Assembly: GCA_900708905.1 (NCBI GenBank) | Contig: CAADRB010000051.1 | Location: forward strand, 133,740 to 197,739 | Direction of reading: 5' to 3' | From: Hymenolepis diminuta | Taxonomy: Eukaryota > Platyhelminthes > Cestoda > Cyclophyllidea > Hymenolepididae | DNA: 64,000 bases | Shown: one piece after another, positions 1 through 64,000 of the stretch | How positions within the stretch are numbered: the stretch's first letter is position 1 | Layout of the letters: each line of letters starts with the position of its first letter | Position numbers and translations under genes: made by a program | Notes under the pieces: model-generated | Database searches by the model: none | Told to the model about the DNA's origin: nothing | What the model saw: only the letters and a program-made list of their open reading frames with translations

Positions 1-1226
1 GGCGATACATGTAACCGCTTGAATTTTGACCGTTTTTCAGAAGGTTATTTAAAAGTGAAGGAATAAATGAATCGTTTTTAAATTAATTATGTTAATTCAT
101 CATATATTAAAATACAAGCATCAGAAGTTTTTTTTTCCCAAAATGGCCGCCGTAGTAACTAATCTCCTGAGACCCACACGGCTAGAAGCATCGATTGGCG
201 GTATTTTTACTTTCAGTCACAGCGATCTGAAATCAGAAATTTTATTTTAAGTGTGTTGATACAGAATGTATCTTCTAGTTGAACTAATAAAAAAATGAAA
301 AATTCAAAAAATCATAAATCGGCACGCCTCAGAAAAAAGACAAATTTTCCACCTATTTTTTCGATGGCTTTTAGGTCAAAAATGGTAATTTTGGAGCTTT
401 TTTCGACTTCTTTGAAGTCCTACTAGAACTTAGTACTATAGAGAAGACGTGTGCCAAATTTCATAAGAATCGGTTTAGAAATTTTTGAGTTGTAAGTCCC
501 GATAATTTAAAAAAGTAGTTTTGAGAAAAACACGTTTAGGGTTTTAACACACAGAAACTCTACGATTACAGCGACTTACCAACTAGTCAGCGATTCCAGG
601 GCCATACATAAGTCCTTCGATGTGTTCATAGTATCTGGCTTTCTTCTGAAATTGTTCTTAACATGCTTGATGAGCTTTATTGGCTGTCAGAGAGCTACGG
701 CAATTTTCTCGATTCACCCTTTGGCCATCGACTTTGTCTTTGTAGGTCATGCTTTGGCGGCCAATAACAATTTGTAAAATGTTCATTACACGTAGGATAC
801 ATGTGTATCCATCATTGAATAGTCCAGAGGATATGAAACCACTAATATCTATGATCCTCATTCCAGAATTCAGGTGTTTTGCACACAGTCGAAAGATAGT
901 TGAGTTGAAAAATAATTTATAGTAGCTATACAGACGTCATTTTCAATGGAAATTTCCATGGAATTAGAGAATAAAAGAGTTTTGAACATCTACTTACTTG
1001 GATCGGCAATATAAAATACCCCAAGGTCGAAATCTGAGGAGCGGCTAGTGTGAGTCGAACGCTACAGTCCAGTCTTCATAGATCATATGGAGTTAAGGCA
1101 GAGCACTTTAGTAAGTATTTAATTGATAAATAATGCGAATTGGATTTTAAAAATTTAAAGGCATATTTTTGAGATGTCATTTCAACTATTTATGAAAGAA
1201 AAATCAATTTTTTACATGTATCGCCG
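1..1226. mobile_element. Decayed DNA transposon bounded by 14-bp terminal inverted repeats
   Basis: The first 14 bases (GGCGATACATGTAA) recur as their exact reverse complement at 1213-1226, giving matched ends about 1.2 kb apart. The interior is non-coding except for a transposase-like tail on the - strand (658-900). Because the window starts at the first base of the left repeat, the left target-site duplication cannot be seen, so the outer limit is uncertain. The superfamily is not resolved from the ends alone. Confidence 0.6.
658..900 (-). pseudogene. C-terminal remnant of a transposase-like protein
   Basis: The frame reads a Cys-x-Lys-His segment, then SGLFNDGYTCILRVMNILQ, then a Gly and a Asp-x-x-Arg-x-x-Arg pattern, and stops at 658. 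The order C-x-K-H, F-N-D/E-G, a Val-Leu-x-x-Leu-Gly-like helix and a D-x-x-R ending is a pattern I associate with the C-termini of cut-and-paste transposase-like proteins common in metazoan genomes; this is recall, not a search. There is no room upstream inside the inverted repeats for a full transposase, so it is a truncated copy. Family unresolved. Confidence 0.45.
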
Positions 1227-1511
1227 CCCTTCAGGTCTCAGCAGCCAGAAACCGAAGAGAGGTTGAGCATATCCGCACTATAGATACATATAATGGGATT
1301 GATTCTCATCTGGTCTTAACAGATAGTTTAATAACAGAAAGGAGATCTTCTAAGACATATGTTGTGTCCTAAATTTCTGAAAGAGCACTAAAAAGGCTAA
1401 TCGCTCCAAGAGAACACGGACAATCCTATTTCCGTTGAGAGTGGGTTTCAATTGACTATGCTATGATAATTATAAATCTATTTATTTTTCGAATTTTGGG
1501 ATTTGAGTAAA

Positions 1512-1742
1512 ATGCATAAAATGGGAGTATTGTTGCTATTCTTCTCCATGACAAGGCAAGTTAGCTTAACAAGTATTAGTTATGAAGAGCGTCAAAGGAA
1601 AAGGGCTGATGGAAGAGATTCAAATAATGTTGGATTGATTTTGGGGAAAGTCGAAAATCGAAACCATACTGCATCTAGACTACGAGAGTGTCAAATTATG
1701 TGCACTTCATTTTCCTTTCATAATGTTTTCACTGTGAAGTAG
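1512..1742 (+). CDS. Questionable small ORF with signal-peptide-like start
   Basis: A 76-codon frame begins with ATG at 1512 and has a short basic N-end (MHKM) followed by the hydrophobic stretch GVLLLFFSM, then a charged, unrecognised sequence ending at a TAG. The start resembles a weak signal peptide. No TATA box, intron signals or homology support it, and frames of this length arise by chance in this window, so it is recorded only as a possibility. Confidence 0.15.
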   Translation: MHKMGVLLLFFSMTRQVSLTSISYEERQRKRADGRDSNNVGLILGKVENRNHTASRLRECQIMCTSFSFHNVFTVK

Positions 1743-4700
1743 TGAAGGAATTAAACGAATGGTGCGGAGTCGACCGACATTGTGTCCCAAGAGTGTTTCG
1801 ATATGATCGTTCTTGTTTTTCTACGTCAAATCTCAAACTCAAATATGAATGTAGATATTGAAGCACGATGAATTCAGGTTGAAAATTAGAACCAGGGAGA
1901 AGGATAGTCGTGTTTCCCGCTTTTATCTTCCATTATTGCTCATTTTAAACACTCGCTTTTATATGATATTTGTTGCGAAGGCAACCTTGAGACACCCCAT
2001 GAATGACAACCTGTGAATTTATTATTAATGATGATATGTCTTACTGTGATTTGTGTTCAATTCCTCCTAAGATTCCTCTGAGACTGCAAGTGATGGATTG
2101 CGTCTCCCGTCAGTGTAAGGATGTCTTCCAATCCTCAGTGTCATTGTGATGGCTTAAATTTAAAAGGAAATGAAGATCCAAGCCTTACTCTAAACTGCAT
2201 TGCTCAGTCCTCCCATACTCATTCCAGTTTGCATTATTTATAATATTAATGAACATTCTTTTGTGTGTATTTCAAATATTCTCGTTTTCCTCACACCAAA
2301 ATATATTAAACATCTTCATTGACATCTACTGTGCTTCTCATCTGATCAATCTCTTCCAACAATCTGCTTAACACATCAATTAATTAATCTCAAATACGTG
2401 AGTAAGCGGTAATGCTTCTCGTTCACAGTATATTATTCTGCGATTTCTACACGTAGGGGGACATCTCAAGACAACGTATCTTAGTTTGATTGGTGTTCTA
2501 GTAAGTGCAGGGCAGATTTCTCATTGAGAAAATTAACTTTTCGTGTCATTTTCATCTAACAGCTATGCCATGATGTTGGGAATATTTCCGTCTTATAGAG
2601 TGCAATTATGCAAAATTAGAATTTCATTAAGTTAAATACTATATACTGAAATCTCTTTCGACAGTCCGGTCAGAGTACATAATTCTGTAGGTAGCAGGCG
2701 ACTATCAGTTAAACTAATTTAACAGGCGCTATTAAAATTGACTTCTTTGTTTGAATCCGAGAGAAACTTTTGTGAGACCTTTGGATGAGAAATTTAATAT
2801 TTGAGGGACGCGACGGATGGCCTTTGTGAGTTTCCAAATAACAGCAAAAATGCTAGATCATGTTTTCAGTCTGGGCCGAGAAATGAGGGAGAGGATATTC
2901 TCAGCTCCGTAGTCCACATTTGCCTATTCTATCCTATTAATTTAAAATCTCAAAGCAATGCATCGCCTTGTCGGACCAGTATAACACATACTAACTTTAT
3001 AAATAAATTGTCAATTATTTACGTAAACTTATATTCTGTAATTCTGCCTGTGGTTCTCAATTCTAATAAAGGGTGAAAGATTATTATTAAATTGGCCTCT
3101 GTCATGTCTCAGCCTAGAGTCACAACAGACCTATTGCCATGAATCAATCAACACAAATATCTTGCCAGGTCAGTCGAGACAATCACAATGCCAATTTTGT
3201 CGTAAACATTGATAGAAACGCAAGATGAGAAGATATGGTATGATTAAAAACAAAACATTTTTCTCTTTGCACAACACCACATGATCAACATTTTCGGCAA
3301 AATACACTTACACCTGCTATATTATGATATAATTTTAGCTAGCTATTTGAGACCTTGAAATTAAGGCGTAAATATCAGTAAAGGATAAATGGGATAAATC
3401 AAATCTGTCAAGGCCAGAAATATAACTGAAATTTCGCAATTATATTAGGGAGAGTGCTAATATTTGACTTTAGAAGAAAAGAAGTACTTTGAAGCTTCTC
3501 TAATGAGAACTCTACTATCCATCTTATTGACCAGAATTACCTAATTGGATTGGCCATCCAGGTCTTTGGATATGCATCAATGGGCATCGACCTCGTGACT
3601 TCTAAATTAAGATGAAATAAGTCTATTTCTCTAACTAAATTTGTTCACATGTGCTAATATTGAGAAGTCAGTTGACAGACTTCTAAATTGCAATTTCTTA
3701 CATCTGCTCCACGTGCTGACTGGATGATCCAAAAAGAGACAATTTCAGTTGCCTTCAATCGGTGAGAAAGTTCTCAGAACATGTTGACACAACATTTCAC
3801 AAGGTCATAAAAGAAGAAATGGGATGAAACTGATTATACTGTTGTACTCTATAGCTTAATTTAACTAACAGAAAATGACATTTAGGGTTGAACTTCTACA
3901 ACGGTATACGGACGTTCAAACATTCTGAACTTGTCAAGTTATCTGTAAAATATAAAGAGCTTATTAACAGGGAAGTAATTCAACATTTAAAATAGGATGT
4001 CGCTTCTCACTCACCTGGCTAGAATAAAGAAATTTTGAATTAGTTCTTGAAGCCAAATGTATTACATATATAATCAATTATCGATTATAAGTAAAGTATT
4101 TATAATTATCTTTGGTAAATGTTTGAGTAGTATTCGAATTAGACGACGTCAAAGTATGGGAAAGAATGTCGGAGTGTATTAAAATACACAAAAATACAAC
4201 AGTGATTGAATGGTGCTTTCCGCAGGTATAAAGGGATGCGATCAGGTACACACTATGAAGCATTTTAAAGGATTTGGTAATTGTTCATGCAGTGGGGAAA
4301 GGAAGGAGAATGAAATCATTGTATAGCAAGAAAAATAAAGCTATGTGGATGATTATCGCAACATTACATAAAATCGGCAGCTTCGCTCTTTACTATTTTT
4401 ACTCGAATTCCCCTGACATGAAGTTTTACGCCGTAAGAGAGGGAACTCGACAATTTTGACTGTTTTGACAATAACAGAGCAGTCAAACCATAAACTTTCT
4501 TAGCCCCTTGATTTATTTATCTTAAACACAGCGCCGTGTTAGCTTTCCTGGTAGTTCACAACAGTGTCTAATGTCTGAAAAAAGTTTTCGATAAGAAAGA
4601 CTTTGCAAAGCAGCCAAAATCTCTTTATTAGGTTTCAACTCTAAACCTAGAATGTCATTCTCCCTTCTCCCAACAATTGTTTCATTGATACTAGTGCCTC

Positions 4701-4970
4701 TCTCTGTATAGCTTTATCAAAGATATGTCATTTCGACAAATTTAAAGGTGGTAAGCGAACATGTGGGAAAAATTCGGACTCCAGAGTAATGTACTTAAAA
4801 CGCCATTCAGATACCCATAGTGAACTTAATGGATGACTCAATATTATGGGTGCTAATATTAGATATTGGCATATCATGTATGCTAGCAATAAAAATTAAT
4901 CAGGGATGTCGCACTGCCAGGAAAATTCCAGGCATCATACCATCCAAAATGTCAAGGACAAAACAACAAG
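1743..4970. other. AT-rich intergenic stretch without a supported gene
   Basis: No exon with matching splice sites or recognisable protein was found on either strand. Open frames here (for example 2801-3076 and 4078-4459) have chance-like composition. The only structure noticed is a degenerate copy of a dispersed repeat near 3516-3600. Confidence 0.6.
3516..3600 (+). repeat. Dispersed repeat family R1, degenerate copy
   Basis: This segment aligns by eye with 43401-43500, 22530-22625 and 48550-48645 around a shared core of the type AATTAATCAGTGTGGTTGGCC followed by an A-T-G-rich ending near GAGCATCG. It is the most diverged of the four copies. Origin unknown. Confidence 0.4.
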
Positions 4971-4977
4971 TATAAAA
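4971..4977 (+). promoter_or_regulatory. TATA box of the micro-exon-type gene
   Basis: TATAAAA lies 53 bases before the ATG at 5024, which would put transcription start near 5000 and give a short leader of about 25 bases. Its position relative to a well-supported first exon makes it a plausible core promoter. Confidence 0.55.
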
Positions 4978-5023
4978 ATAGATAATCAGGAGTTCAAGAG
5001 ACATTAAATCAAAACGCAAAAAG

Positions 5024-6282
5024 ATGGATAAATATCAATGCTTCATAGTATTAAACATATTCTATTTGGTTACTACGGCATTTGCTCAAGTAAATAACAA
5101 GCAATTGTACATCAATACAGGTGAGAAATTATTATAGTAAAAATTTGCGACATAACTATATGATTTCGACGAACGAAATCACATGTGCATGGCGCTATGG
5201 TCATTGATAACTTCAGACTCTATTAAAAGTAATATTTTTTCAGGTTTTAATGAAATCGCAACATCGGTCTCAACATCATCTTCACCGAGTATGAGTAGTT
5301 TTTACTATTGATATTAAAAAAACGGTTTTTATATGCAAATGTAACGTGTGTATGTTTTTTATCTCTTGAAGAAACTCCCGAAACAACGGGATCTTCGACC
5401 TCTAAAACAGGTAAGGATTTGTGACCGTTGCATATACTAACTTGGCGGGATTTTGGGTGTTAGCATATATGCCTCCCTGCTCGCCATCTAATATCCACCA
5501 TAGTCAATAAGTTCGATCATAAGTCAAGAGGGAAAAATTACTCTCTGAAGGAAAATTTGGCGAGGTGAACACATCGAGACTATCCTCCACCCAACATCTC
5601 GGTGTCAACTTCCTCATTTATCTTTTAATCATGAAGAGCCCCATCTGTTTTAACATTAGCCCCAGTTTCCAGTCCACCATAATTGGAGATTTAAAAGCGA
5701 CTCGGTGAGAAACTGGATTTCTACTTCACATCATTAATATTTCGGATCCAAATGATGGGGAGCAGTGAAGTAGTCCGAATGGGAAGAGGGAGTTGAAGAG
5801 ATGTGGAAGTTGGAGTCTAGGCATCAACGGTGTCTAAATTTTGATGATATCTTAGTGAATGGGTCGACAGACTTCCACGCATTTTGAGACGAATCTGTGT
5901 TTATATTCTAATATTCTTTGTTGCTTTTTTTCATTTATGTTTTAATTACAGTTGATGCTGGATTTTTTACCAACTTTCCTGAAAGGACAAGTAAGTAATT
6001 ATCCCTGGACAGCTTTAATCATTATTTATTCACTTTGATTCTAATTCTTACATTTCTGTTCAACTTTAATGATATTTGAAAATGAATTGTTTAAAATTGT
6101 CTATAACTTTAAAATCAGTTAAGATGAAAATTGACAAGTCCTGCCGTTAATATGAAAATTTTTATTCTTTATGTTTAACACCAAATAATTTTATTTTAAT
6201 AGCTACCACCACATCATCCGCAGTTGTATTGGGATCATTCAGTGGATATTTTCTTCTCATTGGTGGAATTATTATTGCTTAA
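5024..6282 (+). CDS. Micro-exon-type gene for a small secreted/GPI-anchored Ser/Thr-rich protein
   Basis: Five exons join into a 300-base frame (99 residues): 5024-5120, 5244-5288, 5372-5410, 5952-5990 and 6203-6282. All introns (123, 83, 541 and 212 bases) start with GT, end in AG and interrupt in phase 1, so the three internal exons (45, 39, 39 bases) are symmetric and each could be skipped without a frameshift. Exon 1 encodes a signal peptide (residues 1-21, MDKYQ then a hydrophobic core ending TTAFA). Exons 2-3 give a Ser/Thr-rich, probably O-glycosylated stretch (TSVSTSSSP, TTGSSTSKT). Exon 5 encodes TTTTSS, then a hydrophobic C-terminal 20 residues ending GGIIIA with no basic tail, like a GPI-attachment signal or membrane anchor. 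This matches the micro-exon gene (MEG) architecture described in schistosomes. No sequence homologue is recognised. The frame continuity across five independent splice junctions is strong evidence; the function (surface or secreted variable peptide) is inference. Confidence 0.8.
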
Positions 6283-6371
6283 ATCTACCTTTATGTTACC
6301 ATTAATTTAAAATGATTCTTCTATGAAGATGGATTCTCTTCACTTGTCCTTCTCCTGTGATTGTGACGAAT

Positions 6372-6377
6372 AATAAA
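6372..6377 (+). promoter_or_regulatory. Poly(A) signal of the micro-exon-type gene
   Basis: AATAAA sits 90 bases after the stop codon at 6280-6282 in AT-rich sequence, at the spacing expected for a short 3' UTR. Confidence 0.6.
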
Positions 6378-6569
6378 TGCATTATACTTCTTTGTAATTA
6401 ATGCTTCTTATAGTAATGGGGTATTTGGAGCTAATAAGTAAACTGAATATTGTTAAATTGTAGAAAATTTAATTTATATTTCATCTAAACACGAGGTAAA
6501 AGATTTAATTTTGGGTGCGAAATGATCATACCAGAATTTCTAGAAAATGGAGGGGAGAGCATCAAAAAG

Positions 6570-6720
6570 ACATGGAGAGCAACATCACGGAATTGGAAAG
6601 TCCTACTTCATTTGATTTTTGGAATTGAATTGTACAGTTTTTAATAAATTGGTAGCTCACATTCCGAACATCGAATTTTGTGATTCGTCAACTGGATTGC
6701 GGCAAAGGCTTGTGGAAAAT
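6570..6720 (-). repeat. Dispersed repeat R2 (gypsy-linked), copy a
   Basis: The sequence around TCCTACTTCATTTGAT and GGATTGCGGCAAAGGC parallels 11890-12010, and in the opposite orientation 11150-11270 and 34900-35030. Because 11150-11270 directly follows a gypsy integrase remnant, this family is probably the 3' part of that retroelement. Confidence 0.4.
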
Positions 6721-9700
6721 TTTCAGTGTTTATGAACCTCTTTTAAGTAAAAAGGGTTGGTCCATCACTTCGATGCATTTCTTCTTCCAAAGATTGAGAA
6801 GTTAAAACGGCATCACACGATTTCCCGTAAATTACCGTTAGTTTGTTAGTTAGCTAATTGAGATTTTTTATGCTCAAAGGATATATCAAGAAGCACTCGA
6901 CTGGAATTATTTCGAATTATAATTCGAGTGAAGTAATGTTAAAGTATCCCACCAATTATGCAAGAGCGTTTCAATCGTTTCCACGAGCATTCGCATGCAA
7001 CTTCGCGTTCCACTGTTTTCGATCGAATTCTCTCGAGATTGAAGTCGACACTGATGTCAATATTAACCATAACAGACCGGTTAAACCGCAGTCATCCTTG
7101 GCGTCTTATTTATCTGACTCAGAAATAATTTTGTATTACCTTTTTTTATAGCTTCCATTGGTACCTGATGGCTAAAAACGGTAAGAGTACTATGCAAATT
7201 TTTCCTAGCGAACCAAAGGCAAAGTCTTCTTCGTTGAACTTGGGTGGGCAGATTCTTTATAAGTCACGACTCTGCTAGAGAGTAATTCTATGATTTGACA
7301 TCTCGATGAGCGCTTTGATCCTCGTGCTAGTATGAAGAGAAGACTTACAAGTTAATGTTTCCATTTCCGTCATCTGTGGCTTATAAGAGGTGGATAGCTA
7401 GATATCTTGTTTCTGACCTCGTAGATAGTTATTACCTTCTTATAACAGCCGGTCTTCACCACAAACAAGATCAAGAAGAGAGATATCGCTGTTTGAAGAA
7501 CTGTAATGAGTACAATGAGAAAGCTCAGAGTAGTGGCAGGGAGCAACAGGAAGGAATTTACAAGTAATCCGTTGTTATTATTTTCGATAGTTTTATTCGT
7601 TCATAAAATTACATTTCCAATTTATTGATAAAAATTGATCAGTCTTGAGTGATCCATTCATTACTGACACTTTTCACTCCTCGGGGCAATAAATATTCCC
7701 AGTTAATTTTGTCAAGCTCTGGCTGATAACTTACAATTTGTATTTATTTTATAACAAATTTTGAGGTCATCACCGTTCACTGAAGTTTATTTAATTTGGA
7801 CGGATTTTGGGGAGAAATAGTGTGAAGGATGAATCCCTTCGTCTCCGAAGTATTCATCTTACGTCACCGCTAACCACCAAAATTTAATTATCTGTAAACT
7901 TTTAACCTTTCCTATGACCCCATACGCTCTATGGATAAACATCGTGTGTCCTCAAGTGGCCTATTTTCATCGATTGGAAAAGCTAAGTGTACCTCAGATG
8001 ATAGTTGCAGAGACACCGCTGAGTCAGCTATATTAGTAACCAGTCCTGTCCGTACTGCCCCTTCCTTTTCCTAAAATTGTTCCGTCCAATTAAAGCACAC
8101 ATTCAATTACGTCCCCACGCCTTCCAACACACGCAGAGAGACTGTCGTCTGTCAGACGCATCTTCCTCCTTTCCTCAATTGTCTCTTCCTCTTGGGAGTC
8201 TATACTGCAGTTTGTTTAATACATCCATTGCTTCATTGCTGTTAGCCCTTACTCTAACCGCAATCAGTGGAAGTATTTGCATTAATCAATTTTATTTAAG
8301 GTTCTAAATACCCCCATATTTTGATTAAATGCGTGTTCATATTTTCCTATTTTATTAAATCAGAATGTCAAGATTGCTTCTTCGCTTTCTGAAACTAGAT
8401 TAGAATTTTCTAGTTGCACACCTTCTATCAGATTAGTGAAATTTTTAAGAATTTGTTAAGAATTTCAAAAACTCGTACTTGCTTTCAGAAACAAGTACGA
8501 TTTCAGAATCTTGCTATCCAATGTCATGGCCATGTAAATCACCTTGTGCATCCAGTAAAGATTAAAATTTGAAAGAAATCAGAAGTGACTACTAACCTTT
8601 TAATACTTCCATATCTTCATGGTTTGACTAGCCTCTTTAGATTTCACTTCACTTGTGTTTTCACCACTGTTGATTTCTAGGACTGTTGGTTCTTTTTGTA
8701 GTGTTTAAGAGAAAGCTCGTAGAGAATATCAAGAACCTCAATTCACCCTCGATTAGGAGTAAAACACTCTTAGAATAGACTTCAATTCTCTGTTGTTCTC
8801 TTTCCGTTTGCGATTCCTCTGCATACTCCCCTTTCTCTGCAACTTCCATATCTGTCGAATAACTTAATAGAAAAATGATAATTTATGTCTTTTATCTAAT
8901 ATATCGAGATTTTAAATTCGTTTTTTATTTCCATTCATGACGTGAAAGATGATATCTTCAAGTGAAGACAAATTTAATAATATTTCATGCGGTTTGAAAT
9001 GTTTTTTAGGATTTATTTGAATAAAAAAGATTTTTCATAAGTTATTTATTATATTTAAGATTGCAAAAACTGTTCTTTTTAGTTTAAATTTCCAACTATA
9101 CTTTATTCTAGTTTTACTTAATCACCCTACCGCATGATTTTTTGTTTTTTCCTATATGAATAACCCGATTTTGTAAGTAAAATTTTTCACCTCTCTATTA
9201 AAAAGGAAATTTGTTTTAAAATTATACCAACTTGCTACGAGATTTGAAAGATTTTTATTGACCGCATTGGTTACATTTTTCTCTAATTAAAAATTTCCTT
9301 CAATATTCTCACTAATTACTTCTAGGACTCAGTTATCTCGATGTCAAGATCGTTACTACGGCACTTGGAGACCTGGATTCCTCGTTGTGACCGCAGACTC
9401 ACATCAAGCGTATAGCCGTGAAGCAATAGAATGAATACCAACAATTGTTATTCAATGTAGAAAAATAGATATTATTCAGCAGGGAAACACAAAGTTCAGG
9501 TTAGCACTGGTTCGTCAGCGTCGTATTTCCCATTTTTAAATTGTTTGATACCAGGGAAAAGCATTTTTTCTTAAATCTTAAAGATACAGTGGAGATGAAA
9601 TATACAGTAAATAGGCCAGGCAATACAAATCAGGCAAACTTATAATAATTGTAAGTCAGTTTATTTAAAGATCGTATATGGCAACCAGTAGCAGCCAGAA

Positions 9701-10739
9701 AGTAAAAATTCGTGCTTGTTTTGCTATTGCTGGTGAATAATCATGTTAACTTCATAACCGCAAAATAGTTTGGCAGGCAATCACCTCACATGTGCTAAAG
9801 TTTTTTATTTAAAAATAAATGCAAAATAAATATTTTACTGTATTGAGTGATATAGATACGTAGGAGTAATTGCTAGGACCCGGCGGCTAGCAACAACAAA
9901 CAGTTATAAAAGTTGAATACAAGAGTCGTGTAGGCCAAAATGTATTGATCTAACCGCAATAAGAATTCAGTAGAGCAAGAGAGAGATGTGGGACAGAGCA
10001 GATAAATTGACAAGCGTATGGATGGGTGTCCCCACTCCCTCTCCTTCACATAGGAGGGATAGTATGAACAGGTGAAATGGGTCTGGGCATCAACGTGGGG
10101 AAGCTGAATCCTTGCAGCGCTCATTCAAGGATCGCTTAATTAGCTTATTCCGATAAGCAAAACAAACTATTTGAGGACACATGATGAGCTAGAATAGGGT
10201 CAACCACTTCAAGAACCACTGTGAGGCCGAGATAATTAGGTCTCAGTGATTAGTGATGACGTAGATGAAAATTTCGGAAAAGTACAGGGGTTTATCCTCC
10301 AAATATATCCCATCTGCCTTAGAGATGCTTTAGTTTTAAACTAATAATTTAACCGAGGTAAATGGTAAAAATTTGAGTCAAATATGAGCTTCTTACAATT
10401 TCGGAGATCCTAGAACTAATTCTCATTCAATTTCCGATTTTTGAGTGAATTATATCTGAATCATCTACCTCGCAGAAAGAATTGCGATCGATTTGAATTG
10501 TGTAAAGGTTGAATTGCGGATGATATCGAGAATCACCAGCCTCTGCAATTTCATTTTATTTTAAGCTCTTGAGATGCTCATTCAATTTTTGACAGTAATG
10601 ATTTTTGTTAAGATTCCTTCGGATGATAGTTTAGGGTAGTAAGATAGCTTTTCGTAATTAAACCTCTGGAACAAAATGTCATTTTGAAACTCGTTTCTTA
10701 ATTAAAATAGGCTGACCTATTGTTGTCATTTAGAAAGGA
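6721..10739. other. Gene-free AT-rich stretch
   Basis: No supported exon on either strand. The open frames at 6858-7151, 7355-7567, 8077-8307, 8661-8849 and 9873-10124 show no domain, signal or matched splice sites. The segment 9850-10130 is richer in purines on the + strand and may be retroelement debris similar to 11300-11820. Confidence 0.5.
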
Positions 10740-11160
10740 AATGTGGCTATTCTACCGGCCCTAATGCTGCATTGGAAGCAAATTGCTACCCGCTACCAGT
10801 TCCCGACGATATTTTTTCGATACTGAATGTTATAAATGTCTTGCAAAGTTCGATTTAGCAGGGACCATTTTAACCAATAATGACACCCACTCTTCATAAT
10901 ATCATCCTCAATCAAATGGTCGGGCAGAACGATCACTAAACTGCGAGCACTTCAGAAATAAAGTGTAGGAGGAGATAAGAGAGTCTCCACGCGTTTTTTA
11001 TCACCTAACGGGCGACGCGCATCCAACTCAACAAAACAATCAGCTTTTCTAAAACTATTCCCTGCTTAATATTACCAACTAGCAAAATTTTGCCTAATAA
11101 ATCACGGACGAAAATCGAAAGTAAAGTGACAAAACTCTTCTTGATCAAAAAACCGGTAAA
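10740..11160 (+). pseudogene. Gypsy-type LTR retrotransposon polyprotein remnant (RT fused to integrase by deletion)
   Basis: At 10772-10828 the + strand reads LEANCYPLPVPDDIFSILN, the start of a gypsy reverse-transcriptase domain. After a one-base frame change at about 10829-10860 a piece like CLAKFDLAG follows, which is the next RT block leading to the first catalytic Asp. Then, only 40 bases on (10900-10935), comes YHPQSNGRAERS, the conserved end of the integrase core (HPQSNGxxER). In an intact element these motifs lie roughly 2 kb apart, so the RNase H and most of integrase are deleted. Stops and frameshifts make it non-functional. These motif assignments are from family knowledge. Confidence 0.75.
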
Positions 11161-11275
11161 TAAGCACCGAAGATCGTATTAAGTACTTGGGGCAATCCAG
11201 GGAAAAATTGTGAAATTTGAACCTTTGGAAAGTGCAATACACGTTTAGTAAATATTATACTTTGTATTTAGTAAA
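11150..11275 (+). repeat. Dispersed repeat R2, copy b (inverted partner of 11928-12010)
   Basis: The segment with CCAGGGAAAAATTGTGAAAT and GCAATACACGTTTAGTAAAT is repeated as its reverse complement at 11928-12000 with few changes. The two arms flank about 0.65 kb of purine-rich sequence. Copy b follows the gypsy integrase remnant, suggesting it is that element's 3' portion. Confidence 0.65.
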
Positions 11276-11880
11276 TATTAAAATTATCCACAGTAAAACA
11301 AAGAAATTATAATTTTTAATTGTGGAAAGCAAGTAAAATCGGCTAACAGAATGTCCAATAAATGATTAAGGGAAGAGCAACATGAAAGTATCAGAGTTGT
11401 AGCGGCTAAGGGATAACAGCAGATGAAGAAAAAGGACACCAAGGATTGTGTTAGGATGTATTGAACAAAATCGGTACAAAGTCTCAAAGGAAAGTAGCGG
11501 CTTGGAAGAGCAGCGGATATGGCGTTTATTGAACAGTTAGTGTCCTTTGTGTGTGTCTGTGTGTCCGGGACCATGGGTGTTTTTTATCGACGCTTTGAGC
11601 GAGGACAGGCATAGAGATATGTATGCGTGTTTTGATTGGTCGGTACGATTGTGGTGGAAGGACAGGCCGGTGCAGGCAGGACCGATTGATAACTAAGCTG
11701 ACTAAGCGATGCCCTTTCCGATCGATGAAAAGTAGGCCGGTTGAGGACACACGGTGTTTGTTGGAGTGCAGTGGATAACAGGAAAAGGGTGAGAACTTAC
11801 AGACATAATAATAGGACAAGATAGTTAAGTTTGATGAGGAATAGGGATAATATAGAAAAATATTTCGGTGAGAAGGGGTT
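11276..11880. other. Purine-rich spacer between inverted repeats
   Basis: The + strand is rich in G and A, with higher GC than the surroundings. Long - strand open frames (11284-11574, 11526-11819) result from this composition and lack recognisable protein. It may be LTR or untranslated retroelement sequence. Confidence 0.35.
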
Positions 11881-11884
11881 CATC

Positions 11885-12010
11885 CTTCAGAGTCTTACTT
11901 CATTTGATATTTGGGTTCGGGTTGTACAATATTTACTAAACGTGTATTGCACTTTCCAAAAGTTCAAATTTCACAATTTTTCCCTGGATTGCCGCAAGTA
12001 CTCTTAAAGG
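11885..12010 (-). repeat. Dispersed repeat R2, copy c
   Basis: Reverse-complement partner of 11150-11275, running from ACTTCATTTGATATTTGGGT to GGATTGCCGCAAG. The high similarity of the two arms compared with the diverged copies at 6570-6720 and 34900-35030 suggests that the inverted pair formed more recently. Confidence 0.65.
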
Positions 12011-13243
12011 ATGAAATCATATGACGATCCACAATATCCTTCTTCCAAAAAACCTAACTCTTTCTAATTCACCCTCAAGCACCAAGACCCTCGCAACCGG
12101 CACAGTAGTTTGCGTACTCAATCATCGTCCGAATGATATATGAATGGAAGGTATCATGAGAGCTCGGCGAGGAGGCGTACTATATGAAGTGGATGTCGAT
12201 GGTCAAACCTGAGTGTGTCATGAGAATTATCTCCGTCCCCCAATTCGCGATAGTTTCATCAAACATGGGAACGGATCCTCTGCATATCATATTGGGTGTC
12301 TTTGACCTCCCATCGCTTGGAAATGATGGGAACTCAAAAATTCAACTTCCAGTTATAATTCATATTTACTTCCATTGAATTATGAGTGTGCTGAAAGACA
12401 TTCCAGTTAATATGATAATTATTGGATTGCACAAAGTTGAAAACGGTAATCGAACATGTATAATACTAAATATTAAATGTGTAAATGAAAGCTCAAAGGG
12501 CTCAAAAAAGAAATGAAGATCCGAGTAGAAATAAAACTGCATTTCACATGAAAGATAAGTATTGTAAGATAATGACAAATACATAATCGATATAAATGCA
12601 TATGCAAGTGATATACGTGACATTAATCAAAAATGATAAACAGAAAGAAAATTTTTTAAAATATACAAAGCACAAAAATGAAAATATGGAAAACAAAGAA
12701 ATACATGAAATAAACTGGTATTTATAAAACTTATTTTAAATAGTATGGTGGTATGGCAATAGGATATGAATTTAACATTATTAATAAGATATAATAACAA
12801 ATAAACTATACGTAAGGAATTAACATATCCCGAAGGAATTGTATTAAAAATATTTATCAAATATATCATAAAATTTGTTTTATTTGTTTGCTCTAATAAG
12901 AGTTAAAATTAGTCTACCCGATTCTGTTGGAATCAAAACTATGTTATCATAATAAACAACCTTCGAATCTGTCTTAATTTCGCCAGCCAAATTCCATGGA
13001 AATATTACCTCCTGCCCACAGCCAAAAAGACAGTTAAGAAGAATATAAATAGCAAAACCAAGTTCTGTTCCACGTAAAGTAAACAAAATAGATTGGTACA
13101 AAACTGTATGAGCCTTTGCCGTTCACAGCAAAATTGCATATCCTCCGTTAAAGACAAAAGAGACTTTGCAAGCCGACAATTTTCCACCTTGCCATGGCAC
13201 ATTGACGTTGAAAAGCGGCCGACTGACCGAGCTACTGACCGTT
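12011..13243. other. AT-rich stretch without a supported gene
   Basis: Open frames on the - strand between 12366 and 13202 are rich in Ile, Phe, Leu and Tyr because of base composition. No matched splice sites, start context or homology were found. Confidence 0.55.
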
Positions 13244-13500
13244 TGCTCTGTAGCGGATGCTACGCAAATAAGCCCTTTTGCAAATCCTCAGTAATTCTCC
13301 TAAGCAGTCCAAATAGCCTCTAGCAGAGTCCTTTAGTATAAATTTAGCTAGGCTATACTCAAAGTAACAAGAACAAAAAGGTATTGAATGGAGAGGGTTT
13401 ATTGGTCACTATATGGTTCACCGCCAAAAGCTTAGTCATCAAATACAATAAACGCTACGCTGCAGGGATATTGATTGCTGATTGGCTGGGGAGGCCTCTG
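13244..13500 (+). repeat. Dispersed repeat R3, copy a
   Basis: Begins TGTAGCGGATGCTAC, continues through CTCCTAAGCAGTCCA and GGAGAGGGTTTATTG, and ends near TGCAGGGATATTGATTGC. The same order of blocks occurs at 54663-54970. The TG start suggests a solo LTR, but the 3' edge is not clear. Confidence 0.65.
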
Positions 13501-13614
13501 TGCGCAAGTGCATGCTTGTTCGCTACCCAATCATTTACACATCCGCACTTTCCAGTGTTCTAGTGACCAGCTTTGGTAGCGACGTGAAATTTACAGCTCT
13601 TTCATCCTCCTGAA

Positions 13615-13920
13615 TATCCGTCCCATAGACTATCAGAAAAGTCTGATTCAAAATTGAGACTAATCACATCGAATTTGCATTACTTGCGTTGAAGACGATG
13701 AAAGCACTATTAGTTGATATTTCTGTCACGAATGTTTGTCTGTAATTTATGCGAATTTCCATTCGACGGATTAGCAGAAAAGTCTGATCTTAAAGTGAAA
13801 TAAGTCACTTCAAATACTAAATATCTTCCTTGTGGGCGAGAGAAAGCACTATTCAGTTGCTCGTCTGTCCTTTCTCCAATTATCCATTCAATGGATTAGT
13901 GGAAAGGTCCATTTAACCTG
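13615..13920 (+). repeat. Degenerate tandem repeat, period about 125-140 bp
   Basis: The blocks CAGAAAAGTCTGAT (13634 and 13775, with GTGGAAAGGTCC at 13900) and GAAAGCACTATT (near 13702 and 13845) recur in the same order, followed each time by a GTCTGT-like segment. This gives a little over two diverged units. No coding content. Confidence 0.5.
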
Positions 13921-13929
13921 ACTGGCCAG

Positions 13930-14410
13930 TCCTGACGCTCCAGAGTCCTCGTTTGCTGTCAATTAGGCATTCGTAAACAATGGAGTCTGGTGCCTACACA
14001 GGACTACGACAAGGTGAGGGTTGGTTTCCCTATCTTCGGGCCCGCACACAAATGAACCTTAGCCTAACGCACCTTCCCCCTTTAAACCACCACAACCGTA
14101 TGGATATCAAACCTAAGAAAGAACCTAAATGAAACCGCCAACCGTGGAACATAAAAGAAAAAGAAACCGCCCCCCTGAAAGTCTCTTAATCCCACTCATC
14201 TGCGTTTAGTCTACCAGCAGCCGCCGCTTGGGTCCGCCGAGTAGGACTCATTCTAGTGGATACAATAATGACTCACATCCACCTCCACCTAGACGCGAGA
14301 TGCTTTGGCCATCAGAAAATGAGAGGGGGCCAAAGGCTCCGAAGCTGGGCACCATAGGTGAGACGCATTGCACCCATTCTGCTGGAAATGGATGTTTCTT
14401 CGATGGTTAA
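13930..14410. other. GC-rich island of unknown origin
   Basis: This stretch contains runs such as GGGCCCGCACAC, CCACCTCCACCTAGACGCG and GAGAGGGGGCCAAAGGC in otherwise AT-rich DNA. A 60-codon + frame at 14228-14410 is rich in Pro, Arg and Gly but matches nothing I recognise. It might be part of an inserted retroelement or an unrecognised exon. Confidence 0.35.
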
Positions 14411-17400
14411 GCAGTCATTTAGTTCTACAAATTAGCTTAAAGGAATAAGAAAGAAGATAAGAAAAATGATATGATACAAAAGGCTTCTGACAACTTCATC
14501 TTAAACTTCTGGAATCAAAATACGTCTCCATACTAGCCATAGCTATGCAACACTTAAGTTCAAAGGAAATGAAGAAAGAAATAAGGGAGGAAAGAGAAAA
14601 ATAGAAGCTAAGAATAACTATAACATGCTCGAAATCTCTTGTAAGATCAGCTGAGCTTAGATTGGAGGATTATGGTCAGACAAAGGTTTCCTTAATTACA
14701 ATTAACAGAACTACGAGAAGGAAGGTAATCAGACAGAAATTTTTGTTCGGGATACACACGCACACGAATTACAAAGATGGAGGCCGAGTCAGTTAGAAGC
14801 ATTTGCCACTACGCTGGCACACCGTTTTCTCCCTGTTTTAGACATTTAGGCCTTTCTGTTCTTCTTCTTGGTGTCCCGCTGATTGGTTACTCCTCGATCA
14901 CCCTCATTGGTTCTCTCCATGGAGTGGCTTGTGATTGGTAATATGCAGAAGAAAGGAAGATATAATTGGTTAGTTTGCCTTTGGTCTCGATTTCGCCTTT
15001 ATTAATTGCGACCTTGTACTTACACCCTACAGGATTTCTACTTTCCAGAGAGGGGGAGAAAGACTACTAAGAACACTAAGGTCACTCTACATCCCAAGGA
15101 GTTTTACTAAATGCACAAGGGATCGCAATTAAATTACTACCTTCTTTGTCAGAAATCCAGTCAAAACAGAAGAGACTAATAAGAGAAGAAGAACTGTTGA
15201 AAAGCTACGTATGAGGAAATGAAAAAAAGGACTGGATCTGAAAGAAGCTCAACAGTTGTGGATATTTTTCCAAAATCAGAAATCTCAGCACCTTTATTAG
15301 CGATCTGAATTGCATATACTAACCAAAGTCTTAGCCACAATCACAACATTTTTCAATAGGCACCTAGTTTTATTACTTCAGCATAATAACTATTTGCATA
15401 ATTAACATGTTAAATTTTGTATTAATGAAAAGGGCTCTTTTACATTTGCTGAATTGCATCTCCAAACTCTGCAAACTTATTGACACACTCAAAACCGATT
15501 TTGGTGAATCTTTTGGAAAAATTGAAGTGATTAATTTGGGCGCTGTGGTGTGAACATTGCATCACATTGCTAAGGTACTTTTGCACGTTTTATCAGAATC
15601 AGAATTTAAAGATTTTGACGGAATCTTTTCATGCAGTATTCTTCTTCAGATTTAGGTTCATCGACTACAATTGTGACTAAGAGGCGCAAGGAGAAGGTGC
15701 GATAGCACTTTTTTTCAATATATGTAATTTTTGGTATTAGCGATTCGCTGAAAGAATCTGAAGAAAGGCAATTTACCTTCATCCGAGATTTTGATAATTT
15801 GGTAATACTGATTATCATATTCTCTTTAGAGGAATAGTGCTATTAAAGACGCTGTCGAAGAAAATAAGGTCTAAAGTCGGATGCACTTTCTGCAAATTTT
15901 TTAGGAAAGCGCTCCTTCAACTTCATTCGCTCTTATTTCATTCATTTTATTTAAATGTTTAACGTGTTATTTTGAGCTGCGAAATTTTGCATTTCAAGGT
16001 CAAACAAAATATTTCATAGCCTATTTTAAATCCATATTCTAAGTTTACCTGGCCTTATTTCTTCTCACGCTTACAGCTCTCGTGTGAGACTTTGAATTCT
16101 CAAAATATCTAGTAGGGTTTTTTCTAGCTGATTTTAATTCACTCAATGAAATGCGATTGAAAATGTCAAAAATTCGAAATTGAAAATGTGACTAATTGGT
16201 TTTTCCACGCAGGTGGAAAATGATTGTACATTAGATAGCGCAATCGCAATTGGTTTCCTTTATTTCACGTCAATTATTCAAATTAACCGTTATATATTGG
16301 TTATTTCGAAGAGTCAACAACTAAATAGTGGGAACATGGGGGGAGAGGAGAGTTGACGAGACAAGACTTGACTGCCTAAAGTCTACATAATTAAAGTTTG
16401 AAATTCGTTGAACTCACTACCAATTCACAATAAATCATAATATTGAACAAGGTTGCTTCCATAGTTAGAATAAATGGTGATAAGTGATCACCGGGAAATA
16501 ATATTCTTGAGCCTCTCTATTCTCTACTTAGCATTAAGCCATACGCGTATACACTGTAATTTCAGGCGAGAGTATTTGATTGAATTTAGGTGAGAGCAGA
16601 TACTGCAAATTTCGGCAAATTTATTAAGAAACTCCACCTCAATAGTCAGTTTCGATTTGGGAACCCTCTTTTTTCTCTCTTGAAAAAGGCATTATTATTA
16701 TTGAGAGAGCAAGTAGACTTCTCATACTCTTAAACTACTGTAGTTAAGATGGAAAGAGATATCGAATCCAGGTTCCTATTTTGCTATTCAGTTCAATTTT
16801 GTTGAACCTATCGATAAACAAATTAAATCACTCCATATCTTTCACATGATATTACTAACTTCTGGTGACAGTAAAGTTTAGGATAAAATTATTAAAATAT
16901 AACATTCATTTAGTAAAATAATATTCAACTTTAATTGTTCTGGGTATATCTACGAGAGGATTTATCCAGCATTTATAGTAATAACAGCAGATATCGTTAT
17001 TATTATCTCAAAATTACTGCGGCTTCATCGAAAAGATCATTGGTTTAATTATCTCAAGTTTGCTTTGTTTTTGAAAATAAATTGCGTCCTTGATGATCTA
17101 AAAGTTGCTCTTATCAGGTCCGATCTATGATCGTCCCAAAGGGTCTTACTTAGAGTCCGCTGCTTAATGTTTATTGTAACATAGCTGAACTTTTCAAAAA
17201 CTAAACTTTAGAATGTATCCTTAAATTCCTAATCGCTAATTAACTTCCGCGTAATTTGAAGCTGATGGAGTGTTGGATTTAGTACGCAAGTTTGGACTTG
17301 TCATTTAGGTTCAATCAAATGAGCTGCCAACACATACTATCCAGGAGGTAGTTAGCATAACTCAAACCAATAATTATTAAACTTGATCTACTGAATATAT

Positions 17401-20400
17401 TTTGATTTAATAAAATGCTGTCTTTAACGTTGAAAATCACCAGGTGAATGCTTTCATCATTTGGTGCAGTCGATTTCTCCGTCAGTCCAACACTTTTAAT
17501 GTTGGAAATTCGGGTATTAGGCCTCGATATTGGGAATATAAACGCAAAGGCCTAGAATCATAGAATCGGCTTTTTCTCCTATTTTTAAAGATAGATTTAA
17601 CCGAATATAAACATTTTCAGTCATTTTCATGTGACCGAAATAACCACCGCCCTCATTACTCAAAATTTTGAGTAATCTTTACTTTTTATCTTCAATTTAC
17701 ATTCTCATCCATTTTCTGTAACTTTAATGTTAGGACATTTAAATTCGACACATGACAGAAACTTGATTGCCAATTTGTCATTGAAAGACGTCAATCATGT
17801 CAGGGTAACTAATTAGGTTTAGTTTCGGTAACTAAACTTCCTGATTTATGACAGAATCATTTTTGTCATTACATTGCCTCGAGCACCTTTCCAAAAGTTA
17901 ATATCTTTTAAGTGAAATATACGCCTTTTCTCTCTTAAAGGCTTAGAATAAAGAAGATAGCAAAGGAATCATATGATTGAATGCTATTCATTTTAAAGAT
18001 TGTTACTAATATTAACAAGCACTCTATTTTGTAATTTTACTTATCCCGTTAGTATTTCAGTATCAAGCATGAATTCCAAGATGGTCTGCAATTCAAATTC
18101 ACTACTATCCTCAATACTTGTTTTCATCCTTCCCTACCTGTTCTAAAATTGTGGGGATAAAATTTTCCTATTGTTCCTTACTGTCCTTTAAGGGTTGGAT
18201 ACTGCGACAAAGTTTGACTTTTTTCCTTACAGATATTAAGCCATTCAAACGAATGTGAATTGGCCTTCTTTCGGAACGACAGATACCAAGATCGTGTGGT
18301 GAAGATTCGTGACAGTAACTATTTCATTTTTGCTTTCTGTTAATCTCTTAATTCAACTTTCCCCGTTGAGATAAAGAACTTTCTCTCCATTAAATAATAT
18401 ATTAGTGATCTCACTGTAAAATATACAAGAGGTTAGTTGCCCTGAGGTATCATATGACAATATTATAGAGTGTTTTTGTCACAAAGTTGTAAATTAGACT
18501 GATACTCTACTATTAGTCAATGCCCGGTGAGATTCCACTACGGTTAGTCAAATTCAGAGGTAAGAAAACCAATCCGTCAAATTGTGGACAAATTTTTGAA
18601 ATTGCACTCGCTTACATAGATTTAGACCGATGAACAACTGATTGACTACCTTGTCTATCAATAAATGAGGCCGTAATGAGATTTCATTCAAGGGCGGGAA
18701 TTTTGACAACCAGTAACGGGTAATTCGAAACTTGAAGAGCAAAATCAATCAATATCTCTTAAAAGCACCGTTATTGTTCCAAATGCAGGACATAGAGTGT
18801 GCCCTAGAGTAGGTTTGTGTGCTTACGCATGTGGACCTTCACCTTCACCTCGCCCTATCTATAAGATATTTTGTAGCTTGAAGGAAGGACAGTGAGTCAT
18901 ACCCAGAACAGAAATAAGTTTCGTGTGTGGAAGGTAACTGGAGAGAATCGATAAGCCGATACGTATGTCAAGAACGCGAGACTAATCGATTAAGTATTTC
19001 AATTCTTTCAATGGAAGATTGTCAAATTGTCAAGATTTCACAAATTTTTACAGTAATTATGAATTGTTCTGCCGGAACTCGTTTCTTATAGTTAAGAAAT
19101 GTAGGTGTTACTCCAATACAGCTGCAGTTGCAATTAATTCAGGTCGAATAGAACTCACAGAACCTAGTTATTAATTTCGTAAAGAAATAAAAGTTCCTTA
19201 CTACAACTGAGCGTCGAAAATCAACCCAGTGTCAGAATGATAACAGTTTTGTCCGGAGTAAGACGCAAGAGCAGCGTGCCCCGACGTACCAATAAGAAAG
19301 ATGAAATTGCACAACTCAAGCCGAAACATGGCCTATCGTTTATCTTTTTTGGCGAGGAGACCAATTATTCTGAGAGAACAGGAACCGAGGGACTTAGGAA
19401 TCTCCCGTTTATGAGCCTTGCTTAATTCTTTGATATGAACTGCTCTAGTGTACGTTAGCTGATATTAAAATTTTAAGCCGAGAGCAATGTAGGAAATGGT
19501 AATGTAATATTCTTCTGCGAACTTTAACTTTAAATGTGCTTGCAAATAATTAGTCTGTTTATTTAAAGATCATATAGGGCAGACGTATTTAAAAATAGGA
19601 TGAACAGTCTTCAAATTCAAGTACATTGGAGAGATATCTCTGCGAGGCTTTACAATTATTTTTTCTGCAATTTGACATTCTTTACCACCTTCGATTTAGT
19701 TTTGAATGCTATATTCATAGAAACATTATCTCTTTATTTCGTTGAACAGCCTTGAATTGGAAGTAAAAGTATGGAAATGCAAATATGTCAGCGCAAAATT
19801 TAAGAAGAGCTGCCATTTTCCTCTTTTCACCTTCGTTGTATCCGACATAGGAGTTTTGTGTGCTTACATTTTAACATGAGATAACCAAATGCCTATTCAA
19901 ATATTGTCAGAATTTGCAATAACTGGTAATGTATAAGACTGCAAAATGTCTCCTTAATCGGAACTTCCATCCCATCATCTCATTGTAGCTTCTTGAAATA
20001 TATGAACCTTGGGGTCACCAGAGGTGGACGATTCAAAGCCCCAGAATAGAGATTAAGACAAAAGTCTCAGTAAGGATGGTGATTTGACGAAAAATGGTTG
20101 AGAGAGCTAAAAATTAAATATTAAGGTGGATGCGGGAGATTGTGCTGACACCCAAATAGGTGTCGTTTTAGGAACTGGCTCGGTCATTGCAAATAGGAAA
20201 CGGTTGTTGGAGCTGGCAGCGACCGGCTTGAGTTGGCCGATTGAAGCTCAAAATAAGAGCTAAGACTGTAAAGTTGACTCTTTTAGCTTAATGGGGTAAA
20301 CTCATAACTGAGAACTTATGTACTACAGATAGGCAAGAACAGTTCGAATAGTTTAAAAACCCAGTCCAGATTTGCGAAGGGAAACTAGTCTAGTGATTGA

Positions 20401-21058
20401 GTGACTCAAAATGAAAATCTCCAAAGCTGTTTGACCGACAACGATGTCCTCATGTTCATACGGATCTTGGCAACATTTTGGTAGATTGATAACCTGATGT
20501 CTGGGGGTTTAGAGACGGTTCCATATTGTTGAAAGGCTCTCCGTAAACACAAGCCTTGCGGTAAGCAACTGCTAATCCTGATTAAGTCTTCCAAATTTAA
20601 TCTGAAAACAATTTCATTGGGGTATAAAATACATTCACCTCAAGTTCTTTAATGGAATCTTAGGCTTATAAGAGCTTGAATATTATTCCATCTTCCCTAG
20701 TCCATGCTAAGCACGGTGAAATTTTGAACGCTAAAATATAACGAATTTCACGCAAAAATTTCGTAATGTGATTTATTTCATTGTTTTAGCTGGAGTTCAT
20801 TCTTACACCAAAGCTAAAATGAAATTTCTACTTTATGGGAAAATTGGGTCAACCAAAAAGTGATTATTATGTCCGAAACCTATAAATTGGCACGCAAAGC
20901 GAAAGAAAACGGAACATTGAGAAAGTGAATTATTCTTCGATCTCCAAATGATTTAAACCGATTTAGCCCGAGACTCAGACCTGTTAATAATAGAAATACA
21001 TTAAATTGAATTAAGTTTTCTGATTCATTGCAAAGAAACGATTAAATTTTCATAAGTA
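14411..21058. other. Long gene-free AT-rich stretch
   Basis: I found no exon supported by splice sites, homology or signal sequence on either strand. The open frames at 15606-15818, 18554-18748, 19237-19425 and 20406-20594 are isolated and unrecognised. The sequence looks like old, heavily mutated non-coding DNA. Confidence 0.5.
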
Positions 21059-22364
21059 TCAGGTTGTAACAGAAGTTCTGTCCAATTTTCGAGCTATGTG
21101 TTCAGAGTACGATTGCTTCCATTTAGCTTGTTAATGTTGTGTGCTTGTCTATGGTAATTAATAAAATATTATTTCTTCCTAGAGATCGTGTGATTAATTA
21201 TCGTTATTAATAACTCTTTCTAGCCCTATTATGCACTCCAAATAAAGAACATATGAGGCATTATTTCTGTTCGAATTTCATCAGGGAAATACGGCAAGCT
21301 CAGCAGCAAAAACAGTTAAAGACACCTGTGGAAATGATGCTGTGAATGAAAAGACCTGCAGAAGGTGGTTTTCTGCAGCTGATTTCAAAAAGGATGACTT
21401 CAGCCTGAAAGACGAGAGACGAACCGAGCGCAGGATGCTCAAATAAACTCAATTCTGAGCAACTGCAAGTTACCATTGATGAAAATCCAACCTGCATCAC
21501 TAGAGAACTGAGCAAAACCTTTCACATAAGGCGCCATATGACCATATATATGGCTTGGCATGAAAAGACTTGGTTAGGAAAATCTCAAAGGCTTGGAAAT
21601 GAGTCCCACACGATTTGTCACAAATCAACATGCAACAGCATGTGACCTGTTGTGTTTCACTGCGTTCTCGTGAACTGAACTTCAAGCACCTTTTTAGACC
21701 GAATCATAACTGACAGCGACGAGAGGCGGTGGATCCTTTACAACGATGGTAAGCTCAAAAGACAGTGGTCCAAAGCCAATTCCACAACCGAGACAATTCA
21801 GGACTGCACTCGGAGAAAATTCTTTTGTGTGTATGGCGGGATTTGAAGGGAATTGTTTATTATGAACCAAAGGGTAACACTCAAACAATGACATCTGAAG
21901 TTGACTGTCAGCAGCTAACTCGTTTAGAAGCAATTAACGGCAGGAAAAACGGTCTTCTTTGATCAATCGAAAAGGATCGATTCTGTACCATGACAATGCC
22001 AGACTCCCACTTCAAGAGCAACCAAAAATCTCGTTGAAGAATTTGGCTGGGAAGTCATGTATCACCTACCATATTCCCCCGATCTTGCACCAACCGATTT
22101 CCATCTTTCTAGGAGCTTACAGAATCATTTAATAGGACTTCCAAGGCTTACTTCAAGAGAAGAGGTCGAAATGAAGCTAGTGCCATTTTTTGAGTCCGTG
22201 CTGGCTAAATTCTAAGAAGATGGAGTGAGAAAGCTCATGACAAGGTGGGAAGATGTAACTAATAAAAATGGTGACTGTGTTGAACACTAACTAAATGTAT
22301 TTTGGCAAAATTTTCACTTTAATTTTAAATTTAAAAAATGGACAGAACTTCTGTTACAAGGTGA
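21059..22364 (+). mobile_element. Mariner-family transposon, copy 1 (complete ends, dead transposase)
   Basis: The ends carry inverted repeats, TTGTAACAGAAGTTCTGTCC at 21064-21083 and its reverse complement at 22340-22359, with an outer TCA/TGA. A TA dinucleotide flanks each end (21057-21058 and 22365-22366), as expected for mariner insertion. The element is 1306 bp, the usual mariner size. The transposase frame is broken by stops and frameshifts, so it is not autonomous. Confidence 0.9.
21265..22215 (+). pseudogene. Mariner transposase pseudogene (copy 1)
   Basis: Fragments in several + frames follow the order of a mariner transposase. There is an N-terminal helix-turn-helix with NEKTCRRWFSA, then RIITDSDERRW and LKRQW around the first catalytic Asp, then WRDLKGIVYYE and TSEVDCQQLTRL, then HDNARLPL-like sequence around the second Asp, and YSPDLAPTDFHL with the third. 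In-frame stops lie, for example, near 21444 and after 21960, and frame changes near 21700 and 21970. Intact relatives have about 345 residues. Confidence 0.85.
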
Positions 22365-22439
22365 TATTTATCAACTTCAAACCAAAAACCTCACACTAAA
22401 TCATGTTAAATAAAGTAGTGATTGGTTCAAAAGAACTCC

Positions 22440-22640
22440 CCAAGACCATTGAGGCAAGTGATAGATAACAATTCTTAACTTTGGTAAAGGGAAGTTATCC
22501 TGGAGCTGCTCTAAGTAGAAACTCATGTTCAACCTTCCTCTTATTGATCAGAATTAATCAGTGGAGTTGGCCGTCCTCCTCAGTGAATGCGCGACAAAGT
22601 GCATCGATTTCATTGTCTCTGATTTGGCAGACGCTTATTC
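22440..22640 (+). repeat. Dispersed repeat R1, copy b
   Basis: It aligns with 43320-43510 through CTTAACTTTGGTAAAGG, then CAGAATTAATCAGTGGAGTTGGCC and GTGCATCGATTTC. It lies 75 bp beyond the mariner copy. Confidence 0.5.
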
Positions 22641-25600
22641 TGACCACTGCGAACATTTTTCACAAAATAGAAAATTTTTCGTATCGACTGGCATGTACAT
22701 ATCCGTTTTCTAGTTTACTGAAAAGCGCACTTATCAGTAGAAAATCCGACAACGAGACTGTCAGGTGACTTGATTCGAACTTACTTCAATGCTTTGAAGC
22801 TGAATTAATTTTTGTCCATCATTTACTAATTTATCGAGAGAAGTCAAACCAGTCTATCAGTAAGGCTTCTTTATTGCGAAACATTTAATTCATTTAAACA
22901 AATAATCATATCCAAAATCCAGTTTGAAGATCAGGTCTATTGCTTCTGAAATAATAATTACCCAAAGGAGAAAGGAAAATCGGAAACTTTTCTCTTTGAA
23001 ATCAAGATTTATCGATACTTCTTGTTGCAGTTATGATCTCATTGTCCATAAGAAATTATTCCATGGGACTTTTAGAACTGGATGAGAAGGGAAAATGGTG
23101 TAAAAGTGAAGTAGATGTCAATTTGCAGGAGGAATAATGAGCATTAATAAGTATTTTCTTACTCTCATTCGGTTCAAATTCGTCCTATTTTAGAAGACAA
23201 GCACTCAAATTAACCAAGTTTAGTGACTGATAGAGGTGTAGTAGCATTTATAAGTTTTATGGTGGAGAGATTTTGTCTTTATCCTTTTGACCGTCTTATT
23301 ACTTTAAATGGCCGATCATCCTATTTCAGATACACTTTTTCTTCTAATGACATGAATGCTAGTTGTACGAAATGAAGTTAAGTGGTTACTTACTCAAATA
23401 CACTTTAACTTGAATTCCGAGATTCTTAACTCAATCTCGGTTTATTTAAATTCGCACGGCCTTGACTAAAAATGAATCATTAGGACCAGTATTCGACAGA
23501 ACTCAAAGTTGGACACAAAAATAAGGCCTAGCATTGTCACTAAGTTTGTATATACAACAAAGAACAGGCCATTCTATAGACAAAATTAATATCAAGGTTA
23601 ACAGATTAGCTATTGCAGCCCATACTTTCAAATGTATATGTCAAAAACTTCCATATCGTTTCCGAAATTAAATATTCTTCAAAAAAGTATGGAAACCGAG
23701 AAAATAGATGCCTCGATATAAATTTGTTTCGTAGAAGAGGAAATCGATCGATTCAGTGTAGACTCCATCGAAAGTTTTTTTAATAAAGTGAAGTGCTTAT
23801 TTGGAAGATGTCAATGTAAGATGGGTCAAACCGACCAAGCTAAGACTGAAATAAGGGAACGCTTTTAGTAGAGAAGAATAGAGAGGAGACCGCAAAGTTT
23901 CAACCACTAAACTGAAAATTTCCGTTCAGTGAGGGGGATAGCTGATAAAGCATGTTAGATGACGGAAGAAATTAATAAACTGCTTAGAGGTGAAGGCGGG
24001 ATTAAGAAGGGATAAATTATGCGAGAAAAATTCATGACCACGAGTTTGTTCTTGGGAGACATAACTCCAACATCCACCACTGAATAATGGACAGTCTAAT
24101 AATGAATAACTAAATTCGTTTATTATATATATGTAGATATTAAATAAAGCAAGTGAATCGTCCATTTATTTAACCATTCTGTTCAAATTAACGAATTAGC
24201 CCAAGTCACCATTTAGAGAGAAAATAATAATCTACAACTATGTCAAGGGTGACACAGAGATTAGACGCATCAAAAGTAATGTTATCAAAGCATGACTAAT
24301 AATATGCTTTTCATATCCTCTTGTTAATCTTGAACGTTATTTGCCCTCAATGTGAAGATGATTTGATGTTCCATTTCTCATGTATGCTTAAAATACTAAC
24401 AGAACAGAATGTTCCCTCCCTCTCACTTTATCTAGAAAACTAAAAAAAACAATGCAGTCTATCAAACTGTCCTCCACATACATCTGACAGTTCAAATATA
24501 CACAACAAAGAAACCATGACTACACCATAGAAAAGTCCACGAAACACAAAGTCATCAAAACTTCTATGTGGAAATCTGTTCGTTAATTTATTCGTCCAGT
24601 TATTCGGGAACGAAAATTTGAATTAATATGTTATTGCTTAATTGTGCTTTGTATATCTATAACTTCAACGACTTATGAATTTAAGAGAAGATCTCCGTCC
24701 TGCATGGAAAGATACACAGCAGTTAGTTGTGCAATCTAAGACCGGATTTCAATAGAAATGAGGTTAAGGTCAAACTTTTTAACTTGAATATATCTGCAAA
24801 ACCTGACCAAGTCAAGCGTTTACCGATTAACAACGTTTGATCTGTACACATTAACAATATCATAAACACACACGAAATCACGTCAAATTTGTTACCAAAT
24901 GACAAGCAGACAAGAGTTAGTCACCATTCACGTGACATAAATAAAATTTAATATTTTTATACTGGTCTTGGTAAAAAATTTGTTGGGGCTAGTGATTAAT
25001 GTTCAACTTGAGTAAACAACAGTGACCCATGACGCGTCATTGTTTAATCTTTCCACAATCGTATCCGTCAGGAGCTGAAATTCTTGCTAGTACATACTAG
25101 CCAACGGCACTGTAACTTTAAGGATGGGAATGGTGCCACCAAGTAGTCTATATTCGATAGATTAAGGAAATACAAATAAATGGAAATCATTGTTCTTGAA
25201 AACCAGCATCTGTACAATTCTCACTCACTTTTCTTGAAAACTAAACTTTAACTGAACGCTCTCAAGGTTGTGACCCTAACTGCTATTTGAACTATGTATA
25301 AGCTTTGGTTTCACTATCAAAATTCCAAAATATACCTTTTTCCTACTCTTAGTAAATGTTATATTGAAAACTATGCACCCTTGTCCAAATCGTAAATTCA
25401 ATACTACCTCCTTGTCAAATAAACAAATGTAAAAACCTATCTGGACCATTCAAAAGCCGAGGACCCCGAAAATTCATGCAAAATTCTATGAAAATTGTTA
25501 TTTTATCCATTGTCTTCCTTCGAATATTTCCATTACCATCATCGGTTCGCTAATTGTTTTATGTTTATATCTGAGAGCAGTTTCCTTATTGGCTTAACCA

Positions 25601-26103
25601 ATAGGATAGGTAAGTATATTTTAGACAGTTGAAACGGACAAAATAATTGTCCTGTAATTCGTCAATTGATAGAATTAATCGTCTACGGACCTATGATTAG
25701 TATTTCTTAACGCCAAATGTAATGTTCGTATTTTTAAACTGCCAACCGAAAAGATCAAGCTCCAGTCGAAGAGGAGTGAGTACGTTCTTTGGTAAATATA
25801 ATAGGATGTCTATCTTAAGTGTGGTTATTTGACACAGCTTTGGTAGACACCGTTTGAGTTTTGTCCTTCAGAGAAGCCATTCCTAAGTGAAAGATGAGTG
25901 ATGTCTAAATTAAGTCTCGAAGTAGTCTTTTGCATACTTCAGGCTACTATTTCAATTAGTCAACTATCAAAAAACATGGGGCATGGGAGACGAAAGTTCA
26001 CATTTTAAGAGGAAATTGCAGAGTAGATAGAAGTGAGTCAGAGGATCAGGAAAACCCTACTTTGTCTGAGCTCCAGAATTATCAGATCAACTGCTATTTC
26101 AAG
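22641..26103. other. AT-rich intergenic stretch
   Basis: No supported gene. A diverged copy of repeat R4 lies near 25200-25420. Other open frames (23926-24165, 24723-24905) are unrecognised and probably chance. Confidence 0.5.
25200..25420 (+). repeat. Dispersed repeat R4, copy a
   Basis: It shares CTAAACTTTAACTGAACGCTCTCAA-like sequence and a later AAAACTATGCACCCTTGTCC-like block with 40720-40930; the 47640-47870 copy shares the first part. Diverged. Confidence 0.4.
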
Positions 26104-26436
26104 ATGAAGTTCTTCTCATTAACTCTTTTCATCACCTTCGTAAGCAAAATTAGGATTTTAGGTTTTCATAAGATTTTCACATCAACTGGACAAAGAAGCC
26201 TACCAGATGACAGATCATCTTTGTTCGTGATAACTGATCCAACAGTGCCTTCTCATCTCCCCTTCATTTGCAAAGAGCCGATAACACACAATTTTCCTTT
26301 TCATTCAGGTGAGATTTCAATAGCTCTTTTGTTAATGCCATCGCCTCCTTAAAGACCTAGCCGTAGATCTAATCTTCGTCTTTGTAGTTTAGCGGCAAGA
26401 AAAGTGCACAACTCAATACTTTCGCAATCAAATTAA
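26104..26436 (+). CDS. Tentative two-exon gene for a small secreted peptide
   Basis: The ATG at 26104 opens MKFFSLTLFITF, a good hydrophobic signal-peptide core. The frame stays open to 26308, where TCAG is followed by the strong donor GTGAGA. An acceptor (TTTAG) at 26392 leads to exon 26393-26436, in phase 1, ending with TAA; the joined product is 82 residues. A second possible donor, GTAAGC at 26140, with an AAG at 26172 would remove 33 bases in frame. AATAAA at 26671-26676 could serve as poly(A) signal. The product is unrecognised, and no catalytic or binding motif is seen. It converges on the GLMP gene. The signal peptide plus strong donor favour a real gene, but transcript proof is absent and exon 2 is short. 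Confidence 0.4.
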
Positions 26437-26934
26437 GTAAGACTCGTGATTTTCTGACTCCATTGCGTACTTCTATTAGATCACCGTTTCATCTCTTAAA
26501 GGCCAACTTTACTATTATCGCGTGAGTAAAACATGTAAAAGCTTATTCGTAGTGCTGTGGTTAATGGAATTCCGGAGTTTACTGCGTAAAGTGACCTATA
26601 CTTTTCTAAGGCTACGACTCTTTTGATGGTAAATCCGCATTTCACCACAGTTCACGAAGTTCAAAGGTTCAATAAACGCTATTGCACATCTAAATTGTAC
26701 TCTCGCCAAATATAAACATGGAGGTCAAGGGTCACTTATCCAAATTTGCTCTTTATCCGGTAAACCTTATAAGATTCATGTCTCCGTTCAATACTAAAGT
26801 CATTGGACACTTATTTTGAGTGGAAATTAAGTAGTCTAAGCGGTTATTCCAATAAAAAAACACTCGAACCAAAATCAGTCAGAGAGAAACGAAAAGTAAA
26901 TGAATATCAAAATGAATATAGAATAAAGTAGGTT

Positions 26935-29900
26935 TTACACATCAGCATCTTCGGCATCATGTTCAGGGTCAGTTAAAAGAGCGTGTTCATAGTTATCTGA
27001 CGATGTGGACCAACGACGACAGAATCTGAGAACAACAAAGAGAATTAGAAGTCCGAATGATATAACAAGCACAGATCCTGCCATGAAAATCATCATCCAG
27101 ACAAGACCTGACAGTCCAACGACGGGTGGAGCGCCGAGGCCCAGATCCACGGACCTACAAAACCAATACAAAAAACAATAATAGTGTAAGCCACAAGAAC
27201 GTTAAAATTAGGCTTACAACCAGTATGAAAGCACACGCCAGGAAGATGACCATTTCCTCTCACCCTTTGCTATTTTCTTGTTTTTTGACTCCCTCCATCG
27301 TACAAACGTCACGGCCCTCCATTCCAACTGACACTATCTACATGATACTCCTTTGATAATGAAGAATGACTTTCTATGAATTTCCAATATTATCTTTCAA
27401 TCACATTCTCTATGACAATATAATATTATTTTCTGTAATTGTCTAGTTTCCCTTAAAAGCGCACCTGCCCTTACACCCTCACGTCCCTATTGAGGTATTT
27501 GAGGAGGCAAGTTTTATTGAAGCTTGGAAATGAAAGCAATTGAGGTACGATTGCTACAGACGTCGGTTTTCATAAACTGAAACGTGTATTTATAATAACT
27601 AATTTCACCGTCTCTAAACCGGTTTTAATAGAGAATACATAGCTTTCAACACAAAATCTATCGGGGGAAATGTGGGGATTACTGCCTTGATATCAAGTTT
27701 TCTGCAGAGTTTCGGTTACAATTAGGGGCTTCTTTGTGTTTAATAATTTCTTCTTTTAAGGATTTTTGAGAGTGTTTATGTAGGAGTTTTTCTTTCTAGG
27801 CAAGTAGGTGCAAATTGTAGTAATCAGTTTTCAGGAGCAAAGGTTGCCACTCATTTGTATTTTCTTCCATTTCAAATTCGTCCGATTGTAGGAGAAATAG
27901 CACCCTCAATGTAACCAAGGTTAAAAATTGCGTGGTGAAACCACTCCCAACTTTAGACTTACTGAGCTGTCAGTTGGCATAAGCAGGCAAGGTTTGTTCT
28001 AATGGCCACGATAGCAGCATTATGCCATTTTACTTGATTTAGCATAGCAGATCTCACTAAGTTCATCCAAGGTGAGGCGTATGAGTGCTTAGACTAATGG
28101 CTTGAGTTACTACTCTAGCAACACTTACAACTCAGAGACTAGAAACAAAGGCAGCAGTTTAAACAGAAGTACACTCAAATTTCAAAAACCTGGGCAGGAG
28201 TAAGCGATAGTTAAGTGAATAGGATGAGCTTAAATAAGCTTATATGATTTTAACACTGAAGAGCTCACTAGAATTCATCCAAGATGAACTCACCAATACC
28301 TAGAATATTATATGATAATGATAGTAACAAATAAAGTAACTTTTAACTCACCAATGAATATACTTAGAGGCCTTATAGAATCCATCACCTGAGTCCCCAA
28401 AACTGATATTCACTGCACGAATGGCAGGTAGATCAAGGCCGAAGATGAAGGGTACGAAAGATCTCGTCACGATGAGTTTTTTGGTATTCTTATCGATCAG
28501 TGACTGCGATGAGACAGTAACAGCTCGACTAGTTTTTAACTCAGCCGAAGACTCATTGACGTAACAGACCGACTTCCAGGTCATATAGGAGTTGTTACTT
28601 AGGAAGATTGTCACATCCTGAAAGAGAAAAAAAGGGGTTTAAAAACCATTCTAGAAGACAGCTAATGAGCCTTAGACCAATTCTAAAATAGGAAGTATTT
28701 TGGATTAGGATTCAACAAAGCAACTATAGCCATTCATCAAACCAGTAATTCTGAACGATTTATCGGCAGTTGTCCATCGTAAGGTGAATGAAAGTTCATC
28801 AAAGGCTATTTGGGACAATGCTAGAGCTAGCTGAGAAAGGCCCATTGAAAACCCTGCTCCACAATTACAACAATGAAGAATAAATCAGTGAGCACGTTTC
28901 TACAAGGAAGATGATGTGCTGGTCAAAATGCAAAACGTGGCTAATTCCAAATTTGCATACGTAAAGACTGAGTGCTAGAGAAACTCTATCTGGACGAAAA
29001 TAAAGTGTTTGGTCAGAAAAAACGCAATGTGGATAAAGAATCCTACAACCGCCCGCATTATCGAAAATTAAAGAGATGGTTGTGAAATCATGTCATGAGG
29101 ATTTTCCAAATGAAGATGACGAAAAGATTAGGCAAGTCTACTCAAGTTTACATTGAAAAAGGACATGATGATCTTGAAGCTCAGACGAAGTGGAATTGTC
29201 CTGATTGCCCGACTCTCATTCCTACCCGTGGTCAAATTTAGCGCCCCATTTCCAATCTTTGAGTGTTAATCTTGCGACCTTTGAAGTAGATGATATGGTC
29301 GTTAACATGACACAACTGGCTTATAGGCTTACACAAGTTGACGACTTATTTAAATGGTAAAATGTTAAAAACAAATCACAAATAGTGAATGTACGGCGCA
29401 CATATGAAATCGAATAAGACCAAAACAAAGCGAGATAATAAACTATGAAGCTGATGCCATCTATTAAAATCTCAGCCAATTATCAAGCGGACAAATATCC
29501 ACTCAACTCATCATTTAGAACTCCAGGTGAATTATTATCCTACCCTAGCATATTTTCTAACTTTAAGGTGGCGGTTAGGAAAGCGTTTTCCAGTACACAC
29601 CTTGAGCAGAGAGACAGCATCATGAAGCCTCCATGATAAAGGTTCGAATTCTACTACCCTCTGCCTTTTATAGACCCGCTAGAAGAAACAATAATTATTT
29701 TCCCCCAACATTTCTTCTATAAATAAAGATATAAATTCCTTCTTAATTCTCCCACTGATAAAAGACACCGCAATTATACCTCTGCTTAAGCCGATACCGA
29801 TTGAGTTTCGTTAATACACACACGTGTTTACTATAAGGTGCCCGGTGTTGTGATGCTGTGGGTTATTGGGTTATTGGTTGCTAGATAATCGAGTTTTCTA

Positions 29901-32250
29901 GATTGCTTGTTCTGCGAGATTAATACCGGGACTTCCAGTTTGTTACGTTATAACATGTCCAGACCTAACCAGTGAGATAGACCATTTCGATGGACAGCGA
30001 ATTTCGCAGAATTTCATCGCTGTGCCACGGTATTTAAACTAACTTTTTGACAAATCCCGGTGAATAGAAATTATTATCCAACCATTTCCTAGTAGTGACT
30101 CAACCGACTTCGTGCCTTGATTTATTAACAGGTCTAGGACTTATTTGAAATGAACAAATAAAGGACAATAACGATAAAACATGTATTCAACGATATTAAT
30201 CATCGGTTCGCTTGTGTTAGGTAGATTTGGCTACGAGATACCAATGAGATCCAGATGAAAATCTGGTTCTAGCAAGGTGACTCTGTCTTGTATGACACTT
30301 AATCATAATATCTCTGTACTTTTCGATCACATCTACCCTCTATCGCACATCCCGTTAGAACTGGTTATTTAACCGCCTAATAAAAGTGTGAAAAAATCGA
30401 CTGAACACGTTGAAACGCAAAACGATTAGAAAGAACAGTGCAATGCGTAGGTGACTACGAGATCGAGCCAGTTCGATAGTAAAAAATAAAGAAAATGACG
30501 CATTTCGAGAAACTAAGTAGTACGTTGTTGTAAACTAAGAACTTGGGCTTAACTAATCTAATACTGAATGCCTGCTGATATAGCACGGCTAAGGTTGATT
30601 TCCTAAAAGATTTCCAGATATTTAAATGTTAGAAGACCTGTAGAAAAGTTCAATCAAGAAAACAACTGACTTGAAATAAGGATTTAACACAGAAGTTATA
30701 AATAACCTGCAACTACAGCAAACCAGAAGAAATTATCTGGTTTTGTAAATTAGGTAGCGCATCTGTCACACAGATTAAGTCTGTGAAACGACAGTAAAGA
30801 TACTCGGACCGATATGAAGACCTTGAGAAGCAGTCATACGAAACCGAAGCCCAAAAATCACACGAACTTGAGCGGTTAAACAAATTTCAGGCGTGTTGTG
30901 CTTTTACGTGACCTGATGTGATTTGTGGGAGGAAGATTAACGAGACAGTAATCGTAACTGATTTCTATTTTCGATGAGCCCGGATACGATTTAACGGCTG
31001 CCGACTCTTACATCTTCGTCCCTCTTAATCTCTCGATTTTTCATCGTGCCTAACTCAATAAAATTTGGTCAGCGCAAATCTCGTGTTCCACTTTTCGAAG
31101 TGTCAATTGTTGTTGCCAAATGGTAGCCTCAGAACTACAACAACAGTATTAATTAAAAAATAAACTAACTTTAAAACTCACTTTGAAGGTACCGGGTGCA
31201 GGTTCATCATTAATCGATACTGAAGTTGAATTTGCAAATTGGGCATTCGGAAGAAGTGTGGTGTTCGATATCAAGGCCAACCCTAAAGCCCATCGTGTCT
31301 TAGCATACGGAATTCCCGCTCTTTTAGCAATTGAGAGGCGTTGAATGGTAACTTTGATTCGAACAGCTAATCCTCCTACTAAGATAACATGGGGAGCATC
31401 AAGTGAGTATTGGTCCTTATCTGAAAATGTAAACTGAAAAAAAGAAAACTTAGAAGCAATTAATCCTAATTAGAAAGCAGCACAGAAAAAAGCAAAACTA
31501 ACCCGCAACTCGACGTGACCATGTGTGCCGAATACAGCCACTGAGCGAGTGTCATTGCACTTAAGACCCACAGACAGCAACCCTAAAGCGTTCGGTTTGG
31601 GATCCCAGTCACTGAGATACCAAAAACACTGATTTGTTGATATCTTACTAACACCATCAGTGTACTTTGACAGATCGGCCACATCAAGTGTATCATTGTA
31701 TTTGTATAACTGAAAGGGAGGAAATGACCAGAAATTGCGCAAGATACATAAACATTTTGTAAAATGGACTCACATAAGTAAACAAAATGCCATAAAAGGA
31801 GCTGTTTGCGAGAAACACAGCGGGCTGTGTCGAACTGTCATTTAATATAGCCGGCCAATTAAACTGAAGGGAAGAATTTGCTCTACTTGATGATATAAAT
31901 ACAGAGGGCACACTTCTATCTGAATATGAATTAATAACGAAGTGGGTAGAAAAGTGGGGCTCCTGATAAGAAACTGTTAAAACATTCAAGTCCTCTGGAC
32001 AGTTATCACATCCCGGATTAAGCTCTGCTTTTAACTAAAGATTTAAGTGATATATAATAACATACTGTTTGTTGAAAAACGTGTGGAACGTACAATGAAA
32101 TTACTACAATTGTAATTAGCAAAGTCTTGGTAATTTCCACACACATCCCCCTACGACTGCAAGCCAGCCAAGGCAGACTGACCTCACCTTGAGCAAAGAT
32201 GGACATATAGCACAGTAAAATAATCACAGATTGAAAGCGTTTAATGTTTG
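26935..32250 (-). CDS. GLMP: Glycosylated lysosomal membrane protein (GLMP/NCU-G1) orthologue, six exons
   Basis: Exons on the - strand: about 32250-32188, 32027-31774, 31709-31503, 31433-31182, 28617-28352 and 27154-26935. All introns are GT-AG and the phases agree. From the only ATG (32206) the frame is 405 residues; human GLMP has about 406. Matching landmarks are an N-terminal LNPGC, FTYLYKYNDT, the AFF/NISFG block (AVNISFGDSGDGFYKASKY), then LGLGAPPVVGLSGLV and one C-terminal membrane span (about residues 351-375). The short cytosolic tail ends in YEHALLTDPEHD, with tyrosine/dileucine-like sorting features. About ten N-glycosylation sequons sit in the luminal part. The family is a heavily glycosylated lysosomal membrane protein that in mammals supports the MFSD1 transporter. 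The frame upstream of the ATG encodes a hydrophobic stretch (SVIILLCYMSIFA) that looks like the signal peptide, so the true start is probably in an unseen upstream exon or at a non-AUG codon. Confidence 0.92.
28740..29250 (+). repeat. Dispersed repeat R5 copy in GLMP intron 4
   Basis: The end of this segment (GGCAAGTCTACTCAAGTTTA, then GAAGCTCAGACGAAGTGGAA and CCTGATTGCCCGACTC) matches 50500-50615 and, more weakly, 60640-60700. The last of these follows a LINE reverse-transcriptase remnant, so the shared part may be a LINE 3' end. Confidence 0.45.
29677..29955 (+). repeat. LTR-like repeat R6, copy a (GLMP intron 4)
   Basis: It shares with 32828-33120, in the same order and orientation, TAGAAGAAA, TATTTTCCCCC, TTTCTTCTATRAATAAA, AAAAGACAC, TTAAGCCGATAC, GAGTTTCGT, GTGGGTTATT and CGAGTTTTCTAGATT. 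The repeat ends in TTATAACA here and starts with TGTTAG in copy b, as expected for a solo LTR of about 280-290 bp. Confidence 0.7.
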
Positions 32251-32289
32251 CTAACTTTCAAAAAGATTCTTTAAATAGGTCAATCTTCG

Positions 32290-32301
32290 TCTTTATAATA
32301 T
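32290..32301 (-). promoter_or_regulatory. Possible TATA box upstream of GLMP
   Basis: On the - strand ATTATAAAGACG lies about 90 bases upstream of the ATG at 32206. If used, transcription would begin near 32265 and the first ATG would be the one that gives no signal peptide. AT-rich sequence makes chance matches common. Confidence 0.25.
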
Positions 32302-32827
32302 TTATATCAAATAATCTGTTAATTTTTAATATAGCCAAATATCTATTGCAGCAATTTTAGAGCATTGAAATTTTTACCAAATATATGCTTATAATCAAAG
32401 ACACCAATAGAGGATTCTTATTTATTGATAAAGAAGTTTCGTGTTGGCCTGAATGTATTTTCCAACATTGGATATGTAGCGAGGTACAAGCCAATTAGTC
32501 TAGTGAAATAACCAAATAAATTCTCTTGCGATTTGAATTTATTATTGCTCTAGCTAGCAGATGTTTATCAATACCTGGCCACTAGAAATGATTGACTGGT
32601 GATTGACTTGCCAGCCACCTCCGAACTGATCTAGTGACATGAATGACTTGAATTATTTTATCTATTCGATCGATGTGACCCTGATGGATCTAACGTTACT
32701 ATAATTATTATACCAATTATGGACTGTTAGGATCATCTAAAAATTTGACGTCAGATAATTTAGTCTAACTTCCATTGAAGTACTTCTTTCTAAAATATAT
32801 AGAGGCATGTGAAGTGAACAATGTTTC

Positions 32828-33120
32828 TGTTAGAAGAAAGGATATTTATTTTCCCCCGCTCTCAATATTTCTTCTATGAATAAAAATGTAATTTCTTTCT
32901 TTATTTCCCCGCCGACAAAAGACACTTGATAATTATACTTATTTGTTTAAGCCGATACTGACTGAGACGGAGTTTCGTGAATACACTCGTGTTGACTATA
33001 ACGTGACTTGTGATCTGCCGTGGGTTATTAGCTTCTGTGTTAAGTTGCTATATTACCGAGTTTTCTAGATTATTGACTCAGCGAGATTACTACCATAACT
33101 CCTAGTTGATTACTTCATAG
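32828..33120 (+). repeat. LTR-like repeat R6, copy b (upstream of GLMP)
   Basis: Partner of 29677-29955 in direct orientation. It begins TGTTAGAAGAAAGG and ends near TACTTCATAG. GLMP exons 1-4 lie between the copies, so they are not the two ends of one element but separate solo LTRs. Confidence 0.7.
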
Positions 33121-35452
33121 CGGTCACCAAAGTTTACCAAAGCATCGGAAACATTCTTAAAGAGCGTACGTGCAACCGATCGCGTATCGAGTAAGTGCAG
33201 ATGTGCTCGCAGAGGTCTTCGAGTCGATCAGCGATTAGTATTCGTGCAGAGCACCGTTAATTGTACTTAGAATTACAAATCATGCACAGGAAACTCCCTC
33301 CAAAAGGCACCTCCATTGCTCTCACTACTTTGGAGACGATTTATGGCAAAGGACTCTGCTAGAGGCCTTTTGTACTTATTTGCAGCTGATTGACTTCTAA
33401 GAAGATTATTAATATTTTATCAAGGACCCAATTTTGTAGTATCCACTACAAACGTTTTTGAAGAATATCGTAATTGCATGTTAGCATTAAGTAATATTAA
33501 TTAATTTGTTTTTGTAAATAAACTTTTTTAAAAAAATTTTATTTTCGTTAATTGTTAGGTATTTTTAAGTAAAAGCTTTTTATCTGAAATAATCGTAGAT
33601 TTTGAGGTAAATGACTTATTTATTTCAACTTTTTAGCACTCCATTGGAAATAATTATGTGACAATAATTGCAAAATTCTTAAATCTATCTATCATTTGAT
33701 GTCATAGCTATTAAGGGTAAAAAATATGATTTTACTATTACAATTGATAGATATAAAAACGTGCACCCCTTCTTTAATACTGCCGGCGAAATCCTTGAGC
33801 ATTGGATACCACAGTTTGTGCAATATATCGCTCACTTTTATGACAGTGGACTTATGTTGGTCTAGCATGGAGTATTTTGCTAATTTTTGCTTTTCTCAAA
33901 AATTCACATGAAACTGAATTAATAGACAGTCGTAAACCTATCAAGAATCAAAGAGGTGTTATTAGACAACAATTTGCCTGTATTATACCTATGAAGCCAA
34001 GTCAAGGGCAGTGCTCAGACTACTGCTCTACGATGATTGTTTCGTGTATTTTCGACTCCTCCCAGTCCTTCCATAAAAATGTGTTAAAAATGTCACAATC
34101 AGATATAAACTTGGTTCACTTGGGCAGAGCACCTTAACACTGAACGATAACGAAGGTTTAACACTAGAACGATACGAAACCCTTCGAATTTTAACTAAAT
34201 GGTATATTGTAAAATATTTACCTATTATATGGCAACAAACGGCTCTGCAACTCTAAAGATGGAAGTTTCACCATCATCGATCTTCTACATATGGTCTGTT
34301 CAAGTGTGTACGTTACCTGAACTGAATGAGGCTAAGTACAAATGAATACAAACCTTGGCTCCTTAAAATCGACAATGCTACAATTTGCACCTATTTGACT
34401 TAGAAGTTAAACTTAAATAGGACGCTAACAAACATCAGATGAAATGAAAATTTAAGGACAAAGAATGTCTAATCACATCAGAAGCTATACAGGAATCTTA
34501 GTCTCAAGACTGAAATCCCCCAATTCTCTTTTCTCCTCCCCTCAGTAAAAATAGCATTGTACATGTACCACATGTATCCAAATTGTATCTTACACATTAC
34601 CTTTTGTTTAAATAGACTAAATGAAAGTTAACTGATATTTTATGCAATGAAAAGTAGCATAATTCTGATATGGGAGAATAGAATGAACTATTCAATCGAT
34701 CAATCAATCGAATCCTCCTCGAACACAACTTTTATCATCAATCAACCAATCCTGTTCACCTCAAGCGAACACAGCTTACGGAGTTCTACTAATCTAAAAT
34801 TTTTATCTTTCTCATCTTTGCTATCTCAAGTCTTAAACTGCGGTACATTTGCCTTGTCAGTATTGGAAAAAGATTCATTGTAGCAGTCAGACCGACCCTT
34901 CTTGATTAAATAATACCGATAAATAACCACCAAACACTGAAGACAAGCGTCTGTTACAATCGAGAGGACGAATCGTGAAATTTGAATTTTTGAAAGTGAG
35001 CTGTCAATTTAGTAAATATTATACAATCCAAGCTCAAAAATCAATGATTTAATATTCCTTGATACCTTGATGTGGCTTCCAATCTTTATGATTCCCACCC
35101 CTATATTAATTTTTTAAACTTACTGTTATTGATGTCAGTTACTTCCCACAATTAAAAGTTATAAGCAAATTTTTCTTTTTCTGAGTAAAAATAATGATCT
35201 TCACTTGGTTGCAGTCATAACATAACTTTTTCTTATGCTCAAAAGTGAATGGTCCCACTATTCGGGTGGGAAAGAACTGTCTGACTTCCTTTTTTGCGTA
35301 ACTGCATTTAAAAGTCAGTAGTGCAACGAATAGGATTATGATAAAATGAAAAAAGGCAATATACTATTGTTGTTGACTTTAATTATGGTTCGCCACCGAC
35401 AACGCCTGCTCCAAATTGCTCATGATCTCAAGAGCAGTATCGATTGGCATTT
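33121..35452. other. Intergenic stretch between GLMP and LHFPL
   Basis: No supported exon. The open frames at 33726-33911, 33877-34137 and 34647-34883 are isolated and unrecognised. It contains an R2 copy at 34900-35030 and possibly a scrap of R4 near 34480-34570. Confidence 0.5.
34900..35030 (+). repeat. Dispersed repeat R2, copy d
   Basis: CGATAAATAACCACCAAACA, CGTGAAATTTGAATTTTTGA and TTAGTAAATATTATAC follow the same order as at 11150-11270. Diverged copy in the same orientation. Confidence 0.5.
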
Positions 35453-35482
35453 AGCACCAATCAATAGAACGTGATTGGTGCT
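35453..35482. other. Perfect 11-bp stem hairpin beyond the LHFPL poly(A) signal
   Basis: AGCACCAATCA at 35453-35463 is the exact reverse complement of TGATTGGTGCT at 35472-35482, with an 8-base loop. It lies 24 bases downstream (on the - strand) of AATAAA at 35512-35507, where 3'-end processing signals are expected. Confidence 0.6.
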
Positions 35483-35506
35483 TGTATTTCCCTCCATTTA
35501 TCTGTA

Positions 35507-35512
35507 TTTATT
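35507..35512 (-). promoter_or_regulatory. Candidate poly(A) signal of the LHFPL gene
   Basis: TTTATT on the + strand gives AATAAA on the - strand, 299 bases after the predicted stop at 35813-35811. Confidence 0.45.
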
Positions 35513-35810
35513 TCCATTACTAGCCCGTACATCAACCTCGGAGTGGCTGAACTTCCCAGTCCCAGTCACCACCATCAGTAATCATCCAACATTGGTATCA
35601 GGATAGGTCGTTGAAGTTAACGGTAACAAATGATAGGGGCAACTCGCTTGGTGTGACACAAAATTCTGTGTTATTGAGCAAAATCAAGAGTTGGGAGGAG
35701 TTAATTCATTGAAAGTATTTCTATCATTCCATACAATAAACGCAATTTATCCACATAATAATTACCAAAAAAAAATCAGATAAAATTATAGCGTAAAGAG
35801 AAGTGACATT

Positions 35811-38800
35811 TCAGCTGGTATTCTCGGCGGAATCACTCTTTTGACAACTTGCTTGCTGATCCTTTTTGGAATCTGCAAAAACCTTCAGCGTTGTGTCATT
35901 TTCAGGCAAAGTTCCGAATGACTGAGACACCTGAAACAACGAAAAATATTGAAGATAAAACATTATTTCACTGAATAATTTTTAGAGTGCAATATTAATA
36001 TATTACTATAGCAGAAGTAAAAATGCATTTTTTCATAGCAGGAGGTTGCTATAAAGCTAAGCGAAAAAGAATCGCCTCAGTAGCACTGACAAAAAAAGGA
36101 GAAAAATTTGATGAAATTGAAATTTGAATAGAGTGCCTGACAATTTTTAGAGCTCGGATAGAGTTGTAAAACCTCTGCTTTGCCGTAGATAATAATGACA
36201 ATAACAGACGAAAGTAAAGCGCCAGCCTTGGAAACCAGCATCTAGCACTTTTCATCGAGTCACCTTTAATGCTTAGCCCTCAAAGATAGAAGGCCGCAGT
36301 GTTTACGTTCTGATACGGGATAATCAATTCCCACAGGTTGCTCCAAATCGTCCACCCTCCCTTTTAATAGCCGGTATCCATCGCTCCTAACAACCTGACA
36401 GTTATTTGAAACTAAAACTGCTATCAGTCCGTCGATGTTTTGACTTTCAATCCTCAATAGCCTGAAGATAAATTGCATTCCTTTAAAAGCCTTTGTTTAG
36501 TTAATAGAGTATCCTGGGTTAACCGCATTCAGTCTTAACCTTCTCTTAGTCTGAGCCGGCTGCAGTCAAGCTACGTCAGATATCACAGTAACTAAAAACT
36601 AGACTTCTTAGGATTACTACAGCATAGAAGAGCCTTGTCGAACTCAAAATATCAGAGACTGGCGAAAGAGGTAACATTCACAACTAGTATTGCATAGATA
36701 TCTAGCTTTCAAGACGAAAGTCTCCCTTCAATAAATTTAATGTGGAAATCGTTAAACTTCCACTGTCCAAATCGTGCCTTTGATAAAACAGACTAAAGAC
36801 TAATTTAGAATCTTTCTGATGACTAGACTTGGCTGAAAGAAATTCAAATTCAAAACTTAAATAGGAGTATTTCTTTAGGCAACTTTCAAACAGACTGATC
36901 GAAAATGTACTTGCTATCTGAAATATGTGAACGCATGAAATTTATAGCTGTCTTAAAGCCCAGTGAAAATTTGCAGTTACAGGCGTCATGAAATCGCGTG
37001 TGGATTTAAATTTAACTCTACTGGGAATTTTCAATAAAATTTTTACGATAATTTCCCGACCGTAGACATTGTATAGTTTCGTGATTACGGGATGAAATTA
37101 AAAAATTCACGTCTTAGGAAACCATTGTTTAAGATAACCACACTTGACATCATATCGTCTCTTTATCCATTTTACCATTCAGACAGCATCTAAACAAAAC
37201 AGACGGTTGAAGTCTAAGCCAATCTGGAGAATCTAGGGTGGGGCTGAAGGAGAAAAATAAAAAAACCGCGCCGAGATCTCCTTTCCAAGTATGAGCATAG
37301 AAGAAGGGTACAGAAAGACAGTGACTTTAAACGAATTCCGTCGACAAAATATCGTGAATTACGTTCCAAAACTAGCCTATATACGATAATTCTAGATTGC
37401 CACAGAAATATTTTACAGCCACAATGAATCTAAAATAACCCGATAACGGCACCTTAATTGTTGAGACTTTTTTAAAGTTTCAGTAGTAAAGACGAGAACT
37501 ATTTTATCCTTACGTTCTGTCAAGAGTGACAACCAAGTTTTCAAGAATGGAACAGGCCTTAATGCTTCTTGCACATGGTGAACTTACAGAGTGTTGCTTG
37601 CATAGTCCATCCCGCGACAAAATATCTATAGAGCTGTTATTCGATTCTCTACGAGATTATTAAACTTCACAAAGTGTTGAGAAATTTCATAACCAAAGTA
37701 TTCAGTGTCATTTTTAACACGAAAGTTTTATGTCCATGACTTAATTTGACTATATACGTCTTATTCAACAAAAATTCTATATTAAATTAGTTACAACTCC
37801 CAGTCCAGTAAACGAAATCGTCAAACTCACTAGTTATATCTGGCTAATGGAGTCCATCATGTTACCTATTTACCGAACTAAGTGTCAGAAAACGATTTCC
37901 TGGATGCCTGTCAAATCACTGACCTCACAGACGATCTCTATACTACTACGACACATCTAATTAGTAAGTCGATTCCTGTTTATAAAAGATTGATAGATCA
38001 AATACCTCCACTGATTGTTTTTCGAATGAGCAATGCTACGCTTTATAATTTTATTACTACTTGTGTTGTGTTTATAGGTGACCTTTGCAATAACTAATCA
38101 ACGAATTTCGAAAATGAAGGTATACTACTAATATTGATCAAAGTATTCTAAAGTTTTGACTCTGATTCACTTATTAAACAAGTAGACTTCGTTTTGCTAT
38201 TCAATAGTTGCTAGCTTATACAATGCCAATTATATCTTGGCTGTTGGAAGAAAAGCATATCTGAAATAATTGACCAACAGTTCAAATTAATAAATTGTTC
38301 AGTGTATTCCAGCCACCGGGAGTAGAAATTTAATCGGGAAATGGGAGACTACAACGGCATCGCCATTTCAACATCGAATTTTTAAACTTTTTCGTTGGCA
38401 TGGGACATGTGACGTTGGCATGTGCTTCCCTTATTTAACTTTGTACGAATTTGAGAATCCTTCGTGCTTAAGAGATATTTATTACTTCACACTTTAAACT
38501 TGCTATAAAGGCGTGCCGTATGAAATTACTGTTCTGTGTGACTCATTTGATTTCTTTAAGTCGATACATTTAATAAAATTGTGTCGATTTATCCGATCTT
38601 CCACCTTCGAGGTGAGGATTAATCGTCTGGGGCGTAAGTGAGTAGTGTCGCATATCATTTCAAGACGAATCCTGAAATTTGGACATTGTAACATTGGAAA
38701 ATATAGTAAGTGGCTACCCGAAACTGAATCCAGAGACCAAATTTTATAGGACTTTTCTGATATTTCACGTTTATTAATCCTACTTCAACTCGACTTTCTT

Positions 38801-41800
38801 CTCTTAACCTACATTATTGCTCTATTGTGTCTTATGTTCAGATGATATTCCACGATGAAAAATTAAAAAATTTTCGCCCTCTCGTAGGTAATAAATAAAT
38901 AACTTAATGGTTCTGATGTATGCAAAAAGCTAAACTTACTGACAGGTTATTAGATACAAGTTCATTTTGCCCATGTTCTGGAATCGAGCCGAACACTGAG
39001 CAACTGAGACGTCGAGAAAAGTCCCACATAGCATTAGGATCTGGTGAGACGACTAGTGACTGTGGTCTTCTTCGAACTCTTTCTGAAACACTATTACCAT
39101 TCACGAAGACGGAATTATCCGGGTTGTACCAAGAGTGTGTCATCCGAGGAAGATTATTTTGGGTTATTAGGGGGTATTTCCCAACAGTGGATGATATCAT
39201 TGGCAGACGATTCTGCGTCTGACTGTTGCGATTTAGTAGGGATTGTAGGAGATTTGGCATTCCCGAAAGCACAATACTTATTACGCCACCCGCTACTGTA
39301 AGTACGTAGGCCCAACCAATTTCACAACGTCCTGTAAAAAGGAAATATTTACTTACTATTTCGGTCCCTCGAGAAATTTATTAACTAATTTGATCTTGAC
39401 TTGCCTAATTTGAATGTCCCACTTTCATCCCCACAAATCTGGTTGATCTCCGAATTGTTGGACCATCCAAATGGGTAGATGAAACAGGAAGTAAGACAAA
39501 GAGATCCTAAGACGGAAACCATTGCTTTTAGACAAAAAACTTACCATAAACGTTGAGTTATTTAATAGAAGCCTCTTTACATATACTCAAACGACTCAAA
39601 ATATATAATAATGCTCTTTCTAGCGGCTCGAACCCAGCTACCACAAAACTGGAACGAGACGATAAGCGATTCACAATAACAGATAAATAAAGTCGCAACA
39701 AGTTAGCAACATTTTCTTTCGAACAAAACGCAAAATACGTAATATTAAATTGATAATTGTGATGTAAAGCATTCAAACTAATGTACACTATAAGTTGGTC
39801 TGAAATCACAAGTTTTGCTAAATAACTTCTCTGTTGTTATATAATAGGTCGGGTAGAATTAGAATCTCCTCGTGCAACCTTGTTTTAAAATAGAGTAGCA
39901 TTATTATTCATTTAGTAGAACTTGAACTAAGACGAACCTCATTGAAAATATAACAATTTTCCAAAACTTTCCTAACGGGAAACAAAGCCTTTCCTAAATC
40001 AGAAGGTCAAGATTTGTAGGTCACCATGGATATACTTTACACCAGCAGAAAACGCGAGAAAAAGAAAGTAAATCAAATAATATATTTGAAAAGTAGGCAT
40101 ATTTTCCACCTGGTGGTATTTTAAATTTTACTGAATAAGTGAACAGTTGGTTATTAACGAAGAGAAATCGATCCTTATTTTAACTTTAGAATACAATATG
40201 ATGTTTTGTTTTAATTTATAAAAAATACGCTTTTTTTAATTTCGTGGCTGCGTTCTGCCACGAAAGATGGTCATAAATACTCACACTAGCCTGACAAGAA
40301 CTCATTAAAATAAAGGCCAACATACTGTCGTTAAAGACGTTAATTTTCACCACAAAATGGGCCAGACGTTACACAAGGTTCACTTCAAAGTTGTGCCAAG
40401 CGAAAAAAAAGTTCATTTGATCATGATTTTGATGAAACCCAATAGTTTCGGCATTTCGAGGCAGCAATTTTGGAGCTATGATTTTTGAAAGTTATCAAAA
40501 GAAGAAACACCAAGAACAGTAAAGTAAGTATTTAAATTTAAAAAAAAGTCTTGTATTATCATGTAAGTTTGTATCATTTTGCCATTTTGGTGCTAAGGAT
40601 AAACAAAACTTGATAGCTTATAGCAACTAACGGCTTTATAACTTGGTAGTGGTATCACCACCGGTTCTTTAAACTTAATCAACTCGAATGTACGTCTTCT
40701 TCTGCAATTAGACGAATTCAAATAGTATTTCAATCTGCCTTTCCTTGAAGCTAAGCTCCAATTAAACGTCTTCAAAAGTCTCAAGAAAGGAGGAGTTCCT
40801 TATCCCAACTGAATCAATGCAGACGTCATGATTTCAAAACTGAAATTCCTCGAAATTTATCTCTATTCTTCTTTAGCAAATAATACTCTGAAAGCTATGC
40901 ACTCTTTGATCAAATCTTATCTTTCGAACAACCTTCTCTTCTAATTTAAACGATGTCTACGGTAAAGCGCATGCTAAAATAGACTTTAAATGTGCTTTTC
41001 TTACCAAAACTCACCTACTTCCCTGTCGTTTAGTCCGGAAAATCAATGCGTATATTGTTTTAAAATATTACAAATTATTCATATATTTGGTTTTTTAATT
41101 AAACTTCACATCAAACACAAGAGCTATATATATATATTTATTTATTTATCCACTTGACACTTAACGTCATTAGCATAGAAATCTAGACTAGCTCAGAAAC
41201 AGATAACAATTTTGAAAACATGTCGATGGTTTTAAAGATCACGGAGGTGTTAGTAGCTTCTAAAGTTTCGGCCTACCGATTTTTCACCGACAGCAATAAT
41301 AAAGTTTCTAATGGTTCTTCTTGACCAATCCGATCTCCATAAAAATCTTTTCCTTTAAGAATTAAATTAAAAATTTAAAGTAAATTTATTCAGAAATTGA
41401 TACTGCATTCTTTAATGCAAGGGTTAGTGAAAAGTGATCTTCTGTGTAATGTAATTTCCAATTTTTCTAGTAATAACGGATACGCCAAGCGACTGCAGGT
41501 GGATTTACTTCACTTTCTTGTCATAACACATCAAAAACTCGAGCACTTATAAAAAAGGAAAGAAACATTAGTGCTGTTAAAACACGAAATACTCAGTCCG
41601 CCTAAATAATACAGGCTTTATGGGCCGTAAAATTACTTGTAAAATTGAAAATTGGAAAAGGAATTTTTAGAGATGAAGAAAATATAAGGAGAGCCAACAG
41701 TATCATTCAAAGCTCGAAAAGTAATCACTTAGTTCCAAAATCTATAATATTCCTCCATCAATTTATCAAAAAGAACACATTTCAAAAGGCTCCTCCTTTC

Positions 41801-44800
41801 AGTGAGTCAATTTCAACGTAAAATTCGTTCATTTGTTCATTTCTCTTGAGCATTTGGTGAGTTGGGTTAGGCTTAAAACCGAAAAATTTATATTAAAATT
41901 TGATGAATAAGCGGCTTGGGGGCAGAGAAAAGAGGGGACGTTAATCATCATTTTACGCGAAGAAACGACTTGAGTGGATGGACAAAAAATATTTGCTCTT
42001 AAAACTAAATTTCATGGTGAAAAATAGCGAAATCTATATATATATATATATATATAATAATTTATGTATTTCTTATATCAAAAGTTCTCACGACAGGTAC
42101 TACTATAACTACTGAAATGTACAGACACTCTTTATTGGTGTCTTCACGTCTTTCGTTTGCCTAAAGTTAGAAAGGAGATGCTGAATGAAAACAATGGAGA
42201 TGAATTTACCAATGCTCTGCTGACTCACTCACTCACCCACTCGGAATACCTAAGTTGGTGAGAAGAGTGCATGAAATGGTGGACGATAATCCTGGAAAGT
42301 TAATGCGCGACATCTTGCCTAACATCTCCAGGTGTCTGAAGAAATAATGAAGAATGTTCCCCATCAACACCTCGTATACAAATCATACATTCTTAAACGA
42401 GTTCAGTTGATGTCGACAAAATCGACAAAGGAGAATCGTTTAACGCGTGCAAATGGACTCTTAAACAAATTGAAGCACCCAGAAGAACAGGAGTGTCCTT
42501 GGTTTTTCTCCCACTAAAACACTCTCACCAGGGTGAAAAATTAATCAAAGAAATGATCGGTGACTATGTGCGGGCGCATCCCACTGAAGTTCCAACTGTT
42601 ATGCGCACGCAGTCTCCCCAACAACGATGGTTTTCGGTGTTGTGAAGGCCATTGGGGGAGGGACACATCACAATTCCTCAATGTTTTCCACAGGGCCTTA
42701 GAGTCAATGCAGATGCCCATCGTCGAGACTCTTCAAAGCATTGTTGTTAAGCCGACTCGGATAGACAGCGTTGCCAATGGAGGAAGACCCTATGTCTCCC
42801 AACAACGTTCGGTTCCACCTCATAAAGCTCTCAAAACCCACGATTGGATGGATGGCCGAGAATTTTTATCGTCATGTCACACCAATCTTATGGTCTCCTA
42901 ACTGCTCATCAGACCTTAATCCCTCCTGCATTATTACGTGTGGGGTGGAACGTGATTGAAATGGAAGCTAATAGGTATCCCCATTACACCAAATCCTCCT
43001 CTCTCATGAAAGCAATAATTCAAGCAATATCCCGAGCAATGGAGGACATCAATAAAGACCACCTCATCAGAGCCTACGATCAGTCGCTTTCGGACTCTAA
43101 CTGATATGATAATAGAAGCCGGAGGAGGGTATATAGTATAAAACCTGTTTTGTTTTATTATAAGAAATGGTAACCATTAACGGTTTCATTTTCTGTTTTT
43201 CTAAAAGTGCGTCTGGTGTCCTCAGATGCCTTTCACACCCTGTACAACCACAAGAGGAGATTCTAGTTCAGAGCAAGAATATTACGACGTAACAAGAATG
43301 TAAAAGTAATCTTTCCAAATTGATTAATGGAAGTTTTATCAACGCTTGACCTTGGCAGAGGAGCAGTAGTTTGGAGCGATTATGAGAAGAAATCCGTATT
43401 CTATGATCATACTTATTAATCCGAATTAATCAGTGTGGTTGGCCATCGGCACCATTAGATGTGTACCGATGAGCATCAGTCTCTGGGTATGAATGGTTCT
43501 GTCTTCCATTCCAGACCCGTAGAAAGTAGGCAGACAACGTTTAACTCAAAGGAGACATCAACTTCACATTTTACAAAAGTTCTTTATGATTTACAATTCA
43601 GGTAATGGGATTGATACAGCGACAAGAAGACTGCTTACTAAGATATGAGCACGGAAGAACTGTAATTAAGAATTTAGTGTCAATACATTTACGCGCTTTT
43701 GTCAGCGCATGGAAAATACCTCCATTCAATCTATCATCAGCTTCTATATACAAAAGAAGGCTGTCTTCTGGCAAGTGACAACTAGTTTATGCCAAAGTCG
43801 GAATGATCTGCAGACTTTATGTGAATAATGAGAAATAAATAATCAACTCTTGCAAGCGTTATAATACTGCTAATTTAGGAAACTAAACTACAACAATAAA
43901 CGACGGTCTGGTATCACAGAAAAAAACTAACGTTTTCTGTTGCAAATCTAGGCGATTAGCACCGCTTCCCTATCTCATGAGTTTGGTCGATTCCGCGTGC
44001 ATGCCTTCTCAAATCGTTTCTAAAATGAATTGGTTTGCAAAATATTTCATTTCAATACAATCCACTGGTCAATCGAGTTAGATCCCAGAGGATAAACGAA
44101 GCTGCAACGAAAATAGACTGAATAGATTAATTCAAAAAATGAAAGAGTCAAGATTCGTTTGAAGCAATATTTCTCTTATTCCTCATTCTCTTTTCGATCT
44201 GTTTTATAATATTTCGTATTTAAATTGTACTCCCTTATTTTCATTCACAACCTAAAATCATAGAAAGTAATATTATATGAGGAATAGTAAACATTACAAA
44301 TTCAAATGCCCAACATCCCAGCCCAGGGCGAGGGAGAAGACAAGCCAGATAGGCTTCAATGAATTTCTATTTATGACCTTCAGACAATTCACTTTAGTAA
44401 ACGGACAAATAATATAAAAATAGGGCTCATAGGAAATACACCAAGTAATAAAAACGTTATTTTCTCAAGGAGTAATGCTTAGTAAAATAATTTTTTCATT
44501 AATAAATAAACAATAAAGTAACCCAGTAAGGATTGAAAGGGATTGGGAATAAAGCATGAGTACCAAAAGAATCCTATCTAAAATGATTTAGATTCAGGTT
44601 TACATATTTTAATAGATTCAGTTGAACGCGTTACAAGTTTTAACATTCACATTTCAACATTTCTCTCATGAGTCACGGAGTGAATTCATATCAGCGATAT
44701 CCAGGATGGTTTATCTGGATGGTTGGCCGCACAACTTCAGGTCAAACCACAGTTCACCTTCAGTGAATTGCGTCGAGTCCTGTTATTCTTAAAACGTCTT

Positions 44801-47800
44801 CGCTAGTCTTATCTACCTGTTCATAGCTATGAGGTAAAAATGAATCAAAATGACATGAGCAACCATCCATTTAAACCAAATGGCCAATGAGCTCTGAATG
44901 TCGCGGACAGAACCTCTCCCAAGAAACTCAAAGTATTAAATCGTGAAAATTGGACTTTGTAACATTTGGATATTAGCAAGTGAATCAAACCCCTTACGAA
45001 AAAGTGGATAACTCAATGATTTCGAATTTCACATAAAATGAGACTATAGACATCCTTGCTTCATCATTTCATAATTCCACATGTTCAGATGCTTCTTCAC
45101 GATTAAAACTTGTAATTTTGCTGCAACGCCATGAGCATCAAAGATATATATATTTCTGATAGCCAGAATATAAGATGAGTGATTCAGTCAACGTGATTTC
45201 AGTGCATCCATTTGAATGGGTAAATTCCAACATCAGACGACTTCGCACTCGGCACTTTTTATATAGAAAAAGTTGAAATAACAGCTAGGGCAGATGTGAC
45301 CCCATAAAATAGCCATAAATGGGTGCTAACTTGGCTGACCAATTCCAACTTTCTTCACCCGAAACTGCAAAGGTCAGCACACTGGGAAAATTCGGAATAT
45401 ATCAAATGAAATATCTGGAAAAGCGTAAAACCAAATAAACTATGGGAAAAAAGTCCAAAAGGTATTTGCTGTGAAAAAATTAAATTTTGATTGTTCTAAT
45501 TTCTAGAAATTACAAGAATTTTTGCAACATGGCTCACTGCTTAGTGATAAAATTGGAAACTTAATAACAAGAATGAATGAATGAACAAGAAGGGTTTACG
45601 TTAATACAATTATTAGAATGTAAAATAGAGAGCTCAGCATTGTTAAAAACATCTTAACAAGTACCAACTTGTTGCTCATGATTATTGGAAGAGATAAATT
45701 TAGATATACACTCTGTCACTGCCATAGAGGGCGGGGCCAGGAAATTAAAATCTTGGAACTGCAATAAGCTATTACATTTAAAGTGACAAGGTAACATCTA
45801 AATCTGTTTCGATCCCCTCATTTATTCTCTATTAATGGATCATCTTCCTTCAACCCTACTCGAACTATTTCATTCTTTCCCGTGTTAAGGTGCCTTCCCT
45901 CGATTAAAAATGGAATTTCTTCCTCTGCCATGAGTAATTAAAGTGTTAAAGGCTCCTTTTTTATAATTCTTAACTGCTTGAATGCGGCACTTTCGATATA
46001 TAAGTCACTTTGTCCTTGTTCTGATAAGCATCATGTTTGTCAATTTATAACTTACTTATGGAAACACTTGAAACAACCATTTTGACTCGTCTAAATGAGA
46101 CAGAGTGGCAAAAATGTCTATTCGAAATTCAAATCTAGCCCAATTTTAACTCCAGCATTGCAGATATTGCAAGACGGAGGTTTATAATTTGGACTTGGGA
46201 AATAATCGGGCGCTACTTTCATTGAATATGGATAGGTCGAATCCAATCTTTTGTGGAGGATTTACTTATCACCGTTAAAGCGATAACTGATTACTTCACT
46301 GCGTTTTGGCTTCTACGGGAGAAAATACGTGGTACATCCAACACAGGACACTGCATAGTAACAATTGTAGACAACTGTATGGTCTACCTACGATGATTCA
46401 CTTTATGTCTAACGAATATTTGCGTTTTTTTCTATCAACGATTAAAAATGCGCATGAATGAAATTGAATATTAATTCTTCTTTTTAAGCGAAGTTGCGAA
46501 GGGAATATTAACTGCTTCAAAAAATAAATAATTAATTATTTAATATCACTTTGACAACGATAATTCATCAAAATTAAAAAAAAAATACTAATTAGTCATT
46601 CAATTTGAATTAGTCAATCGGAGGAATAAGTTCAGTTGGTATAAATAATTTTAATTTATTCCAACGTAAATCTTCCAAGGAAATCTTTCTGTCCTCTTTT
46701 TTTTGACAACAACACGGCAAGAGAGAAAAGACAAATCTGATCTGCAAGATAATCGTTTTACTTGAAAGCGAAAGAAGAGCAAAGTCATTTATATTCGATA
46801 ATAGTAGTTATCTTGAAATTTGAAGAACAAAGATAAATGATTTTTCTTTTAAAAATTCTAAAATGAACCTAATGTAATCTACGTCTTCTTGTATAGATCG
46901 AATTCTTGCATGAGATAAGTAGCATGCCCAAAGAACACATTCAGAGTACCGGTATTTGACCATTTAATACCACTCTGTTTTCATTCATTCCATGCAGACT
47001 CTCATCCCTTACTTTCCACATTTTAATTCCTAGTCACTTGCTCTCTTCTTTCCCATTCATTATGATGATTCAATATATCTTTTCCTCTCAACTTGGTCTT
47101 CGGGTTTGGAAAGGGCTGGTGCTTCCTATTATCCTCCTAGAGAGACGTGTGTCTCAAACTAAGTTGGCCGGTCTCCAATAGTTAATAATACCGATTGAAC
47201 GAAACGCTGCTTTAGACACGAATATCCAATACAAAATCGTCTTCTTTTCAAATTTATCTACGGAAAATATGCATAGATAAAGTTAAATGCAAGCAATAGC
47301 CTTTATTTATAAATGAATTAATGAAATGAATGGATAAGTGAATTACGCTCTTCCAAGTGCGACCATGACAGTGACAATCAGTAAAATTAGAACGTCTTTA
47401 GAAGTTAGTCATTTAAAATTGCCGACTAGGTGCTTTTTTTAAATCATGTAAAACAGCATCGTGCTGCTGGGTTTTACCAACTAATGACTCAAAGGATGGG
47501 AGTAGTGTCACCAGCCAATCTCTTAAAGTTTGTCCGATTGCGGCAAACTTTCTCCTTCAATCAAATAAATTTGAGCCAGATGGCAAAAATGGAGTTAATG
47601 AAAGTGTAAATGAGTGAAAAACCTCACTTTTGAAAATTACTCTTCACTTCAATTTCAATCCGCTTGCCTTTAAGGCTAAGCTCAAACCGAACGCTCTCAA
47701 AAAATCTTAAGAAAGAAGACAAAGAAGCCCTAATCGCAACAGGAGATATGTATAAATCTTATTATCAATACCGAAATTCTCTGATTTGCCTTCTCCTTAA

Positions 47801-50800
47801 GAAAAATTTTACGTTGAACCTCTTGTACCACGTACAAGACATGGACATATACCTCCTGTCTGAAGTGCATCCTTGATACGACATTTTATTCAACCGGATT
47901 GAATTTAATATATCAAATAATCATATAGAAATAGATTGACATATTTCACTATTAATAAATAATTTTTTTTCAGATTTTAAAACCATATTACTTGTAATGC
48001 TAAGTGGTGAGATTATTAATAAAATAAATTTCTCAACAAATTCTCAAACTTAGGAGACAGCTAACAATTCATAAACATTATCAAAATTTAATGCAAGCAA
48101 CATAAATTTGAAAGTCAAATGGAATCTGATTCAAAGCCCCTAATTTGTGGATAGAGTTAGGATGTTTTACCATTATTTAAAACTTTTGGCCAACACAAAC
48201 ATTCCGACGCTTGGCTACCGACGTTTCACTTTCTAACTTTTGCCTCCGTTAAATAATTCGCGAGGCAGTTGTGCTAATCGAATATTAGCTTGATATCCTG
48301 AAATGGGACGCAAGAATCACAGTCGATCGTGTTTCGAACTATTTAAAATAACTTGAAAATGAGATTGATAGCAACGGCAGTTTGCTGTGTAATATTTTAC
48401 TCCTAATAAGAGTGCAATCATTTTCCCTTGAATCAGTCCAGATGAGTTATTGTGTTAGCCATTATTCTGGAAGTTAAATTAACTTCTGAGTCCATTTAAG
48501 AAAGCGTTGGGTAGAGGGGTAATACCATTGAAGCTTCCTGGCGAGAAATTGGAATTTTTTACTACGACGTTAGTAGTGTGGTTGGCCATTGCTACTCACA
48601 GAGTGTGCACCGAGGAGCATTGAAACAGTGATACCCGATCTTGCAGACGAGCACTTTAACATCTGCACTACCGACGCATATTCCGAAATACTAAACTGCG
48701 AGGATTCGAAAACCTTTATGTGCAATTTAGACTGGTCTACATGTTGATATTTAAATGAGAAATATTCATTGAAAGGGACCCAAATATAATCAAACTTCTC
48801 TACAAACAAGATGAGTAAAAACACTTGACGTTGTAAATAACTTATAACCATAAATTAATTCCCATCACATTGTAGTACCAACCACAATTAACGATAAAGA
48901 AGTTCATAATGGCATTATTACTGCTATGATACAACAAATACCGTCTTTTTAATAATGGAGAATTAACTGAAGTAAAGCATTCAAATAAGATCTAAAAGAT
49001 CGAGAAGTTGATATTGAAGTCAAAGTATCAAAAGAGTTCTACTTCTTTTGAATTCCAGATTACTTAGGTTATCCCTAGATTTCTAAGTGGATTCGTTTCC
49101 ACAATATCTTGAATTTATTGACTGGTTTATGAGGTTGAGAGGTTGGTTTCATAGTTTTGATGCATCTAACTCTTTTTAAAACCAAGGTCAACTAGTCTCT
49201 ACTAGTTAAGTATAGCAGAGCTCACGAGAAATCATTCAAGACCCTTACTTAACAGTTCAATTGCAATGTACTAAAGTAAACAGAGGCGTACTTATCTTAC
49301 TTCCACGTTTAGATGAATTCAAAATATTCAAATAATTGTTGTAGAAATCAAATTTAAATGTTAGACGGTATTCCACATGTTAAATTTGATCCGAGCATCA
49401 GAGATAGGAACGAACAGTTTGTATCGATCTACCTAATTCATCAATCAGGATCCTCTGGTTGAAAGGCTTTTGAACTTACACAAAGCTACAGGATATGCAC
49501 ATTTGAATCACTGTACGAACTTGTTTTTGCTCTGGAAAAGCATAAACTAACAACAAATTTGTTTAATATATTAAATTAGACCCCCCAATAACATAACATC
49601 GTGATGAAAAATAACAATGTCAACCTAACTGAACGTAGGGGAGGGGTTAGACAATCAGCTATCAGTTCAGCAAACGTTAGAGGTACACACATTCCCAAAG
49701 CTTAACATTCTACAAAAACGTCATTCTGGGTTTACGCAATTTCCCATGGTAATTTTTTAGCTCATTATCACGGGTAATAAAATAAACTACACTCGTTAAC
49801 ACAAGCAAAAGCCACATATTGCAATTCTTAGACGGAAAAAAGGATGGGAAAACGTAATATTTGAAAAGAGGATAATCAAATTTTCTTGTTTTAACAAAAT
49901 ATTCTCCTTCTCGAGAAAAAAAACAAAATCATAAACCGCGACAGTAAAACAACTTTCAAACTGTGATTAAAATTGGATGATTTTTGAAGACAATTTCACT
50001 GTTTTCCAGTGGAAGAAAGCGAAAAACAACCAACTTCATTGCGAACTCTATTCTACAAATAACAATTTGTAGAATTCCTGTTTGGACCAAAAAAAGCACC
50101 GATTTGGAGATTGACCAATGAAATCCCATCACGAAAAATGAGAACCTCTAGATTTGCAAACAAAAATAGTTAGTTAAGGTAACTTCATGTGGATGCTAAA
50201 CGGAAGTTTGGCAAGATTGGAGGAATTCGAAGGATGGATCCTACAAAGAAATTCTCGCATTATGGGACATCAAACATAATTGGAAGGTATGGTTAGAAGT
50301 GAAATGATATATGAGGATTCTTGGTGTTATCGATTCTTTGTAAATAAAAGCAACACGAGAAGATACAAATGGATCAATCACCGTAAATTCAAAAATCATC
50401 TACCAATTGGAAGACTCAAATAATAAGATGAAAAAATGGACAGCTGAGAAATCCAAGGAAATCATGCCATCTTAATTTTTCAATTGAAAAGAAACTGATG
50501 TTAAGACGAGGCAAGTCTAACCAAATTTTAAACTAGAAAAACTACTTGAGTTTATGATTTAGAAGCTCAGATGAAGTAGGATTTTCCTGATTCCCTGGCT
50601 CCTGCTCCCTCCTAAAACAGGTGTGTTCGGATGTTACAAAGTTGTAAAACTTTTAGCTTTGGTATTTTGATTAAATAGAAAATAAATATCAATAGTCGCT
50701 TAAATTCGTGTTTAGACCAGAAAACGGCATCGTTTAGGAGACTGCCTATGCATGACCCTACTGATATTTACCACAAGATGGCCTCAAGAAACCAATCCGT

Positions 50801-51342
50801 CACATTTTTGGGCTATGTTCTGCAGACAATCTCAGAACAGCTGTTTGGGTGATACAATTGGATGACTCAGACCTACAGACAACCTAACGAGAGTAAAGGG
50901 GACTCTTTGAATAACACTTACCAGCTAAGAAGTAGACGTATGAACAGGCTCGGGATAATTTGGCATTCGTCCTCAATAGGGCTGTACAGGCGCCGGCACA
51001 GACCACAAAACAAGCGAGAAAGACTAGTAGACAAGCAGAAAGAATGAGGAAAATTAGAGCCATTCGCCAAACCCAATGAGGTACAGTCTCTAGGGCTGGA
51101 TAGTAGCCACAGCCATGTGTCCATTCAACATCACCATTTGGCCGATATGATGGATATCCACAACGTCGAAAGAGGCCAAGATAACTAATACTACTTACCA
51201 TCCCACCATTGTAAGTAAGATAATTAACACTTCCACTAATCCAGAAAGGTAGGAGACAGCAGGTACAGCATATACCTGCAGCGAGGATAGTAAGAAGAGA
51301 CCAAATTAACAGGACAACGTAGATATGCCACCCTGGCGTCAT
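35811..51342 (-). CDS. LHFPL: LHFPL-family tetraspan membrane protein, four exons
   Basis: Exons on the - strand: 51342-50922, 39506-39405, 39331-38940 and 35930-35811, joining into 1035 bases (344 residues). Phases (1, 1, 0) agree throughout. Four membrane spans are visible: about residues 7-31, 91-119, 134-151 and 182-200. Loop 1 has the family pattern LGLFRRC (Cys61) and CGYY (Cys78), followed by WRMA. YPFGW follows span 3; then come Cys165 and CEIGWAY (Cys177) before span 4. Family members are tetraspan proteins of plasma membrane and junctions, for example LHFPL5 in hair-cell mechanotransduction; by eye LHFPL6 is closest. The cytosolic tail of about 144 residues is much longer than in human members. 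Intron 1 is 11.4 kb. Intron 2 is only 73 bp and uses a GC donor (GCAAGT). If the exon 3 donor (GTAAGT) is not used, the frame reads on to a stop at 38904, giving a 316-residue form. An in-frame TGA upstream of the ATG supports this start. Confidence 0.9.
36266..36461 (-). CDS. Orphan open frame in LHFPL intron 3, possible exon
   Basis: After the acceptor-like TTTATCTTCAG the - strand reads LLRIESQNIDGLIAVLVSNN and continues with a mixed, protein-like composition to a TAA at 36266 (about 65 residues). It cannot be an LHFPL exon in this frame, since LHFPL exon 3 ends in phase 0 and this frame needs two preceding bases. No family is recognised; it may be chance or part of another transcript. Confidence 0.2.
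40720..40930 (+). repeat. Dispersed repeat R4, copy b (LHFPL intron 1)
   Basis: CAATCTGCCTTTCCTTGAAG, then GCTAAGCTCCAATTAAACG, CTCAAGAAAGGAGGAG and AAAGCTATGCACTCTTTGAT. The first three blocks match 47650-47730, and the last matches 25360-25385. Confidence 0.55.
42035..42056. repeat. TA microsatellite
   Basis: Eleven TA units in a row just before the maT-type transposon. A shorter TA run occurs at about 41126-41140. Confidence 0.9.
42120..43243 (+). mobile_element. maT-type (Tc1/mariner superfamily) transposon remnant in LHFPL intron 1
   Basis: The 3' end reads CACACCCTGTA, the reverse complement of the ACAGGGTGT start typical of these elements. The 5' end is placed at TACAGACACTC near 42123 but is diverged. 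Between them lies a transposase broken into at least three frames. It is inserted in the first intron of the LHFPL gene on the opposite strand. Confidence 0.7.
42250..43103 (+). pseudogene. maT-type transposase pseudogene
   Basis: Fragments in order: VRRVHEMVDDNPGKLMRDIL (DNA-binding region), RLTRANGLLNKLKHPEEQE and PWFFS near the first catalytic Asp block, IDSVANG, then the region where the second Asp is expected (SPNNVRFHLI, where relatives have a QD motif), WMAENFYRHVTPILWSPN, SSDLNPS with the third Asp, and NKDHLIRAYD at the end. Frame changes lie near 42330, 42540 and 42900. The product is not functional. Confidence 0.8.
43320..43510 (+). repeat. Dispersed repeat R1, copy c
   Basis: Best-preserved copy of the family, with CTTGACCTTGGCAGAGG, CCGAATTAATCAGTGTGGT, TGGCCATCGGCACC and ACCGATGAGCATCAG. 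It lies about 75 bp beyond the maT-type element, as R1 copy b lies 75 bp beyond mariner copy 1. Confidence 0.55.
46229..46430 (+). pseudogene. Gypsy-type integrase remnant in LHFPL intron 1
   Basis: The frame from 46229 begins WIGRIQ and contains ITDYFTAFW, the signature around the first catalytic Asp of gypsy integrases (TDYFTK-like). It then passes through TIVDN to a stop, and a shifted frame continues GLPTMIHFMSNEYLR, matching the G-x-P-x-x-I-x-S-D-x-G-x-x-F block around the second Asp, which is lost. Frameshift and substitutions show a dead copy. Confidence 0.7.
47640..47880 (+). repeat. Dispersed repeat R4, copy c (LHFPL intron 1)
   Basis: CAATCCGCTTGCCTTTAAGG and GCTAAGCTCAAACCGAACGC match 40730-40780. 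The open frame at 47664-47876 is produced by this repeat and is not considered a gene. Confidence 0.55.
48480..48650 (+). repeat. Dispersed repeat R1, copy d
   Basis: Shares GTAGTGTGGTTGGCCATTGC and GTGCACCGAGGAGCATTG with 43430-43490. Confidence 0.5.
50160..50620 (+). repeat. Dispersed repeat R5, copy b (LHFPL intron 1)
   Basis: GATTCTTGGTGTTATCGATT, TTTGTAAATAAAAGCAACAC and CGAGAAGATAC parallel 60410-60460. The end (GAAGCTCAGATGAAGTAGGA, CCTGATTCCCTGGCTCC) parallels 29190-29230 and 60640-60690. Confidence 0.55.
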
Positions 51343-51412
51343 CAATGAGCTAAATCACACGTATCAGCATCAACTTTCGAGCCTAAGTGGATTTCACTTG
51401 GGGATATCGTTG

Positions 51413-51458
51413 ATTGGTTAAGATGGCAGCCAATGTCCATTGAGGAATATCTTATTGG
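51413..51458. promoter_or_regulatory. Cluster of three CCAAT boxes upstream of LHFPL exon 1
   Basis: ATTGG at 51413-51417, CCAAT at 51430-51434 and ATTGG at 51454-51458 lie 71-117 bases upstream of the ATG. Such clustered NF-Y-type boxes are typical of animal promoters, though chance matches occur. No TATA box is evident close by. Confidence 0.4.
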
Positions 51459-51459
51459 C

Positions 51460-52975
51460 TGGCGGAATTTACTCATCAAATAGGGCCTGACTGTGACCTG
51501 AAACCTAGCCTTGTTCCTAATTGCGCACATTTTGCAGTTGCTTTTCGCACTTTGACCTCAATTGCAGGTACCAATCGCTATATGCGTCTGAAGGCTTTTC
51601 ACTGATAAAGTGCGCTAAATAAGAAAGCTCAGCGCATAAATGAAATCCGGGCAGAATTTAAATTAACCTAACGTTTTTGCAAGGATATCTCCACAAGGCA
51701 AAACTATCTTTCTGCAAAATGTTGGCCTTGACCATATCAAAATTAACTCTCCTCATATCAGTCAAAGTTATCTTAAAAGATTTAGTCCTTTAAAACCTTA
51801 TTTTCTGCCACTTTGATCTAGGTATCCACTGGACATTGTTAGACCACAGTTAATGCTATTCATTTTCCGAGACCATTTATTGGAACAGAAGTACCCCCAT
51901 ATTTTTTGATCGATGAAAATTAATGATAATAATAATGACTTGGAGATCTGTTGAATGCAGATTACTCATCTCGAGGCGACCTGGAGTTACTTTTGTTCTG
52001 GTTCTATCAATATGGATTTACATTCATCGAACAATTTTTAAATATGTCCTTCCAGGAATCTTTAAATAATAACGCCTAGTAGAGGGCTATGGCGTTACAA
52101 CATCATTTATCGGGTCGAAATTATTTCGACCTAGGCAATGGGGTTTGCCAGAAGTAAATATGCCGTAACAATAAAATTTTATTGAAATATTTCAAATATT
52201 ATTACCGATCATAAGCCAAAAGACCGTACTTACTAAATACAGAGCCATCTAAATATGAGGGAGTACTAAAACAGTATAGCTCCTCGGAATTCTGGTGAGC
52301 TCATTTCCAAGATACTCAAAACTTGTTGATCAGTTGATCCAGTGGAATGGCTGACCTTACTACTTGGGTCCATTCGAATCATTTCGCTTCCATGAGCACG
52401 TAGATGAGCCTTGCAAATGTATTATAAATTTTTCGTTGACTAATAATAGCTTCTATCGATATTGCTGATAGATCACTGCCAATTAAACATATGTTCCTCT
52501 TTGACGGTAAAATTTTATTCTTCCATATAATGTAATATTCAATATAGCAAAATTAAGAGGAATTTAACCAATAAAACTGCAGGAATTGAGTCAAGGTAGA
52601 TTTCTAATACGTCTTACTTTATTCACCGGAAATTTGATTCAGAAATATAGCCATTTATTTTTTTTGTGAATTTCAACAAAATTCGAATTTCACACACGTA
52701 AAAAATGTAGTCTTTGAGGATGGGACCGGTAACAGCCCTTTTTCTCGTTCTATAATGTTCCCCACTCTCTCGTTCCCATTAATAACATTTATTCAGCCTA
52801 CTTATTTCTATGCCAATTCATTGTGGATCTCATACGTAGCTGCTTTCTCTTTTCACACCGACTGTCTCTAGTGCAATAAAATGCTTTATTTATTGAACGT
52901 TTGTATCTGTAAATCTACCCAGCCACTAGCAAAAAGATTGCTAGGATACCCGCTGTTCTTCCTTCGCCTTCACCT
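51460..52975. other. Upstream flank of the LHFPL gene
   Basis: No supported gene. A degenerate piece near 52320-52400 resembles repeat R1. The part 52720-52990 is pyrimidine-rich on the + strand and may be retroelement debris. Confidence 0.45.
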
Positions 52976-52997
52976 GTTCTTACAATTCTGTAAGAAC
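52976..52997. other. Perfect 9-bp inverted repeat
   Basis: GTTCTTACA, a 4-base loop ATTC, then TGTAAGAAC. It lies 29 bases before the left end of mariner copy 2. Confidence 0.6.
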
Positions 52998-53026
52998 TGT
53001 ACATTTTTGTCTTACGGAGGATAATA

Positions 53027-54178
53027 TCAGGTTATAACAGAAGTTCTGTCCCATAAAATATTATTTCTTCTTTCAGATTGTGTGATAATTATCCTTACTA
53101 GTAACTATTTCTAGCCCTAATGTGCACTCGAAATAAAGAGCCTATCAGGCATTTTTTTTCTCTTCGAATTTCATCAGGGAAATACGGCAAGCTAAGCAGC
53201 AAAAACACTCAAAGACACTTATGTTGTGAATGAAAAGACCTGCAGAAGGTGGTTTTCTGCAGCTATTTTCAAAAAGTTGCAAGTGCAAGTTACCATTGAT
53301 GAAAATCCAACCTGTATCACTAGAGAACTGAGCAAAACCTTTCACATAAGGCGCCATATGACCATATATATGGCTTGGCATGAAAAGACTTGGTTAGGAA
53401 AATCTCAAAGGCTTGGAAATGAGTCCCACACGATTTGTCACAAATCAACATGCAACAGCATGTGACCTGTTGTGTTTCACTGCGTTCTCGTGAACTGAAC
53501 TTCAAGCACCTTTTTAGACCGAATCATAACTGACAGCGACGAGAGGTGGTGGATCCTTTACAACGATGGTAAGCTCAAAAGACAGTGGTTCAAAGCCAAT
53601 TTCACAACCGAGATAATTCAGGACTGCATCCGGAGAAAATCCTTTTGTGTGTATGGCGGGATTTGAAGGGAATTCTTTATTTATGAACTAATGGGTGACA
53701 CTCAAACAATGACATCTGAAGTTGACTGTCAGCAGCTACCTCGTTTAGAAGCAGTTAACGGCAGGAAAACGGTCTTCTTTGATCAATCGAAAAGGAGTGA
53801 TTTTGCATCATGATAATGCCAGATCCCAATCTTCAAGAGCAACCAAAAATCTCGTTGAAGAATTTGGCTGAGAAGTCGTGCATCATCCACCATATTCTCC
53901 CGATCTTGTACCAACCGATTTTCATCTTTTCGGAAGCTTACAGAATCATTTAATGGGACTTCAAAGGCCTAATTCAAGAGAAAAGGTGAAAATGAAGAAG
54001 CTAGTTTCTTTTTTGAGTCCGTGCTGGCTAATTTCTATTAAGAAGGAATGAGAAAGCTTACGACAAAATGGGAAGATAGAATTAATAAAAATGGTGACAA
54101 TGCTGAACACTAAATAAATGTATTTTTGACAGAATTTTCACTTTAATTCGAATTTAAAAAATGGACAGAACAACCTGA
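53027..54178 (+). mobile_element. Mariner-family transposon, copy 2 (deletion derivative)
   Basis: The left end TCAGGTTATAACAGAAGTTC follows a TA dinucleotide (53025-53026). The right end has lost about 10 bases of its inverted repeat (GGACAGAA runs straight into CAACCTGA). Compared with copy 1 it lacks a block after the left end and about 65 bases in the transposase N-terminal region, giving 1152 bp. A block of about 185 bases (53320-53505 against 21500-21685) is identical in both copies. Confidence 0.88.
53160..54065 (+). pseudogene. Mariner transposase pseudogene (copy 2)
   Basis: Same motif order as copy 1, including NEKTCRRWFSA in the helix-turn-helix region and remnants of the HDNA and YSPDL catalytic blocks, interrupted by stops and frameshifts. 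Copies 1 and 2 do not share all of their disabling changes, so they decayed partly independently. Confidence 0.8.
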
Positions 54179-57100
54179 AAGTTAGACTACTTTTGCCCTT
54201 CACTTCATTAAAAAATGTGTTTATTTATATGTTCTCCTTTCAGATACTTCCAAATTGTTCGAACTATACAAAGAATCGAACTGTTTCAACAAATTAGGGA
54301 TGTTCTAAGTAATGACTTAATTTAAACAGACATATGAAGAGCTAATATTTGTCATCTACTGATATTAAAATTAAGTGTGTGCATTAAGTTGGTATTTTCT
54401 TTAAGTTAATCATTCTGACTTCATAATCTGACAACCATCTGTAATGGATCTGCCTTCCAACGATGCTTTATGAATGATTTACGTATTTTTACATAAACTG
54501 GTCAAAGTTAATTAGTTAGATATGTACAAATGGGTTGGAAGTTATCACGGCTTGCCAATCTGCAAGAATTCCTACCGCAAATACATGAATAAAAGACACC
54601 GATCCGAAAATATGGAGGAAGGCATTTAATTTATTTTACTTTTTCAGAATTGTCATCGCTGTTGTAGCGGATGCTACATCAATAAGCCTTTTTGCTGCAG
54701 CTAGGTAATCCTCCTAAGCAGTCCAGATAGTGTCTAGCAGCGTCCTCCATCATAAATTTGCTCTCGAAATTGGCTAGGCTGCTCCCAAAGTAGCGAGAAC
54801 AAGAAAGATCTGGAGTGGAGAGGGTCTATTGCTCCGCATGCGATGAGATAGCGAGAATTTAATTTCATGTGTGTGAACAGAGCCCCGTAGGAGATGTTGT
54901 CCACGAGCCTGGTTCTTATATACAAACAATGCTAAGGTGCAGGGATAGTGACTGCTGATTGTCTGGAGGCCTCTGCAGGCAAAAATCACACTATTTTCCA
55001 AGGAAATAAAAAAATTTACATTTTTAAATATCCAATGGTATTTGAATTAGGAGGACAGCAGACAGATTTAATAGAGTTAGAAACAGGGCGGGGACCAATA
55101 AGAAGTCGGAATTATGGAAGCATTGAGTTGTCTTTTTCTCATATGGAGAATATATCATTATATTTTACGATCTACAAGCCGATATCACAGCAAGAAGAAG
55201 GAAAACACAATTTCTCGTTGGTATTGCAAAAACTTATTACAGTCGAACTCCAACTGCGTTCAGTATATAGTAATTCATAATAGTTCACATAAACAATTCA
55301 AAGGATAGCGTTGTTTTCAATAATAATGGGAAGAAAAAAAGAAATACCCATTTCTTCAGGGGAAAATATTTAGTAATCATTCCTAATTATATTTTCACCT
55401 CGACAATTATATAATGCTTTTATGCTCGACATTTAATATACAGAGTACATTGCACCATGGTCCTAGTACATCTCCCAAGATACATAGGCGAGATTGTGTC
55501 CATGATATTCAGAGTTTGCTGACTGTTATTTAATTCCATGTTTGACTCGATTCTTTACCTTGTTACAGGTAAGAGCAGATAGAAGAGACTGTCGGCGATT
55601 TCATTTCCAAGTCAATCTATCACAGTATGGAAAAAATATTCAATACATTTTCATTTGGTATATTAAAATAACTGTTTGATTCAAATCAAGCGATATGTAT
55701 TTCAACATTTTTTCTGCTGAAAATATCCTGGAAGATCATACTTGTCAGCATCTATTTATGAGGATAATTCTGATGAACCCTACCTGTTTAACCTTAGTTT
55801 CTGTTTAAGCTTACATACTTCATACATCTGACTCACTATGTAATTACTTTCAACAGTGTGCCTTATAATATGTCCCCGATAATGGATGGATGGAAAGAGT
55901 TACGTGAGAGCAGACTATTTTTCTGACACTTGTTGAAAGATAATTCATTACCATGGTTAGGTATCTTACTATTCAAATTCATCTATATAAGTTCCTTGTT
56001 ATAAGTGGTAAGATAACGTCATAGTACTGTACTTCCATATAAATAAATCAATGCTCAGATCAATACAAAGACCGCTAAGAGTTGTCATGTAAAGTTAAGG
56101 TCAGAGATTTTGTAATGGAGTTCTAGGCGTTTAAGATACAACATTCCGATTGTAAAGGATTGTACTTTTGGAGCCAGATAAAATTATGTTAAATAGTACC
56201 TTCTAAAACTGATGATCCTCTTAAGGCTAACCGAGTACAATAGCCTTTCTCGAGTAGGGAGACCAAGAGTTATGTAGGACACAGTATATATTGTACAATC
56301 GGAAATGAAGGGGTGGAAAAAGGAATTGGGAGAGAAGGGGATAGCGTTGGCACTGGAAACAGACAAGCCAAATTGAAGTGAGATGAGGTGATTAACAGAT
56401 TTCGTGCTCTGATCGTTGATGAACAGCCAAAAATGAGAACAGAGGTCCAGGTCAGTAGGCGCACAATGCATGGGGAGAAAGAGCAGACTTATTGGTTCGA
56501 GTGTGCTGGTATTACATATTTTTAAGCACGGATAAGGGAAAATCTAAGCTTTTCAAAGATCAGTTTTTATTATTTGAATTTCAGGTTTCTGATGCATTCA
56601 GGTCCGTGAAATCCGAAGTTTGTCAATCAGTTGATTTAATTGAACATCTGGTCGTACAACTTCGACTCACTGGGATCTTTTACAACCGTGAGCAGAAAAA
56701 TAAGGTCAGCGAAGTCAAAGACTTCTAAAAATCTACTTAAAAAAGGAAAATTGAGAAACAGTGGCACAAACACTAAGTGATACCGGTAGGCTTATTTTAA
56801 ATATTTCTTCTGATGCACAATTATGAAGTCGGGAATTTAAGAGAGTTAACAACAAGTCACAAACCACAAAATAAGAGAAAAAATCTCTTAAAGTAAGATA
56901 AACTACAATTATTTTCAGTAAAATATTTACAAAATTTGTTTTTCATCAATTAGCCTGTAGACAATATGTCCTCTTAACAAAACTAGGAATCTCCAATGAA
57001 TTACTGATGACTAGGAGGTCAAACCGCATTGGAGATAACAAAACAGGTGCGAGAGAGAACTCGCAGAGGAACGAATACTGAGACAGACAGGGAGAAGAAG

Positions 57101-59490
57101 AGAGTGTGAGAACAAAGCACCTGGTCAGAGCATATAGAAATGGGGGTGTGAAAAGGACAGACAGATTAGCTGAGTCATGATAGGGCAGGTAGGAGTGAAA
57201 ATCAGTAATCGACATGCAGGTGCACTTTGAGCACAGAGCGGAGAGGGTAACTGTATGCACTCGGTTCACGCAAGCATTCGAAGTAAAAATAATTCCATCT
57301 TAGACAATAGGAGATGATTGGAGTTTCGATAATAATTTCTTTTAGCTGGATGTAGGGGGCCAGTGTTTCGCTTTATTTCAAATACAATCAAAACTATTGT
57401 TTCTCTCAAGTTTTATTCTTCATGAACAATTTAATTTGACAGTGCAATGGCTGTAGAGGGAATTAATTTTGTGAAACCATAGTAACGGACGAAAAATCTC
57501 ATAGGCTTCTTTCTTTATTCAATTATCATCTTTATTCAAATCATGGAAGTGTTCTGTAAAGAATAGGAAATATGAAGCCATGTAGTTCATTGTATCCTTG
57601 AGTGAACTCTAATGAGGTCTGCTATAAAGAATTATGTTAACGTTAATATTCTGCTAACATTTTGACTATTGTAAGAAAAAAATGTTATTGAAATGGTTGA
57701 ACAACCGTCTAAACTAATAAGCTGGTCAACTAAGCCAATAACACCGCAAATATGAATTCACTCTCCAACAAATCCTCAAGTTTGGCTATTTGAATATTAT
57801 AACAAAAAGAAGCGAACTATACTTGAAATGTAAAAAAAACTTACACCCTGAATCTGAGGATCAAATTTTGAAAAACCCTTTTGAAAACCTGATTTTATCC
57901 CCCTCACCATCTCCATCCCCTTCGTTTTACCCATGTTGGTTAGTGCTCCTATGCTCAGATGTTTTTCTACTATTAAAAATTGTAATTTCGCCCTAAATTC
58001 AAAGATTAACGTGTGATTAAGACGCAAGACAGCTGGAAGGTAAGTCAGTAAATAAAGCGAGACGGTCCTGATTGTCAGGCTTTTAGAATGAGTCAAGCTC
58101 AATGACTTAGATAGACGACACGAATTTTTTTCAAGTGATGTTCGTCCGAATTCCAGCAGCTTTTTGGCAGACCAAAGGACAAATCACAATTTTATCTTCT
58201 TTGAGATAGTATTTCGATTCGTTTTCGGAAAATTGACTCAATACAGATCGGTCTTTCAACATTTGGGATGTACGTGATATCTCACTGTATTTCATTCACT
58301 GACAGATGAATTCCATGACTTATTGGAGCTAATTAAGTAAGAGGTTTGTTATTTTTTTTCGTATCCATTCTGTGGTATCGCGGCTCAGCTGATAGACTCC
58401 CTTAGAGGTACTGCTACTTGAGTGCGATTGATTTTTTCCCGTCTCCGAGACTATTTTCTTTGTCTATTTAAGCAGATACCATATAATTAAGTTAAAAGAT
58501 GTTCTCTCCGGAAACTTCTGAGCCTTCGTGCGTTGTCGCCAATATGTTACATATCCGAAACCTTCCAAAATCATAAGTACAACGATCTCTGAAACCTAAA
58601 TAATTAAAAGAGATTAAGGGGCTACACTTCTCCGGTGAAATGTGGCATGACCTCTTTTTTAACACACACCTGCCTTAAAATCAAAGCGATTTCCGAATTT
58701 TAATTAGTTAGGCATGGTTTTGAGATCACTCATGTCAAAACCAGTTAAAATATGGAGTGATTAAATTTTTATCGGTAGAATTTAAAGACCCATCTATCTC
58801 CAGGAATGTAGATGATGACATGTTGTTAAATATATCTGTAACAAGCATCCACTCCAAAGCTCAAAGAAATGATTAAAAGATGATTGAAAAGTAACTCCCG
58901 TTCAGAGGAACGATATTCATTAAATCAAATATGAATGAAACACTCATGACATTAAAATGTAACTGGAGCATTGATTTGCAGTTGTTAAGCCTCTCGGGAA
59001 CACATTATGGGATCCTTGATATTGAGTTTGCATAACATTTCTTGGGGATCTTTGCATTGATATAAGTATGTACTCTCACACTGATCCTTCATTTTCAGAC
59101 AAGTGATTTCCAAATTTCAGATTGTGTCGATAACTTGACGCATTCTTGAACATTTAAACATCTGGAAGCCTTCCTCGATGACTTTTCAATCACTCTGTAC
59201 GATGATATACGTTCCTCAAAATTGATCTGCTGACAAATTCTAAGGCCATAATTGGGAAAAGGTTAGTTAAAATTTGCATCGAAGGAACTAATTGGATATG
59301 GACACAGATATACTTAATGCAAAGTTTATTAGAGGGAATTTTGAAATGTGGCAGTGAAATGTTTACGTAAAACATTCGGGAATGCTACATTTGGTTGGCC
59401 CTTAGATTTAAAAGCTATTTATGTTATCTGTATTCTATGTTACTCTCAAAACACATTGTTCTATTTTATTTCATAAGATACAAAAGCGAA
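54179..59490. other. Gene-free stretch rich in repeats
   Basis: No exon is supported. It holds R3 copy b (54663-54975) and two purine-rich segments on the + strand (about 56220-56490 and 57000-57280) whose composition creates long but meaningless - strand frames. A 110-codon + frame at 54948-55280 overlaps the R3 end and is unrecognised. Confidence 0.45.
54663..54975 (+). repeat. Dispersed repeat R3, copy b
   Basis: TGTAGCGGATGCTAC, CCTCCTAAGCAGTCCAGATA, TAGCGAGAACAAGAAA, GGAGTGGAGAGGGTCTATTG and TGCAGGGATAGTGACTGC recur in the order seen at 13244-13500. Confidence 0.65.
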
Positions 59491-60720
59491 TATCCGGAAT
59501 TGTTGAACAGGGATCCTGTTTCTCTTCAATGTAGTGTTTCAGCTAACATTGGATTAGGTGTGCGGAATTTTGTAAGGATTTGAAAGTTAGACTATTGAGT
59601 TATTCAGGACTCGAAAGGTCGTTGAGACTTCTTGAATATGCAGATAACCTATGCCTTATCAGCTCATATATTGTACAAGTTGAACAGCTCCTTCAAAGGC
59701 CTGAAACCAATCTTGACAAATATGCGATGGAAATAGAATATGATAAAACACTCTGGATATACTTCGGTACAGATCTGGATCAATGATCTCACTAAACAAA
59801 TAATTGCAAGATCAATCAAGTGAGTAACTCCCCAGTGAATGGCAAAGGTCTAGTCGATGATGCGGTAAAATTAAATATCATTAAAGGCCAAGCGACAGCT
59901 AGTGAAGTCTAGACTTATTCTAGGATCGAAAGTGTTATCGATTAAAACTCGGGCAAAGATACCGGGAAAATTTATCGAAACAGTCCTTCCGCATGGTTTT
60001 TCTGCAGTTTTCTAATGTAAGGTAAATGATAGTAGATAAAGAGCTCGAAGAATGATGTTAAGATTGTACAGCCGGAGACAAATGAGTATTAAAGTTCTTG
60101 CAGAAAAAATCACTCTGAGAAACTTTGCCAAACAGCTACATGGCTGGAGAATAAGTCCATAGGTCAGTCTTCATAGAGAACATAGCATTATTAACAAAAG
60201 TGTTATTGAACTCCCACTTACCCTAATTAGGTGCCTCTAATCCGCATGGACAAAGAGCTGGTTAAAACAACTGCAAGTAGATGCCGAACAGGTATTTGGC
60301 GAGAAAGAAGGCGAAAATTAGATTATGAATCCTGCGAAGAATTCTGCTGCTCTAGTTATTGAATGTCACCCAAAACTGAAAAAATCACGTAAAATAGAAA
60401 CTGTATATATAGATTCTCGGTGTCATCCACTTTTTGCAAATAAAAGTGAGGTGAGAAGATACTGGCGGATCTATCACCACAAACTCAGATGATCCACCAC
60501 CAGGTAGACTTTTTGTCAAGTAAATCGTTGCTAAAAGAATTATGTGAAATAGGATGTCATCCAGAATACGAAAAGCAATATGGCGAAAGTAAAGAAGGGC
60601 TCTAACCTGAAGCAGCAGTTGACCTAATAATTCTGAAGCCTAAACAAAGTAGGGTTCTCCAGATTCCCAGACTCCCACTTCTACCACCTAATCTACAATT
60701 CCTTTTAAACTGTGAACATG
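59490..60720 (+). pseudogene. Non-LTR (LINE) retrotransposon reverse-transcriptase remnant
   Basis: At 59496 the frame reads GIVEQGSC followed by FSS, the V-x-Q-G-x-x-x-S block of LINE reverse transcriptases. At 59631-59690 another frame reads LEYADNLCLISSYIVQVEQL, where YADN (59637-59648) stands in place of the catalytic YADD. Downstream sequence to about 60720 ends in repeat R5, which recurs at 50160-50620 and 28740-29250. Stops and frameshifts show it is dead. Confidence 0.7.
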
Positions 60721-63700
60721 TTCCACATTATAAACTTTCACCTCCTACGTGTTTAGGTGTTTTTCTTGTCATAGGAAGTTAAAAAATAATCTGTAAATGT
60801 AAAACTTCCTAGGAGCTGCCACAAATACATTATTATGATGGCATATATAATATATTAAATTGAAATGAAAATTGTATGCTTACAAGTTGATTTACTAATT
60901 CCAGTTCTTAACCATAACGAATTCATCCACCTGGACCTGGTAGTCTGCCAGTTCGTGGATTGTCTGCCGATCTATAACAGACTATTAACTAATGTCAAAT
61001 GTTTAATTGAATAGTTTTCCGTCTTCCCACCTTTTATTGGCGGATGGTTTTCTAGTAAGCGGAGATTGATTACTTATCCACCATCCAAGTCGCAACTTTC
61101 AATTAATATTTTCTACAAACGCTTAAGGTTATAAAGTACTCTATTAATAATTCTGTCAATAGTGTTAAATGTGACGAAATTTCTGGAAATATGACGAGTA
61201 TAAAACACTTCGGTATTTCCAACCATTTAAAAAAATGAGGTATTCTAAATGCATCCAATTCATTTCTATTGAATTCCATTAAAATAGGAGGCACTACAAT
61301 ATATATTGCAGCAGTAAAATTGACTTTATGGTCAAGAGGTCATAAAGGGGCTCGGACATCAAGAATAAAATGTTAAACAAGAATAATAAAAAGTGAATTG
61401 GGAGCCACCGACGGAATAATAGCTTACACAACATATAATCATATTTTCTGTTATTTATTAAGTTAGTATGCAATATACTAATCAAATAAATGAATTAATA
61501 GCTATAAGGATACAATGTGGGAACGGAGTGGGAGGATATAAGCTGCAAGAGTTTGAAGTTGGAGAAGTTTGCACTGAATTCAATGTCCATATTGCGGATA
61601 ACAGTAGGATATGTGACGTTTTAACCATACCTATCTCGTGTAGAATTGGAAACATTTAAAAATTGGGCATCTAAAATACTTATTAATCGTTACGCCGGTG
61701 GAACAGTGGTTCCGTTGATAGTGTAAAAGCATGGCTTTCTTTTCTGCGAACATTCACATACATTTGACGGTCTCATACTTCAATCTTTTCCCTTAAATTG
61801 TCTTAAGATTAAACTTTGGAGATGGGGATCGAAATTAATAGCTATTTTAGCCTTGAGAAATCGGTCGAAGCAAGGACGGCCTTCTCATTTTGATTGATTT
61901 GCTTTAGTTGCGACTTTATGGAAGCTTTCTCGCTAGTACTTCTTGGTACTTGATGACTAAAAATGCTGGTATAAAGACGTTAGACCAAAGCATTCACTTG
62001 GGAATATTATATTAAATTTCTTTTCGTTAGTTGGAAATCATGCAACATTCTCTCGCTTCAAATCCCGCTCCTCCCTCTACCTCAATGTCCGGACGGCTTC
62101 AAAATGACTCATCAAAAAAATTGTCATTTCATTCGTTAATGAGTGGGATTTAGAACTCAGTAGTATTTTTTTACACATCTGTGATAGGGCTTTTAAATAT
62201 TTTCAATCAAGATTAAATGGGCTTCGATAACCGTGATTCACCATGGCGACTAGATGGAATATGGAGGGATTTATTCACTTATTGATCGGCGATTTTTCAG
62301 CAATTTAAAAAGTATAATTTATTGCCTTCAATTAATTAGATATCATTTAAGGGGTTGAAAATAGGTCAAAGTGACAATTTTCATAAAAAAGAACACTGTC
62401 TGCCTTCTTAAAAAGGGAAGAACAAGTAGATATTCTTAAGTCAATCAATTCTCCAAACTGCATTAATCCAACCACCGTCTTTTTACCCATTTCATAGCAG
62501 AAATCGTAATTTTCTTCAATTTTTCGTATCACCTTGAGTAAATACAGTTTACGGAACTCTGCATTAATCCGTAAGCTGATAAACTGCCTGGTAAGAAAAT
62601 TCAGCCTTCTCAACCATTCGAGGAAATAACAAAATGAAGAGCTAAGACCGACACTTCTTCATTAAACAATAACAATGTTTGTTGTTCACTTTTTACCTAA
62701 TGTACATATACAGTTAATGGATGCAGGTTCTAATATTTCAAAGTTCAATTTCAGGTTATAAAATTTTTACTCTGATTAACTAGTCGGATTAATTATTTCA
62801 ATGAATCTTCCAAACAGTAATAAAATTTTTATTTGACATTCGACTGCAATGTAGTACCTGACTCCGGGACACTTACTGCCTTGATTTTTAAACTACTTGA
62901 ACCCCTGAATTATGTTGTGATTAGCCGAAGAATCTTGAACTAATAATTTGGGTGTTTATTTATTTTCATTTCAGGGCAAAAGAAAATTTCAATCGTTGGA
63001 AAACATTCAAACACATGGGATGGAAAGATAGTCCAGTTTTAATAGAAAGAGCAATATAACTGAGTCAGCAATCATACGAGCTCCGAGATCAGAAAGTCAA
63101 TATTTAACTGCCTCTCCACGCTTGATACGGCAGAACAAGACCGATAAGACAATGGACCAGTAGATGAATGATGGTTAACCTCACCATGCTGTGATTAGCT
63201 GGAATGATGTTATCGATAATATGGGATTAATATGTCAATGCAGTAGCATTTTTTCGTTCCTCAATGGATATAAATAAAAGTGTCCTCAATGAGCTTCACA
63301 ATTTCTATCACCCTCAAAGTCATTCATCAAATCTCATCTACGCTTTTGTATAGCTCTAGGGTCATTGAAAGTAAATCGCTGATTATACTAGCTTTCAGTG
63401 GTAGCCAATTCTTTCGATATTAGTAATACATACAAATCTCAAAAAGATGTGTGAAAGTAGTCTTTATGGTTCTAAAAGCCTTGTTGTTCTATTTTATTTT
63501 GGATTTAATCAGTTATATTCGGCTTGTATCTGCGGGCACTTCTAGTGTGAGTCAATACACAAAGATTTGTCCCGGTGTTCTCGATTGCTTTCATCATCAA
63601 AGCCTTACCTATGTGTAGCCAAAACAAACTGACATAACAAAATAGTTGACATGGTGATTTATCTTTATCCAAGACTTAAAAAACAAGTATGCTACCCGCC

Positions 63701-64000
63701 AGTTAAAAGAACGAGCATACTGAAAATTGCATATACCAGTGAAAAAAGTTATACAGAAAACGAATTCAGCAAACTCAGTTTGTTGATATCTTGAAAAGTT
63801 ATGGGCAACGAGCAATCGCTAATTCAGAGCGATTGTAAAGCAACCTCCTTGAATTTTTCATATTCGTACCTAGTCACCACCAAAATCGAGAATTTTCTCT
63901 AAGTACTGGATTGAGTCACGAATGCGTTGATACGGACCAATAACTGAACAAGTTGCTGTTATATTGACCGCAAATGATCCCCTCCGGAGTTCGGCGAATT
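60721..64000. other. AT-rich stretch without a supported gene
   Basis: Open frames at 61103-61659, 62347-62613 and 63609-63815 show no recognised domain, signal peptide or paired splice sites. Nothing further was identified. Confidence 0.5.

Follow-up and report, generated by a model that had tools for sequence, protein, structure and literature searches.

Positions 5024–6282 on the forward strand of the window, by which we mean the whole 64,000-nucleotide stretch of Hymenolepis diminuta contig CAADRB010000051.1 analysed here, probably hold a single-copy gene for a short, secreted, O-glycosylated and GPI-anchored mucin-like surface peptide whose three internal exons could be skipped. The first three exons of this gene are largely shared with a protein model already deposited for H. 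diminuta, whereas the last two, which would supply the anchor, are predicted here and take the place of a deposited 3′ end that is probably wrong.

Structure of the locus

Five exons of 97, 45, 39, 39 and 80 nt, separated by introns of 123, 83, 541 and 212 nt that begin with GT and end with AG in all four cases, join into a coding sequence of 300 nt that specifies 99 amino acids and a stop codon. An in-frame stop at position 4979 lies 5′ of the ATG. The features of the locus are as follows.

4971..4976, + strand: TATA box TATAAA (motif only), 53 nt 5′ of the ATG
5024..5120, + strand: exon 1, 97 nt, encoding the signal peptide MDKYQCFIVLNIFYLVTTAFA and the start of the mature N-terminal extension, phase 1 at its end; identical in the deposited model P0001; donor CAG|GTGAGA, 7.3 bits
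5244..5288, + strand: exon 2, 45 nt, rich in Ser and Thr, symmetric and in phase 1; acceptor scored at 4.6 bits, donor CGA|GTATGA at a weak −0.87 bits
5289..5294, + strand: in-frame 6-nt extension of exon 2 that adds Ser-Met through a donor at 5295 (−5.25 bits); in P0001
5372..5410, + strand: exon 3, 39 nt, rich in Thr and Ser, symmetric and in phase 1; also found in P0001
5952..5990, + strand: predicted exon 4 of 39 nt, symmetric and in phase 1, encoding DAGFFTNFPERT; absent from the deposited model
6203..6282, + strand: predicted exon 5, 80 nt, with a Thr run, an SSA omega-like site, a hydrophobic tail that would serve as GPI-anchor signal or membrane anchor, and the stop codon TAA; absent from the deposited model
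6372..6377, + strand: poly(A) signal AATAAA (motif only), 90 nt 3′ of the stop

A preliminary description of the locus, made from the letters of the sequence, had proposed the same five exons, with their lengths, phases, GT and AG ends and 99-residue product, all of which were reproduced on joining the coding sequence; the TATA box and poly(A) signal that it listed are present, and its signal peptide in exon 1 is borne out by hydropathy and the cleavage rule. The observation is thus confirmed. The short internal exons form a consecutive run of three among the five and account for 123 of the 300 nt (41% of the coding sequence). Being symmetric and in phase 1, they can be left out in any combination without loss of frame, and each of the eight forms tested in silico is open and free of internal stops, as the earlier suggestion of up to eight products requires at the level of reading frames. 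With the two lengths of exon 2 taken into account, the number of possible in-frame forms could rise to 12. The difference in GC content between exons (0.36) and introns (0.34) is slight, and we count this against the gene model.

Elsewhere in the window, an exon of a Lipoma HMGIC fusion partner-like (LHFPL) gene lies on the reverse strand at 50884–51354 (PF10242, E 1.9e-10), with a possible last exon of the same gene at 38904–39377, also on the reverse strand, where the weak match to the end of the family (E 0.065) is below cut-off. Exons of an NCU-G1-like gene (PF15065) are found on the reverse strand at 28348–28638 and 31149–31469, one match with E 4.1e-12 and the second, with E 0.00046, below cut-off. 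Two open frames on the forward strand (21409–21645 and 53196–53465) share the same 59 C-terminal residues, which identifies them as two close copies of a repeat, perhaps the remnant of a mariner-like transposase; the copy at 53196 has no Pfam match at E ≤ 0.1. A weak reverse transcriptase match at 59547–59786 on the forward strand (PF00078, E 0.021, below cut-off) is probably a retroelement remnant. No Rfam family matches the window at gathering scores.

The predicted product

The signal peptide has the h-region FIVLNIFYLV (mean KD 2.58) followed by AFA|Q, as judged by hydropathy and the cleavage rule rather than by SignalP, and would be cleaved after AFA. This leaves 59 residues in front of the hydrophobic end. 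Ser and Thr account for 24 of these (14 Thr and 10 Ser), a merely modest excess of Thr that counts against the reading proposed here. At the C-terminal end SSA is followed by the spacer VVLGSFSG and a hydrophobic tail, GYFLLIGGIIIA. An arrangement of SSA, spacer and hydrophobic tail is a GPI-anchor signal by the usual rule, and the tail looks like either such a signal or a membrane anchor. The product as a whole is short and of low complexity, and contains neither Trp nor FxxLFL. Two Pfam families, New_glue (E 0.0041, 17.3 bits against a cut-off of 31) and DUF5426 (E 0.027, 15.2 against 26.7), were considered for it and set aside, both matches being below cut-off and probably due to composition.

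From these features a simple scheme can be proposed. The signal peptide would be removed, the Thr/Ser-rich ectodomain of roughly 59 residues would be O-glycosylated and the C-terminal signal would be exchanged for a GPI anchor, giving a small mucin-like peptide on the surface of the worm. Exons 1 and 5 would carry the two targeting signals and exons 2–4, as symmetric phase-1 cassettes, the ectodomain alone; since they encode nothing else, skipping them would keep both signals. Skipping, or use of the shifted exon 2 donor, would alter the length of the ectodomain and its number of glycans, with secretion and anchoring maintained.

Strength of the splice sites

Splice sites were scored with a simple matrix that was not trained on the H. 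diminuta genome, and ranked against all scored GT (6,526) and AG (7,449) dinucleotides on both strands of the window. Among GT sites, the donors of exons 1–4 fall in the top 0.14%, 14.9%, 0.03% and 0.81%; among AG sites, the acceptors of exons 2–5 fall in the top 0.9%, 4.1%, 3.6% and 2.2%. Seven of the eight thus belong to the best 5% of their kind. The exception, the donor of exon 2, is the weak point of the model and is counted against it. In favour of the model, exons 3 and 4 are the sole phase-compatible, stop-free cassettes of 9–90 nt in 5121–7423 with both sites at 2 bits or more, a filter that would also reject exon 2 and that covers exons with sites of at least that strength.

Rarity of the exon chain

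How often such an arrangement turns up by chance was assessed by scanning for chains in which an exon for a signal peptide is followed by three or more symmetric exons no longer than 69 nt and then by a final exon whose product ends in a hydrophobic stretch. The real DNA scanned comprised the window and 19 further stretches of the same genome on both strands (508,000 strand-bases). The thresholds were set with knowledge of the locus, and for that reason the gap in score, not the bare counts, is taken as evidence. Under the strict rule there is one chain in the real DNA, the locus at 5024–6282, which scores 32.1 bits, and none in 1,016,000 resampled bases.

In relaxed runs the splice limits were laxer and exactly three short symmetric exons were required. 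When both ends were demanded, two chains were found in real DNA, the second (13.2 bits) in a further stretch of the genome, L021, and three in 18.5 Mb of resampled DNA, the best of them at 15.9 bits. Demanding the signal peptide and dropping the tail again gave two real chains (the second, also in L021, at 18.5 bits) and 46 resampled chains in 18.9 Mb, with a best of 24.0 bits. With strict splice limits and neither end demanded, chains began at 13 start codons in real DNA, seven of them at the locus (six with other first exons), four in L021 and two in another stretch, L019; resampling of 19.0 Mb gave 40 chains, the best again at 24.0 bits. Allowing a single micro-exon and demanding both ends yielded one extra real chain, in L021, at 18.7 bits, and in a version with two micro-exons the locus scored 28.4 bits with exon 2 skipped; the best chain from 18.9 Mb of resampled DNA, scanned with lax limits, reached 10.6.

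The predicted 3′ part can be considered separately. With exon 3 taken as fixed, 13 of 20,000 resampled downstream stretches gave a chain that matched exons 4 and 5, hydrophobic tail included, as did the sequence after one of 137 other strong genomic donors. Once the tail is no longer demanded, chains equal to exons 4 and 5 appear in 366 of the 20,000 stretches, which tells against the model. Overall, the rarity of the chain is most likely the mark of a real gene rather than of chance.

The deposited model

The same locus is covered by a deposited protein of 144 amino acids, 'unnamed protein product [Hymenolepis diminuta]' (P0001), which presumably derives from the published annotation of the assembly, in which RNA-seq reads mapped with STAR, BRAKER2/Augustus, Trinity and MAKER2 were combined (Nowak et al. 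2019, PMC6890685). P0001 shares with the five-exon model exon 1, the acceptor of exon 2 and both ends of exon 3. Its exon 2 donor lies 6 nt further 3′ and is the weaker of the two in-frame donors in the 5289–5298 region. This agreement, together with the use of RNA-seq and assembled transcripts in the published annotation, counts in favour of the gene proposed here; the absence from P0001 of exons 4 and 5, and hence of the anchor, counts against it. In their place P0001 has two other coding exons.

7425..7563, + strand: fourth coding exon of P0001, 139 nt, 106 of them within a dispersed repeat; a probable annotation error, less probably an alternative 3′ exon derived from the repeat
9326..9434, + strand: last coding exon of P0001, from the deposited model

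The repeat itself spans 7383–7530 on the forward strand and has six further genomic matches with 70–77% identity. A possible resemblance of the tail of P0001 to FAM136A suggested that it might belong to a downstream gene of that family. This was rejected: the two PF05811 matches lie on another contig, comparison of the tail with those loci gave a single match with E = 6.3, and PF05811 is not among the Pfam matches of P0001 at E ≤ 1.

Relatives and paralogues

A protein database search with the 99-residue product found P0001 alone among three candidates at E ≤ 10, and no Echinococcus protein; P0001 as query found only itself among eight candidates, and its tail has no relatives there. The preliminary description had recognised no homologue of the peptide, which on the evidence of these two protein searches is right apart from the deposited protein of H. 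diminuta itself. Paralogues were sought in the genome with the DNA of the entire locus, the protein and the peptides of exons 1 and 5 as queries. All matches were to the locus itself (four with the 99-residue protein, at exons 1, 2, 4 and 5), each search scoring one to three candidates, a scope that takes in close relatives and may miss distant ones. As no close paralogue was found, the gene would appear to be single copy. That these searches brought up neither a paralogue nor a relative from another species counts against the proposed gene. The genome searched comprised 170.6 Mb in 203 contigs, the published assembly being 177.07 Mb in 719 scaffolds (PMC6890685).

Relation to micro-exon genes

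In schistosome micro-exon genes (MEGs) about 80% of the coding region lies in symmetric exons of 6–36 bp (PMC5825161), an upper limit of 36 bp that is also given in PMC8293314, and according to PMC4015677 micro-exons account for as much as 75% of the coding sequence. A wider range of 6–81 bp, mostly multiples of three, with 10–20 very short exons per gene is found in PMC10526429. The products carry a signal peptide and are secreted or membrane-anchored (PMC5825161, PMC4350168), and protein variants arise through skipping of micro-exons (PMC4350168, PMC4015677). For tapeworms, an operational definition asks for seven or more exons, with four or more micro-exons in a row; the same study counts 52 MEGs for H. 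microstoma and, for E. multilocularis, 35 (Olson 2020, PMC7653826).

The H. diminuta locus resembles Schistosoma mansoni MEGs in having a signal peptide followed by short symmetric exons and in its small product, which would be secreted or membrane-anchored as judged by hydropathy and the cleavage rule, and its exon sizes fall inside the 6–81 bp range (PMC10526429). It is also reminiscent of three S. japonicum MEGs whose products are predicted to be anchored and heavily O-glycosylated (PMC5825161). It differs from schistosome MEGs in that its short exons, symmetric as they are, measure 45, 39 and 39 nt and not 36 or less, make up 41% rather than about 75–80% of the coding sequence and number three, not the 10–20 of a long run (PMC5825161, PMC8293314, PMC4015677, PMC10526429), and in that neither of the post-signal motifs described in PMC10526429 (FL-phi-phi-F-X6-W-p-(K/H/R), or FxxLFL... 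in the other clade) occurs in its product. Nor does it match the MEGs of H. microstoma, another Hymenolepis tapeworm, having five exons, a run of three and no further cassette with both sites at 2 bits or more (PMC7653826). A search of the H. diminuta genome with the motif of the H. microstoma Chr6 MEG family found none, a weak negative given a query of 21 residues and no positive control.

The locus shares the building principle of MEGs but, as modelled, is no member of the group. The earlier label 'MEG-like gene' is partly supported: what survives is a spliced flatworm gene with short symmetric exons and, by sequence rules, a secreted or surface product; exon number, the 36-bp size limit and share of the coding sequence do not fit. 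Tapeworms are no new setting for MEGs, which have been reported from E. multilocularis and H. microstoma (PMC7653826). For H. diminuta itself we found no report of micro-exon genes under those words in the open-access library searched.

Relation to short apomucins

In the order of its parts the predicted product would resemble the short GPI-anchored apomucins of Echinococcus (EGC00317/EMC00019 type), which have a signal peptide, a short N-terminal extension, a short Thr/Ser-rich core without long repeats and a C-terminal GPI signal (PMC3510090, PMC10019577). In these apomucins of the laminated layer a non-glycosylated N-terminal extension precedes the mucin domain and the GPI signal (PMC10019577, PMC3510090). 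The corresponding features in H. diminuta are the 24 Ser/Thr residues in 59 and the SSA, spacer and tail described above, identified by rule of thumb and, for the tail, in an exon that is itself predicted. This match of architecture, the hydrophobic ends and the Ser/Thr content count in favour of a surface mucin. The possible splice or allelic variants EGC02904 and EGC04254 of Echinococcus, which differ in the core, invite comparison with the possible in-frame forms of the H. diminuta gene. Hymenolepis, unlike Echinococcus, lacks a laminated layer, which has been called unique to the latter genus (PMC10019577). A paper on the H. diminuta surface proteome (PMC6240649) yielded no useful passage on GPI anchors, mucins or uncharacterised proteins, and no paper on GPI-anchored mucins in Hymenolepis was found by title or abstract.

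Alternative explanations

That the locus is a chance assembly of GT and AG sites with no gene behind it is largely refuted and, in our judgement, very improbable. Both dinucleotides are common and the model was picked after the fact, but the locus, at 32.1 bits, outscores every resampled chain (best 24.0 in about 19 Mb) and the independent P0001 shares most of exons 1–3. Much better placed, at roughly even chances, is a real gene that is constitutively spliced into one main product, which departs from our preferred reading on the matter of skipping only. Symmetric phase-1 exons are usual for extracellular proteins, and with seven of eight splice sites so highly ranked regulated skipping need not occur; the short exons, moreover, are just three, each of them above the 36-bp limit for micro-exons of schistosomes. 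The weak exon 2 donor and the use by P0001 of a donor 6 nt further on hint, on the other hand, at variation at that point.

The two remaining alternatives concern the exons themselves. It is unlikely that the deposited model is right for at least one transcript, which would run from exons 1–3 to 7425–7563 and 9326–9434 and encode a secreted protein of 144 amino acids with a partly repeat-derived tail and no anchor. Its presence in public databases and the RNA-seq and transcripts that entered the annotation of the assembly (PMC6890685) speak for it, as does its use of the lower-scoring exon 2 donor, which would be hard to account for without transcript evidence and readily explained by it. Its fourth exon, however, lies mostly in the repeat, three aligned copies of which carry frame-shifting gaps; the donor that follows it at 7564 scores poorly (−0.51 bits); the introns on either side, at 2,014 and 1,762 nt, compare with a published mean of 843 nt for H. 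diminuta (PMC6890685); and, beyond the lack of relatives of the tail, P0001 has no Pfam family over cut-off and no AATAAA or ATTAAA follows its last exon within 9435–9700. A little less likely again is a true micro-exon gene of which the five-exon model has missed further micro-exons: introns 3 and 4 have room for more, but 5121–7423 holds no other phase-compatible exon of 9–90 nt that passes the 2-bit filter at both sites, bearing in mind that exon 2 would be missed as well.

Implications

Expression of the gene as predicted would mean that the 3′ end of the deposited H. diminuta model is wrong and conceals a GPI-anchored surface peptide, and counts of MEGs that demand seven exons would miss genes of this kind. 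A bolder and rather unlikely extension is that the short GPI-anchored surface mucins and the micro-exon genes of tapeworms form one continuum, in which the locus would be a minimal micro-exon mucin gene: exons 1 and 5 would fix the targeting, and three cassettes and a shifted donor would let a single worm make as many as 12 surface peptides of differing length and glycan load. Should skipping prove real, H. diminuta, as an adult a gut tapeworm easily kept in the laboratory, would offer a case in which micro-exons vary a surface coat.
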